Virus record (IMG/VR): IMGVR_UViG_3300036804_000352 | Span: 1-39,518 of that record | From: a virus | DNA: 39,518 bases | Direction: 5' to 3' (one strand) | Part shown: in pieces, positions 1 through 39,518 of the stretch | Layout of the letters: every line of letters starts with the position of its first letter | How positions within the stretch are numbered: position 1 is the stretch's first letter | Made by a program: the position numbers and the translations under genes | Notes under the pieces: generated by a model | The model's database searches: none | Told to the model about the DNA's origin: nothing | The model's input: only the letters and a program-made list of their open reading frames with translations

Positions 1-336
1 ATGAGGAAAACACTGCTTGCCTGTGTGTTGCTGACCTTATCGGCCAGCAGCTTTGCGGCGCCCCAGCTTGAGACGATCAGCCGTTTGCAATACGGCAAAG
101 CCTGGGCCTTTACCCGCGAAGAAGTCATGCTGCAATGCCGTCCCGGTAATGCGCTGTATGTGATCAACGACAGCACGCTGGCGCAATATCCTCTTAATGA
201 CGTCGCCAGAGAGCAGGTCAAAAACCATCAGGTTCAGGCCGTGCCGCTGGAGAAAATCTGGCTGGATGATCCGCAGAATCCGGGACAAAAAATGAGTCTC
301 GCGCCATTTATTGCCAAAGCGCAGTCGCTCTGTTGA
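1..336 (+). CDS. yebY: YebY family (DUF2511) secreted protein, host gene
   Basis: A 111-residue protein with a clear cleavable signal peptide (MRK, hydrophobic core to about residue 18, cut near SFA-AP), so it is probably periplasmic. Length and the pattern of an early Cys in the mature part (LQCRPG) with a C-terminal Cys match the YebY/DUF2511 family, which in Escherichia lies in the yobA-yebZ-yebY copper-related cluster. No enzymatic function is established. It is chromosomal, not phage: the next feature is the sRNA gene sdsR, its usual neighbour. The window opens on the start codon, so any upstream operon partner is not visible. Confidence 0.85.
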
Positions 337-464
337 GTCGCCGTGCAGCCGATAAATGACTGATGTTAACCCCATGTTTTGCGTATGTTGTCACACAATG
401 AAAATAATACATCATTGTTATTATCACTATGTTTCAAACTGGGTGGAAATTAGTCATGCGTCGT

Positions 465-471
465 CTACTCT
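465..471 (+). promoter_or_regulatory. -10 element of the sdsR promoter
   Basis: CTACTCT lies seven bases before the inferred SdsR start at 479. A C-rich extended -10 (CTACACT in Escherichia sdsR) is typical of sigma-S promoters. The sigma-S dependence is inferred from the known E. coli sdsR promoter, not shown here. Confidence 0.6.
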
Positions 472-478
472 TTAAGTT

Positions 479-582
479 GTACGGCTTAACCGCCTGCATT
501 AATGCCAACTTTTAGCGCACGGCTCTCTCCCAAGAGCCATTTCCCTAGACCGAATATAGGAATCGTATTCGGTCTTTTTTTT
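479..582 (+). ncRNA. sdsR: SdsR (RyeB) small regulatory RNA
   Basis: The segment reproduces the SdsR RNA of enterobacteria: the CTGCATTAATGCCAAC block, TTTTAGCGCACGGCTCTCTC, CCAAGAGCCATTTCCC, and the terminator stem GACCGAATA/TATTCGGTC (548-556 with 566-574) followed by eight T. The length of 104 nt equals the E. coli RNA. SdsR is an Hfq-binding, sigma-S-driven RNA that represses several mRNAs in stationary phase. The RNA is complete, so the prophage, which begins directly after the terminator, restored or spared the 3' end. In E. coli an antisense RNA, SraC/RyeA, covers this locus from the other strand. Its promoter side is replaced here by phage DNA. Confidence 0.92.
548..582 (+). terminator. 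SdsR intrinsic terminator and presumed attL core
   Basis: A 9-bp stem (548-556 with 566-574) is followed by a run of eight T (575-582 with the flanking C/T). It is the last recognisably host sequence before phage DNA. Tyrosine integrases often use such RNA-gene 3' ends as attB, so the identity core is expected in this hairpin. The exact core cannot be set because the attR copy is outside the window. Confidence 0.7.
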
Positions 583-593
583 GTCTGTTTTTC

Positions 594-626
594 AAAACAA
601 TCACTTATAGTAAAAACAATCACTTA
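594..626. repeat. Direct repeat beside attL, candidate integrase arm sites
   Basis: AAAACAATCACTTA occurs at 594-607 and again at 613-626, 19 bp start to start, between the SdsR terminator and the end of int. Short direct repeats next to the core are the usual form of arm-type binding sites of P2-like integrases. Function is inferred from position. Confidence 0.55.
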
Positions 627-650
627 GGCTGATTTCACTTACCCTCAATG

Positions 651-1706
651 TTACTCATTTGGATTCCCCATCGCCATTTTATCGCCACTGATTTGAGCCA
701 GCGGATTCAGGTGGATAGCGTCTTCCAGGTGATCCGGAGCAAAGTGCGCGTATCGCATAGTGACCCGGATATCGGAGTGCCCGAGGATGCGTTGTAGCAC
801 GATGATGTTGCCACCGGCCATCATGAAATGGCTGGCGAACGTATGCCGCAGAACGTGCGTCATCTGACCTTCCGGCAGTTCGATGCCGGCCAGCCTGATC
901 ACTCGATAAAACTGCTTATAGCAGGGTGAGAAGGGCGCGCCTTTACGGGCGATCAGTTCATCATAGAGGGGGCGGGCGAGGGGAACGGTACGGTTCTTTT
1001 TACCTTTGGTATTGATAAAGGTGAGTTTGTACGGGGAAATCTGCGAGCTTTTGATTTTGGCAGCCTCGTTCCAGCGTGCGCCGGTCGAAAGGCAGACTTT
1101 AACAATAAGCGTTAATTCGTCATTTCCATGCTGTTCGCAGGCGGCCATGAGCAGCAGGATTTGTTCCTGAGTCAGCCATGCCATCTCACGTTCCGGCTGA
1201 TCAAACTCGCGGATATTCTCGAGAGGGTTAGGTAGCGACCATTCCCCCAGGCGTTTCAACTCATTGAACACCGCCCGCAGAAAAGCATGTTCACAGTTCA
1301 CCGTACCGGTGGAAACTTTACGGGTCGCCAGACTGGTACTGTAACCATTATCAATTTCGCCACGCAGCCGCTGATCACGATAGTGTGCCCAGTCCTTCGG
1401 GGTGATCATGCTGGCTATGGGGTCACCCATTCCCGCGCTGATAATCCTTAGTTTTCCCAGTCGTCCCTTTTTATCATTCAGAGAGCAGCCGTGCAGGCTG
1501 TACCAGAGATCGACCAGTTCGCTCAGCTTCCGCCGGTCTTCCTTCTCGCCCAGCCACGGTTTGTTCTTTGCCTGATCCATGGTGTAAGTTTCAAAGGCAA
1601 CGGCTTCACCTTTGGTATCAAACTGCCTGCGGCATCGCTTACCTCCACTCCCGTTCGGGTAGCACTCACATAACCATTTACCGGTAGACAGCTTTCTTAC
1701 ACTCAT
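651..1706 (-). CDS. int: Tyrosine recombinase, P2-type integrase
   Basis: A 351-residue integrase that inserts and excises the prophage at the sdsR 3' end. With the extra GTG codon at 1709 counted as residue 1, the catalytic set is complete: R212 (STGARW), K235 near the beta-hairpin (NTKGKKNR), H285-x-x-R288 (THVLRHTFASHF), H311 (LGHSDIR) and nucleophile Y320 (MRYAHFAP). The N-terminal part (GKRCRRQFDTKGEAVAFE) is the arm-binding domain seen in P2 Int. The ATG at 1706 is preferred because AAGGAGG stands just upstream. Its 3' end faces SdsR with no terminator in between. A LexA box overlaps its promoter. In P2, int lies next to the repressor gene; here it lies beside ogr, on the other side of att. 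Confidence 0.93.
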   Translation of the reverse strand: MSVRKLSTGKWLCECYPNGSGGKRCRRQFDTKGEAVAFETYTMDQAKNKPWLGEKEDRRKLSELVDLWYSLHGCSLNDKKGRLGKLRIISAGMGDPIASMITPKDWAHYRDQRLRGEIDNGYSTSLATRKVSTGTVNCEHAFLRAVFNELKRLGEWSLPNPLENIREFDQPEREMAWLTQEQILLLMAACEQHGNDELTLIVKVCLSTGARWNEAAKIKSSQISPYKLTFINTKGKKNRTVPLARPLYDELIARKGAPFSPCYKQFYRVIRLAGIELPEGQMTHVLRHTFASHFMMAGGNIIVLQRILGHSDIRVTMRYAHFAPDHLEDAIHLNPLAQISGDKMAMGNPNE

Positions 1707-1735
1707 CACATCCTCCTTTTTGAGAATGTGAATAT

Positions 1736-1755
1736 TACTGTATATAAAAACAGTG
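1736..1755 (-). promoter_or_regulatory. LexA (SOS) box inside the int promoter
   Basis: TACTGTATATAAAAACAGTG contains CTG-N10-CAG (1738-1753) and differs from the E. coli consensus TACTGTATATATATACAGTA at few positions. On the minus strand a -35-like TTTACA and a -10-like TAATAT, 16 bp apart, flank it, so bound LexA would sit between the two promoter elements 30 bp before the int start codon. The plus-strand gene at 1913 is about 160 bp away and less likely to be the target. Confidence 0.75.
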
Positions 1756-1868
1756 TAAATGTTTGATTTAGTCAGTCGTATACATGCAAGGTTAGCAACC
1801 GATTGGTTTGTCTAAGCAAATATCTTTGGAAAGGTTTCGGCGGAAACGGTGAAATTTTAATGTCAGGT

Positions 1869-1888
1869 TGTTAAGATTAGTCTTAACA
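1869..1888. promoter_or_regulatory. Perfect palindrome upstream of the secreted-protein gene
   Basis: TGTTAAGA-TTAG-TCTTAACA has 8-bp arms and a 4-bp spacer, 24 bp before the ATG at 1913. It could be an operator for a dimeric repressor or an RNA hairpin in the leader. The regulator is unknown. Confidence 0.5.
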
Positions 1889-1912
1889 GTTTGCTTTCAC
1901 TATAAGGACTTA

Positions 1913-2281
1913 ATGATGAAGTTTGTTCTGGGATTTGCTGCTTTAGTGCTTCCGTTTGCCGTGAGTGCTGCATTTGTCAACCCTATGGAATTCGATGGTT
2001 CCGAAGCGCAAAAACAAGAAGTAATTGAATACATCAAGGCGAGGGTGAAGGCTGATTACTGTGATGGTGCCGTTAAGATGTGCCAACCAACAACGCTTCG
2101 TATGATGGAAAAGCAAAATCTGGCCGCTTTTAAAAATCTGACCAAAGCCAAAAATAAAGAAATATTAGATAGGGTTATTGGGGATTATTGTGAAGGTGCG
2201 GTTAATATGTGCACTTACGCGACTCTGGATATGATGTACAAACAAAATCTGAAAGCCAGCGGTGAGCAACTTAGTTGGTGA
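1913..2281 (+). CDS. Small secreted protein with tandem Cys-containing repeats
   Basis: A 122-residue protein with a signal peptide (residues 1 to about 19, MMKFVLGFAALVLPF... VSA-A). The mature part is a tandem duplication: residues 43-70 and 86-112 share DYC[D/E]GAV[K/N]MC, then [T/A]TL.MM.KQNL. Each copy has two Cys seven residues apart (C50/C57, C93/C100), suggesting disulphides in the periplasm. The start at 1913 (or 1916) is chosen for AAGGA six to seven bases upstream; the longer reading from 1868 would bury the signal peptide. It lies between int and ogr, has its own palindromic leader and terminator, and runs against its neighbours, which is the pattern of an independently expressed lysogenic-conversion gene. 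I do not recognise a named family and assign no function. Confidence 0.75.
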   Translation: MMKFVLGFAALVLPFAVSAAFVNPMEFDGSEAQKQEVIEYIKARVKADYCDGAVKMCQPTTLRMMEKQNLAAFKNLTKAKNKEILDRVIGDYCEGAVNMCTYATLDMMYKQNLKASGEQLSW

Positions 2282-2292
2282 TCATGAATGTT

Positions 2293-2319
2293 AAGAAACC
2301 CGCCATTGGCGGGTTTCTT
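2293..2319. terminator. Bidirectional intrinsic terminator
   Basis: A perfect 12-bp stem, AAGAAACCCGCC (2293-2304) and GGCGGGTTTCTT (2308-2319), with a 3-base loop. On the plus strand GTTTT follows and it ends the secreted-protein gene (stop at 2281). On the minus strand it lies 4 bases after the ogr stop codon. Confidence 0.85.
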
Positions 2320-2322
2320 GTT

Positions 2323-2544
2323 TTAATGCATCTGCAAAGATTGTTGCTGATGTTTATCCGGATGCAACTGAACAGCATGAACGGTGCCGGGTTCAACAAT
2401 AATGTCAGCAATAGACTCATGGGTTTTAAACGTGCAACTGCAATTAATATTCTGACACTGGTGATAACGTTCTTTGGTGTTAAGGCTCAGATAACGGCTG
2501 GAACGGGCGTGTGCTGCGTGCTGGCATTTCGGGCAGTGCATCAT
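2323..2544 (-). CDS. ogr: Ogr/Delta zinc-finger late transcription activator
   Basis: A 73-residue protein nearly superimposable on P2 Ogr: MHCPKCQHAAHARSSRY, TKERYHQCQNINCSCTF and EPGTVHAVQLHP. The zinc ligands are C4-x2-C7 and C30-x4-C35. Ogr contacts the alpha subunit of host RNA polymerase and switches on the four late promoters; candidate binding sites are annotated at FI, V and O/P. The ATG ATG pair at 2544/2541 is chosen because GGTG lies just upstream and P2 Ogr begins there; the reading can extend to 2556. In P2, ogr follows D closely. Here fosA, in the opposite orientation, separates them, so ogr needs its own promoter or long readthrough from D across fosA. Confidence 0.93.
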   Translation of the reverse strand: MMHCPKCQHAAHARSSRYLSLNTKERYHQCQNINCSCTFKTHESIADIIVEPGTVHAVQLHPDKHQQQSLQMH

Positions 2545-2685
2545 AATAATCACCATGTAATCATTTTTAATCAGATGCGGTCATTGTATGTTATCGCGTT
2601 CAGCATACATCTTAAATTACAGTGATTTACACTCTTCAAAATCTTGGTAATTCAAGAGAACTCAATCAAATCAAAAGGGGGAGTT

Positions 2686-3087
2686 ATGCTATCCGGATTG
2701 AATCACCTCACTCTCGCGGTCAGTCATTTACCGCGCAGTTTTAGTTTCTATGTAGATGTTCTTGGTTTTATGCCTCGGGCTAAATGGGCGAGAGGGGCTT
2801 ACCTGTCACTTGGTGACCTGTGGTTATGTTTATCCTTAGACACTTCCATTGACCCCAAGACGGATTACACTCATTACGCCTTTACTATCGAATCAGCCGA
2901 CATGCCGTCATTTCGAGAGAAAATACGGCATGCCGGTGTTGTCGAGTGGAAAAATGATAAGAGTGAAGGGGAGTCAATTTACTTTCTCGATCCGGATGGC
3001 CATCAGTTAGAAGTTCATTGTGGTGATCTTGAAAGCCGGCTCCGTTCCTGCAAAGAAAGCCCATACGATGAAATGGAATTCTTCTGA
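2686..3087 (+). CDS. fosA: FosA-type fosfomycin glutathione transferase
   Basis: A 133-residue vicinal-oxygen-chelate (glyoxalase fold) enzyme that opens the fosfomycin epoxide with glutathione, a cytoplasmic Mn2+/K+ dependent dimer in known FosA proteins. The family residues are present: metal ligands H7 (LNHLTLAV), H63 (TDYTHYAF) and E109 (GHQLEVHCGDL), T9, and the K+ loop/phosphonate motif KNDKSEGES (89-97) followed by YFLDPDGH. The ATG at 2686 is chosen for the AAGGGGG site and the canonical FosA N-terminus; the frame extends to 2644 without a good ribosome site. It sits between ogr and D on the opposite strand, 15 bp from the end of D. That marks it as cargo inserted into the late region, presumably with its own promoter. 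Confidence 0.88.
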   Translation: MLSGLNHLTLAVSHLPRSFSFYVDVLGFMPRAKWARGAYLSLGDLWLCLSLDTSIDPKTDYTHYAFTIESADMPSFREKIRHAGVVEWKNDKSEGESIYFLDPDGHQLEVHCGDLESRLRSCKESPYDEMEFF

Positions 3088-3102
3088 TGTGAGTGGCTCA
3101 GG

Positions 3103-4257
3103 TTAGCTGTTTTCCGTCGCCTCATAACTCACATCCGACAGCAACACCTCAAGATTCAACGTCGTCACAAATCCACTGCCGCCCAGGCTGTGTGTCACCT
3201 TGCTGATTATCCAGGGCTGCGCGTCGATCACTGATTTAAAGCCGGACACGGCCACCGGCGTCTCAGGGAATAAATCAGCCCGCCCGCGTGCCAGGGAGAT
3301 AGAGAACTCCGCGACACCGCGCTGGAGTTTGTCCCATTTCGCCTGGGCTGCCCGCATGGCGGCCTTTTGCGTGGCGTAGATGGTGGTGAGGGTAAACACG
3401 TTTTCATCGCTGCCCGCCAGATAATCCCCTTCCTTCGCCTCCGGCGTTTTCTGCACCTTCGCGCTGGTCTTTTTTGCCTTCGGGTGTTGCAGGGCGCGCA
3501 GGTACTGCACTTTCTTTTTCCGCTGAACCTTCACCTTTTTCGGCTTCGGGTCTTTGGTATGCAGCCAGCTTGCCCACACGCCGGTATAAGCCCCACGGTC
3601 AGCAATATTGAACGTGTGCCCGTCGCCGTCGCTGCGGACAATGGTCATCTGCGGGATAGGCTTACCACTGGCCGTCTTTGCCGCGCCTGGTTTGATAAAC
3701 AACAAATTACCGGCCTTAATGGCGACAACCGCGCCGTTCAGCTCCGCCAGACGGGTGATAAATTTCGCGTCCGTTTCCTGAGTCTGGTCGATATGCGATA
3801 CCGGCACACCCCTGAAAGGTTCTGCAACCGCGGGCTTGAGGTTGTTGCGCGCCGCCACGGCGGACACCACCGCCTCCAGCTTGGTGTCGTGATAAGAGAT
3901 ATCGCGGCGGGAATTCAGGCTGCCGCGATAGTCCGCACTTCGGGCGCGGAGGGTCAGCGTGTCCGGCGTTCCGCGATGCTCCACCTCATCCACGGTAAAG
4001 TCGCCTTTGTTCGTCAGTGCCTGACCTTTCCAGCCGAGCGCGATATTAATCACCGCGCCGCGTGGCGGCATGTCCAGCAGGCCGTCGGTGTCGCTCAGCT
4101 CGATGTCGAGCTGGTCAGCCTCAAAGCCACGGTTGTCCGTGAGCGTCAGCGAAATCAGCCGGTTGCTGACGTCCTGCGTGATGTCCTTCTCGCCGACGGT
4201 CACCGTGAAGTCCGGCGCAAACAGCGCACCGGCTCCGATGGTCATATCCGTAATCAC
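3103..4257 (-). CDS. D: Late control / tail hub protein D
   Basis: A 384-residue homologue of P2 gpD, the baseplate hub at the tail tip (phage late control D / gp27-like fold). The N-terminus TVGEKDITQDVSNRLISLTLTD and the central FRGVPVSHIDQTQETDAKF are characteristic. A Lys-rich linker (KKVKVQRKKKVQ, around residue 242) is usual in the family. The start codon overlaps the U stop by 4 bp, so the genes are translationally coupled. It is last in the FI-FII-E-T-U-D operon. Confidence 0.93.
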   Translation of the reverse strand: MITDMTIGAGALFAPDFTVTVGEKDITQDVSNRLISLTLTDNRGFEADQLDIELSDTDGLLDMPPRGAVINIALGWKGQALTNKGDFTVDEVEHRGTPDTLTLRARSADYRGSLNSRRDISYHDTKLEAVVSAVAARNNLKPAVAEPFRGVPVSHIDQTQETDAKFITRLAELNGAVVAIKAGNLLFIKPGAAKTASGKPIPQMTIVRSDGDGHTFNIADRGAYTGVWASWLHTKDPKPKKVKVQRKKKVQYLRALQHPKAKKTSAKVQKTPEAKEGDYLAGSDENVFTLTTIYATQKAAMRAAQAKWDKLQRGVAEFSISLARGRADLFPETPVAVSGFKSVIDAQPWIISKVTHSLGGSGFVTTLNLEVLLSDVSYEATENS

Positions 4258-4724
4258 AGTAAACCTCCCAGCTGGCCGGTTAAACCACCGGCCTGATCCA
4301 GCAGCCCGTCGGCCTGGGCTTTCATGTCGCCGAACATCGCCGCCAGGGATTCATCCACGCGGGTCAGCGTCAGCGTGAACTCAATCCGGCGAGCGGCACC
4401 GTTGGAAAAATGCTCCGTATGGGTTTCGCTGACGCTGTTCACCACGAACATCCCGTAAATGGTGCCGCTGCCTTCCAGCAACGGCCACGCCTTGCCCTCG
4501 TCAGCCATCAGGTTCAGTGCCATCAGCGACAGCTTTCCGCCGGTGATTTCCGGCATCAGCACGCCGGACAGGGTAATTTTCTCCTCATTCACGCCGAGGA
4601 ACTGCGGCAGAGGACGCAGGCCGACGCGGTTATTCGCAGGCCAGCGGTAATCGACATCGCGCTGCAAACTTTGATAGGGGACGGTCTGCAACTGAAACAC
4701 AAACAGTCCGAGCGTTAACATCAT
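4254..4724 (-). CDS. U: Tail protein U
   Basis: A 156-residue homologue of P2 gpU (P2_phage_GpU). The family hallmark LGLFVFQLQTVPYQSLQRD is at the N-terminus. It acts in tail-tip/terminator assembly. It begins 12 bp after the T stop and overlaps D by 4 bp. Confidence 0.92.
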   Translation of the reverse strand: MMLTLGLFVFQLQTVPYQSLQRDVDYRWPANNRVGLRPLPQFLGVNEEKITLSGVLMPEITGGKLSLMALNLMADEGKAWPLLEGSGTIYGMFVVNSVSETHTEHFSNGAARRIEFTLTLTRVDESLAAMFGDMKAQADGLLDQAGGLTGQLGGLL

Positions 4725-4736
4725 GCGTACATCTCC

Positions 4737-7175
4737 TTAATCGTTATCCATGCGGGAACGTTGCTGTGCGGCGCGGGCGCGGTCACGGGCTTCCAGTTCG
4801 GCGCGGATCTGTTTGCTGGCATCCGCACCGCCCAGGGCATTCCCCGCTGAAATCTGGTAGGTGTGCGTGCTGCGGTCAACATAACTGCTGCCGCCACCGG
4901 CGGACACCGGCACATATGCCCCGCCGAGGGCGTTACCTGGCGGCAGTGTCAGCGGATCCTGTCCCGCAGCGGCGGCGTTATGCGCTTTGCTGGCGTTCTT
5001 ATCCAGATCTGCCGATTCATCCTTGATGATGCCGAGCTTCTCCAGCAGCCAGTCCACACCCGAACGCAGTTTGTTGAACGCCTGCAGCGGCGCGGTCAGC
5101 GCATTGGCGATGGCCTGCCCGAACATCACGCCGGTGTCTTTGCAGCTATTCAGCGTTTCCTGCGTGGATTTCACCGGTTCAATCAGGTCTTTGAACCACT
5201 GCCAGAGTATTTTCAGCTTGTCCCCAAGCCAGTCAAACACCGGCTTAAGCGGCGCAAACATCTCTTTTACCGGCTCGAATGCCACCCCCAGCCCTTCGAT
5301 CACACCCGCAAAGAAGGCGCTGATCGGTTCCCAGTATTTGCGGATAAGCAGCGCACCGGCGACGATGGCGACACCGACGGCAACAATCGGCCATGTCAGC
5401 CCACCGATCACCGTCGCAATCGCACCGCCCACGGTGCCGAGGATTGTCCAGAGCATGCTGGCGGCGGCAACGATCAGATTGATACCGCTGATAACCGGTC
5501 CCGCCACCAGACCAAACACGCCGAGCGCACCGATAATCAGCAGCGCACCGCCCGCAATCTTGCCGAGCGTGGTCGCCAGGGCTTTATTGTTCACAATCCA
5601 CTTATCCAGTTTCAGCACGTAGCCGGTGGCGGTCTGCACCAGTTTGCGCAGTGACGAATCCTGCTGATCGAACAGGTCAGTCCCTACCGCCTCATAGGCT
5701 GACTGAAATTCTTTAAAGTCGCCGCCGAGGTTGTCCTGCATCACTGCCACCAGCGCCTCTGTTTTACCGTCCGAGGTTTTCAGCGCCTGGCTGAGCTGGT
5801 CGAGCTTGCCGGATGAGGCATCCCCCATCAGCACCGCCGCCGCCGAGCTGGCTTCCTCGCCAAAGATGGCTTTCATGTACTGCGCACGCTGCGACGAACC
5901 GAGCTTGTTTTTCTCAAAGCTCTTTTGCATTTCTTTCAGAATGGTAAACAGCGGGCGCATGTTGCCTTTGCTGTCCGCCGTTTTCACTTTCAGTTCGCCG
6001 AGCGCGGCGGCGGCGGTGCCCGTCGGTGCCTGCAAGCGGGTAATGACCGCTCGCGCGCCGGTGCCCGCCATTGAGCCGGTGATTTTCGCATCCGCCAGGG
6101 CGGCGGCCATCGCGGCCGTTTCTTCGACGCTGATACCGGCCTGTTTCGCCACCGGCGCGGCATAGGTCATGGTGTCTGACAACCCTTCAAAGGTGGCCGC
6201 CGACTTATTCATGGCCGTTGAAAGCACGTCACCGATGTGTGACACGGTGTCATTGGTCATGCCGAACGCGGACTTCACGCCCATCAGCAGGGTGGCGTTT
6301 TCCTCCATAGTGCGCTTGTTTGCCAGGGACAAATTCAGGATGGTCGGCGTCGCTGCCAGAATGCCGTCCTTGTCCGCGCCGGATTTGGCGACGATGATCT
6401 GCGCGGCGGCGGCATCATCGGCAGACGCGGCGGTGTTGTCACCGAGCTGCCGCGCCTGGGTGCGCAAAGCAGCCATATCGGCGGAGTCTTTCGCCAGGCC
6501 GAGCGTCGCCTGCAACTCGGAGTTTTTCAGCGCAAAGTCAAAACCCGGTTTGAGCATACCGACACCGGCCACCGTGCCCGCCGTCGCAATCCCGACACCG
6601 GCGGCACCTGCGCCGGTGACGCTGCCCGCCAGTTGTGTACCGGCCTGATACCGGCCTTTCACCGCGTTGAGTTTGGCCTGCTGCGCGCTGACGCGTGCCA
6701 GGGATTCACGCTGCCGGTTGAGCTGCGTGGTGGTTTCACTGATGGAGGTTTTCAGGCGACGCTCAGAGTCAGACAGCGTGCGCGTGCTGATGCCCGCCTG
6801 GCTGAGTTCCGTGCGCTGACGCTGCACCGATTGGCGCAGCCCGTTGAACTGGGTCTGCAACTGCGCGGCGGTACGCTTCGCGGACTCCATGGCCTGCGCC
6901 TGTGCACGGGTCGGACTGGCGGTGTTTTTAAACTGGATCGCCAGCGCCGCCGCTTCCGCTTTGGCGTCTTTGAGTTTTTGACCGGTGACGGCAAGCTGTG
7001 CGCTGGATTTACGGAAGCCGTCAATTTTTCCGGCCTGCGCGTTCAGGTCTCTGAGGCTGGTCTGTGAGGTTTTAATCTCTCCGGCCAGCGCCTTACTGGC
7101 GTTCTGCACCGCTTTAAACGGGCGGGTCGCCTGGTCAACCGCCTTTAACAGCACCTCTACTTTTAAGTTACTCAC
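4737..7175 (-). CDS. T: Tail tape-measure protein T
   Basis: An 812-residue tape measure that sets tail length and is ejected with the DNA. The N-terminal 180 residues are coiled coil (repeats of LNAQ, RQRTEL, ERRLKTSISE). A TMP core domain follows (residues ~210-450), then a long hydrophobic segment (~540-615, runs of ALLIIGALGVFG and TWPIVAVGVAIVAG) expected of proteins that cross the membrane during injection. The start is GTG, overlapping the E' stop by 8 bp. Length is close to P2 gpT. Confidence 0.93.
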   Translation of the reverse strand: MSNLKVEVLLKAVDQATRPFKAVQNASKALAGEIKTSQTSLRDLNAQAGKIDGFRKSSAQLAVTGQKLKDAKAEAAALAIQFKNTASPTRAQAQAMESAKRTAAQLQTQFNGLRQSVQRQRTELSQAGISTRTLSDSERRLKTSISETTTQLNRQRESLARVSAQQAKLNAVKGRYQAGTQLAGSVTGAGAAGVGIATAGTVAGVGMLKPGFDFALKNSELQATLGLAKDSADMAALRTQARQLGDNTAASADDAAAAQIIVAKSGADKDGILAATPTILNLSLANKRTMEENATLLMGVKSAFGMTNDTVSHIGDVLSTAMNKSAATFEGLSDTMTYAAPVAKQAGISVEETAAMAAALADAKITGSMAGTGARAVITRLQAPTGTAAAALGELKVKTADSKGNMRPLFTILKEMQKSFEKNKLGSSQRAQYMKAIFGEEASSAAAVLMGDASSGKLDQLSQALKTSDGKTEALVAVMQDNLGGDFKEFQSAYEAVGTDLFDQQDSSLRKLVQTATGYVLKLDKWIVNNKALATTLGKIAGGALLIIGALGVFGLVAGPVISGINLIVAAASMLWTILGTVGGAIATVIGGLTWPIVAVGVAIVAGALLIRKYWEPISAFFAGVIEGLGVAFEPVKEMFAPLKPVFDWLGDKLKILWQWFKDLIEPVKSTQETLNSCKDTGVMFGQAIANALTAPLQAFNKLRSGVDWLLEKLGIIKDESADLDKNASKAHNAAAAGQDPLTLPPGNALGGAYVPVSAGGGSSYVDRSTHTYQISAGNALGGADASKQIRAELEARDRARAAQQRSRMDND

Positions 7176-7350
7176 TGTCGGTGGCTCCGCTGCGCTGCAT
7201 GGCCTTATGACGCCACACCAGCAGCTCGGTCAGCGTCATCGGGTTCAGTTCTGACGGCGGCCAGTGAAAGATCACCGCGACATCCGCCATCAGGTCATCA
7301 ACGGTCAGTGCCGCAGGAATGTTTACTGTTCCGACTTCGGCGATAAAAAA
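7168..7350 (-). CDS. E' reading frame of the E+E' frameshift product (tape-measure chaperone)
   Basis: Reading the -1 frame after the slippery T-TTT-TTA gives an open frame through to TAA at 7168, with a family-like sequence: VGTVNIPAALTVDDLMADVA, then VIFHWPPSELNPMTLTELL and VWRHKAMQRSG. P2 makes E+E' the same way, and analogous frameshifted pairs (lambda G/GT) chaperone the tape measure. E' has no independent start and overlaps the T start by 8 bp. Confidence 0.85.
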   Translation of the reverse strand, partial: FFIAEVGTVNIPAALTVDDLMADVAVIFHWPPSELNPMTLTELLVWRHKAMQRSGATDSE

Positions 7351-7604
7351 CCGATCACCTTACCGGCCATCGCAATCAGGTCAGGCAGGTTCAGGCTTTT
7401 GCAGTCCTGGGCGGTGAGGTTCGGCACGGTGATACGCGGCAGAATAACGGTCAGCGCGTCAACGTCGGCATTCGCCAGTGCCGCCAGTCCAATTCCGCGC
7501 AGGTGTCCGGCGTTAGGTTTGATGATTTCAATCTGGCCGATCAGGGTGTCGCCGCGCTTGATCGGTTCTTCCAGGATAACGATGTTTTCATTGTGTTCTG
7601 ACAT
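7323..7604 (-). CDS. E: Tail protein E (tape-measure chaperone, unshifted form)
   Basis: A 93-residue protein (P2 gpE family). The motif ITVPNLTAQDCKSLNLPDL is followed by the slippery site, five codons before the stop. The short form ends here; a minority of ribosomes shift to make E+E'. It lies between FII and T in the standard P2 order. Confidence 0.9.
   Translation of the reverse strand: MSEHNENIVILEEPIKRGDTLIGQIEIIKPNAGHLRGIGLAALANADVDALTVILPRITVPNLTAQDCKSLNLPDLIAMAGKVIGFLSPKSEQ
7344..7350 (-). other. Programmed -1 ribosomal frameshift site (T-TTT-TTA)
   Basis: On the minus strand the gene E codons GGT TTT TTA contain the heptamer T TTT TTA in the right phase for a -1 slip, matching the T-rich slippery site known in P2 E. 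The -1 frame stays open for about 60 codons. Confidence 0.85.
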
Positions 7605-7661
7605 AGCGGTGTCTCTTATTCAAAGGTGAGGTTTTGCGCCGGAATCCGGCGCAGCTAAGGG

Positions 7662-8171
7662 TTACAGACCGATGTTTTTGCGGTGTTCCGCCACGCGGTC
7701 AACGCCGCCGACGATTTCCACCATGTTCACCGTATCGACTTCAATCACGTCTTTGCCGTCAATCGTGAGTTTGAAATAGGTGCACTGGGTGGTGATTTTG
7801 GTTTCCGTGTCCTCACCCTGTTTGTACTCGCCGAAATCCATTTCCTTGTGGCGGCCGCGCAGGGTGACTTCCACGGCGGAGATTTCGCCAGTGTCGTCAC
7901 GCTGGAAGGAACCGGCAAAGCGCAGCGGCACGGCGTCCACCGCGCCCCACTGCTGCAACACCAGTTCATCCAGTCCGCCCACCGTCCATTCAAAGGTCAG
8001 GGCGTCGTCGTCCAGGCCGAAATCAATGGAGGCGGAACCGGTCATGCCGCCGCCGCGATAGTTCTCCAGCTTGCGGGTCAGTTTTGGCAGCGTCAGCCCG
8101 CTGACCATGCCGAGATAGCTGTTCCCGTCGTTAAACAGGTTCAGGTATTTGAGTTTTTTAGGCAGTGCCAT
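7662..8171 (-). CDS. FII: Major tail tube protein FII
   Basis: A 169-residue homologue of P2 FII, polymerised as the inner tail tube. Family motifs: MALPKKLKYLNLFNDGNSY at the start, then LPKLTRKLENYRGGGM and GRHKEMDFGEYKQGE. It follows FI by 13 bp. A short hairpin-like GC segment (GCGCCGGAATCCGGCGC near 7635-7651) follows its stop. Confidence 0.94.
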   Translation of the reverse strand: MALPKKLKYLNLFNDGNSYLGMVSGLTLPKLTRKLENYRGGGMTGSASIDFGLDDDALTFEWTVGGLDELVLQQWGAVDAVPLRFAGSFQRDDTGEISAVEVTLRGRHKEMDFGEYKQGEDTETKITTQCTYFKLTIDGKDVIEVDTVNMVEIVGGVDRVAEHRKNIGL

Positions 8172-8184
8172 GTTTTAGCGCCTC

Positions 8185-9354
8185 TTAGCTGTTAACGGAG
8201 GTGGCGAACGTCGCCAGATACTGATCGGTGATGCGCTGACGCAGGGTCAAATCTTCCAGCGGCGGCACCGGCGTATAGTCGTAATCAATGAACAGCTTGC
8301 CCGCTTTCAGGGTGTCAACGGTATTGGCTTCGGGGTCATACCAGCAGGTGCCATCAATGATCAGACCGGCAGTCTTCATTTCGCGCAGCTTGGCGTTAAT
8401 GCCCGCGATCATGTCCTTGATAAGTGTCGGGGTCATTGGCCTGTCCATCGCCCACAGGTGCGCTTCGGCCATGGTGTCCGCCAGCACCTGCGCGGTGCGG
8501 GTGTAGTTCTCAAACAGGAACAGCGGATCCTCAGAGCAGGTGCGCTGACCCCAGAACTTAAAGCCGTCTTTGCGGATAAGGGTGGTGACGCACGCCTGGT
8601 TCAGCAGGTCGGCATCGGTGCCGGTGGTTTGTAAATCCCAGTACACGCTGGCAGACAGGCCGGTGACGCCGTTGATGCCGACATTTGACAGGGTTTTATG
8701 CCAACCGGTATCCGCGTCGATTTTGGCACGCAGACCGAGGGCGTAAGCCGTGGCGGGGGCGATGTCGCTGGCGTTCGTGGTGGTGTTCCAGGCCACGAAA
8801 TCCGGCCAGACAACCATCAGCTCACGCTGGCTGAAATTGTCGCGGTACTTAATAGCGTCGGACACGGTTTTGCATCCCCAGGCACTGACGTAGCCAAAGG
8901 CGCGCAACTGCTGGCAGACGGCGGCGAGCGCCGTGGCGACGTCCAGATTATCCAGACCTGGCACGCCGAGAATGCGCGGCTTTACGCCGAGTTCGGTCTG
9001 CGCCGACAGCAGGGCTTTCATGCCGGTATACATGCCGGTGGCATCGGTGCCGCCGATGATGTTGGAGGTGGTTTCCGCGTCGTCTTCGCCTTCTGCGACG
9101 CGCACGACGACAACAACGGGTTTCGCCTGGTTGGCAATGGCCATCAGGGACGGATACAGCGTGCCTTTCGTACCGGCTTTACCGGCGGCGGTCAGTACGT
9201 TGGTAATAAGTACCGGCGTATCCAGCGGGAATATCGCCGCGTCGGCATCCTCGCCGGTGCAAACCATCCCGATGATGGCGGTGGAAACGGTGGAGATAAC
9301 GCGGGTGCCGTCGTTGATTTCAACAACGCGCACACCGTGATGATAATCAGCCAT
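8185..9354 (-). CDS. FI: Contractile tail sheath protein FI
   Basis: A 389-residue sheath protein (P2 gpFI). Recognisable segments: MADYHHGVRVVEINDGTR, FWGQRTCSEDPLFLFENYTR and the C-terminal LEDLTLRQRITDQYLATFA. It is the first gene of the FI-FII-E-T-U-D operon. A candidate Ogr site lies about 80 bp upstream. Confidence 0.95.
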   Translation of the reverse strand: MADYHHGVRVVEINDGTRVISTVSTAIIGMVCTGEDADAAIFPLDTPVLITNVLTAAGKAGTKGTLYPSLMAIANQAKPVVVVVRVAEGEDDAETTSNIIGGTDATGMYTGMKALLSAQTELGVKPRILGVPGLDNLDVATALAAVCQQLRAFGYVSAWGCKTVSDAIKYRDNFSQRELMVVWPDFVAWNTTTNASDIAPATAYALGLRAKIDADTGWHKTLSNVGINGVTGLSASVYWDLQTTGTDADLLNQACVTTLIRKDGFKFWGQRTCSEDPLFLFENYTRTAQVLADTMAEAHLWAMDRPMTPTLIKDMIAGINAKLREMKTAGLIIDGTCWYDPEANTVDTLKAGKLFIDYDYTPVPPLEDLTLRQRITDQYLATFATSVNS

Positions 9355-9424
9355 GGTGTTTTTCCTGTGATTGGGGTGAGGTCAATCATCGCGTGTTGTG
9401 TCCGCGCAGGCACGGCGGGAGGGA

Positions 9425-9444
9425 TGTTTGAGGAATGGCACAAC
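9425..9444 (-). promoter_or_regulatory. Candidate Ogr-dependent late promoter site for FI (PF)
   Basis: TGT-N12-ACA (9425-9442), embedded in TGGCACAACGGGG, a motif shared with the V and O/P sites. Its centre lies about 80 bp before the FI start, suiting activation from near -55. Confidence 0.65.
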
Positions 9445-9461
9445 GGGGCGGTGCCCGAGAC

Positions 9462-9481
9462 AAAAAAGCCCCTTGCGGGGC
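9462..9481 (-). terminator. Intrinsic terminator of the V-W-J-I-H-tfa operon
   Basis: On the minus strand GCCCCGCAAGGGGC (5-bp stem, 4-base loop) is followed by six T. It lies 16 bp after the tail-fibre-assembly stop codon and just before the FI promoter site, separating two late operons. Confidence 0.85.
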
Positions 9482-9497
9482 ATGAGTCAGGAAGCGG

Positions 9498-10016
9498 TCA
9501 GGCGGGGATCTGAGGCCAGTCGATATTCGGCGCGGCGGATAAATCCAGCCGGTTCAGCGCGACACGGTATTTTTTCCAGGCTTGCAGGCTTTCCCGCTCG
9601 GCGTCGGTCACATCATCGATATCAACGGCATCTTGCAGCGGAGCGATGGCGGCGGCGGCCTGGCTGATCAGTGAACTTTTGCGCTGCTCAGCGACCTCGG
9701 CAGCGGGTTGCACGTACGGGATAAACTGACCGGCCTGATAGAGGTACGCCAGCGTACTGATATCATCCGGCAACGCGGCGGTATCAACTTCGTAAATGCT
9801 GACGCCTTCGGACAGCGTTAAAAAGTTGGGGTTATCCGCCCAGGTGCAAACAAAACCGTCAGCACCGACGGCGATAAAACAGTTTTCTCCCTGCCATTCG
9901 CGATCCCGCAGTTCATACCAGTCTGTGCCGTTTTCATCTTCAAAATAAAGCACCGGCAGCGGCAGACCTTCTTCTAAAACCTGTTTGGTTGTTTTGATAT
10001 TTTTGAAAGTGATCAT
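9498..10016 (-). CDS. Tail fibre assembly chaperone (Tfa)
   Basis: A 172-residue Caudo_TAP family protein in the place of P2 gene G. The C-terminal half has the family signature: IAPLQDAVD, TDAERESLQAWKKYRVALNR and a WP-Q-IP end. It helps the fibre protein trimerise and mature. It begins one base after the H stop. These C-terminal regions are often exchanged with the fibre tip, so it should be treated as a pair with H. Confidence 0.9.
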   Translation of the reverse strand: MITFKNIKTTKQVLEEGLPLPVLYFEDENGTDWYELRDREWQGENCFIAVGADGFVCTWADNPNFLTLSEGVSIYEVDTAALPDDISTLAYLYQAGQFIPYVQPAAEVAEQRKSSLISQAAAAIAPLQDAVDIDDVTDAERESLQAWKKYRVALNRLDLSAAPNIDWPQIPA

Positions 10017-10017
10017 C

Positions 10018-11925
10018 TTAGTTTCCCACCTGTCGCCAGCTTCCGCTCGCCGTTCGTACCATTAACGCACGGTAATATTTCCCCATCATCCGGCAATCAC
10101 CCAGATCAGAGCGGATATTTAAACCCGTCATGAAGCAACCCGTGGGCGCTTCCCATACCTGCTGCGCCGACCATCCCGCATTTTCCAGCGCCTGACTGCC
10201 TCGCTGTACGTCATAGATGTAGCGCCCGTCAGATTCGGATTTTGTATAAGCGCCGGTTTTTGCCATGTATCCGGCATCTGACTGCGACTTGGTGTAATAG
10301 CGGTTATCAAAGTTCGAATAGTTACCCGGAGTGATGGTGCCCGTGCAACTGATGGTGCCGTCCGAAGAAACGGGGATCCCTGTCCCAAAACTTACCGCAC
10401 CTGTCGCAAGATTAATTCTCAGCGGGCGCAGGTCGTTATAGCCGCCGTAAGCATCCCCTGACTTAGTGAGCATGAGATAGAGGTAAGAGCTATCCTGCCG
10501 CCAGAAGGAACCATAGTCCCCCTGAACAATACGGTAGGCGTTTGCGCTGGTTGACTGAAACTCTGCTGAATTTCGCACAATACCGTTTACCGCAGTAGTG
10601 CCTGTAAGGGGAACCGCCTCTACGTCTGCGGCGGTCGGTTTGTGCTTTGCATCATAGACCGGCACCCAGTCCCCCCATACGCCTCCGGTCTTCAACCGAT
10701 AGAACATCTGAGCATTCACTACACCCGCAGGCCAGCCGATTTGTTTTGCCGAATTTTTATCATATTGGATATGAATAATTTCACCTGCGGTATTCGCCAG
10801 CGGACCATGAACGCCTGCGCTGCTGACCGCGTAAAACCCGTTTTTACTTATCGTATTTGCGTCAGCAGTATTGAGGGAATCTGTCCCGACACCGAAAGCA
10901 CCCACTGACATCACGTTACCGTCTGCATTGCCCACGTCTTTTGTGGCGGCGCTTCCTAATCCGTCGACATTCGCGGCGGTGAGGGCGATATCTTTCGTGC
11001 CGTCAAAGGCCACACCGGCAATTTTACGCGCCGTGGCAAGTTTGGTTGCGGCAACGGCGGTGCCGCCGGAAGGCAATGCGCCGACGTTATCCGGCGTCAG
11101 GCTGATGTCTTTTGTTCCGTCGAACGCCACACCGGCAATATTGCGGGCGGTGGCGAGCTTACTTGCGGCGACAGCCGTGCCGCCCGCAGGCAGTGCGCCC
11201 ACGTTCGCGGGCGGAATGCTGATATCCGCCGTGCCGTCAAACGCTACACCGGCAACTTTACGGGAGGTCGCGAGCTTGTTCGCAGCGACGGCAGTCCCGC
11301 CGGACGGCAATCGCCCGTTGGCATTATCATTCGCCGCCTTCACGGCTTTGGGCGTCGCCGCCAGGGTTTCGCTGTCGCTGGTTACCGAGCTGCTGAGCTG
11401 GACAAAACCTTTGGCCGCCGTGGTGCCGTCCGGATGATTACGTGATTTTTCATGCGCGGCCAGCAGGTCATTCACATAACCCTCGGTGGCGACAACGATC
11501 GAATCATCAATGATCAGCGTGATGGCCTCCGTGTCAGAGACGGTGATCACCATACGTAAAGTCTGCGTGCGGCCTGAACCTTCCGCCAGGGTCGGTTTGT
11601 AGGTGTCCGCCATATTGCACACGGCAATCAGCGTGCCGTCGTCTGCGAACAGCCCCATTTCCCGCATCCAGAAGCCGCCGACGCTCGCCGAAATAATGGC
11701 TTCAGCAATGATCCAGTTTGCGTGTGACGCATCCAGCTTTAACGAGTTCAGCGGCGTGCGAAACACCTCTTTAACCAGTTTGGTCTGTGTGGCGACGGGC
11801 GTGGTCGCCTTGCCGTTGCCGTCACCGACGGCGAGCTGGGTGATTTTAATGTCCGTCCCCGCCTGGATAGCTGCCGCGATGCGGGCTTGTCCGAGCGTGG
11901 TGACAACCGATTTAAACGTGCTCAT
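10018..11925 (-). CDS. H: Tail fibre protein H
   Basis: A 635-residue side-tail fibre that recognises the host surface. Residues 1-150 are the conserved P2 H base-attachment domain (SVVTTLGQARIAAAIQAGTD, FWMREMGLFADDGTLIAVCN). Residues 206-322 are three 39-residue shaft repeats. The C-terminal ~300 residues (GDYGSFWRQDSSYLYLM... GCFMTGLNIRSDLGDCRM) form the variable receptor-binding part. The receptor cannot be read from sequence. Confidence 0.92.
   Translation of the reverse strand: MSTFKSVVTTLGQARIAAAIQAGTDIKITQLAVGDGNGKATTPVATQTKLVKEVFRTPLNSLKLDASHANWIIAEAIISASVGGFWMREMGLFADDGTLIAVCNMADTYKPTLAEGSGRTQTLRMVITVSDTEAITLIIDDSIVVATEGYVNDLLAAHEKSRNHPDGTTAAKGFVQLSSSVTSDSETLAATPKAVKAANDNANGRLPSGGTAVAANKLATSRKVAGVAFDGTADISIPPANVGALPAGGTAVAASKLATARNIAGVAFDGTKDISLTPDNVGALPSGGTAVAATKLATARKIAGVAFDGTKDIALTAANVDGLGSAATKDVGNADGNVMSVGAFGVGTDSLNTADANTISKNGFYAVSSAGVHGPLANTAGEIIHIQYDKNSAKQIGWPAGVVNAQMFYRLKTGGVWGDWVPVYDAKHKPTAADVEAVPLTGTTAVNGIVRNSAEFQSTSANAYRIVQGDYGSFWRQDSSYLYLMLTKSGDAYGGYNDLRPLRINLATGAVSFGTGIPVSSDGTISCTGTITPGNYSNFDNRYYTKSQSDAGYMAKTGAYTKSESDGRYIYDVQRGSQALENAGWSAQQVWEAPTGCFMTGLNIRSDLGDCRMMGKYYRALMVRTASGSWRQVGN
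10960..11310 (-). repeat. Three tandem 117-bp repeats in the tail fibre gene
   Basis: Each unit encodes 39 residues of the form LP[S/A]GGTAVAA.KLAT, R..AGVAFDGT.DI and NVGA. Units span residues 206-244, 245-283 and 284-322 of H. Such in-frame repeats can expand or contract by recombination. Confidence 0.85.
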
Positions 11926-11934
11926 AACGTCCTC

Positions 11935-12462
11935 TTATCCGGGGTAAACGGTCAGCAGGTCGCCGCCGTAGTGGGCTGCGCCGATATACACCGTACCGGC
12001 GATATCCTGCGTGATGGTCAGGCCGATCAGATGGCGGCTTGCCGGTTTGGCGTCGGCAATTAGCCGTTCCATTTCTAAATACATTTCTTCGGTGATGCCG
12101 GTTTCCAGCACGCCAATATCCAGGCGAAACGTGCCGGGTTCGTCGCCGGTTTCCCACCATTCGGTCACGTTAATCAGGTAGCCGAGCGGCTCCACCACGC
12201 GCCGGATTGCGCCCACCGTGCCCTTGTGGCAGTGAATGAACCAGGCCGACTGGATCACGCGGCGCTTGGTGGAGACAGGCCAGTTTTCATCCCAGCGGTC
12301 AACCGACAGCGCCCACGCCAGATAAGGCAAAAACTTTGCCGGACAGGTCAGCGGATCCCAAAGCTGCCGCAGCGGCACCGGCACGTTTTCAAGCGCGGCG
12401 CAGGCGTCGGCGGCGGCAACCTCCAGCGCCGAGGAACCGACGGGCAGCAGGCGATCACTCAT
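11935..12462 (-). CDS. I: Baseplate assembly protein I
   Basis: A 175-residue P2 gpI homologue. SDRLLPVGSSALEVAAADAC at the N-terminus and LPYLAWALSVDRWDENWP are typical. ATG at 12462 gives the canonical N-terminus and P2-like length; the frame is open to 12525 but that extension is shadow of J. It overlaps J by 8 bp. Confidence 0.93.
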   Translation of the reverse strand: MSDRLLPVGSSALEVAAADACAALENVPVPLRQLWDPLTCPAKFLPYLAWALSVDRWDENWPVSTKRRVIQSAWFIHCHKGTVGAIRRVVEPLGYLINVTEWWETGDEPGTFRLDIGVLETGITEEMYLEMERLIADAKPASRHLIGLTITQDIAGTVYIGAAHYGGDLLTVYPG

Positions 12463-13363
12463 CGTAACCACCCACCGCCAGCGTATAGGCGGTGCAGAAT
12501 GACGCCTGGGTTTTATCCAGCTCAATGTCGGCCAGCGGGCTTTTCAGCTCCACCCGTTGCACACCTTCAACGTGCAGCGCGGCATAAATCGCCGACAGCC
12601 GGATGTCGCGGCCTAACCGGTGCTGCGCCGTGATGTAGGCAATCAGTTTTGCCTCAGAGGCTTCGCGGATGGGTTCAGATTCCGGACCAGGGAACAGGTA
12701 AAGCACGGCGTCAATGGTGTAATTCACCACGCTGGCAGACTGGACGGTCACGCGGTCAGCCACGGGGCGCACGTTCTCGTCATTGAGCGCGGCCTGAACC
12801 ACGGCCAGCAAATCATCGGGCGCGGTGCCGTCGCCGGTCTGTGCCAGCACGGAAATCGTCACGCAGGCAGGCGACGGGCTTGTCACCGAAATATCCGCCA
12901 CCCGTCCGTCAGCCGAGCGCCCGTGATACTCATACGCGCCAACCGGACCCGCCACGCTCAGCCCTTCAAACGCCTGCTGCGCACGCACCCGCAGATCCGC
13001 GTCGCTTTCCATCACCGCCGCGACGGCGGGCACGCTGTCATCATCAGCGGGCGTGATGGTCAGGCGTTCCACGCTGAACGTGGCGGCGATGTTGTCCAGG
13101 TCTGCGCCGGTGGCATAAGCCAGCATCACCGCCTGCGCCGCCTCGTTTACACGCTGACGCAGGATCACTTCGCGGTAGGCGTTCTCCTCCAGCAGCTTCA
13201 CGATGGGTTCAGACTCCAGGGTCAGCGTGCGGGCAATCGCCGCCTGCTGGTCTTCGGGGTACAACGACACCAGCGTGGCTTTGCGTTCCGCCAGCAGGAT
13301 TTCGTAATCCAGCACTTCCACCACGTCGGGGGCGGGTAACTGGCTCAGGTCGATAGTTGCCAT
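12455..13363 (-). CDS. J: Baseplate protein J
   Basis: A 302-residue baseplate wedge protein (Baseplate_J), the same length as P2 gpJ. Motifs: MATIDLSQLPAPDVVEVLDY, ILRQRVNEAAQAVMLAYATG and DLRVRAQQAFEGLSVAGPVG. It sits 3 bp after W. Confidence 0.94.
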   Translation of the reverse strand: MATIDLSQLPAPDVVEVLDYEILLAERKATLVSLYPEDQQAAIARTLTLESEPIVKLLEENAYREVILRQRVNEAAQAVMLAYATGADLDNIAATFSVERLTITPADDDSVPAVAAVMESDADLRVRAQQAFEGLSVAGPVGAYEYHGRSADGRVADISVTSPSPACVTISVLAQTGDGTAPDDLLAVVQAALNDENVRPVADRVTVQSASVVNYTIDAVLYLFPGPESEPIREASEAKLIAYITAQHRLGRDIRLSAIYAALHVEGVQRVELKSPLADIELDKTQASFCTAYTLAVGGYDE

Positions 13364-13366
13364 AAT

Positions 13367-13717
13367 TCAACTCACGGGTAGGGTTAAGGAAATGGCGGCG
13401 GACGTGTCTTTGCGGGTACCGGTGATATCCACCACGCCTTTTCCGTCGAACGTCGTTTCAAAGGTGATGCCGGTCAGGCTGACGCGTGGCTCCCATTTCA
13501 GGATCGCGCTGTAACAGGCCGCCATAATTTGCAGGCGCAGCGCGGCATTCTGCGGGCGGTCAGTCAGCTCAGACAGCAGTGAACCATAGTCGCGGCGCAT
13601 GACGCGGGAACCGACGGGCGTGCGCAGAATGTCGCTGACCGACTGCTGAATATGTGCCAGGTCTTCGACGCTGCGCCCCGTGTCGCGAGACAGTCCGATG
13701 TATTTTGCATTACTCAT
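13367..13717 (-). CDS. W: Baseplate wedge protein W (gp25/lysozyme-like fold)
   Basis: A 116-residue protein of the GPW/gp25 family: HIQQSVSDILRTPVGSRVMR and RRDYGSLLSELTDRP. It overlaps V by 4 bp. Confidence 0.94.
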   Translation of the reverse strand: MSNAKYIGLSRDTGRSVEDLAHIQQSVSDILRTPVGSRVMRRDYGSLLSELTDRPQNAALRLQIMAACYSAILKWEPRVSLTGITFETTFDGKGVVDITGTRKDTSAAISLTLPVS

Positions 13718-14355
13718 GAAGGCACCTGCGTCTGCCCGCCGCCCGTCTGGACGCCGCCGTGTTTATGTGTATGAACGACAATGCCGTTTGACGTCAGGCT
13801 GCCGCCGGAATGGGTGATGTTGCCGGTCATCGAGCCGCCTTGTCTCACCTCCAGACTGCCGGTGATGAGTTTGTTGGTGCAGACCACTTCCGGCGTGTCG
13901 AGGGTGATACGGGTTGATGCCGTGCAGGTGATGTCCGGTGCAGTAGCCGCGATTTTTTCCGAGGCTTTCACCGTGGCGGATTTAATGCCGGTTGCCAGCA
14001 GCGCGCCGGTTTTGGGTTCGTACTCGATCACCGCGCCGTCAGGGAAAGTGACGTGTACGGCATCGGCGGAGGCCGACGGCGCAGGAAATTCATCAGAGAA
14101 AACGCCTGGCATCACAAAGGCGGTATCCAACTCACCGCCCAGGCAAAACAGCAAAACCTGCTCACCGATGGACGGCGCCCACCAGGAACGGGAACGCCCT
14201 GCTCGGGAAGTCAGCCAGTGCAGCCAGTCGGTGACGTTGCCGCCGGTGTTCACGCGACAGGTGCCCGCAACTAAATCCACCTCGGCAACGGTGCCAATGC
14301 GGATCAGATTGCGCAGCAGGCGCGGAATGTCGTGTTTCGGAATGGATGTATTCAT
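13714..14355 (-). CDS. V: Tail spike / baseplate puncturing protein V
   Basis: A 213-residue P2 gpV homologue. The N-terminal OB-fold domain (GTVAEVDLVAGTCRVNTGGN) is followed by a beta-helix region. The C-terminus ends VVHTHKHGGVQTGGGQTQVPS, carrying the HxH iron-binding tip of gpV-type spikes. It is the first gene of its late operon, with a candidate Ogr site upstream. Confidence 0.94.
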   Translation of the reverse strand: MNTSIPKHDIPRLLRNLIRIGTVAEVDLVAGTCRVNTGGNVTDWLHWLTSRAGRSRSWWAPSIGEQVLLFCLGGELDTAFVMPGVFSDEFPAPSASADAVHVTFPDGAVIEYEPKTGALLATGIKSATVKASEKIAATAPDITCTASTRITLDTPEVVCTNKLITGSLEVRQGGSMTGNITHSGGSLTSNGIVVHTHKHGGVQTGGGQTQVPS

Positions 14356-14366
14356 GCATAAAAGAA

Positions 14367-14386
14367 TGCCGCCCTGTCAGGCGGCA
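14367..14386 (-). terminator. Hairpin with T-rich tail just upstream of V
   Basis: TGCCGCC-TGACAG-GGCGGCA on the minus strand is followed by TTCTTTTAT. It lies 12 bp before the V start codon. It may end minus-strand transcripts coming from the HNH gene before they enter V, or act as an attenuator in the V leader. The stem is clear, the T-tract imperfect. Confidence 0.5.
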
Positions 14387-14401
14387 AACAATTTGAGGTA
14401 G

Positions 14402-14422
14402 GTTGATGGCGGGTGGCACAAC
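14402..14422 (-). promoter_or_regulatory. Candidate Ogr-dependent late promoter site for V (PV)
   Basis: GTTGA-N11-ACAAC, continuing as GTGGG. The stretch TGGCACAACGTGGG is identical to that at the O/P divergent promoters. It lies about 55 bp before the V start. Confidence 0.6.
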
Positions 14423-14509
14423 GTGGGGATCACTGACTGAGGAGTATTAGCCCAAACTTGAGCTGACACATTTCGTAGTGAGAATATCATCAAATCTCCC
14501 AGTTTGGTT

Positions 14510-14527
14510 TGAGCGAAGAGCGGAAGT
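14510..14527. repeat. 18-bp direct repeat, left copy (V-S cargo slot)
   Basis: TGAGCGAAGAGCGGAAGT here and TGAGCGAGGAGCGGAAGT at 15823-15840 differ at one base. They are in the same orientation and bracket the HNH gene and the 56-residue gene (1.3 kb). Confidence 0.7.
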
Positions 14528-14543
14528 AAATCACATGCTTAAG

Positions 14544-15158
14544 TTATTTTTTCTTTATTAAATCTTTCAACTCTTTTTTTGATGGGCGGGTTTTTAGTCT
14601 ATGAAGCATGGCATGACAATTGGGACATACAGTAATTAAATCATGTTCAGGATCAACATGATATTCTTTATTTATTTCATGGAGTGGTTTCCAATGATGT
14701 ACGTGTATGAAACCAATTCCGATTTTGCCATATATATCTTCAAAATTCATATCACAAACTGAACAATTCATTCCGTGGATTTCAATGGCTTTATTTCTTG
14801 CGTCTCGGTCTCTTTCGTATGAGTTGACAATAATTTGTTTTTTTGCACCTTCGATGTATTCGGAGTGGTTGAGTATTTCATCTGGATAATGAAAGTAACT
14901 TAATTCGCTGTTAAGAAAGGAAAGATAGCGCCTCATGGCTGTACCGCAGTTACTAACAAATCTATCCGCATAATATCCTCCTGACATTTTTATAATAAGA
15001 CTGTTAATTTTTTCATTAGAAGAAATCGTTGTTCTATTTATATCTATCTGGAGGTAATTTGACACGGAGATTAAATAGCGTCTATAACTATTTGCACTCT
15101 GACGCTGTAGACCGATAGATACCAAGAAATCTATATAATCAAATTCATTTTCGACCAT
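14544..15158 (-). CDS. HNH endonuclease, McrA-like C-terminal domain
   Basis: A 204-residue protein. Residues ~115-190 form an HNH nuclease with structural zinc ligands C132-x2-C135 and C178-x2-C181, the IHVHHWKPL catalytic strand (H154/H155) and ITVCPNCHAMLH with N180 and H186. The lead-in YERDRDARNKAIEIHG is the usual one of 5-methylcytosine-specific McrA-type enzymes. The N-terminal 110 residues, helical and unrecognised, probably recognise DNA. The coding region is AT-rich compared with the flanking V and S genes, and it is absent from P2, so it is cargo. Restriction of foreign or modified DNA is the likely role; a homing function is the alternative. Confidence 0.82.
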   Translation of the reverse strand: MVENEFDYIDFLVSIGLQRQSANSYRRYLISVSNYLQIDINRTTISSNEKINSLIIKMSGGYYADRFVSNCGTAMRRYLSFLNSELSYFHYPDEILNHSEYIEGAKKQIIVNSYERDRDARNKAIEIHGMNCSVCDMNFEDIYGKIGIGFIHVHHWKPLHEINKEYHVDPEHDLITVCPNCHAMLHRLKTRPSKKELKDLIKKK

Positions 15159-15473
15159 AAAATCCTCTGAAATTATTATGCTAAAGCAGATTTCGCAAAT
15201 GTCAGTTCCGATGTGAAATTTTCATGCTTTTTCGAAGGTTTAGTGACTGCACCGATCCTACCATAAGGAATGAATACTATGTGCAAAGTCCTCTCCTGGC
15301 ACATTGGGAACGTTCAGATCCAGTATCAATTGGACGCGCCGCCAATTCTGGCTAATCCTGTTAATTCTTTTTTCCAGAAAAAATCCAGTGAAACGTTCTC
15401 GCTACATGTCTTATACTACCGTTGTACGGGCATGATGCCCGTACCTCAACTACTCAGATAAGGATATAAAATA
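15159..15473. other. Intergenic region with a promoter-like hairpin leader
   Basis: There is no convincing gene here. A 63-codon frame (15270-15461) has an AAGGA site but an unconvincing composition. A TATACT box (15413-15418) lies before a perfect 9-bp inverted repeat, GTACGGGCA/TGCCCGTAC (15424-15444, 3-base loop), which would form the first bases of the transcript of the next gene. No good -35 is visible, so activation by a regulator is possible. Confidence 0.45.
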
Positions 15474-15644
15474 ATGAGTAAAGAAAAAAAAATTGCAGTA
15501 TTAAAGGCTGCACAGTTGTATTACGGTAACAAACTCGCGGCTCATGCCACGGTGCATACGCCAACCGCATTTCAGCAATCCTTACAGGATCGTCTATTTG
15601 CTAACTATGACCGTGTGACGGCACAGCTTGCGGCTCTTCTATGA
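15474..15644 (+). CDS. 56-residue hypothetical protein
   Basis: ATG preceded by AAGGA; product begins MSKEKKIAVLKAAQLYYGNK and ends RVTAQLAALL. It is amphipathic and helical with no membrane segment. It stands as a complete small unit: promoter-like box and hairpin leader before it, intrinsic terminator 36 bp after it. I do not recognise the family. An independently transcribed small protein in a cargo slot is typical of morons. Confidence 0.55.
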   Translation: MSKEKKIAVLKAAQLYYGNKLAAHATVHTPTAFQQSLQDRLFANYDRVTAQLAALL

Positions 15645-15680
15645 GTTTAGTCTGTTCAACCCAGAGCTGATGCTCTTGTC

Positions 15681-15704
15681 AAAGGCCGCGTAAGCGGCCT
15701 TTTT
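15681..15704 (+). terminator. Intrinsic terminator after the 56-residue gene
   Basis: A 9-bp stem AAAGGCCGC/GCGGCCTTT with a GTAA loop runs directly into a T-run on the plus strand. Confidence 0.85.
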
Positions 15705-15822
15705 ACACCCGCCGTTTAATCCCCACTTATCTAGAAAGTCAGATGAGTTTGTCCAGAACTAAGTGACTATCTCTACTCTTTACAGAGTCGACAATGCAAA
15801 CAAAGTATCTGAGCGGCTGCTA

Positions 15823-15840
15823 TGAGCGAGGAGCGGAAGT
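15823..15840. repeat. 18-bp direct repeat, right copy (V-S cargo slot)
   Basis: TGAGCGAGGAGCGGAAGT, 17 of 18 identical to 14510-14527. It may mark the edge of an inserted module. Confidence 0.7.
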
Positions 15841-15924
15841 TGTCACCTGGGTGAGATTAAGTTAATTATATTTTTTGGATGAATGCGATAACATCAGGTA
15901 AATAAAAATTTTGGAAATCAAAGA

Positions 15925-16713
15925 ATGAAAATGAATGCAGGAACTCTTCTCGATTATCTAAATGCAACACTTGAAAACTCTAACGATCACGCACAGGAAC
16001 ATCCTCAGCTAATGTATATGGTTCTTCAGATGGATCAGGTATTTCAAAAAGAGATTTTTGACCATGAATTTGATGTGAACCCTATTACCGGTTTTTTGGC
16101 AATGAATTCCTATACTCTGCTGCTTAGCGCAGTACGGCAGGCGCTATCTGGACACTTGGTGGCAGTCTTTCCGATCGTTCGTACCGCGCTTGAGTCCGCC
16201 TGTTATGCTTACCTGATCGCCCATAACGAAGCGATGGAAAAGATATGGTTAAATAGGCACAAAACTGAGAGCGCACTTCATAAATGTCGCAAAATGTTCT
16301 CCGTGAAGAAGGCCTCAAATGAATTAAAATCCATTTCTCCTGAAATGGCTGAATATGTGATGGCTAACTATGAAGCTGCTATCGATTTTGGAGCACATCC
16401 AAATAAAAAAGCTATCTTTAATCACTTGACGGACATGGGTGAGGTAGATGAAAGATTCCATGGTTTCGAGCTTACCGGTGTTTATGGACGGAATAGCTGG
16501 CATGTGAACTATGCACTACTTGTATGCACGGAGGTAGGCCAGGCTATAGCATTCCTGCTTGCTGCATGTGCAGATAAACATCCTCTAATTCATGATCGCT
16601 TAGAAGTTTTTACGAGCTGGGTTGATGAAAAAAATCGGATGGTTGACAAAATCAATGGTGAACCAATGGACTACACAGGGCCGATGTATTGTTCAGTTAT
16701 ACCACCAGAGTAA
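15925..16713 (+). CDS. DUF5677/HEPN-like hypothetical protein
   Basis: A 262-residue, mostly helical soluble protein. The central part, FPIVRTALESACYAYLIAHN, follows the R-x3-E pattern (R-T-A-L-E) of DUF5677-type proteins, which resemble HEPN folds, and NSWHVNYALLVC may give a conserved His. The family match is a pattern judgement, not a search result. No catalytic assignment is safe. It is on the plus strand against the late genes, so it has its own promoter. Its AT-rich composition and place between V and S mark it as cargo, possibly defence. Confidence 0.6.
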   Translation: MKMNAGTLLDYLNATLENSNDHAQEHPQLMYMVLQMDQVFQKEIFDHEFDVNPITGFLAMNSYTLLLSAVRQALSGHLVAVFPIVRTALESACYAYLIAHNEAMEKIWLNRHKTESALHKCRKMFSVKKASNELKSISPEMAEYVMANYEAAIDFGAHPNKKAIFNHLTDMGEVDERFHGFELTGVYGRNSWHVNYALLVCTEVGQAIAFLLAACADKHPLIHDRLEVFTSWVDEKNRMVDKINGEPMDYTGPMYCSVIPPE

Positions 16714-16777
16714 CAATTATGCAGGTGGCCTAGCCCCAATTGTTTAGCAGAACCAGATGTTATTAACGTCCGGTTTT

Positions 16778-16817
16778 GGCACAGAGTTGCCTGTCAGATT
16801 AGGTTTGGCTCTGTGCC
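16778..16817. repeat. Inverted repeat between the cargo slot and gene S
   Basis: GGCACAGAG (16778-16786) and CTCTGTGCC (16809-16817) are perfect inverted copies with a 22-base loop. No T-run follows on either strand, so it is not a normal terminator. It may be a scar or a regulatory structure after S. Confidence 0.5.
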
Positions 16818-16826
16818 GCAGTTGTG

Positions 16827-17294
16827 TCAGGTCAAGTATGAGCTAATACATATTAGCAATTCATCTCCCACAATCTTAATATCTTCCGCGTCCAGTCCTA
16901 ACAGCGGGCGCGCCGGATATTGCATTTCTTTTGCACGGACGGACGGGCGATCCCGCAGCCCGTACTGATGCACTTTTGCCATCCGTTGCACCTGTCCGGT
17001 AAATTCCACCACGGCGTCGTCAGCGGTGCCTTTGGCCTTCATATATTTGGCCGTGCGCAGTCTGGCGAACATTTCCCGCTTAATGCGGCCTTTCTTTGCC
17101 CGCAAAGGCTGCGGGCGGCGCGGCGTGAAGGGCTGCCCCTCCGGCGTCACCTGCTGTTTAATGCGCTGCTGCTGATGTTTGCGCAGACGCTTCGCAACGG
17201 TCGCCGCCATCGCCTTCCGGCTTTGTGGGGATAGCGCGGCAATCAATCCCGCCAGGCGGGTATCAAACGCTGACAGTTCACTCATGCCACTCAC
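16827..17294 (-). CDS. S: Tail completion protein S
   Basis: A 155-residue homologue of P2 gpS: AALSPQSRKAMAATVAKRLR, TPRRPQPLRAKKGRIKREMF and VHQYGLRDRPSVRAKEMQYP. It acts with R in tail completion and head joining. It overlaps R by 17 bp. It is the last gene of the late O-to-S operon. Confidence 0.93.
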   Translation of the reverse strand: MSGMSELSAFDTRLAGLIAALSPQSRKAMAATVAKRLRKHQQQRIKQQVTPEGQPFTPRRPQPLRAKKGRIKREMFARLRTAKYMKAKGTADDAVVEFTGQVQRMAKVHQYGLRDRPSVRAKEMQYPARPLLGLDAEDIKIVGDELLICISSYLT

Positions 17295-17745
17295 TCACTA
17301 ACTCGCCGTGCAGGTACAACTCACGCGGCCTTTCCACCGGCTCCGGCTGCGGCGGTTCCGGGAAGTGTTCAACGTGCAGACCGGCATCAATCTGTTTCAC
17401 AATCACCCGCTCGGTGAGCTGTAAATAAACGGCAATGTCGCAACTGCCATCATTGAGCATATCGGCCTTAAATTTAAAGCCGGTCTGCTGCTTTTCCGGT
17501 GTCGCCATAATGTCCGGCTGGTTCTCACGCAGCCACGCCAGAACCGGCACCATGATCAGATCGCTGTCCTGTGCAAAGTCGGTGACCAGTAACTCCACCT
17601 GATACTGGTATTCAAACGACAGCGAACTGGCTAACGTGGAAACGATACGCCCGTTATCCACAAACATCCGCAGGGTGTCGGGGCTGGTTTGCAGCACCGG
17701 CACGGCGTCAGATAAGGCTTTTCTCAACTGGGCGGGTTTTAACAC
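17278..17745 (-). CDS. R: Tail completion protein R
   Basis: A 155-residue protein, the same length as P2 gpR. Begins MLKPAQLRKALSDAVPVLQT, and the central QVELLVTDFAQDSDLIMVPV is typical. It overlaps the lysC-like gene by 38 bp and S by 17 bp. Confidence 0.93.
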   Translation of the reverse strand: MLKPAQLRKALSDAVPVLQTSPDTLRMFVDNGRIVSTLASSLSFEYQYQVELLVTDFAQDSDLIMVPVLAWLRENQPDIMATPEKQQTGFKFKADMLNDGSCDIAVYLQLTERVIVKQIDAGLHVEHFPEPPQPEPVERPRELYLHGELVSEWHE

Positions 17746-17998
17746 GGTGTTCCTCCTGACATTGTTTGACCGCTTCCACCTGGAGGCCGCCGGCCGTCAG
17801 CGCGGCCTCCAGGTTCCTGACATCACTGCTTAAGTCGCCGTTAGTGACCGGTGAGCTTGCCGGTATCGTGCAACTGGTTACCGCCGGACAGCCAACGTAA
17901 ATAATCTGCGGCGCTGGCGAAGGCGGGACGTGCGTGCATCCGGCTAATGCCGTCAGGCAGACGAGCGCCATACCAGTCACGCATTTCCTGATTTTCAT
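17708..17998 (-). CDS. lysC: Rz1-like spanin outer-membrane lipoprotein (LysC)
   Basis: A 96-residue protein starting at the internal ATG, with a lipoprotein signal (MKIRKCVTGMALVCLTALAG-C, lipobox LAGC). It lies largely inside the lysB frame in another phase, the embedded Rz/Rz1 arrangement of P2 lysB/lysC. The mature part has PSPAP. It ties the outer membrane to the Rz-like inner-membrane partner in the last lysis step. The upstream start at 18025 would precede the lipoprotein signal and is less likely. Confidence 0.8.
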   Translation of the reverse strand: MKIRKCVTGMALVCLTALAGCTHVPPSPAPQIIYVGCPAVTSCTIPASSPVTNGDLSSDVRNLEAALTAGGLQVEAVKQCQEEHRVKTRPVEKSLI

Positions 17999-18266
17999 TG
18001 AGTAACCTTTGTATGTGGTATTCACGATCCCGCGCCAACTGACCCGCCTGTGAGAGTTGGGTGCGCAGGCTTTGTTCCTGGCGTTCGCGCCTCACGGCAT
18101 CATAGTTCAGGCGATTAATGGCGTTATCGCGGCTTTCAATACCGGCGGACAGCGTGCCGATAATGCGCTGCGCCTGCTCGGCTTCATCATGCAGGCCACC
18201 GATACGCCAGGTTTGCAGCCCCGCCAGTGCGCAGGCTGCCAGCAGTAACAAAATTAAAATGCGCAT
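17841..18266 (-). CDS. lysB: Rz-like spanin inner-membrane subunit (LysB)
   Basis: A 141-residue protein with one N-terminal membrane segment (RILILLLLAACALAGLQTW) and a long coiled-coil periplasmic domain (residues ~25-95, many E/Q/R heptads), as in P2 LysB. It ends with RLPDGISRMHARPAF. It starts at the last base of the endolysin gene and overlaps lysC. Confidence 0.88.
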   Translation of the reverse strand: MRILILLLLAACALAGLQTWRIGGLHDEAEQAQRIIGTLSAGIESRDNAINRLNYDAVRRERQEQSLRTQLSQAGQLARDREYHIQRLLNENQEMRDWYGARLPDGISRMHARPAFASAADYLRWLSGGNQLHDTGKLTGH

Positions 18267-18775
18267 CAGACTCCCCGCAGACAGTAGGCCAGCTCATTCG
18301 TGCGGCGACGCTCCAGACCTGTGACGCGCTCGCCGTTCACAAATACCCAGCGCGGCAACTGTTCGCAGGCATCCCGCCATTGACCTTTGTTGATAAAAAA
18401 CGCCAGCGTGGACTTGCAAGCCGCCGTCACGCCCACGTTAAACGCAAAGGACACCACGGCGTCATACACCGGCTGCGGCATGGCAACCGGCATACATCGG
18501 GCAATGCCTTTCTCCACCCGCATCACGTCTTCCACAAGGTTAACGGCGGCCTGACGTTCGCTGATTTGCGTTTGCGGCTTCACGCCTGCGGTGTGCCCGA
18601 TGCCGTTTGTCCAGACGCCCGCGCTGCACTGGTAGGCCGACAGGCGGCAGCCTTCAAAATCAGCGATCAGTGCCAGTCCGGCGGCGGAAGTTTTCAACGT
18701 CGGCGTTTGCGGCAGCAGCGCGGCAATCGCCAGGACGGCGGCGACGGCGCAGCGCCTAACGATTGATGGCTGCAT
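18266..18775 (-). CDS. SAR endolysin (GH24 muramidase), position of P2 gene K
   Basis: A 169-residue lysozyme from the ATG at 18775 (GGAG just upstream; GTG at 18787 possible). The N-terminal hydrophobic, Ala-rich segment AVAAVLAIAALLP is a signal-arrest-release anchor. The muramidase motif is E-x8-C-x5-T (E45, C54, T60 counted from the GTG), the form used by R21/P1 Lyz-type SAR enzymes, with NGIGHT following. The enzyme is secreted by Sec, held inactive in the membrane and freed when the membrane is depolarised. P2 K is a different, non-SAR enzyme, so the lysis module was exchanged. Confidence 0.88.
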   Translation of the reverse strand: MQPSIVRRCAVAAVLAIAALLPQTPTLKTSAAGLALIADFEGCRLSAYQCSAGVWTNGIGHTAGVKPQTQISERQAAVNLVEDVMRVEKGIARCMPVAMPQPVYDAVVSFAFNVGVTAACKSTLAFFINKGQWRDACEQLPRWVFVNGERVTGLERRRTNELAYCLRGV

Positions 18776-18971
18776 TGATTTCTCCACTGACGCCCATTTC
18801 TTTCAGCAGGCGGTAGGTTTTGCGCCGGTAGTACCAGTTCACCAGGAAGGTGGCGACGCCGACGCCCGCCCCCACCAGAAAGGCGATATCCTGCGGTGAC
18901 ATCGCGCCGAGCCAGGCAAGAAAGGCCGCGACGCAGTAACAGATAAACGAGGTGATGCGCTCCATGGTCAT
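18756..18971 (-). CDS. Pinholin-like class II holin (position of P2 gene Y)
   Basis: A 71-residue protein with two membrane segments (ITSFICYCVAAFLAWLGAM and IAFLVGAGVGVATFLVNWYY) and a charged C-terminus RRKTYRLLKE. This resembles the S21 pinholin. ATG at 18971 overlaps the X stop (TGATG). A second ATG two codons later (MTMERI) recalls the S71/S68 dual starts of phage 21. Depolarising pinholes would release the SAR endolysin next door, which it overlaps by 20 bp. Confidence 0.85.
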   Translation of the reverse strand: MTMERITSFICYCVAAFLAWLGAMSPQDIAFLVGAGVGVATFLVNWYYRRKTYRLLKEMGVSGEINAAINR

Positions 18972-19174
18972 CAGTCCCAAAGTGAAACGGTTTCACTGAC
19001 TGCGGCCTGGGTAATATCCGGCAGCTCCACCGCGTAGCCATGGGGCAAAATTGCCCCCTGTGCGGCCAACCCAACGTTAGCCGCGTAAACCTGCTCAACT
19101 ACCGATCCCGTGCGCCCGTAGTACCGCCAGCAGAGCGAGTCCACGGTGTCGCCCTGTTCGGCATAGACTTTCAT
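18971..19174 (-). CDS. X: Tail protein X (LysM-like)
   Basis: A 67-residue protein, equal to P2 gpX. MKVYAEQGDTVDSLCWRYYG and VVEQVYAANVGLAAQGAILP with an ELPD end are the family signature (Phage_tail_X, LysM-like fold). It is coupled to L and Y by 1-bp overlaps. Confidence 0.94.
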   Translation of the reverse strand: MKVYAEQGDTVDSLCWRYYGRTGSVVEQVYAANVGLAAQGAILPHGYAVELPDITQAAVSETVSLWD

Positions 19175-19644
19175 CAGAGCAGCCCGATGATGCAGTGAGA
19201 CACACCGGCGACGTCTCTGATCGCATTGCGGCCATCACGCCACAAGTCATCAACCGTGCTTTCAACAATCACCGCCTTTTTGCTGCCTGCATCAGTCGTA
19301 TCACTGTTGGGATATCGTTCCGCCAGAATGGCAGCCGTAAGGGATGAAACTGCCCGCAGGTAGGCACAGACTTTGATACTTTCATCATCAATCTGGTCTG
19401 CCGGTACATCAGCGAGAGTTTTGTAACCCTGAGCCACCTGTGCGACGCGGTAGCTGTAAAGCTCGGCATTAACCTCGGTAAGCGCGTACTTAATGACGGC
19501 GCGCAGACGTTTGGCGGTCACCGTTCCTTCCAGGCGCAGCGTGTCGCGTAACTCCACCGGATTGATATCTGGCCAGAAGTGCGTGTTTTTAATCGCGGGT
19601 TCCGTCGCGGCATCCGGCTTTGGTGCAGGTACAACAAGAGACAT
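19174..19644 (-). CDS. L: Head completion / stabilisation protein L
   Basis: A 156-residue homologue of P2 gpL: FWPDINPVELRDTLRLEGTV, ALTEVNAELYSYR and a C-terminal WRDGRNAIRDVAGV. It closes the filled capsid at the connector. A 95-bp gap separates it from M. Confidence 0.93.
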   Translation of the reverse strand: MSLVVPAPKPDAATEPAIKNTHFWPDINPVELRDTLRLEGTVTAKRLRAVIKYALTEVNAELYSYRVAQVAQGYKTLADVPADQIDDESIKVCAYLRAVSSLTAAILAERYPNSDTTDAGSKKAVIVESTVDDLWRDGRNAIRDVAGVSHCIIGLL

Positions 19645-19739
19645 AGTGACCTCTGAATAGGGGACGGTGGACGCCAGCGTTGAACGAGGTCACAGACCTG
19701 TCGCGGCTGGCGTGCCGTCCGGCGCGGGGCGCGTTCTGT

Positions 19740-20396
19740 TTAGCCGTTGGCCGCCTTTTTGATGGCTGACTCCAACCGCTCAATATCCTTTTTAACGCCG
19801 CAGTTGCTGTTCAGCTGGAAGGCGCGTTTCAGGTGTTGCAGGGCTAGCGGCAGTTTTTCCGCGTCGCGATACAGGTAGCCGGTGATTTTGTGCAACTTGG
19901 CACGCACCTGATCCGGCATGTCCTGACTGTCAGTCAGTTCCATCGTGGTCATCAGTACATCGAGACTGACCGGCTCACCGGCAGCATGAGCGCGGGTGCT
20001 CATGTCGGCGATTTCCTCCGCCAGCGCATAACCGGCAGGACGTTTGCCGAACGGCATCGCCAGCTTGTAATGCAGCGCGTAGCGGGCGATTTCCAGCGCA
20101 CCAGCGTAGTCACCGGCATCAATACGCCAGATCATGATGGTCATCAGGATGGCGTCCTGAGCGCCTTTACCCTCAGCGAGAACGCCCGCCACCCACGGTG
20201 CATATTCGGGCAGCATCTTGCGTTTGAGTTCTGCCTTTTTCTCAGCGGAATAGGCTTTCTTCAGGGCTTTCTGGTCAGCATTAAGCTTTTGCAGCAGCAG
20301 TTCATAGCCGGTGGCATGACGCAGCAGGATGGTATCCTGCTGCGCGGCTTCGATAGCTGACTGCCGCAACAAATGACGTCGGGCAGGGCTGGTCAT
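19740..20396 (-). CDS. M: Terminase small subunit M
   Basis: A 218-residue protein, P2 gpM family (phage small terminase). The family signatures are ARRHLLRQSAIEAAQQ and LPEYAPWVAGVLAEGKGAQD, with MTIMIWRIDAGDYAGALEIA after it. With P it recognises and cuts cos. It starts 3 bp after the N stop. Confidence 0.93.
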   Translation of the reverse strand: MTSPARRHLLRQSAIEAAQQDTILLRHATGYELLLQKLNADQKALKKAYSAEKKAELKRKMLPEYAPWVAGVLAEGKGAQDAILMTIMIWRIDAGDYAGALEIARYALHYKLAMPFGKRPAGYALAEEIADMSTRAHAAGEPVSLDVLMTTMELTDSQDMPDQVRAKLHKITGYLYRDAEKLPLALQHLKRAFQLNSNCGVKKDIERLESAIKKAANG

Positions 20397-20399
20397 GGC

Positions 20400-21539
20400 T
20401 TACTCCTGAGCTGCCGGTGCGGTGGTACCGGATGCAGTTTTGATGGCGTCAACGATCGCCGAGGTGAATTTGCTGAGTTCAGCTTTTTCAGTTGTGTCGT
20501 CAACTCCGGCTGTCACTTCGATGTTTTCGATCAGACAGCCGCAGCCGTAATCTTCCACCACGTAATCCTCGTTAATGGATTCGTAGTTTTCGATGCGATC
20601 ACGCTTTGGTACTTCCTCAACGTGTCGGCGGTGCGTGCCGTCCTGCCAGTAAATGGACAGGTTATCCAGACGGGTGATCAACATGGCGTTAGCAGGGAAG
20701 CCGGGCACACGAACGGCAGGCAGATTGCCGATGCGTTTCTGGCTGATAATCAGGTCGGCAGCCATTGCCTCAGTGTTTGGCTGCTGTTTGTTGATCAGCG
20801 GGAAATACTTATCCGCGAGCAGCTTGCGGCCACAGATAACCACCAGTTCGGTATCGTCCTGATAGATGGGGTCGATCAGTTCATTCACCGCATCAAAGAC
20901 CAGCGCATCGAGGTTTTTGTACTCACCTTCGCCACCGACTTTCACCGCCTCATTGGTTACGGTGCCGTCTTCGGCGACAATCATGCCCATCACTTTGGTC
21001 GGGGCATTCAGGCGGTATTTTTGCAACCAGCCCACGCCGACATCCTGCAACAGCGGATTCTGTACACGGTTAGATGTCGGTGCGCGGGAAACACCGTTAA
21101 AGCCGACCAGGATGCGATCCAGTGCCTGACGCTTGATAATGGCGTCACGCAAACGGGTCTGAAAATCGTTATAGCGCGCCCACAAATCCAGCTTGCTGTA
21201 CATCCAGTGGAAGTCGTAGTTGGTTTTGGTGCAGTGATAGCCTTCCTGATCCAGCTTTGTGAAGTCAGCCGTTTCACGTTCATCACCGGCGTCAGTGTTG
21301 GTGGTACTGGCAATCGTGCCGGTTACGCCGACGCCCACTTTAGCGCCCATCATTTCGTCCACCGGAATGATGTTGATACGGGTCAGGAACTCTGAGGACT
21401 CCTGCAATCGGGTCATCAGCGTCTGAGTGACGGACGGCTCGACGTTAAATTTCTTGTCCAGCGTACCGACGTCAACGTTGTTGAGTTTGGCGAGCTGGGA
21501 GAGGAACGCATTAAATTTTAAGCGCGTTTCTTTTTTCAT
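20400..21539 (-). CDS. N: Major capsid protein N
   Basis: A 379-residue P2-type capsid protein (phage_cap_P2). MKKETRLKFNAFLSQLAKLN, VGVGVTGTIASTTNT, KLDLWARYNDFQTRLRDAI and ALDRILVGFNGVSRAPTSN are diagnostic. The N-terminus is removed during maturation by the O protease in P2. Confidence 0.95.
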   Translation of the reverse strand: MKKETRLKFNAFLSQLAKLNNVDVGTLDKKFNVEPSVTQTLMTRLQESSEFLTRINIIPVDEMMGAKVGVGVTGTIASTTNTDAGDERETADFTKLDQEGYHCTKTNYDFHWMYSKLDLWARYNDFQTRLRDAIIKRQALDRILVGFNGVSRAPTSNRVQNPLLQDVGVGWLQKYRLNAPTKVMGMIVAEDGTVTNEAVKVGGEGEYKNLDALVFDAVNELIDPIYQDDTELVVICGRKLLADKYFPLINKQQPNTEAMAADLIISQKRIGNLPAVRVPGFPANAMLITRLDNLSIYWQDGTHRRHVEEVPKRDRIENYESINEDYVVEDYGCGCLIENIEVTAGVDDTTEKAELSKFTSAIVDAIKTASGTTAPAAQE

Positions 21540-21574
21540 GACTTATTTCCTGAGGGTGAATTAAATGTGTCGGA

Positions 21575-22423
21575 TCAGCAGTCGGTCACTGTCTCGTCAG
21601 CGCCTGTGCCGCCGGTTGCGTGCGGGCGCTGGTTAAAGTTCTGCGCCGGTGTCTGCGCCAACTTGCCTTTCAATTCACTGAGGGCTTCATGTTCGGCAGC
21701 GGTGGATTTTTCCAGGGTATCGACGCGGGTCAGCAGGTCGGTCAGGCTGGTTTCATGCTTATCCAGTTCAGTCTGAGCGTATTGAGCAACTTCGCTGACG
21801 GCTTCGTGAACATCGGCCAGGCGGGCATCGTCGGACGCCTGCTTACGTGAAAGCTTTTGTTTCACCAGGGCGAAAAGAGAAGGGGCAGTTTCCGGCGTGT
21901 CTTCGAACTCAATCAGTGCTTCGGTGGCGACGGAGAAGAGGCTGTCCGGATCGGTTTTACGACCGGCCAGCGGGTTCTGTTTTGCTGTACGGCTGAACTC
22001 CAGCATTTCAGTGCCGAGGCTTGCGGGGTCATCGGTGACGGCCAGACCGACCAGGTAGGATTTATTGGAATTGGCGAAATTGCGTTTGATCTCCATCGAG
22101 GTGTAAACCTTCTGCCCGTCGCCGACCATCTGCGTTAAATCCGCAGTCGGGCTGATCATTGCGTACAGCGCCCATTTGTCATGCAACAGCGGTTCAGCCG
22201 CGTCATCAATTTGTTCGGCTTTAAGCTGGATCACGTCGCCATAACGGCGGAAATCACTGGTCGGCAACACGCCTTTGATATGCTCCAGATTGACGCGGGC
22301 ACCGTAGGCTTTCGCGCTGTATGTCTCTGCCATTTGTTTGATGTCGTTAGCATCAATTTCGCGGCCGTCGCAGGTGTCGCCTTCGACCCCGATGCGGAAC
22401 CATTTCGATACTTTCTTTGCCAT
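21575..22423 (-). CDS. O: Capsid scaffold and maturation protease O
   Basis: A 282-residue protein with an N-terminal serine protease and C-terminal scaffold. The triad of P2 gpO can be matched at D19 (GDTCDGREID), H48 (RVNLEHIKGV) and S109 (KVYTSMEI). Residues 200-265 are the helical scaffold (ELDKHETSLTDLLTRVDTLE). It is the first gene of the O-N-M-L-X-Y-K-lys-R-S late operon and divergent from P. Confidence 0.95.
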   Translation of the reverse strand: MAKKVSKWFRIGVEGDTCDGREIDANDIKQMAETYSAKAYGARVNLEHIKGVLPTSDFRRYGDVIQLKAEQIDDAAEPLLHDKWALYAMISPTADLTQMVGDGQKVYTSMEIKRNFANSNKSYLVGLAVTDDPASLGTEMLEFSRTAKQNPLAGRKTDPDSLFSVATEALIEFEDTPETAPSLFALVKQKLSRKQASDDARLADVHEAVSEVAQYAQTELDKHETSLTDLLTRVDTLEKSTAAEHEALSELKGKLAQTPAQNFNQRPHATGGTGADETVTDC

Positions 22424-22500
22424 GTGACTGACTCCGGTAATGAGTGTTGAGAACGGGAGTTAGTTTCCAGACAGTCACCGCAGGCCGCCAGCCGATGCGG

Positions 22501-22521
22501 GTTGTTGCCCGATGGCACAAC
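22501..22521. promoter_or_regulatory. Candidate Ogr site between divergent O and P (PO/PP)
   Basis: GTTGT-N11-ACAAC, a dyad centred at 22511 in the O-P intergenic region, where P2 has its two divergent Ogr-activated late promoters. It is followed by GTGGG as at V. It lies 78 bp from the O start and 45 bp from the P start. Confidence 0.7.
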
Positions 22522-22565
22522 GTGGGCAGCGCGAAAAACGGCTGTCTGGCCGGTAACGTGGCGGC

Positions 22566-24329
22566 ATGAATATTTCAAACTCCACCATCATCAGCGACCC
22601 GCGCCGACAGGCGGCACTGCTTTACTGGCAGGGTTTTTCTGTGCGGCAAATCGGGGAGATGCTGAGCCAAAAAACGCCGACCGTGCAGAGCTGGAAAACT
22701 CGCGATCAGTGGGATGCCATTGCGCCCATTTCTCGCGTGGAAACCAGCATGGAAGCGCGGCTGATCCAGCTCGTCATGAAAGATGTAAAGGAGGGGAAGG
22801 ACTACAAAGAGATCGACCTGTTAGGCCGACAGATTGAACGCCTGGCAAGGGTAAACCGTTACAACCATACCGGCAGCGAGGCTGATTTAAACCCGAACGT
22901 TGCCAACCGTAATAAGGGCGAACGAAAGGCACCAGATAAGAATGTTTTCAGTGATGAGGCCATCGAAAAGCTTGGCGAGATCTTTATCGAGACATCGTTC
23001 GAGTATCAGCGCGGCTGGCATCAGGCCGGACTTCAGCACCGTATTCGCAACATCCTCAAGTCCCGCCAGATAGGTGCAACCTTCTACTTTGCCCGGGAAG
23101 CGTTGATTGATGCGCTGACCACCGGCCGCAACCAGATTTTCCTGTCAGCCAGTAAGGCGCAGGCGCACGTCTTTAAGAACTACATCATCGACTTTGCGAG
23201 GCAGGTGGATGTCGATTTAAAAGGCGACCCGATTGTGCTGCCTAACGGCGCACGACTGATTTTTCTCGGTACCAATGTTCGCACCGCGCAGAGCTACACC
23301 GGCAATCTCTATCTGGACGAATACTTCTGGATCCCCAAGTTTCAGGAACTGCGCAAAGTGGCTTCCGGCATGTCACTGCATAAAAAATGGCGAAGCACCT
23401 ATTTCTCCACACCGTCCAGCCTGGCACACAGCGCCTATCCGTTCTGGTCGGGTGAACTGTTCAACAAAGGGCGCCGCAACAAAGCCGACAGGATTGAACT
23501 GGATCTGACACATGCGCACCTGTCCAAAGGCGTTCTGTGCGATGACGGCCAGTGGCGGCAGATTGTGACGGTGGAAGATGCGCTGTCTGGTGGCTGTAAT
23601 CTGTTCGACCTGGAACAGCTGCAACTGGAATACAGCCCCGCCGAATATGAAAACCTGCTGATGTGTGAGTTTGTGGACGATCAGGCGTCGGTGTTCCCGT
23701 TCGCCGAGTTGCAGGGCTGCATGGTGGACAGTCTGGATGAATGGGAAGACTTTGACCCGTACCTGAAGCGACCGTTTGCCTATCGTCCCGTGTGGATTGG
23801 TTACGACCCGTCGCACACCGGCGACAGCGCAGGCTGTGTAGTGATTGCCCCGCCAGTTGTTTCCGGCGGCAAGTTCCGCGTGCTTGAGCGTCACCAGTGG
23901 AAAGGCATGGACTTTGCCGCGCAGGCCAAAAGCATCGAGGATCTAACCAATCGATATGCGGTGGAATATATCGGCATAGATGCGACAGGCATCGGGCAGG
24001 GTGTGTTCCAGCTTGTTCAGCAGTTCTTTCCGGCGGCGCGTGAGATCCGTTACAGCCCCGAAGTGAAAACTGCACTGGTACTCAAAGCAAAAGACACCAT
24101 CAGCTCCGGCCGCCTGGAATACGACACCGGACACACAGACATCACTGCTTCGTTTATGGCGATCCGTAAAACCATGACCGCCAGCGGCAACCGTTCAACC
24201 TACGAAGCCAGCCGCAGTGAAGAGGCCAGCCACGCCGACGTCGCGTGGGCAATCATGCACGCCCTGTTAAACGAACCACTGACCGCCGCCAATGGCGGAC
24301 AAAGCCCGAACATTCTGGAGTTCTACTAA
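22566..24329 (+). CDS. P: Terminase large (ATPase) subunit P
   Basis: A 587-residue packaging motor. DPRRQAALLYWQGFSVRQIG (helix-turn-helix), the atypical Walker A ILKSRQIGATFYFAREAL, YLDEYFWIPKF (Walker B region) and C-terminal nuclease motifs WIGYDPSHTGDSAG and YIGIDATGIGQGVF all match P2 gpP. The end ILEFY is conserved. It cuts cos with M and drives DNA into procapsids. Confidence 0.96.
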   Translation: MNISNSTIISDPRRQAALLYWQGFSVRQIGEMLSQKTPTVQSWKTRDQWDAIAPISRVETSMEARLIQLVMKDVKEGKDYKEIDLLGRQIERLARVNRYNHTGSEADLNPNVANRNKGERKAPDKNVFSDEAIEKLGEIFIETSFEYQRGWHQAGLQHRIRNILKSRQIGATFYFAREALIDALTTGRNQIFLSASKAQAHVFKNYIIDFARQVDVDLKGDPIVLPNGARLIFLGTNVRTAQSYTGNLYLDEYFWIPKFQELRKVASGMSLHKKWRSTYFSTPSSLAHSAYPFWSGELFNKGRRNKADRIELDLTHAHLSKGVLCDDGQWRQIVTVEDALSGGCNLFDLEQLQLEYSPAEYENLLMCEFVDDQASVFPFAELQGCMVDSLDEWEDFDPYLKRPFAYRPVWIGYDPSHTGDSAGCVVIAPPVVSGGKFRVLERHQWKGMDFAAQAKSIEDLTNRYAVEYIGIDATGIGQGVFQLVQQFFPAAREIRYSPEVKTALVLKAKDTISSGRLEYDTGHTDITASFMAIRKTMTASGNRSTYEASRSEEASHADVAWAIMHALLNEPLTAANGGQSPNILEFY

Positions 24330-25346
24330 ATGAGTAAGCGTAAATACCGTAAAGCCACGCCGACCAACACCACTGAAAACCAGCAGGGTGCCGAGATGTT
24401 CAGCTTTGGTGACCCTACGCCGGTGTTAGACCGCCGCGAGATTCTGGATTACATCGAGTGCACCGGCAACGGCCGCTGGTATGAGCCACCTGTCAGTTTC
24501 GACGGTCTTGCCCGCAGTCTTCGCGCCGCCGTACATCACAGCTCACCGATTTACGTGAAGCGGAATATCCTCGCCTCGACGTTTATCCCGCATCCGCTGC
24601 TTAGTCAGCAGGAGTTCAGCAAATTTGCGCTGGATTATCTGGTGTTCGGGAATGCGTACCTGGAACTGATCCGCAATCAGCTAGGCGAACCGCTACGATT
24701 TGAGGCTGTGCCGGCTAAATATGTGCGTCGCGGAGTGGAAGAGGGGACTTACTGGTTTGTGCAAGGGTGGAAGGAACCGCACCAGTTCGCGGCGGGCAGC
24801 ATCTTTCATCTGATCGAACCGGACATAAACCAGGAAATTTATGGCTTGCCGGAATACCTCAGTGCGCTGAATTCCGCCTGGCTCAACGAGGCCGCGACGT
24901 TGTTCCGCCGCAAGTATTATCAGAACGGCGCTCATGCAGGTTATATCTTGTATATGACTGACGCTGCGCAGAGCAGCAGCGATATAGATTCAATGCGAAA
25001 GGCTATGAGGGATACAAAAGGCCTGGGCAATTTCCGCAACCTGTTCATGTACGCGCCGAACGGCAAGAAAGATGGCATCCAGATTCTGCCGCTGAGTGAA
25101 GTCGCAACTAAAGATGATTTCTTCAATATCAAGAAATCCAGCCGTGATGATCTGTTAAGCGCGCACCGCGTTCCGCCTCAAATGATGGGCATCATTCCTG
25201 ACAATGCGGGAGGATTTGGGGATGTGGAGAAGGCGGCGCAAGTGTTCGTGAGGAACGAGTTGACGCCGCTGCAGGAGAGGATGAAGGAGGTAAATAATTA
25301 TACAAAAAAATACATTATCATGTTTGATAAATATACTTTAGATTGA
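24330..25346 (+). CDS. Q: Portal protein Q with altered C-terminus
   Basis: A 338-residue P2-type portal, starting immediately after the P stop. NGRWYEPPVSFDGLARSLRA, VFGNAYLELIRNQLGEPLRF and SAHRVPPQMMGIIPDNAGGF are typical. The last ~17 codons (from about 25293) are strikingly AT-rich and read NNYTKKYIIMFDKYTLD, keeping only the F..Y.LD pattern expected at portal C-termini. The gene stops 3 bp from the convergent dtcC stop codon, so the cargo junction appears to lie inside Q. Confidence 0.94.
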   Translation: MSKRKYRKATPTNTTENQQGAEMFSFGDPTPVLDRREILDYIECTGNGRWYEPPVSFDGLARSLRAAVHHSSPIYVKRNILASTFIPHPLLSQQEFSKFALDYLVFGNAYLELIRNQLGEPLRFEAVPAKYVRRGVEEGTYWFVQGWKEPHQFAAGSIFHLIEPDINQEIYGLPEYLSALNSAWLNEAATLFRRKYYQNGAHAGYILYMTDAAQSSSDIDSMRKAMRDTKGLGNFRNLFMYAPNGKKDGIQILPLSEVATKDDFFNIKKSSRDDLLSAHRVPPQMMGIIPDNAGGFGDVEKAAQVFVRNELTPLQERMKEVNNYTKKYIIMFDKYTLD

Positions 25347-25349
25347 AAT

Positions 25350-26582
25350 TCATGATATTTTGAGGATGTCTTTAATATAAAGATTAAGGAACTCTCCTAT
25401 GACCTGAGCGCTTGTAAAAGCAGCATACTTTTGAAAATCATCATGCTTTTGTTGATCGGCGAAATCACATACAGACTTTATAGCAAATGTAATCGGTTTA
25501 ATGTTTGAGGCACTTAAGGCTGAGCTATATACACCATAGACTTCCATTTCGATACCTTTAAGTGTTCTATCTTGTTGGATTACGTCTTTAACAATATTCT
25601 CATCGGCAAGGACGGCTGATCCTGATGCCATTGAGCCAGAATGTAATCTTAATTCATGGTCAATATTAGAAATTTTCCATTTTGATTTTATTTTACTTAA
25701 AAGTAGCTTGTTATGAGACATTTCTACGTATCGTGTCTCAATAAATTCTGGTACATGAATTTGGTGGGGAGCAATAAAAAACTTTGATTCATCTTTATCA
25801 ATCGCTCGTTTGCCACTTTGATAATCCCAGCATGTCGTTGCAAGAATAGGATCGCCAAGATTAACTTTTCCTTTAATTCCGGCACAAATTCCCGACATTA
25901 TTAATATCTTAGGTCTGCAAATATGAATAAGTTTGGAAGAGAGAATTGAGGAAGTGACCATACCCATTCTGGAACCAGATACAGCAACAACAGAATATTT
26001 ACTGCCATCTATGGTAAGACATCCCTTACGCATGAAGGTAGTGTTATCTAAAGGGGTTGGATCACCCCAGTCCCAATCAAGTTCCAAAATAGCAGTAAGT
26101 TCGGGGTCATATAAGGCAGTCAAAATACAAACGTCAACCCTAGGAATATCGTCTTCCTTATTGTTTTCATTTTGTAATAAATAACGTACACAATTTAATA
26201 TTTCCTTTACCCATCCATCGCTATTATCTATGTAGTGGAACAATGTCCAGAGGTTTTCATTGAAGAAAATCTCATGTTCTTGAACAAGTTCTTTAAAAGC
26301 TGACAAACCAACAATTTGTAAGGGGGGTATGAGTTCTCCACTGTTTTTGATATCCTCAAGAAGTTGCATAGAAACATCAATACTTTCATCACTCTCAATA
26401 TAGTAGGGTAGACTTAGATCTAAGATCATTAGATCGTATGTATTATCAGATAAGAGTCTCCTTGCATCGGATGATGAACCGACGGAAGATATGTTCTCTC
26501 TTGTGATACCATCCAGGGTCATAAGTTGAGATATAACTTTTTTAACCTTTTCTATATTATCATCAATAATTAATATATTCAT
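25350..26582 (-). CDS. dtcC: DtcC-like effector: receiver fused to a nucleoside phosphorylase/nucleosidase domain
   Basis: A 410-residue protein. Residues 1-135 are a response-regulator receiver with acidic pair D7/D8 and phospho-acceptor D55 (DLMILDLSLPY); S94 replaces the usual Thr, and His stands where the conserved Lys is expected. Residues ~148-410 are a PNP_UDP/MTAN domain: LTALYDPELTAIL, ILIMSGICAGI (229-236), GDPILATTCWDY, GIEMEVYG (343-350, nucleoside-binding Glu) and catalytic-type D373 in SVCDFAD. Known Detocs DtcC cleaves ATP to adenine and ribose triphosphate once phosphorylated, emptying the cell of ATP when a phage attacks; that activity is inferred here from architecture. It is third in a tight operon, 2 bp after dtcB. 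Confidence 0.85.
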   Translation of the reverse strand: MNILIIDDNIEKVKKVISQLMTLDGITRENISSVGSSSDARRLLSDNTYDLMILDLSLPYYIESDESIDVSMQLLEDIKNSGELIPPLQIVGLSAFKELVQEHEIFFNENLWTLFHYIDNSDGWVKEILNCVRYLLQNENNKEDDIPRVDVCILTALYDPELTAILELDWDWGDPTPLDNTTFMRKGCLTIDGSKYSVVAVSGSRMGMVTSSILSSKLIHICRPKILIMSGICAGIKGKVNLGDPILATTCWDYQSGKRAIDKDESKFFIAPHQIHVPEFIETRYVEMSHNKLLLSKIKSKWKISNIDHELRLHSGSMASGSAVLADENIVKDVIQQDRTLKGIEMEVYGVYSSALSASNIKPITFAIKSVCDFADQQKHDDFQKYAAFTSAQVIGEFLNLYIKDILKIS

Positions 26583-26584
26583 AT

Positions 26585-27058
26585 TTATAACTCCTTTTTT
26601 ACTATATCTAATGCTGATATCAATTTATGTCTCCAATCATCAAACGATGTTTCATACTTTATCATTTCTACATAAATGTCTTCAAATTCAGAACCAAGAT
26701 CGTCTTTAACTTCCTGGAAAGTTATTTCTTTTTTCTTATCAACGTCATTATTTGAAGAGAATTCTTCATACGCAGTTACTATTATCACTGGGGTGAAAAA
26801 ATCATAATTTTGCATTTCCCTCATGACTTCTTTTCCACCGAAACCTTGCGGTCTGCCTCCATTTTCATCTTCACTTATGTCAAAAGTAGGTAGAGACATG
26901 TCTAAAATAATTAGGTCGAATCTCTTCTCGTGCAGCATGTCAATGGCTGAACGAACAGACTTCACAGTTGTAATGAAAGTATTAAGAACAGACTCTTCAA
27001 CACAAAGAATTATTTTATCAGCTTTGGTGGCTTCATCTTCAACTAGTAAAATGTTCAC
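26585..27058 (-). CDS. dtcB: DtcB-like stand-alone response-regulator receiver
   Basis: A 157-residue receiver with no output domain. GTG at 27058 is chosen for GGAGG upstream and because the reading then begins NILLVEDEATKAD. Acidic pair E7/D8, phospho-acceptor D53 (DLIILDMSLP), T in VIIVTAY and K in MIKYET complete the set. It is longer than a minimal receiver because of an insert after D53 (DENGGRPQGFGG) and a long acidic segment before beta-5. In Detocs, DtcB is thought to act as a phosphate sink that guards against accidental firing of DtcC. It overlaps dtcA by 20 bp and precedes dtcC by 2 bp. The frame upstream of 27058 is part of dtcA. Confidence 0.85.
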   Translation of the reverse strand: MNILLVEDEATKADKIILCVEESVLNTFITTVKSVRSAIDMLHEKRFDLIILDMSLPTFDISEDENGGRPQGFGGKEVMREMQNYDFFTPVIIVTAYEEFSSNNDVDKKKEITFQEVKDDLGSEFEDIYVEMIKYETSFDDWRHKLISALDIVKKEL

Positions 27059-30000
27059 TTTCAACCTCCAGTTTTTTGTATGGAGCATCACTTGAACCAA
27101 TATAAGGTAAGGTAATGTTTAAATAAAATGTATTTTTATCTGAAAATCCAAAGTCTATGCTACCGCCTGCATCAAGACGAACAGTCGATGCGATTTTTTT
27201 CAAACCAGAACTACCTTCTTTGGCCACATTTTCTAGATATGAACCGAGATTTATTTCTTTTCTTATTAAATCCAATATTGCCTGACTGCGTTCATTCCTA
27301 CTTTCAGGAGATATTTTATTTTCAAATTTAAACTGTAGGAAAGCTCTATCAGGAGTATAAGCGGCTTCAATAAGTAGTTCCGAATGCTCACGACAGAATG
27401 AATGCTCAGATATGTTACCTATTACAATTAATAATATATCTGAAAGAACTACAAGAGAGTCTGCTCTTAAAATGATTGAATCATCAATTATTTTATTTAA
27501 CTTAATATTACAACCTTTGTGACGAACTAGAGCAGCTTCAATTGAGATATCTATTATTTCATTTAAGGTGTAACTATGCTTTGTTAATTCATTTTGTACT
27601 TTAATAAACCATTGCGACGCTCGGTCAATAAGCACTTGAAATTCTGCCGATGACTCGTTGATCGCTGTAAATAATTCATGGTTTATTCTATGTCGGCCTG
27701 TACAATTTACCAAGTTACTTTGTAGGGTCTCAAAAAGAACAATGAATTTTAATTTATATTCTTTAGTTAAGGTTTCACGAAGATTAGCTAACGAAGGCTC
27801 AAGCATTAACCATAGGAACTGACATGAAATGTCAACCCATGATTCGAGATCATAGTTATTTTCTTGAAGGAAAGACCGAGTAATATAAAGATACAACGGA
27901 ACTGTTTCTGTTTCGATAGTTATCAAGCCGTGAGGGGTTTCATTGGTCTTGATATGTAGTATTTCATTTTTAATATAGGAAGTTAATTTATCAAATTCAC
28001 TTCCAAATTTTTCTAAAGTTTTTAATATTCTTTCTCTCTCATTATCACTATATTCAGTCAGCTTTGCTTCCCAATATTCATTGCGATTATAGTTATCACT
28101 TGAGTCTTTCTTAAGTGTGATAAGTTTTTTATTTTCAATTGCACCTCTTAGGTAACCAGCAATTGAGTTATGACGTACTCTTTTACTGAGGTAGCTATTT
28201 AGACCATATTGATTATCAAGTAAGAAAGTATCTTTTAAATCTTCAAACATTGTTATTAAAATATCTTCTGCTTCATTCTCTGGAATTTCATATAATTCCT
28301 GCTTAGATTTAATGTTGTCAATGGACTTAATAACCTCGCTAAACTTATCTGCCACACCAACCCCAGCTTTCACAAGACTTTTATACCTAAATAAACTTTC
28401 CTGTAACTCTTCCGAGGCCCATCTCTGAATGCCTTCAGAATCGACATGCAATCTTGTTCCATCAATGAATTTCAAGCCTTCTTTGATTCTTAAATTACTT
28501 GAAATAACTAGGATTTCTTCCTTGTAAGTTTCTGTGTTTTTAGGATCCATTTTGATTAGAATAGCTAAAGAATTTCGCCTTTCATCCTGTACTTCTTTAC
28601 TGCCTTTTAAACACCGGCACATTTCGAGAATATTATTTATACAAATTTCTCTAAGGAAATAGATTACTTTTGTAGTGTCAAATTTATCCAAGTGATTAGC
28701 TATTTCAGATGGCTTATTTAAATTGTTATTTATTAAAAAGTTATCTAAAGCCGTTCTTCTAAGGTTAGAACTTTCCTCAGTATTATATACTTTACAAACT
28801 AGGTCCAATAAAATAACTAATGATATATCTTTACTATATATTCTTAATTCTGGCCATCTAGTCTGCTTTGTGATTATTTCATCTGTGGATATAATTTCTG
28901 AAGGGAAATCATTGTCTGATACAAAGTTAGCTACAGTACTAATTGCTTCTGAAAGATCACCTACGGCGAGGCGACAATGTATCTCTAAAGGTGCAAATCT
29001 ATTTTTTATATATTTATATTCATTTTTGTTTTTTATACTTTCTAATACTTCGATAGCACTGTGGAATTCATCTGTTTTTAAGTAATAGATGAACTTTGAT
29101 ATGTATTCCGTTATTTCTACTATTCCTTTTCGTGTATCAATGAGTTTACTATTTTCAGCATTAAGAAGTGAGTGAATGTTGGGACTATCTATAAATAAGT
29201 CAACATTAATTCCTGAAGCATTTTTAAAAGCTAAATCATAAGGGTTGATATATTGAGTATTTAATGATATTTGCTTTCTGAAATAATTTTGTTTATCAGA
29301 TAAATATTGATATTCAGAATGAAGGAATCCATGTAATGAACGGATTGATGTGAATGTTGACAAGTTTAGTAGATGTTTCTCGAGGTTATTGTACCCGATT
29401 GTGGCCCAATTTTGTTTTCGGATTACGCTTGATAATTTCACAATTATTTCATGAAATATTTTATTACTTTCTCTTTGAGAAGAACTATTGTTCTTTATTG
29501 TATAGGCATGAGCTGAAATAATAACATCCATTACATCTGTAAAGTTATTTTTTATTTTATTTTTTGAATTATTAAAAGAATCATTAAGATGTCCATCGAA
29601 AATAGCTTCCATGTTTTCGAGGTTTGATTTTATGCCCTTATCAAGGGATTTATGTCCCATGGCCATAAATATCTTATCACTTCTCAAGTCACTGATATTT
29701 ATCTGAAACAATGCTTCAATTAAGTTTTTTTTAAGAGAATCGAGGTGATCTTCCTCTGACGATACTACGTATTGAGTTAATAATATCAATGTTTCATAAA
29801 GATCAACGCTTGATAAGTTATGATTGAATCTCAAGACTGATATGATTTCTTTTTCTGTAGAAGGGAATTCATTTATTAATTTAAATTTAAGATATTGAGA
29901 TAAGTCATTGTTATCTTGATAAGTCTTGGCGAGATTATTTATAGTGTTTTTATATCTTGGTATTGTGACAGCTGCTTCATTCCTCATGCTTATTCTGTAA

Positions 30001-30590
30001 GAAATGAAACGTATTAAACCCGCAGTTGTTTTATTTTTGATTTCGTTTAAAAATGATTTTTGTTCCTCTAATCCATAGAAAAATTGTATCGTTCCGAACT
30101 TAGACTCTACAAGCCAAACAGATTGGCCAATATTGTTCTCAATATCATTATACAGTGAATTAATCGATTCCGGTTCGTTCTGCCAGAAGTTTTTTTCTAT
30201 TGCCTGTTTTTTTTCAAGAAAAAAAGATATTATCTTCCGCTGTGCTTTTAACTTTGTGATAATCCAGTTTATTTCTATACGAGTTTCCGTTTCTTTAGGA
30301 TAGTTTATTAGTGTGAGGTTCTTATAAGAGGGCTTTTTAATCGGGTTCTTGGCCGGTAATAATTGGTCGATCATCTTCATTGACCATGATAGGTAATCAT
30401 CCTGGTTTGAAGCAGGGATTGTTTCGCGGGCAGAAAGCAACGCTTTTGAAAGTTTATTATTAAATCTGTCCTTTTTCTTTTCTGGCTCATCTTGGAAAAT
30501 TTTAGCACTTCTAGCTTCGCCAATTAAACCACGAAGCTTTGCTTGATGAAGTTCGATGATTGTTTTTTTTCTCTTTTTTTTAATGGTCAT
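27039..30590 (-). CDS. dtcA: DtcA-like sensor histidine kinase
   Basis: An 1183-residue protein. Residues ~1-900 are helical, Lys/Asn/Glu-rich and look like TPR-type solenoid repeats (for example FIYYLKTDEFHSAIEVLESI, APLEIHCRLAVGDLSEAIST), a plausible sensor. Around 965-975, GRHRINHELFTAINES is the candidate phospho-acceptor His helix. The C-terminal ~150 residues form a GHKL ATPase: N-box LLIVIGNISEHS (~1055) and G-box EGSSGLKKIAS (~1125), then the beta-strand GGSIDFGF. No membrane segment, so it is cytoplasmic. First gene of the operon, start supported by AAGGGG; about 30% GC, unlike the phage backbone. Expected role: autophosphorylate on phage sensing and pass phosphate to DtcB and DtcC. 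Confidence 0.83.
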   Translation of the reverse strand: MTIKKKRKKTIIELHQAKLRGLIGEARSAKIFQDEPEKKKDRFNNKLSKALLSARETIPASNQDDYLSWSMKMIDQLLPAKNPIKKPSYKNLTLINYPKETETRIEINWIITKLKAQRKIISFFLEKKQAIEKNFWQNEPESINSLYNDIENNIGQSVWLVESKFGTIQFFYGLEEQKSFLNEIKNKTTAGLIRFISYRISMRNEAAVTIPRYKNTINNLAKTYQDNNDLSQYLKFKLINEFPSTEKEIISVLRFNHNLSSVDLYETLILLTQYVVSSEEDHLDSLKKNLIEALFQINISDLRSDKIFMAMGHKSLDKGIKSNLENMEAIFDGHLNDSFNNSKNKIKNNFTDVMDVIISAHAYTIKNNSSSQRESNKIFHEIIVKLSSVIRKQNWATIGYNNLEKHLLNLSTFTSIRSLHGFLHSEYQYLSDKQNYFRKQISLNTQYINPYDLAFKNASGINVDLFIDSPNIHSLLNAENSKLIDTRKGIVEITEYISKFIYYLKTDEFHSAIEVLESIKNKNEYKYIKNRFAPLEIHCRLAVGDLSEAISTVANFVSDNDFPSEIISTDEIITKQTRWPELRIYSKDISLVILLDLVCKVYNTEESSNLRRTALDNFLINNNLNKPSEIANHLDKFDTTKVIYFLREICINNILEMCRCLKGSKEVQDERRNSLAILIKMDPKNTETYKEEILVISSNLRIKEGLKFIDGTRLHVDSEGIQRWASEELQESLFRYKSLVKAGVGVADKFSEVIKSIDNIKSKQELYEIPENEAEDILITMFEDLKDTFLLDNQYGLNSYLSKRVRHNSIAGYLRGAIENKKLITLKKDSSDNYNRNEYWEAKLTEYSDNERERILKTLEKFGSEFDKLTSYIKNEILHIKTNETPHGLITIETETVPLYLYITRSFLQENNYDLESWVDISCQFLWLMLEPSLANLRETLTKEYKLKFIVLFETLQSNLVNCTGRHRINHELFTAINESSAEFQVLIDRASQWFIKVQNELTKHSYTLNEIIDISIEAALVRHKGCNIKLNKIIDDSIILRADSLVVLSDILLIVIGNISEHSFCREHSELLIEAAYTPDRAFLQFKFENKISPESRNERSQAILDLIRKEINLGSYLENVAKEGSSGLKKIASTVRLDAGGSIDFGFSDKNTFYLNITLPYIGSSDAPYKKLEVESEHFTS

Positions 30591-30886
30591 TTGAAACCCC
30601 TTTTAGAACTCATGCTGAATTATTAGTAAGGTTATTTTTTATCATAATGTCATAGTTTTAAATCAGTATTGCTAACTAATCAACATAAGCGTTCAAATCC
30701 AAGGCGCGCAATGCTATCCCCGCCACGCCTGCCCGCTTTATGGGTCGCTTTTGATGCAGTTGCGTGATCCACTGTGATCCACGCCAGCACTGGTGTCACG
30801 GGGAGAAAAGAGCAGGGCGATCACAATGCAAAATCATGCACTCACTGCATGCAGAGCTGTCAAAGAGAGATCGCCCGCATTCCTGG
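30591..30886. other. Intergenic region with the dtc promoter and cos
   Basis: The first ~100 bases upstream of dtcA are AT-rich and must hold its promoter (TTATTTTTTATCATAAT-type sequence near 30632-30648), but no confident -35/-10 pair can be chosen. The rest is the GC-rich cos region, then ~70 bp with repeated GTGATCCAC (30768-30776-like sequences), suggesting terminase-binding sites, and a stretch without a gene up to 30886. Confidence 0.5.
30711..30729. other. cos site, 19-base cohesive-end sequence
   Basis: Read on the minus strand, GGCGTGGCGGGGATAGCAT agrees at 16 of 19 positions with the P2 cohesive end as I recall it (GGCGAGGCGGGGAAAGCAC), and GCGCGCC continues the match. Its position between gene A and gene Q is right for P2-type phages. 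Terminase M/P would cut here. Confidence 0.82.
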
Positions 30887-31078
30887 CTATTCTTCATCGT
30901 CGTAAACAGAGAACGGCACTGATTGCGTGTCTTCTTCATCCAGAACGCTGTCGGCCATATCAGAGATCATTTCCATCACCAATGCGTACTCGTCATTTCT
31001 GCACTGGGCTGACTGTGCGATGTCAGCCATAAGCCGGATTTTTATCAAAGCCATCTTTAGCTCATGAGAGGATTCCAT
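30887..31078 (-). CDS. LexA-controlled 63-residue protein
   Basis: Begins MESSHELKMALIKIRLMADI and ends acidic (DEEDTQSVPFSVYDDEE). Helical, acidic and soluble. Start supported by TTGGAG. A LexA box lies 15 bp upstream. It is not like DinI or like 186 Tum in sequence, but it sits near cos next to gene A, where 186 has its LexA-controlled anti-repressor tum. An SOS-induced anti-repressor is therefore a reasonable hypothesis. I do not recognise the family. Confidence 0.7.
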   Translation of the reverse strand: MESSHELKMALIKIRLMADIAQSAQCRNDEYALVMEMISDMADSVLDEEDTQSVPFSVYDDEE

Positions 31079-31092
31079 TACTCACTCCAATG

Positions 31093-31112
31093 CACTGGTT
31101 ATTTATACAGTA
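31093..31112 (-). promoter_or_regulatory. LexA (SOS) box before the 63-residue gene
   Basis: CTG-N10-CAG (31095-31110), in context CACTGGTTATTTATACAGTA. On the minus strand it overlaps the -10/start region of a promoter with -35-like TTGTTA. The start codon is at 31078. Confidence 0.72.
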
Positions 31113-31260
31113 TAATATTACTATTCTTTAACAAATTCCAATAAAAACTGTATGTTATTGTTTTAATAATAACCATAGCGGATGGTTTGGTAAGGCCGAT
31201 GGCAGCGAATGCTGTCTCAAATAGTCAGCCATGGACGAGTCAAAATTATGCATTGGTTTT

Positions 31261-31659
31261 TTATTGCTCTTCCATTGGCGGCTCACCATTAGGTTTAACA
31301 CCTCCATTGTTTTGCTGCTCCTTCAGTTCTTGTTCGGACTTTTCAATCCATTGCTGCATTTGAGGGTATTTTGAGTACAGTTGTCGCTGGAAGGGTGGCA
31401 AATGGCTAAGGCTATTATCAATCTGGTCAATTGCAGGTGTTGACTGAGGAGTTTGAGTAGCTTCAGGAGTTGGAGACGTTTGAGGCTGTTCTGCTTCTTC
31501 AAAAGCCGGCAATCCCTTGCATTGATTGCAAATTTTATCAATATTATAAAATATCTCTTTATAATTCAGCTCTGTACGACATTTCTTACACAGTTTTATT
31601 TTGTTAGCTACAAATCGCGCTATGTCTTCTGCCTTATACCATTCATCGTCTTCGTGCAT
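31261..31659 (-). CDS. Zinc-ribbon hypothetical protein downstream of gene A
   Basis: A 132-residue protein with AAGGAAA before its ATG. Residues 24-47 hold two CxxC pairs (C24/C27, C44/C47), a zinc ribbon. A linker rich in Pro, Thr and Gln (58-80, PQTSPTPEATQTPQST) separates it from a charged helical C-terminus (QRQLYSKYPQMQQWIEKSEQ). It overlaps the end of gene A by 40 bp in another frame, so it is co-transcribed with replication genes. Unknown function; DNA or protein binding is plausible. Confidence 0.65.
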   Translation of the reverse strand: MHEDDEWYKAEDIARFVANKIKLCKKCRTELNYKEIFYNIDKICNQCKGLPAFEEAEQPQTSPTPEATQTPQSTPAIDQIDNSLSHLPPFQRQLYSKYPQMQQWIEKSEQELKEQQNNGGVKPNGEPPMEEQ

Positions 31660-33851
31660 ACATTTTCCTTGTTCTCAACTTCAGCCGATAGCTTCCCAAA
31701 GTCGTACGTCGTTGCCTGCTGCTGATTTGGGTAATGCTCCCTCGAATGATGTTCCATTTCAACTGTATGATCGTAGGTTTTTTCCGCTATGTTTTGCGAT
31801 AAGCCTTCTTCGCATGTTTTCTTTGGATGAAGAGATGGTCTAACAACTCTCTTCCCTTTGAATTGCGCCACAATCGCCCTCACGGCGGCAGTGTCCGTCC
31901 AGTCAATAGTGCGTAAAGTGTATGAAGTGGAGCCTGCAGCATCGCTTTCAGCTTGGTTATCGTGCCCATTTTCGGCCTGTTCCTTTTCATCTAACCCACA
32001 GTTATTGACAGGACTCCGAGGCGCGCCGTGGGCGCTTTTTGAAGTCAAAACCTCAACCTCAACGGCGGAAGAAACGATGCGCCATTGGGTTGTACGGGTT
32101 TCATAAACACGAGAGTCGCCGAGGTGAGGGGCAAAAATGCCAACAACCTTTTTCACTTCTTCGTCGTAGGCATTCAGTTCAGCGGCAACCCGACGAGCTA
32201 CACGCACCGTCTGGTCGTCACGGGGAACATTTGCCCCGCCCTGGGCTGACATGTACGCCATAAAGTCACCGGCATCAGCAGCAGCGCGAACGGCTTCCAC
32301 TTCTTCGTCAAATGTTTCGGTCAGACTGATGGAACGGATGCGGCGGCACTCACGGTATGAACCCATGGTTGGCAGGCCGATAGGATGGAACTGGGGGATC
32401 CGCCAGGTAGCAGCCCAGGCTGTGACAGCGGCAGCGGAATCTGTCAGCAGCTCGCCGGTTTCGTGGTCGCGCTCGCCTTCCAGAGCATAACCGTCGATAT
32501 TCTTTGCAATGTATTTAGCAATATAGCCAGCCGCGCCGCCACGGTTCATGTGCTTACAGTCAAAACGGTTCTTTGCCGCCCCGCGCTCGTCACCGTCTTC
32601 TTTCATGGCGTATTTGCGCATGATATCGATCACCCGCTGACGCATGGCGGGCTTAGTGAATAACATCATGTGCCAGTGCGGCGTCGCATCGTGGTGAGGC
32701 TCGACAACGCGCATCCCGTAAACAGACAGACCGCTATCCTTGAACGCGGTGCGCATTTTGCTCCAGATCCCGCACAGATAACGCTGCGCATCTTTCGGGG
32801 TAAAGGCTTCTTTGTCCCAGGCGTGATTTCGCTGAACGCGCTTTTTATCGCCCTTACCCACCATGCGGGTCGGGTGATATTTAGAAGGGGTGGTGATGGT
32901 CAGGAACATCCCGACGTCGCCATTTGCAGCGGCATATTTTTCGGTGCCGGCGATCGTGCTCATTAACTCCATGCGGCGGATTTCAGGGTTTGAAATACTC
33001 GCCATCACTTTGTCGATCAGACTGAAACGCTCGCCGGTTTCGATGTTTTCCAGGTCGCAGCTTTTCAGGTAGTCAAGATTCGACAGGCGTCGCGCACGCA
33101 CTTCACGGATGGCCTGCTTACTGGCATAGGGGGAAGCATCGCGGTTAACCTTGCCGATGGCGATCAGCAACGATTCACGCCAACGGGTGCGCTGACCTTT
33201 AAACTGGCGTAACCACCAGTCCGGATTAACCAGGCGCGACATGGCTGCGATAGCGGAAACTGCATCCAGCTTGCCTTTGCAAAATCTTGTCCAGTACATC
33301 GGCGTGACATTGAAAGCCTGTGCCATACCGGCGATTTCGCTGTACAACTCGCACTGGGTATCACTCTCAAAAAGAATCGAATTATCCCCGTTGTACTGAG
33401 CAAGCAGCTGATCGCAACGTTCTTCATAAATCCCTTTCAGATGTCCGGCGATGTCCTGAGCAAAGCGGCGCAACGGTTTATCGCTCATGCTCGGCAGGCT
33501 GTGATAGTTGTCGGCCTCTGACATGAATTTCATGGAAGCATGAAAATTCATTTCGTGTGCAGAATTGACTGCATCTACACGCGGCAGAATGCTGCGCCCC
33601 AAGGTATAAACCAGATATTTATTGGCGGCGTGAATGCCCTGCTCTTTCAGCAGATATGTATAGCGGCCTGTAAATATTTCACGGAGATCGGTTGAGAGAG
33701 TTTTTACTTTGGTTAAAACGGCTTGCCCCTGATCGTATTCATCACGGGTAAGCGGTCTTTCGAGGCCAGAAACGGCCTGGCGTGGTTTGTTCCAGGGAAA
33801 CGCCCAAGCTGCGGGCGTTTTAATCTGAGGAGTGAAGCGGCTGGTCTGCAT
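31620..33851 (-). CDS. A: Replication initiation endonuclease A (HUH family)
   Basis: A 743-residue rolling-circle initiator. HUH metal motif at 386-394 (PHHDATPHWHMM) and twin catalytic tyrosines Y443 and Y447 (AAGYIAKYIAKNID) match P2 gpA. It nicks the phage origin, which in P2 lies inside this gene, and stays covalently joined to the 5' end. Start ATG overlaps the stop of the small peptide upstream by one base. The C-terminal ~100 residues (after ~640) are variable and AT-rich. Confidence 0.95.
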   Translation of the reverse strand: MQTSRFTPQIKTPAAWAFPWNKPRQAVSGLERPLTRDEYDQGQAVLTKVKTLSTDLREIFTGRYTYLLKEQGIHAANKYLVYTLGRSILPRVDAVNSAHEMNFHASMKFMSEADNYHSLPSMSDKPLRRFAQDIAGHLKGIYEERCDQLLAQYNGDNSILFESDTQCELYSEIAGMAQAFNVTPMYWTRFCKGKLDAVSAIAAMSRLVNPDWWLRQFKGQRTRWRESLLIAIGKVNRDASPYASKQAIREVRARRLSNLDYLKSCDLENIETGERFSLIDKVMASISNPEIRRMELMSTIAGTEKYAAANGDVGMFLTITTPSKYHPTRMVGKGDKKRVQRNHAWDKEAFTPKDAQRYLCGIWSKMRTAFKDSGLSVYGMRVVEPHHDATPHWHMMLFTKPAMRQRVIDIMRKYAMKEDGDERGAAKNRFDCKHMNRGGAAGYIAKYIAKNIDGYALEGERDHETGELLTDSAAAVTAWAATWRIPQFHPIGLPTMGSYRECRRIRSISLTETFDEEVEAVRAAADAGDFMAYMSAQGGANVPRDDQTVRVARRVAAELNAYDEEVKKVVGIFAPHLGDSRVYETRTTQWRIVSSAVEVEVLTSKSAHGAPRSPVNNCGLDEKEQAENGHDNQAESDAAGSTSYTLRTIDWTDTAAVRAIVAQFKGKRVVRPSLHPKKTCEEGLSQNIAEKTYDHTVEMEHHSREHYPNQQQATTYDFGKLSAEVENKENVCTKTMNGIRQKT

Positions 33852-33934
33852 TACATGCCGTCTTTGAGATCAATGACCAGATAGCCCGCATTGATAGCGG
33901 CCAATACGAGCAACACCACCGCGAATATGATCAC
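33851..33934 (-). CDS. 27-residue membrane peptide in the early operon
   Basis: GTG start overlapping the TraR-like stop by 4 bp (GTGA) and stop overlapping the A start codon by one base. Product MIIFAVVLLVLAAINAGYLV then IDLKDGM: one membrane helix and a short charged tail. The tight overlaps on both sides are the main evidence that it is translated. Function unknown. Confidence 0.55.
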   Translation of the reverse strand: MIIFAVVLLVLAAINAGYLVIDLKDGM

Positions 33935-34155
33935 TGGTTGCCTCGGTAGTGTTTGGCATTGAATTCAGCCAGCTCTTTGCAGTACACGCAAAGCTCAACG
34001 CCTGGCAGAGCTGCGCGGCGTTCCTCCGGTATCGGACGATCGCACTCGATGCAGAACATTGCGGAAACACCTGCAACAGTTGCGCGGGCGGCCTGGATTT
34101 GGGCGGAAAGAATGAGGTCAGCGCGCTCCTGGGCGGTGTCAATTACATCAGCCAT
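33931..34155 (-). CDS. TraR/DksA-type zinc-finger protein
   Basis: A 74-residue protein. The zinc finger C35-x2-C38...C56-x2-C59 (FCIECDRPIPEERRAALPGV, LCVYCKEL) and an N-terminal helix are those of short phage TraR-like proteins (P2 orf82/186 type). Members bind in the RNA polymerase secondary channel and mimic DksA. It is 2 bp before the DUF2732 stop. Confidence 0.9.
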   Translation of the reverse strand: MADVIDTAQERADLILSAQIQAARATVAGVSAMFCIECDRPIPEERRAALPGVELCVYCKELAEFNAKHYRGNQ

Positions 34156-34157
34156 AT

Positions 34158-34436
34158 TTACGCCTCCGCTTCACTTTGAATTCGGTTAGCTTCGATGCGG
34201 AGTGCTTCAGCAGCTTCAATTCCTGTCATTTCACGTTTGAGAATGAAACTGGCAATCGCTTCCAGGCGACCGGCAAACACCACCGCTCGATTGGCGCGTT
34301 CTTCATTACGAGCAGTGTCCAGCATCAACGATAAATAAGGAACAGAGGTGTAATCGCGTTCTGGTGAAGCTAAATCAATGCCCATAACCGGCAAGCCAAC
34401 TATATTTTGACGGGTGTTATCAATTATATTTTTCAT
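34158..34436 (-). CDS. DUF2732 phage protein
   Basis: A 92-residue protein with AGGAG before the ATG. The C-terminal part, NEERANRAVVFAGRLEAIAS and GIEAAEALRIEANRIQSEAE, is the DUF2732 pattern found in P2/186-type early operons next to the TraR-like gene. Function unknown. Confidence 0.8.
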   Translation of the reverse strand: MKNIIDNTRQNIVGLPVMGIDLASPERDYTSVPYLSLMLDTARNEERANRAVVFAGRLEAIASFILKREMTGIEAAEALRIEANRIQSEAEA

Positions 34437-34501
34437 ATAAGAACTCCTGTTTTGGGCAAAAGAATGCCCGGCGGGTTGACGCCAGTTAATTTGGATTTGG
34501 G

Positions 34502-34804
34502 TTAGTGTTTAATGTTTATCTTGCAGTCATCTTCACTGATAAATTTCGGCAGTGATTCAGTTAAACCAAGCAAAGAATTTAGTGCCGCAACTACTTGATG
34601 CCTTTCCGTCGGCGTTAATTCAGCAAACTTCATCTCAAGATGGCGACGAGATAAGCCAGCATGAAAACAGATTGTTCTACGCATATGCAGCGGCTGAGTA
34701 TCAAATGTTTCCTGCGCTACATTCTTTCTGAAATCAAACATCTCTTTAATTCGGGAAAGATGTTTTTTACCTATTTGAATATGTTCTTCATTCACTAAAG
34801 ACAT
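34502..34804 (-). CDS. Early-operon hypothetical protein (possibly DUF5347)
   Basis: A 100-residue protein from the ATG at 34804 (GAGG upstream; GTG at 34810 also possible). MRRTICFHAGLSRRHLEMKF and ELTPTERHQVVAALNSLLGL look like a small helical DNA- or protein-binding unit. DUF5347 is my best guess from memory. It follows fil directly in the early operon. Confidence 0.65.
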   Translation of the reverse strand: MSLVNEEHIQIGKKHLSRIKEMFDFRKNVAQETFDTQPLHMRRTICFHAGLSRRHLEMKFAELTPTERHQVVAALNSLLGLTESLPKFISEDDCKINIKH

Positions 34805-34811
34805 AATCACC

Positions 34812-34982
34812 TCAACTAAACAGACGCTTTATAAGCGGTTTTGAATTTCTCACGGCCTGCGGGGCACTGGTTTGTGACATTGAAGGGTTCCAACGCTTTC
34901 CACCTGGTAACTCGATGCAACCGTGGCTAAAGTGGCGAGATGGACTCTGCTGTTTTAAAAAAGGAGCAATAGAAACGGCCAT
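34812..34982 (-). CDS. fil: Fil-like phage filamentation protein
   Basis: A 56-residue protein between cII and the next early gene, 2 bp after the cII stop. QQSPSRHFSHGCIELPGGKRWNPS followed by KPLIKRLF is the pattern I associate with 186 Fil (DUF2724). Fil of 186 causes cell filamentation when expressed after infection or induction. The position after cII equals that in 186. Confidence 0.78.
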   Translation of the reverse strand: MAVSIAPFLKQQSPSRHFSHGCIELPGGKRWNPSMSQTSAPQAVRNSKPLIKRLFS

Positions 34983-34984
34983 AG

Positions 34985-35491
34985 TCACATCAACCCATTT
35001 GTCGTAACGCTTGCAATGGCACCAACTGCAGAGGCCAGGGCTGGAGATGCCTGTACTCGGCCTTGAACAACTAAGCCGATCAGTGACAGATGGCGAATAC
35101 CGGCATTTACACCTTCGAGTAAGGACATTCGACGCTGAGAACTGACCGCACCACCTTTCACTGCATCAGCTGCAATAGAACCTACGGCTGCGGTTGCCTG
35201 TAGTGCGTAGGTTGAAAGATTAGAAGTAGCAATTTCATTGACCGGTACTGACGGCAGGCAATTTATTTGTGCCAGCATGCCATCGAGAAGGCTAGCGTCC
35301 TCAGTCAGATCAGTGATTAAAAGAACTTCCTCACAAGTGAGTTTATGAGGTTGTTCAGGGTTGAACTTATTGCGCAGGATTTGGGGTTTAGTCCCCATCA
35401 GCGCGGCAAGTTCGGTAAGGTTATGACGATTCACAAATGCCTTACATGCATCGTCAAAGTGAGCGTGTTTGGAAACGCGATAATCAAACAT
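34985..35491 (-). CDS. cII: 186-type CII regulator
   Basis: A 168-residue protein that resembles 186 CII throughout: MFDYRVSKHAHFDDACKAF, LAALMGTKPQILRNKFNPEQ (helix-turn-helix), PHKLTCEEVLLITDLTEDAS and CLPSVPVNEIA. In 186 CII activates the establishment promoter for cI and so favours lysogeny. It shows that early control follows the 186 rather than the P2 plan, although the late genes are P2-like. Confidence 0.92.
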   Translation of the reverse strand: MFDYRVSKHAHFDDACKAFVNRHNLTELAALMGTKPQILRNKFNPEQPHKLTCEEVLLITDLTEDASLLDGMLAQINCLPSVPVNEIATSNLSTYALQATAAVGSIAADAVKGGAVSSQRRMSLLEGVNAGIRHLSLIGLVVQGRVQASPALASAVGAIASVTTNGLM

Positions 35492-35522
35492 TGTTAGTCC
35501 CTGCTAGTTTGAATAATCTGAC

Positions 35523-35939
35523 TCAACGATTTATGTAACGGCACTTGATGGCTTGCTGACGGTTTTTCTCACGCCAGGCCTCAAGATTGATCAGGGCATT
35601 GCCATGACGTTCCATAACAACAGTTTGCATTTGACCTGTTTTGCGGTTTTTGCGCTGCTGGGTGATGGTGGTTGAAGGGGTTGGGGCAAGAAGTACAACA
35701 CCGTTCGCGATCCACTTTTCGAGGACAGCAGAGCTGATGCCGTTAATTGCAGCGAAATCTTTTTTAGAAATTGTTGGGGAATTGGCGAGCGTAGTCAGTT
35801 GCAAACTTATTGAGTTCACGATGGTTGCAGACAGGGCTGATTCTAAAGCCGGTAGCAACTGGGATACTACAGAGTTTAACAATTCCTTAGAAACGGCAGT
35901 CTTATCAACGGCTACTTGAATTGCATTCTGTTCAGACAT
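35523..35939 (-). CDS. Cox/Apl-like excisionase and early regulator
   Basis: A 138-residue protein, first gene of the early operon, AAGGAG upstream. Residues 56-80 (TISKKDFAAINGISSAVLEK) form a winged helix-turn-helix of Cox type and the end (VVMERHGNALINLEAWREKN) resembles the Cox wing and tail. It is longer than P2 Cox or 186 Apl (about 90) because of a helical N-terminal extension. Expected roles: Int-directed excision and repression at the early/lysogenic switch. Confidence 0.75.
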   Translation of the reverse strand: MSEQNAIQVAVDKTAVSKELLNSVVSQLLPALESALSATIVNSISLQLTTLANSPTISKKDFAAINGISSAVLEKWIANGVVLLAPTPSTTITQQRKNRKTGQMQTVVMERHGNALINLEAWREKNRQQAIKCRYINR

Positions 35940-35990
35940 AAAGCAAAATCTCCTTTTAAGCAGTTTGAGTTCTACTGTGTAACATGTGGT

Positions 35991-36042
35991 GTGTTTTCAC
36001 TTTAGATCACAAATGTGCTCATGTAAATCACTTTCGTGCTCA
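35991..36042. promoter_or_regulatory. Immunity operators between the early operon and cI
   Basis: ATCAC-N4-GTGCTCA occurs at 36006-36021 and 36027-36042, 21 bp start to start (two helical turns). Each contains CAC-N4-GTG dyad halves. A related GTG-TTTT-CAC lies at 35991-36000. The sites lie between the divergent cox-like gene and cI, where the lytic and lysogenic promoters must be. Confidence 0.7.
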
Positions 36043-36055
36043 CCTTGGTGGATCT

Positions 36056-36922
36056 ATGCCTGAAACTAAAGACAGCGCTGCGCATATCGTTGAACGTCTT
36101 TCCTCCTCTTATGGGGTTACTTCTCAACGAGCTTTAGCCAGCTGTCTGGATGTTCCTTCAAATAATGTTAGTGCCTGGGTTCAACGCAAGAGTGTTCCAG
36201 GCAATGCAATTATCAAATGTGCATTGGACACAGGGGCTGACTTAAAATGGTTAGTTACCGGTGAGTTTGCATTTGCGAAAAATGAAGGCTTAAAAATCAC
36301 AAAAAGAGACATTTCAACTTCTGGGCACATACTGCTGAAGAAAATGCTTTCCTCAGGGGGACGGGCGGTTTTAAGCAGAATCATTGAAGCTTATGGTTTC
36401 AAAACGCAAAAAGAACTTGGCGAGCATTTGAATATTTCTTCAGGAACGATCAGTACCTGGGTAAGAAGAGAATATTTTCCTGGCGACGTAGTGATTACCT
36501 GCGCATTAGATACCGGTGCTTCACTTGAATGGTTGGCTACCGGCGAAACAGGCATAGCCTCTCAAGAGGAAACCACCTCCTCAGGAATACCGATGATCAG
36601 TAAGAAAATACTTCTAGCCGGAAAACTTGATGATGATGGTTTTTGCTATATCGATCAGTCATTTGTCCCTAATGGTGTGAATCTTAAAAAATTAAATTAT
36701 GTAAGTAGTGGAAAATTATCCTGGTTGATTGAAATGGATGTTAGCGAGTTATCGAATGGCTCATGGCTGTTAGATATTGATGGAATATTGGACGTTTATA
36801 CTGTTTCCCGTCGACCTGGCAACAAACTGCGTATTAGTGGTCATGATGGTGACTTTGAATGTTCAGTCAATGAAGTAATACCGAAGGGATTAGTCGTCGT
36901 AATTTTAAAAAATGCTGTATAG
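36056..36922 (+). CDS. cI: CI immunity repressor with duplicated DNA-binding domain
   Basis: A 288-residue repressor of the 186 CI family. ATG at 36056 is chosen for GGTGGA and because upstream codons overlap the operators. Two copies of the N-terminal HTH domain are visible: residues 8-70 (VTSQRALASCLDVPSNNVSA... LKWLVTGE) and 104-164 (FKTQKELGEHLNISSGTIST... LEWLATGE). The C-terminal ~110 residues (KKILLAGKLDDDGFCYIDQS onwards) resemble the 186 CI oligomerisation domain. No self-cleavage protease is seen, so SOS induction would need an anti-repressor, as with Tum in 186. Standard CI is about 190 residues with one HTH. Confidence 0.88.
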   Translation: MPETKDSAAHIVERLSSSYGVTSQRALASCLDVPSNNVSAWVQRKSVPGNAIIKCALDTGADLKWLVTGEFAFAKNEGLKITKRDISTSGHILLKKMLSSGGRAVLSRIIEAYGFKTQKELGEHLNISSGTISTWVRREYFPGDVVITCALDTGASLEWLATGETGIASQEETTSSGIPMISKKILLAGKLDDDGFCYIDQSFVPNGVNLKKLNYVSSGKLSWLIEMDVSELSNGSWLLDIDGILDVYTVSRRPGNKLRISGHDGDFECSVNEVIPKGLVVVILKNAV

Positions 36923-36933
36923 GAGATCTTTTT

Positions 36934-37407
36934 ATGGATAAGTATTTTGTATATATTAATGCTAAAAAACAGGTTAATGCTTATACGCTTTATAATGTAA
37001 GTGAAAGTGAAGAACATTTTCAGGGGGTCTGTAATAAATCAAACCAACTGAAGACCTTCAGAAAAGATCGGGTTATAAAAGAATGTTCTTCATATGAATT
37101 AGCGCTAGTAGATTTAAGCGAATATAAAGGTATTGAACACCCCAGTTTTTCTAAGAATCCCAAAGTAAATCTTTTCGAAGTTTGTTTTACCGGATTTAAA
37201 AAAGATGACAAAGAAAGACTCATTTCATTAGCGACAGATAATAAAATGTCTGTTCGTGCTTCCGTGACTCAAAACCTTCAAGTCCTTTGCTGTGGATACA
37301 ATGCTGGTCCCAAGAAAGTTGATGCTGCCCGGATGAAGGGGGTGGTGATACTTGATGAAAATCAGTTCCAACTGCTAGTCGAAACCGGTGAAGTGCCAGA
37401 CTTTTAG
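36934..37407 (+). CDS. WYL-like / BRCT domain protein
   Basis: A 157-residue protein, AGGAGA upstream, 11 bp after cI. Residues 1-50 (YFVYINAKKQVNAYTLYN... LKTFRKDRVIKE) look like a short WYL-type fold with its R/K-x-F-R-K-D-R-hydrophobic end. Residues 78-157 are a BRCT domain: FEVCFTGFKKDD, CCGYNAGPKKVDAARMKGVV and ILDENQFQLLV. BRCT domains bind DNA ends or phosphoproteins. It is probably co-transcribed with cI, hence expressed in the lysogen. Function not known; defence or repair are the obvious options. Confidence 0.72.
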   Translation: MDKYFVYINAKKQVNAYTLYNVSESEEHFQGVCNKSNQLKTFRKDRVIKECSSYELALVDLSEYKGIEHPSFSKNPKVNLFEVCFTGFKKDDKERLISLATDNKMSVRASVTQNLQVLCCGYNAGPKKVDAARMKGVVILDENQFQLLVETGEVPDF

Positions 37408-37432
37408 GATAAATTTATCTGTGAGGTACCTT

Positions 37433-38065
37433 GTGACTGAGTTCATTGATTTTTTGAATAAACAAATGCTTCCTATTATAGCATTGATAATTACAATTAT
37501 TGGTTTGTTTAAAGGGTGGGTTAAGCCTAGGCAAGCTATTTTTGACCAACGAGAGAAGCTTAGTAAACATAGTTATGAGATGTATAAGATCTCAAACGAT
37601 GAAAGTTTGAAAAATCTTGCTGTAGAATATGGATATGCGGCTATAACAAAAGATGATTTTTTGACTCTCGATCAAAGGAAAGCTTTGGTCAATAGCAAGG
37701 ACCCTGTAAAAGATATTGATGTATTTTCTAGTTGTCGCTATCTGTTAAATATTAAGATAAACCCACTTTCATTTGAGTGGAAAATAAAGCGTTATAATAG
37801 CAAGATTTATTTAAATTTCGCTAGAACTTGTAGGGTATTACTCTACGGATTAGGATGCTTTATTTTCACCTTCCCAATTACATATGATAGATTTTTCCCA
37901 TCTATGATCATTAAAATGGAGACCGTTCCAAGCATGACTAAAGGCTGGTTAGTGATATATTGTGTTGTAGCTGGTGGGTGGATCGCAGGGCTAAATTTAC
38001 TCTCTGGACGTAGGTTAACACAGGCTAAGAATTTAATAGAACGACATAATATTAGGAATGAATAA
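37433..38065 (+). CDS. Membrane protein of unknown function
   Basis: A 210-residue protein. GTG at 37433, with GTGAGG upstream, avoids overlap with the BRCT gene; the frame is open to 37388. Three membrane segments: near the N-terminus (LPIIALIITIIGLFKGW), at ~125-142 (VLLYGLGCFIFTFPITY) and at ~168-187 (GWLVIYCVVAGGWIAGLNLL). A basic cytoplasmic or periplasmic loop lies between the first two. AT-rich. Inner-membrane cargo expressed from the lysogen suggests superinfection exclusion, but I recognise no family. Confidence 0.65.
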   Translation: MTEFIDFLNKQMLPIIALIITIIGLFKGWVKPRQAIFDQREKLSKHSYEMYKISNDESLKNLAVEYGYAAITKDDFLTLDQRKALVNSKDPVKDIDVFSSCRYLLNIKINPLSFEWKIKRYNSKIYLNFARTCRVLLYGLGCFIFTFPITYDRFFPSMIIKMETVPSMTKGWLVIYCVVAGGWIAGLNLLSGRRLTQAKNLIERHNIRNE

Positions 38066-38171
38066 AATTGAGATAATAATATTGTTAAGTTCAGATACTA
38101 TTATGGGTTTTGCAATAAATGCGTTGTTAAAGGATCATGAAATCGATGAGGTTATTGTTGATATCTTATAA
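38058..38171 (+). CDS. 37-residue putative peptide, possibly a gene remnant
   Basis: The ATG overlaps the end of the membrane protein gene by 8 bp. Product begins MNKIEIIILLSSDTIMGFAI and ends EIDEVIVDIL. It may be translated by coupling or be the N-terminal stump of a longer lost protein. The evidence is the overlap and an open frame only. Confidence 0.3.
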   Translation: MNKIEIIILLSSDTIMGFAINALLKDHEIDEVIVDIL

Positions 38172-38231
38172 CAAATTATGTTGAAGTAAATGTTTTTGAA
38201 ACCGTAGCTTTATTCTATAAAGGAGTAAGAA

Positions 38232-39518
38232 ATGTCTGTTAATTTATCAGTAAAAGAATTAAATCATATAATAAATAGTAGATACTCTTTTTCTTCACCT
38301 ACAAGTGAGTTAGGGCAATTAGGTCTTTTGTTCTCAGTTGACTTTATAGATGATTTTGTTGCTCTGCTATATAAATCAACACGCGGAAATATTCCTAATA
38401 ATTCATTAGTTACCCTACAAGTAAGTTTCGGATGGATAGATAAAGTACCACTGGCAAAGTTTGATGGTAACCAACATGATCATAATGGTCACAAGATCAC
38501 CAAGAAAGTGGAAATTGGTGATATGCACTTTGTTTTTAACGATAAGGTCATTACGAAAAAAATAGCCCAGGCACCTGTTATGACCAATTCGGCTTATGGA
38601 TTAATAATCCAAGCCAAAAGGTCGCCATCACTTTCCTTGCCTATTGTACCCGTTACAAACTGCAGTGCACCGAATAGTAGTACAGCTAAAGAATTTCACC
38701 TTCTAAATCTGTGGCCAGTGTTTGATCTTTATAAAACATCAAAAAGTAAATCTTCAATTTTTACAGGGATTGATCTCAATAATAATATAACTAACCGATT
38801 AAGTTATGGTTGGTACGCCGCCTGCCCCCCAAGTAATAATCTCACTAGTGATTGGCTTTGCCGCTGGATGTGCAGCCCTGCACAGCTAGGTTCAGAGTGT
38901 GATTTAACCTTAGGTCGAGTTTTATCTGCATTCTTTGATAGAACAAAATTGGGAAATATACAGGTAGGGGAAGAGTTTGATATTTCTGACGACTGGAGTA
39001 CAACCGCTAATAAACTCAGCTTCACTCCTTGGTCAAAATTAAATAACGAGATGATTGATATTTGCAAAAGTCTCAATATGCCATCAGTTGCAAAAGTAAA
39101 ATCGAAGAGGATTATAAATAAAACTATAACTCATAGACCTATCTTTGATACCCTCAGTCTATTATATACTAGTAACCCCCAACTTCTTCAAGAAGTCTTG
39201 AAAAGAATATTAGGTGAGAGGTTCATAGAGGATTCTGAGTTAAAAGAATTATTTGATTTTTTAGAGGGAGAAGGTTTTACAAATGAAGAGGCGCAAGATT
39301 TTGTTGGTGATGTTTTTGAACGAATGGATAAAGATTTAATCAAACCACATTTGTCTAGTACTCGTAATTTGGGGGATGATTTGACTCAACAAGAATTACA
39401 GCGTGTTTTCGAAATAACTATATCTAATATTGGTATCAATGATGGTTCTAAGAATAAAGGATATTATGTTTTAAATGTTTCAAGAACTATTCAAGTTATT
39501 GATGATAGAGACAGTTAG
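38232..39518 (+). CDS. Unrecognised 428-residue protein in the cI-attR cargo region
   Basis: AAAGGAG before the ATG. Soluble, AT-rich. Features seen: an N-terminal YGLIIQAKRSPSLSLPIVPV segment (with Q-x-K as in some restriction-type nucleases, not proven), a Trp/Cys-rich stretch RLSYGWYAACPP and SDWLCRWMCS, and an acidic helical region ERFIEDSELKELFDFLEGEG near 335-350. No confident domain. Last gene of the plus-strand group after cI, with its own ribosome site and a 60-bp spacer. Defence or conversion is inferred from location only. The stop codon is the end of the window. Confidence 0.7.
   Translation: MSVNLSVKELNHIINSRYSFSSPTSELGQLGLLFSVDFIDDFVALLYKSTRGNIPNNSLVTLQVSFGWIDKVPLAKFDGNQHDHNGHKITKKVEIGDMHFVFNDKVITKKIAQAPVMTNSAYGLIIQAKRSPSLSLPIVPVTNCSAPNSSTAKEFHLLNLWPVFDLYKTSKSKSSIFTGIDLNNNITNRLSYGWYAACPPSNNLTSDWLCRWMCSPAQLGSECDLTLGRVLSAFFDRTKLGNIQVGEEFDISDDWSTTANKLSFTPWSKLNNEMIDICKSLNMPSVAKVKSKRIINKTITHRPIFDTLSLLYTSNPQLLQEVLKRILGERFIEDSELKELFDFLEGEGFTNEEAQDFVGDVFERMDKDLIKPHLSSTRNLGDDLTQQELQRVFEITISNIGINDGSKNKGYYVLNVSRTIQVIDDRDS

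Follow-up and report, generated by a model that had tools for sequence, protein, structure and literature searches.

A phage-borne fosA gene occupies the ogr-D cargo slot in P2-like prophages associated with Rahnella

A fosfomycin resistance gene, fosA, lies between the late-gene activator gene ogr and the tail gene D of a P2-like prophage in the IMG/VR virus record IMGVR_UViG_3300036804_000352, whose positions 1 to 39,518 make up the stretch of DNA analysed here (the window). We consider it likely that a lineage of temperate P2-like phages specific to Rahnella carries this gene as a moron, which gives lysogens tolerance to fosfomycin and is kept by selection. An initial annotation, made from the sequence alone, had picked out the gene and understated it in two respects, since fosA has been conserved within a phage lineage of Rahnella, in which the site serves more generally as a slot for cargo.

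Compared with P2, the window shows the P2 gene order, including the Q-P-O-N head genes, the FETUD tail operon, ogr, int and an A-type replication protein, and P2-type genes for portal, terminase, scaffold, capsid, tail fibre, replication A protein, CII-like and CI-like regulators and integrase were found outside the fosA region. The left neighbour of fosA is ogr (2323..2556, minus strand; NCBIfam PRK09678, 128.1 bits against a cut-off of 116; Pfam Ogr_Delta) and the right neighbour is D, encoding the tail baseplate hub (3103..4257, minus strand; Pfam Phage_GPD, phrog_52), with the prophage integrase at 651..1709 (minus strand; Pfam Phage_integrase, phrog_1). These family models and the gene order bear out the original placement of fosA in the late region of a P2-like prophage. 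The tail-fibre gene additionally contains a 117-bp repeat in three tandem copies that are 75% alike (10958-11308).

The fosA gene itself (2686..3087, plus strand, 133 aa) runs from an ATG at 2686 to a TGA stop at 3085-3087 and is preceded by a ribosome-binding site read from the sequence (AAGGGGGAG, 2675..2683, plus strand), which relatives retain with small changes. A longer mechanical open reading frame begins at TTG 2644; several relatives lack this extension, making 2686 the likely start. The gene is divergent from ogr across a spacer of 130 bp (within 2557-2685) and convergent to D, with 15 bp between the two stop codons, so that the coordinates of all three genes agree with the arrangement first described: between ogr and D, in the opposite orientation and 15 bp from D.

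To establish the identity of the product, we compared it with curated protein families and solved structures. It scored 201.5 bits against the NCBIfam equivalog Fos_GSH (curated cut-off 180, E = 4.8e-60), whereas FosB models reached at most 102 bits, and it matched solved FosA structures at E = 2.3e-49 with about 63% identity, the closest being PA1129 FosA and Klebsiella FosA; at the level of sequence, a chance match is excluded as the source of the FosA identity. None of the named allele models, from FosA2 to FosA13, FosL and others, reached its own cut-off on this protein, which, lying above the Fos_GSH cut-off and below that of every named allele model, thus represents a new FosA allele group. 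Using the list of Mn2+, K+ and fosfomycin ligands given in PMC11933065, we found the Mn2+ ligands H7, H63 and E109 (H7, H64 and E110 in PA1129 numbering) and the K+ loop residues S93, E94, G95 and S97 all present, and the K+ and fosfomycin ligands S94, E95, S98, R119, Y100, K90 and T9 (PA1129 numbering) all kept. The window copy and two relatives identical to it have Asp in place of the nearly invariant Asn that precedes the K+ loop (N92 of PA1129), which the remaining phage FosA copies retain. The protein thus matches FosA/Fos_GSH enzymes such as PA1129, FosA-KP, FosA3, FosL, FosLL and FosA8 in fold and length and in its residues for metal, K+ and substrate. The FosA assignment made at the outset, with its intact H7, H63, E109 and T9 and its K+ loop, therefore stands, apart from the adjoining Asp; the curated equivalog model, the active-site residues and the phylogeny support a true FosA, and the equivalog cut-off, the residues and the tree rule out another VOC subfamily.

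Seven further prophage loci carry fosA at the same ogr-D position, the named ones all being Rahnella: IMG/VR contigs L002-L006, R. victoriana (L008), R. inusitata (L009) and a Rahnella genome (G013). Because L006 and L009 are probably one strain, the fosA loci number about eight with the window included. Full-length copies at 87-100% identity occur only in P2-like prophages, and the gene order int, ogr, fosA, D, U, T is the same in all fosA-bearing relatives, with constant position and flanks; the relatives suggest Rahnella as the host of the window prophage. That fosA is a chromosomal gene of the host lying at the border of a prophage is ruled out, since two phage genes flank it in every relative. 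The initial annotation had proposed a phylogeny against host chromosomal copies; in a tree of 99 FosA rows, the phage copies form one clade (support 100/99) apart from chromosomal and plasmid FosA, and FosB/FosX-like rows from phage records (L313, L314) sit on very long branches away from FosA. The stem of the phage clade is long (0.3 changes per site), and the tree does not resolve its sister. The closest non-phage relative, on a Pantoea plasmid, is 72% identical; the window FosA thus differs from every non-phage FosA found (at most 72% identity) and is carried by a phage instead of a chromosome, plasmid or transposon. A single capture by the phage lineage from an unsampled enterobacterial source would be the simplest reading. 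Pairwise dN/dS is about 0.06-0.38 at dS of up to 0.70 (NG86, six distinct phage copies), and the ogr-D copies are intact at all eight loci, with no stop and no frameshift; for the copies compared, these ratios show purifying selection on the phage fosA at the protein level.

Such constraint could also act on a different reaction, with the FosA fold retained for another host substrate (another epoxide, an electrophile or a phosphonate) and selection unrelated to fosfomycin resistance. The breadth of the VOC superfamily, the long stem branch before the phage clade and the Asn92-to-Asp replacement in three phage copies would fit this reading; we nevertheless regard it as unlikely, given that the Fos_GSH equivalog cut-off is passed, that the protein retains R119, Y100, K90 and T9 together with every K+ and Mn2+ ligand, and that FosA enzymes at 55-60% identity, including FosA13, are active (PMC11933065).

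Still less probable is an accidental passenger, captured recently, without function for phage or host and heading to decay. It would be in keeping with the rarity of fosA in the lineage (4/42 IMG/VR relatives and 3/14 Rahnella loci) and with the existence of decayed fosA relatives in two P2-like phages elsewhere. Those copies lie in the A-Q hotspot (L344:3201-3570, next to a 582-aa open reading frame, and L345:6001-6272, next to a ParA-like one), are about 61-67% identical in the matched pieces and are both broken by stops and frame changes. The ogr-D copies, however, have dN/dS far below 1, remain free of stops and frameshifts despite the divergence among them, and share position and flanks throughout.

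In host genomes, sampled as 14 Rahnella genomes with one per species, the Fos_GSH cut-off was exceeded in four, three times by the ogr-D prophage and once by a plasmid of R. sikkimica (NZ_CP019064, L317). The plasmid protein shares genus and family with the window FosA, yet is only 62% identical to it, falls in another clade and has no phage context. Outside these prophages, no chromosomal FosA was found in the 14 genomes, where weak VOC matches of 21-35 bits lay far under the cut-off; a copy of an intrinsic Rahnella fosA is thereby ruled out as the origin of the phage gene. In a wider sample of the family, 67 of 295 genomes contained FosA, mostly 48-69% identical, and among the FosA loci inspected there, none beyond G002 had the ogr-D context. 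Among 50,697 phage records, we detected no FosA, the sole matches being FosB/FosX-like proteins (34-36%) in unverified wastewater records, and the DNA of the fosA locus likewise had no match in these records.

The interval that holds fosA is variable well beyond this gene. In the window, ogr and D are 546 bp apart, compared to 97-99 bp in empty-slot relatives, and the insert (2632..3102), consisting of fosA, its leader and a short 3' spacer, is missing in those phages and replaced by other genes in others. The suggestion to look for genes between ogr and D in other P2-like prophages proved productive: among 42 close relatives, defined as phages with ogr at least 90% identical, the slot was filled in 34, with ten unrelated kinds of cargo, and empty in eight (kinship is ignored in these counts, and L112, with an interval of 98 bp and a split D gene, is counted as empty). 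The cargo consists of a 52-aa membrane-type protein (12 of the 34), a GNAT protein (5), fosA (4), an 82-aa unknown protein (3), a 111-aa unknown protein (3), a DUF4440-like protein (2), DUF7661 (2), LysE (1), an FRG-domain protein (1) and a RusA-like protein with a 260-aa protein (1), and mostly runs, like fosA, in the opposite direction to the late genes. The FRG-domain protein was seen in L100 and L343, and the RusA-like gene with its 260-aa partner in L106. Of 37 P2-like phages at greater distance, 36 have a short interval with nothing in it. Named Rahnella genomes have 11 of 14 ogr-D intervals of this lineage filled; where these genomes contain P2-like prophages of other lineages, the interval measures 73-110 bp and no gene lies in it. 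In this phage lineage, the ogr-D interval thus serves as a general slot for cargo, where unrelated genes replace each other; as most of the lineage does without fosA, the gene is not needed by the phage.

All inserts share a left border, a conserved promoter-like block of ogr (2583..2631, minus strand) that is common to empty, fosA-bearing and other-cargo phages. It contains a dyad, TGTATG-N13-CATACA, which occurs once in the window and in 0 of 100 shuffles, and a -10-like TACAAT in the sense of ogr, which reads TATAAT in an empty relative. In P2, 81 bp separate D from ogr and the annotated ogr promoter lies in that interval, and we take the block as a candidate ogr promoter. Every insert begins directly after this same block (...ATTACAGTGATTTACA), so that ogr keeps the block and D alone is moved away by the insert. 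The early remark that fosA parts ogr from its usual upstream gene is correct in the physical sense, but the promoter-like block remains joined to ogr in every variant. That fosA instead serves the lytic cycle, or regulates ogr by antisense or convergent transcription with no role of its product in the host, is a very remote prospect: the gene does face D and diverge from ogr across the shared spacer, yet unrelated genes or nothing fill the slot in other relatives and constraint falls on the protein sequence.

Our search of the open-access literature found no paper describing the D-ogr interval as a hotspot, and the ogr-D cargo slot of P2-like phages is apparently undescribed. It resembles the cos-proximal A-Q hotspot of P2-like phages (Peduoviridae; the old/tin locus), studied in E. 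coli P2-like phages by Rousset and others, who treat only A-Q (PMC9122126), in being a small locus between conserved genes with high turnover of cargo. It differs in its location, as fosA lies between ogr and D and not between A and Q next to cos, in mostly holding one small gene and in being almost confined to this Rahnella lineage. The A-Q hotspot of the window phage (25350-30590) holds the PADLOC candidate defence system PDC-M60, with M60A (1183 aa, 27039-30590), M60C (410 aa, 25350-26582, with a phosphorylase-superfamily domain) and a 171-aa open reading frame between them. On the other side of ogr, the int-ogr interval is a second variable slot: a 122-aa open reading frame at 1913-2281, with a signal-peptide-like start and no family match, is present in L002, L004, L008 and G013 and absent from L003, L005 and L009.

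FosA chemistry, the addition of glutathione to fosfomycin, is established; what appears to be new here is a phage-borne FosA within a P2 cargo slot. The prophage enzyme is predicted to act as a Mn2+/K+-dependent glutathione transferase that opens the fosfomycin epoxide with glutathione. Situated between the ogr promoter and the end of D and convergent to the tail operon, fosA would not depend on the late operon for its expression in the lysogen, and the lysogen would gain fosfomycin tolerance, an instance of lysogenic conversion. An Ogr-type late-promoter motif is absent from the ogr-fosA spacer (2557-2685) and occurs in the window only at 14402 and 22501; we recognised neither a convincing sigma-70 promoter upstream of fosA nor a terminator downstream of it, and infer that transcription in lysogeny starts from the 130-bp spacer. 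Soil, water and plants are habitats of Rahnella, and fosfomycin producers occur there as well, which makes a benefit to the host plausible; activity of the phage enzyme, its expression from the prophage and an advantage in soil and plant habitats are all predicted.

The prophage has integrated at the 3' end of two overlapping small RNA genes, SdsR/RyeB and SraC/RyeA (440-596), where the left attachment-site copy (565..596; Rfam SdsR_RyeB 482-581) corresponds to 32 bp shared with G013. In the orthologous prophage of G013, the same 32 bp form a direct repeat on both sides of a 37-kb unit that includes fosA. The phage may transfer fosA. The right copy, attR, was not found within the window, and the right end (36934-39518), with open reading frames lacking a Pfam match, departs from the G013 prophage; the record may therefore end within the prophage. 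RyeB is known as an attachment site for a Salmonella phage (PMC7380047); an effect of integration on RyeA has been reported in such a phage and could arise here too. L006 and L009 (R. inusitata) also have the C-terminal piece of an integrase beside the attachment site, some 2 kb away from the intact integrase, which points to another element having integrated there.

Phage-borne fosfomycin resistance has a precedent in Bacillus gamma phage, which, according to the statement in PMC11957107 that cites Schuch and Fischetti 2006, carries fosB; that enzyme belongs to the bacillithiol/L-cysteine class and its phage is a Gram-positive siphovirus, whereas the window holds a glutathione FosA in a P2-like phage. 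There is about an even chance that P2-like phages have in the ogr-D interval a second conversion hotspot, specific to this lineage, and that fosfomycin resistance in Rahnella is chiefly a phage trait under long-term selection and not a chromosomal one; fosA would then be a resistance gene whose natural home is a phage of an environmental bacterium. True antibiotic-resistance genes are commonly regarded as rare in phages, and here an intact, selected FosA sits in a phage lineage of environmental bacteria that are otherwise mostly without the gene. Phage-borne resistance in nature thereby becomes directly testable by gene deletion, and the ogr-D slot, with GNAT, LysE and FRG-domain proteins among its contents, offers a new place to seek phage-borne genes for host fitness or defence.
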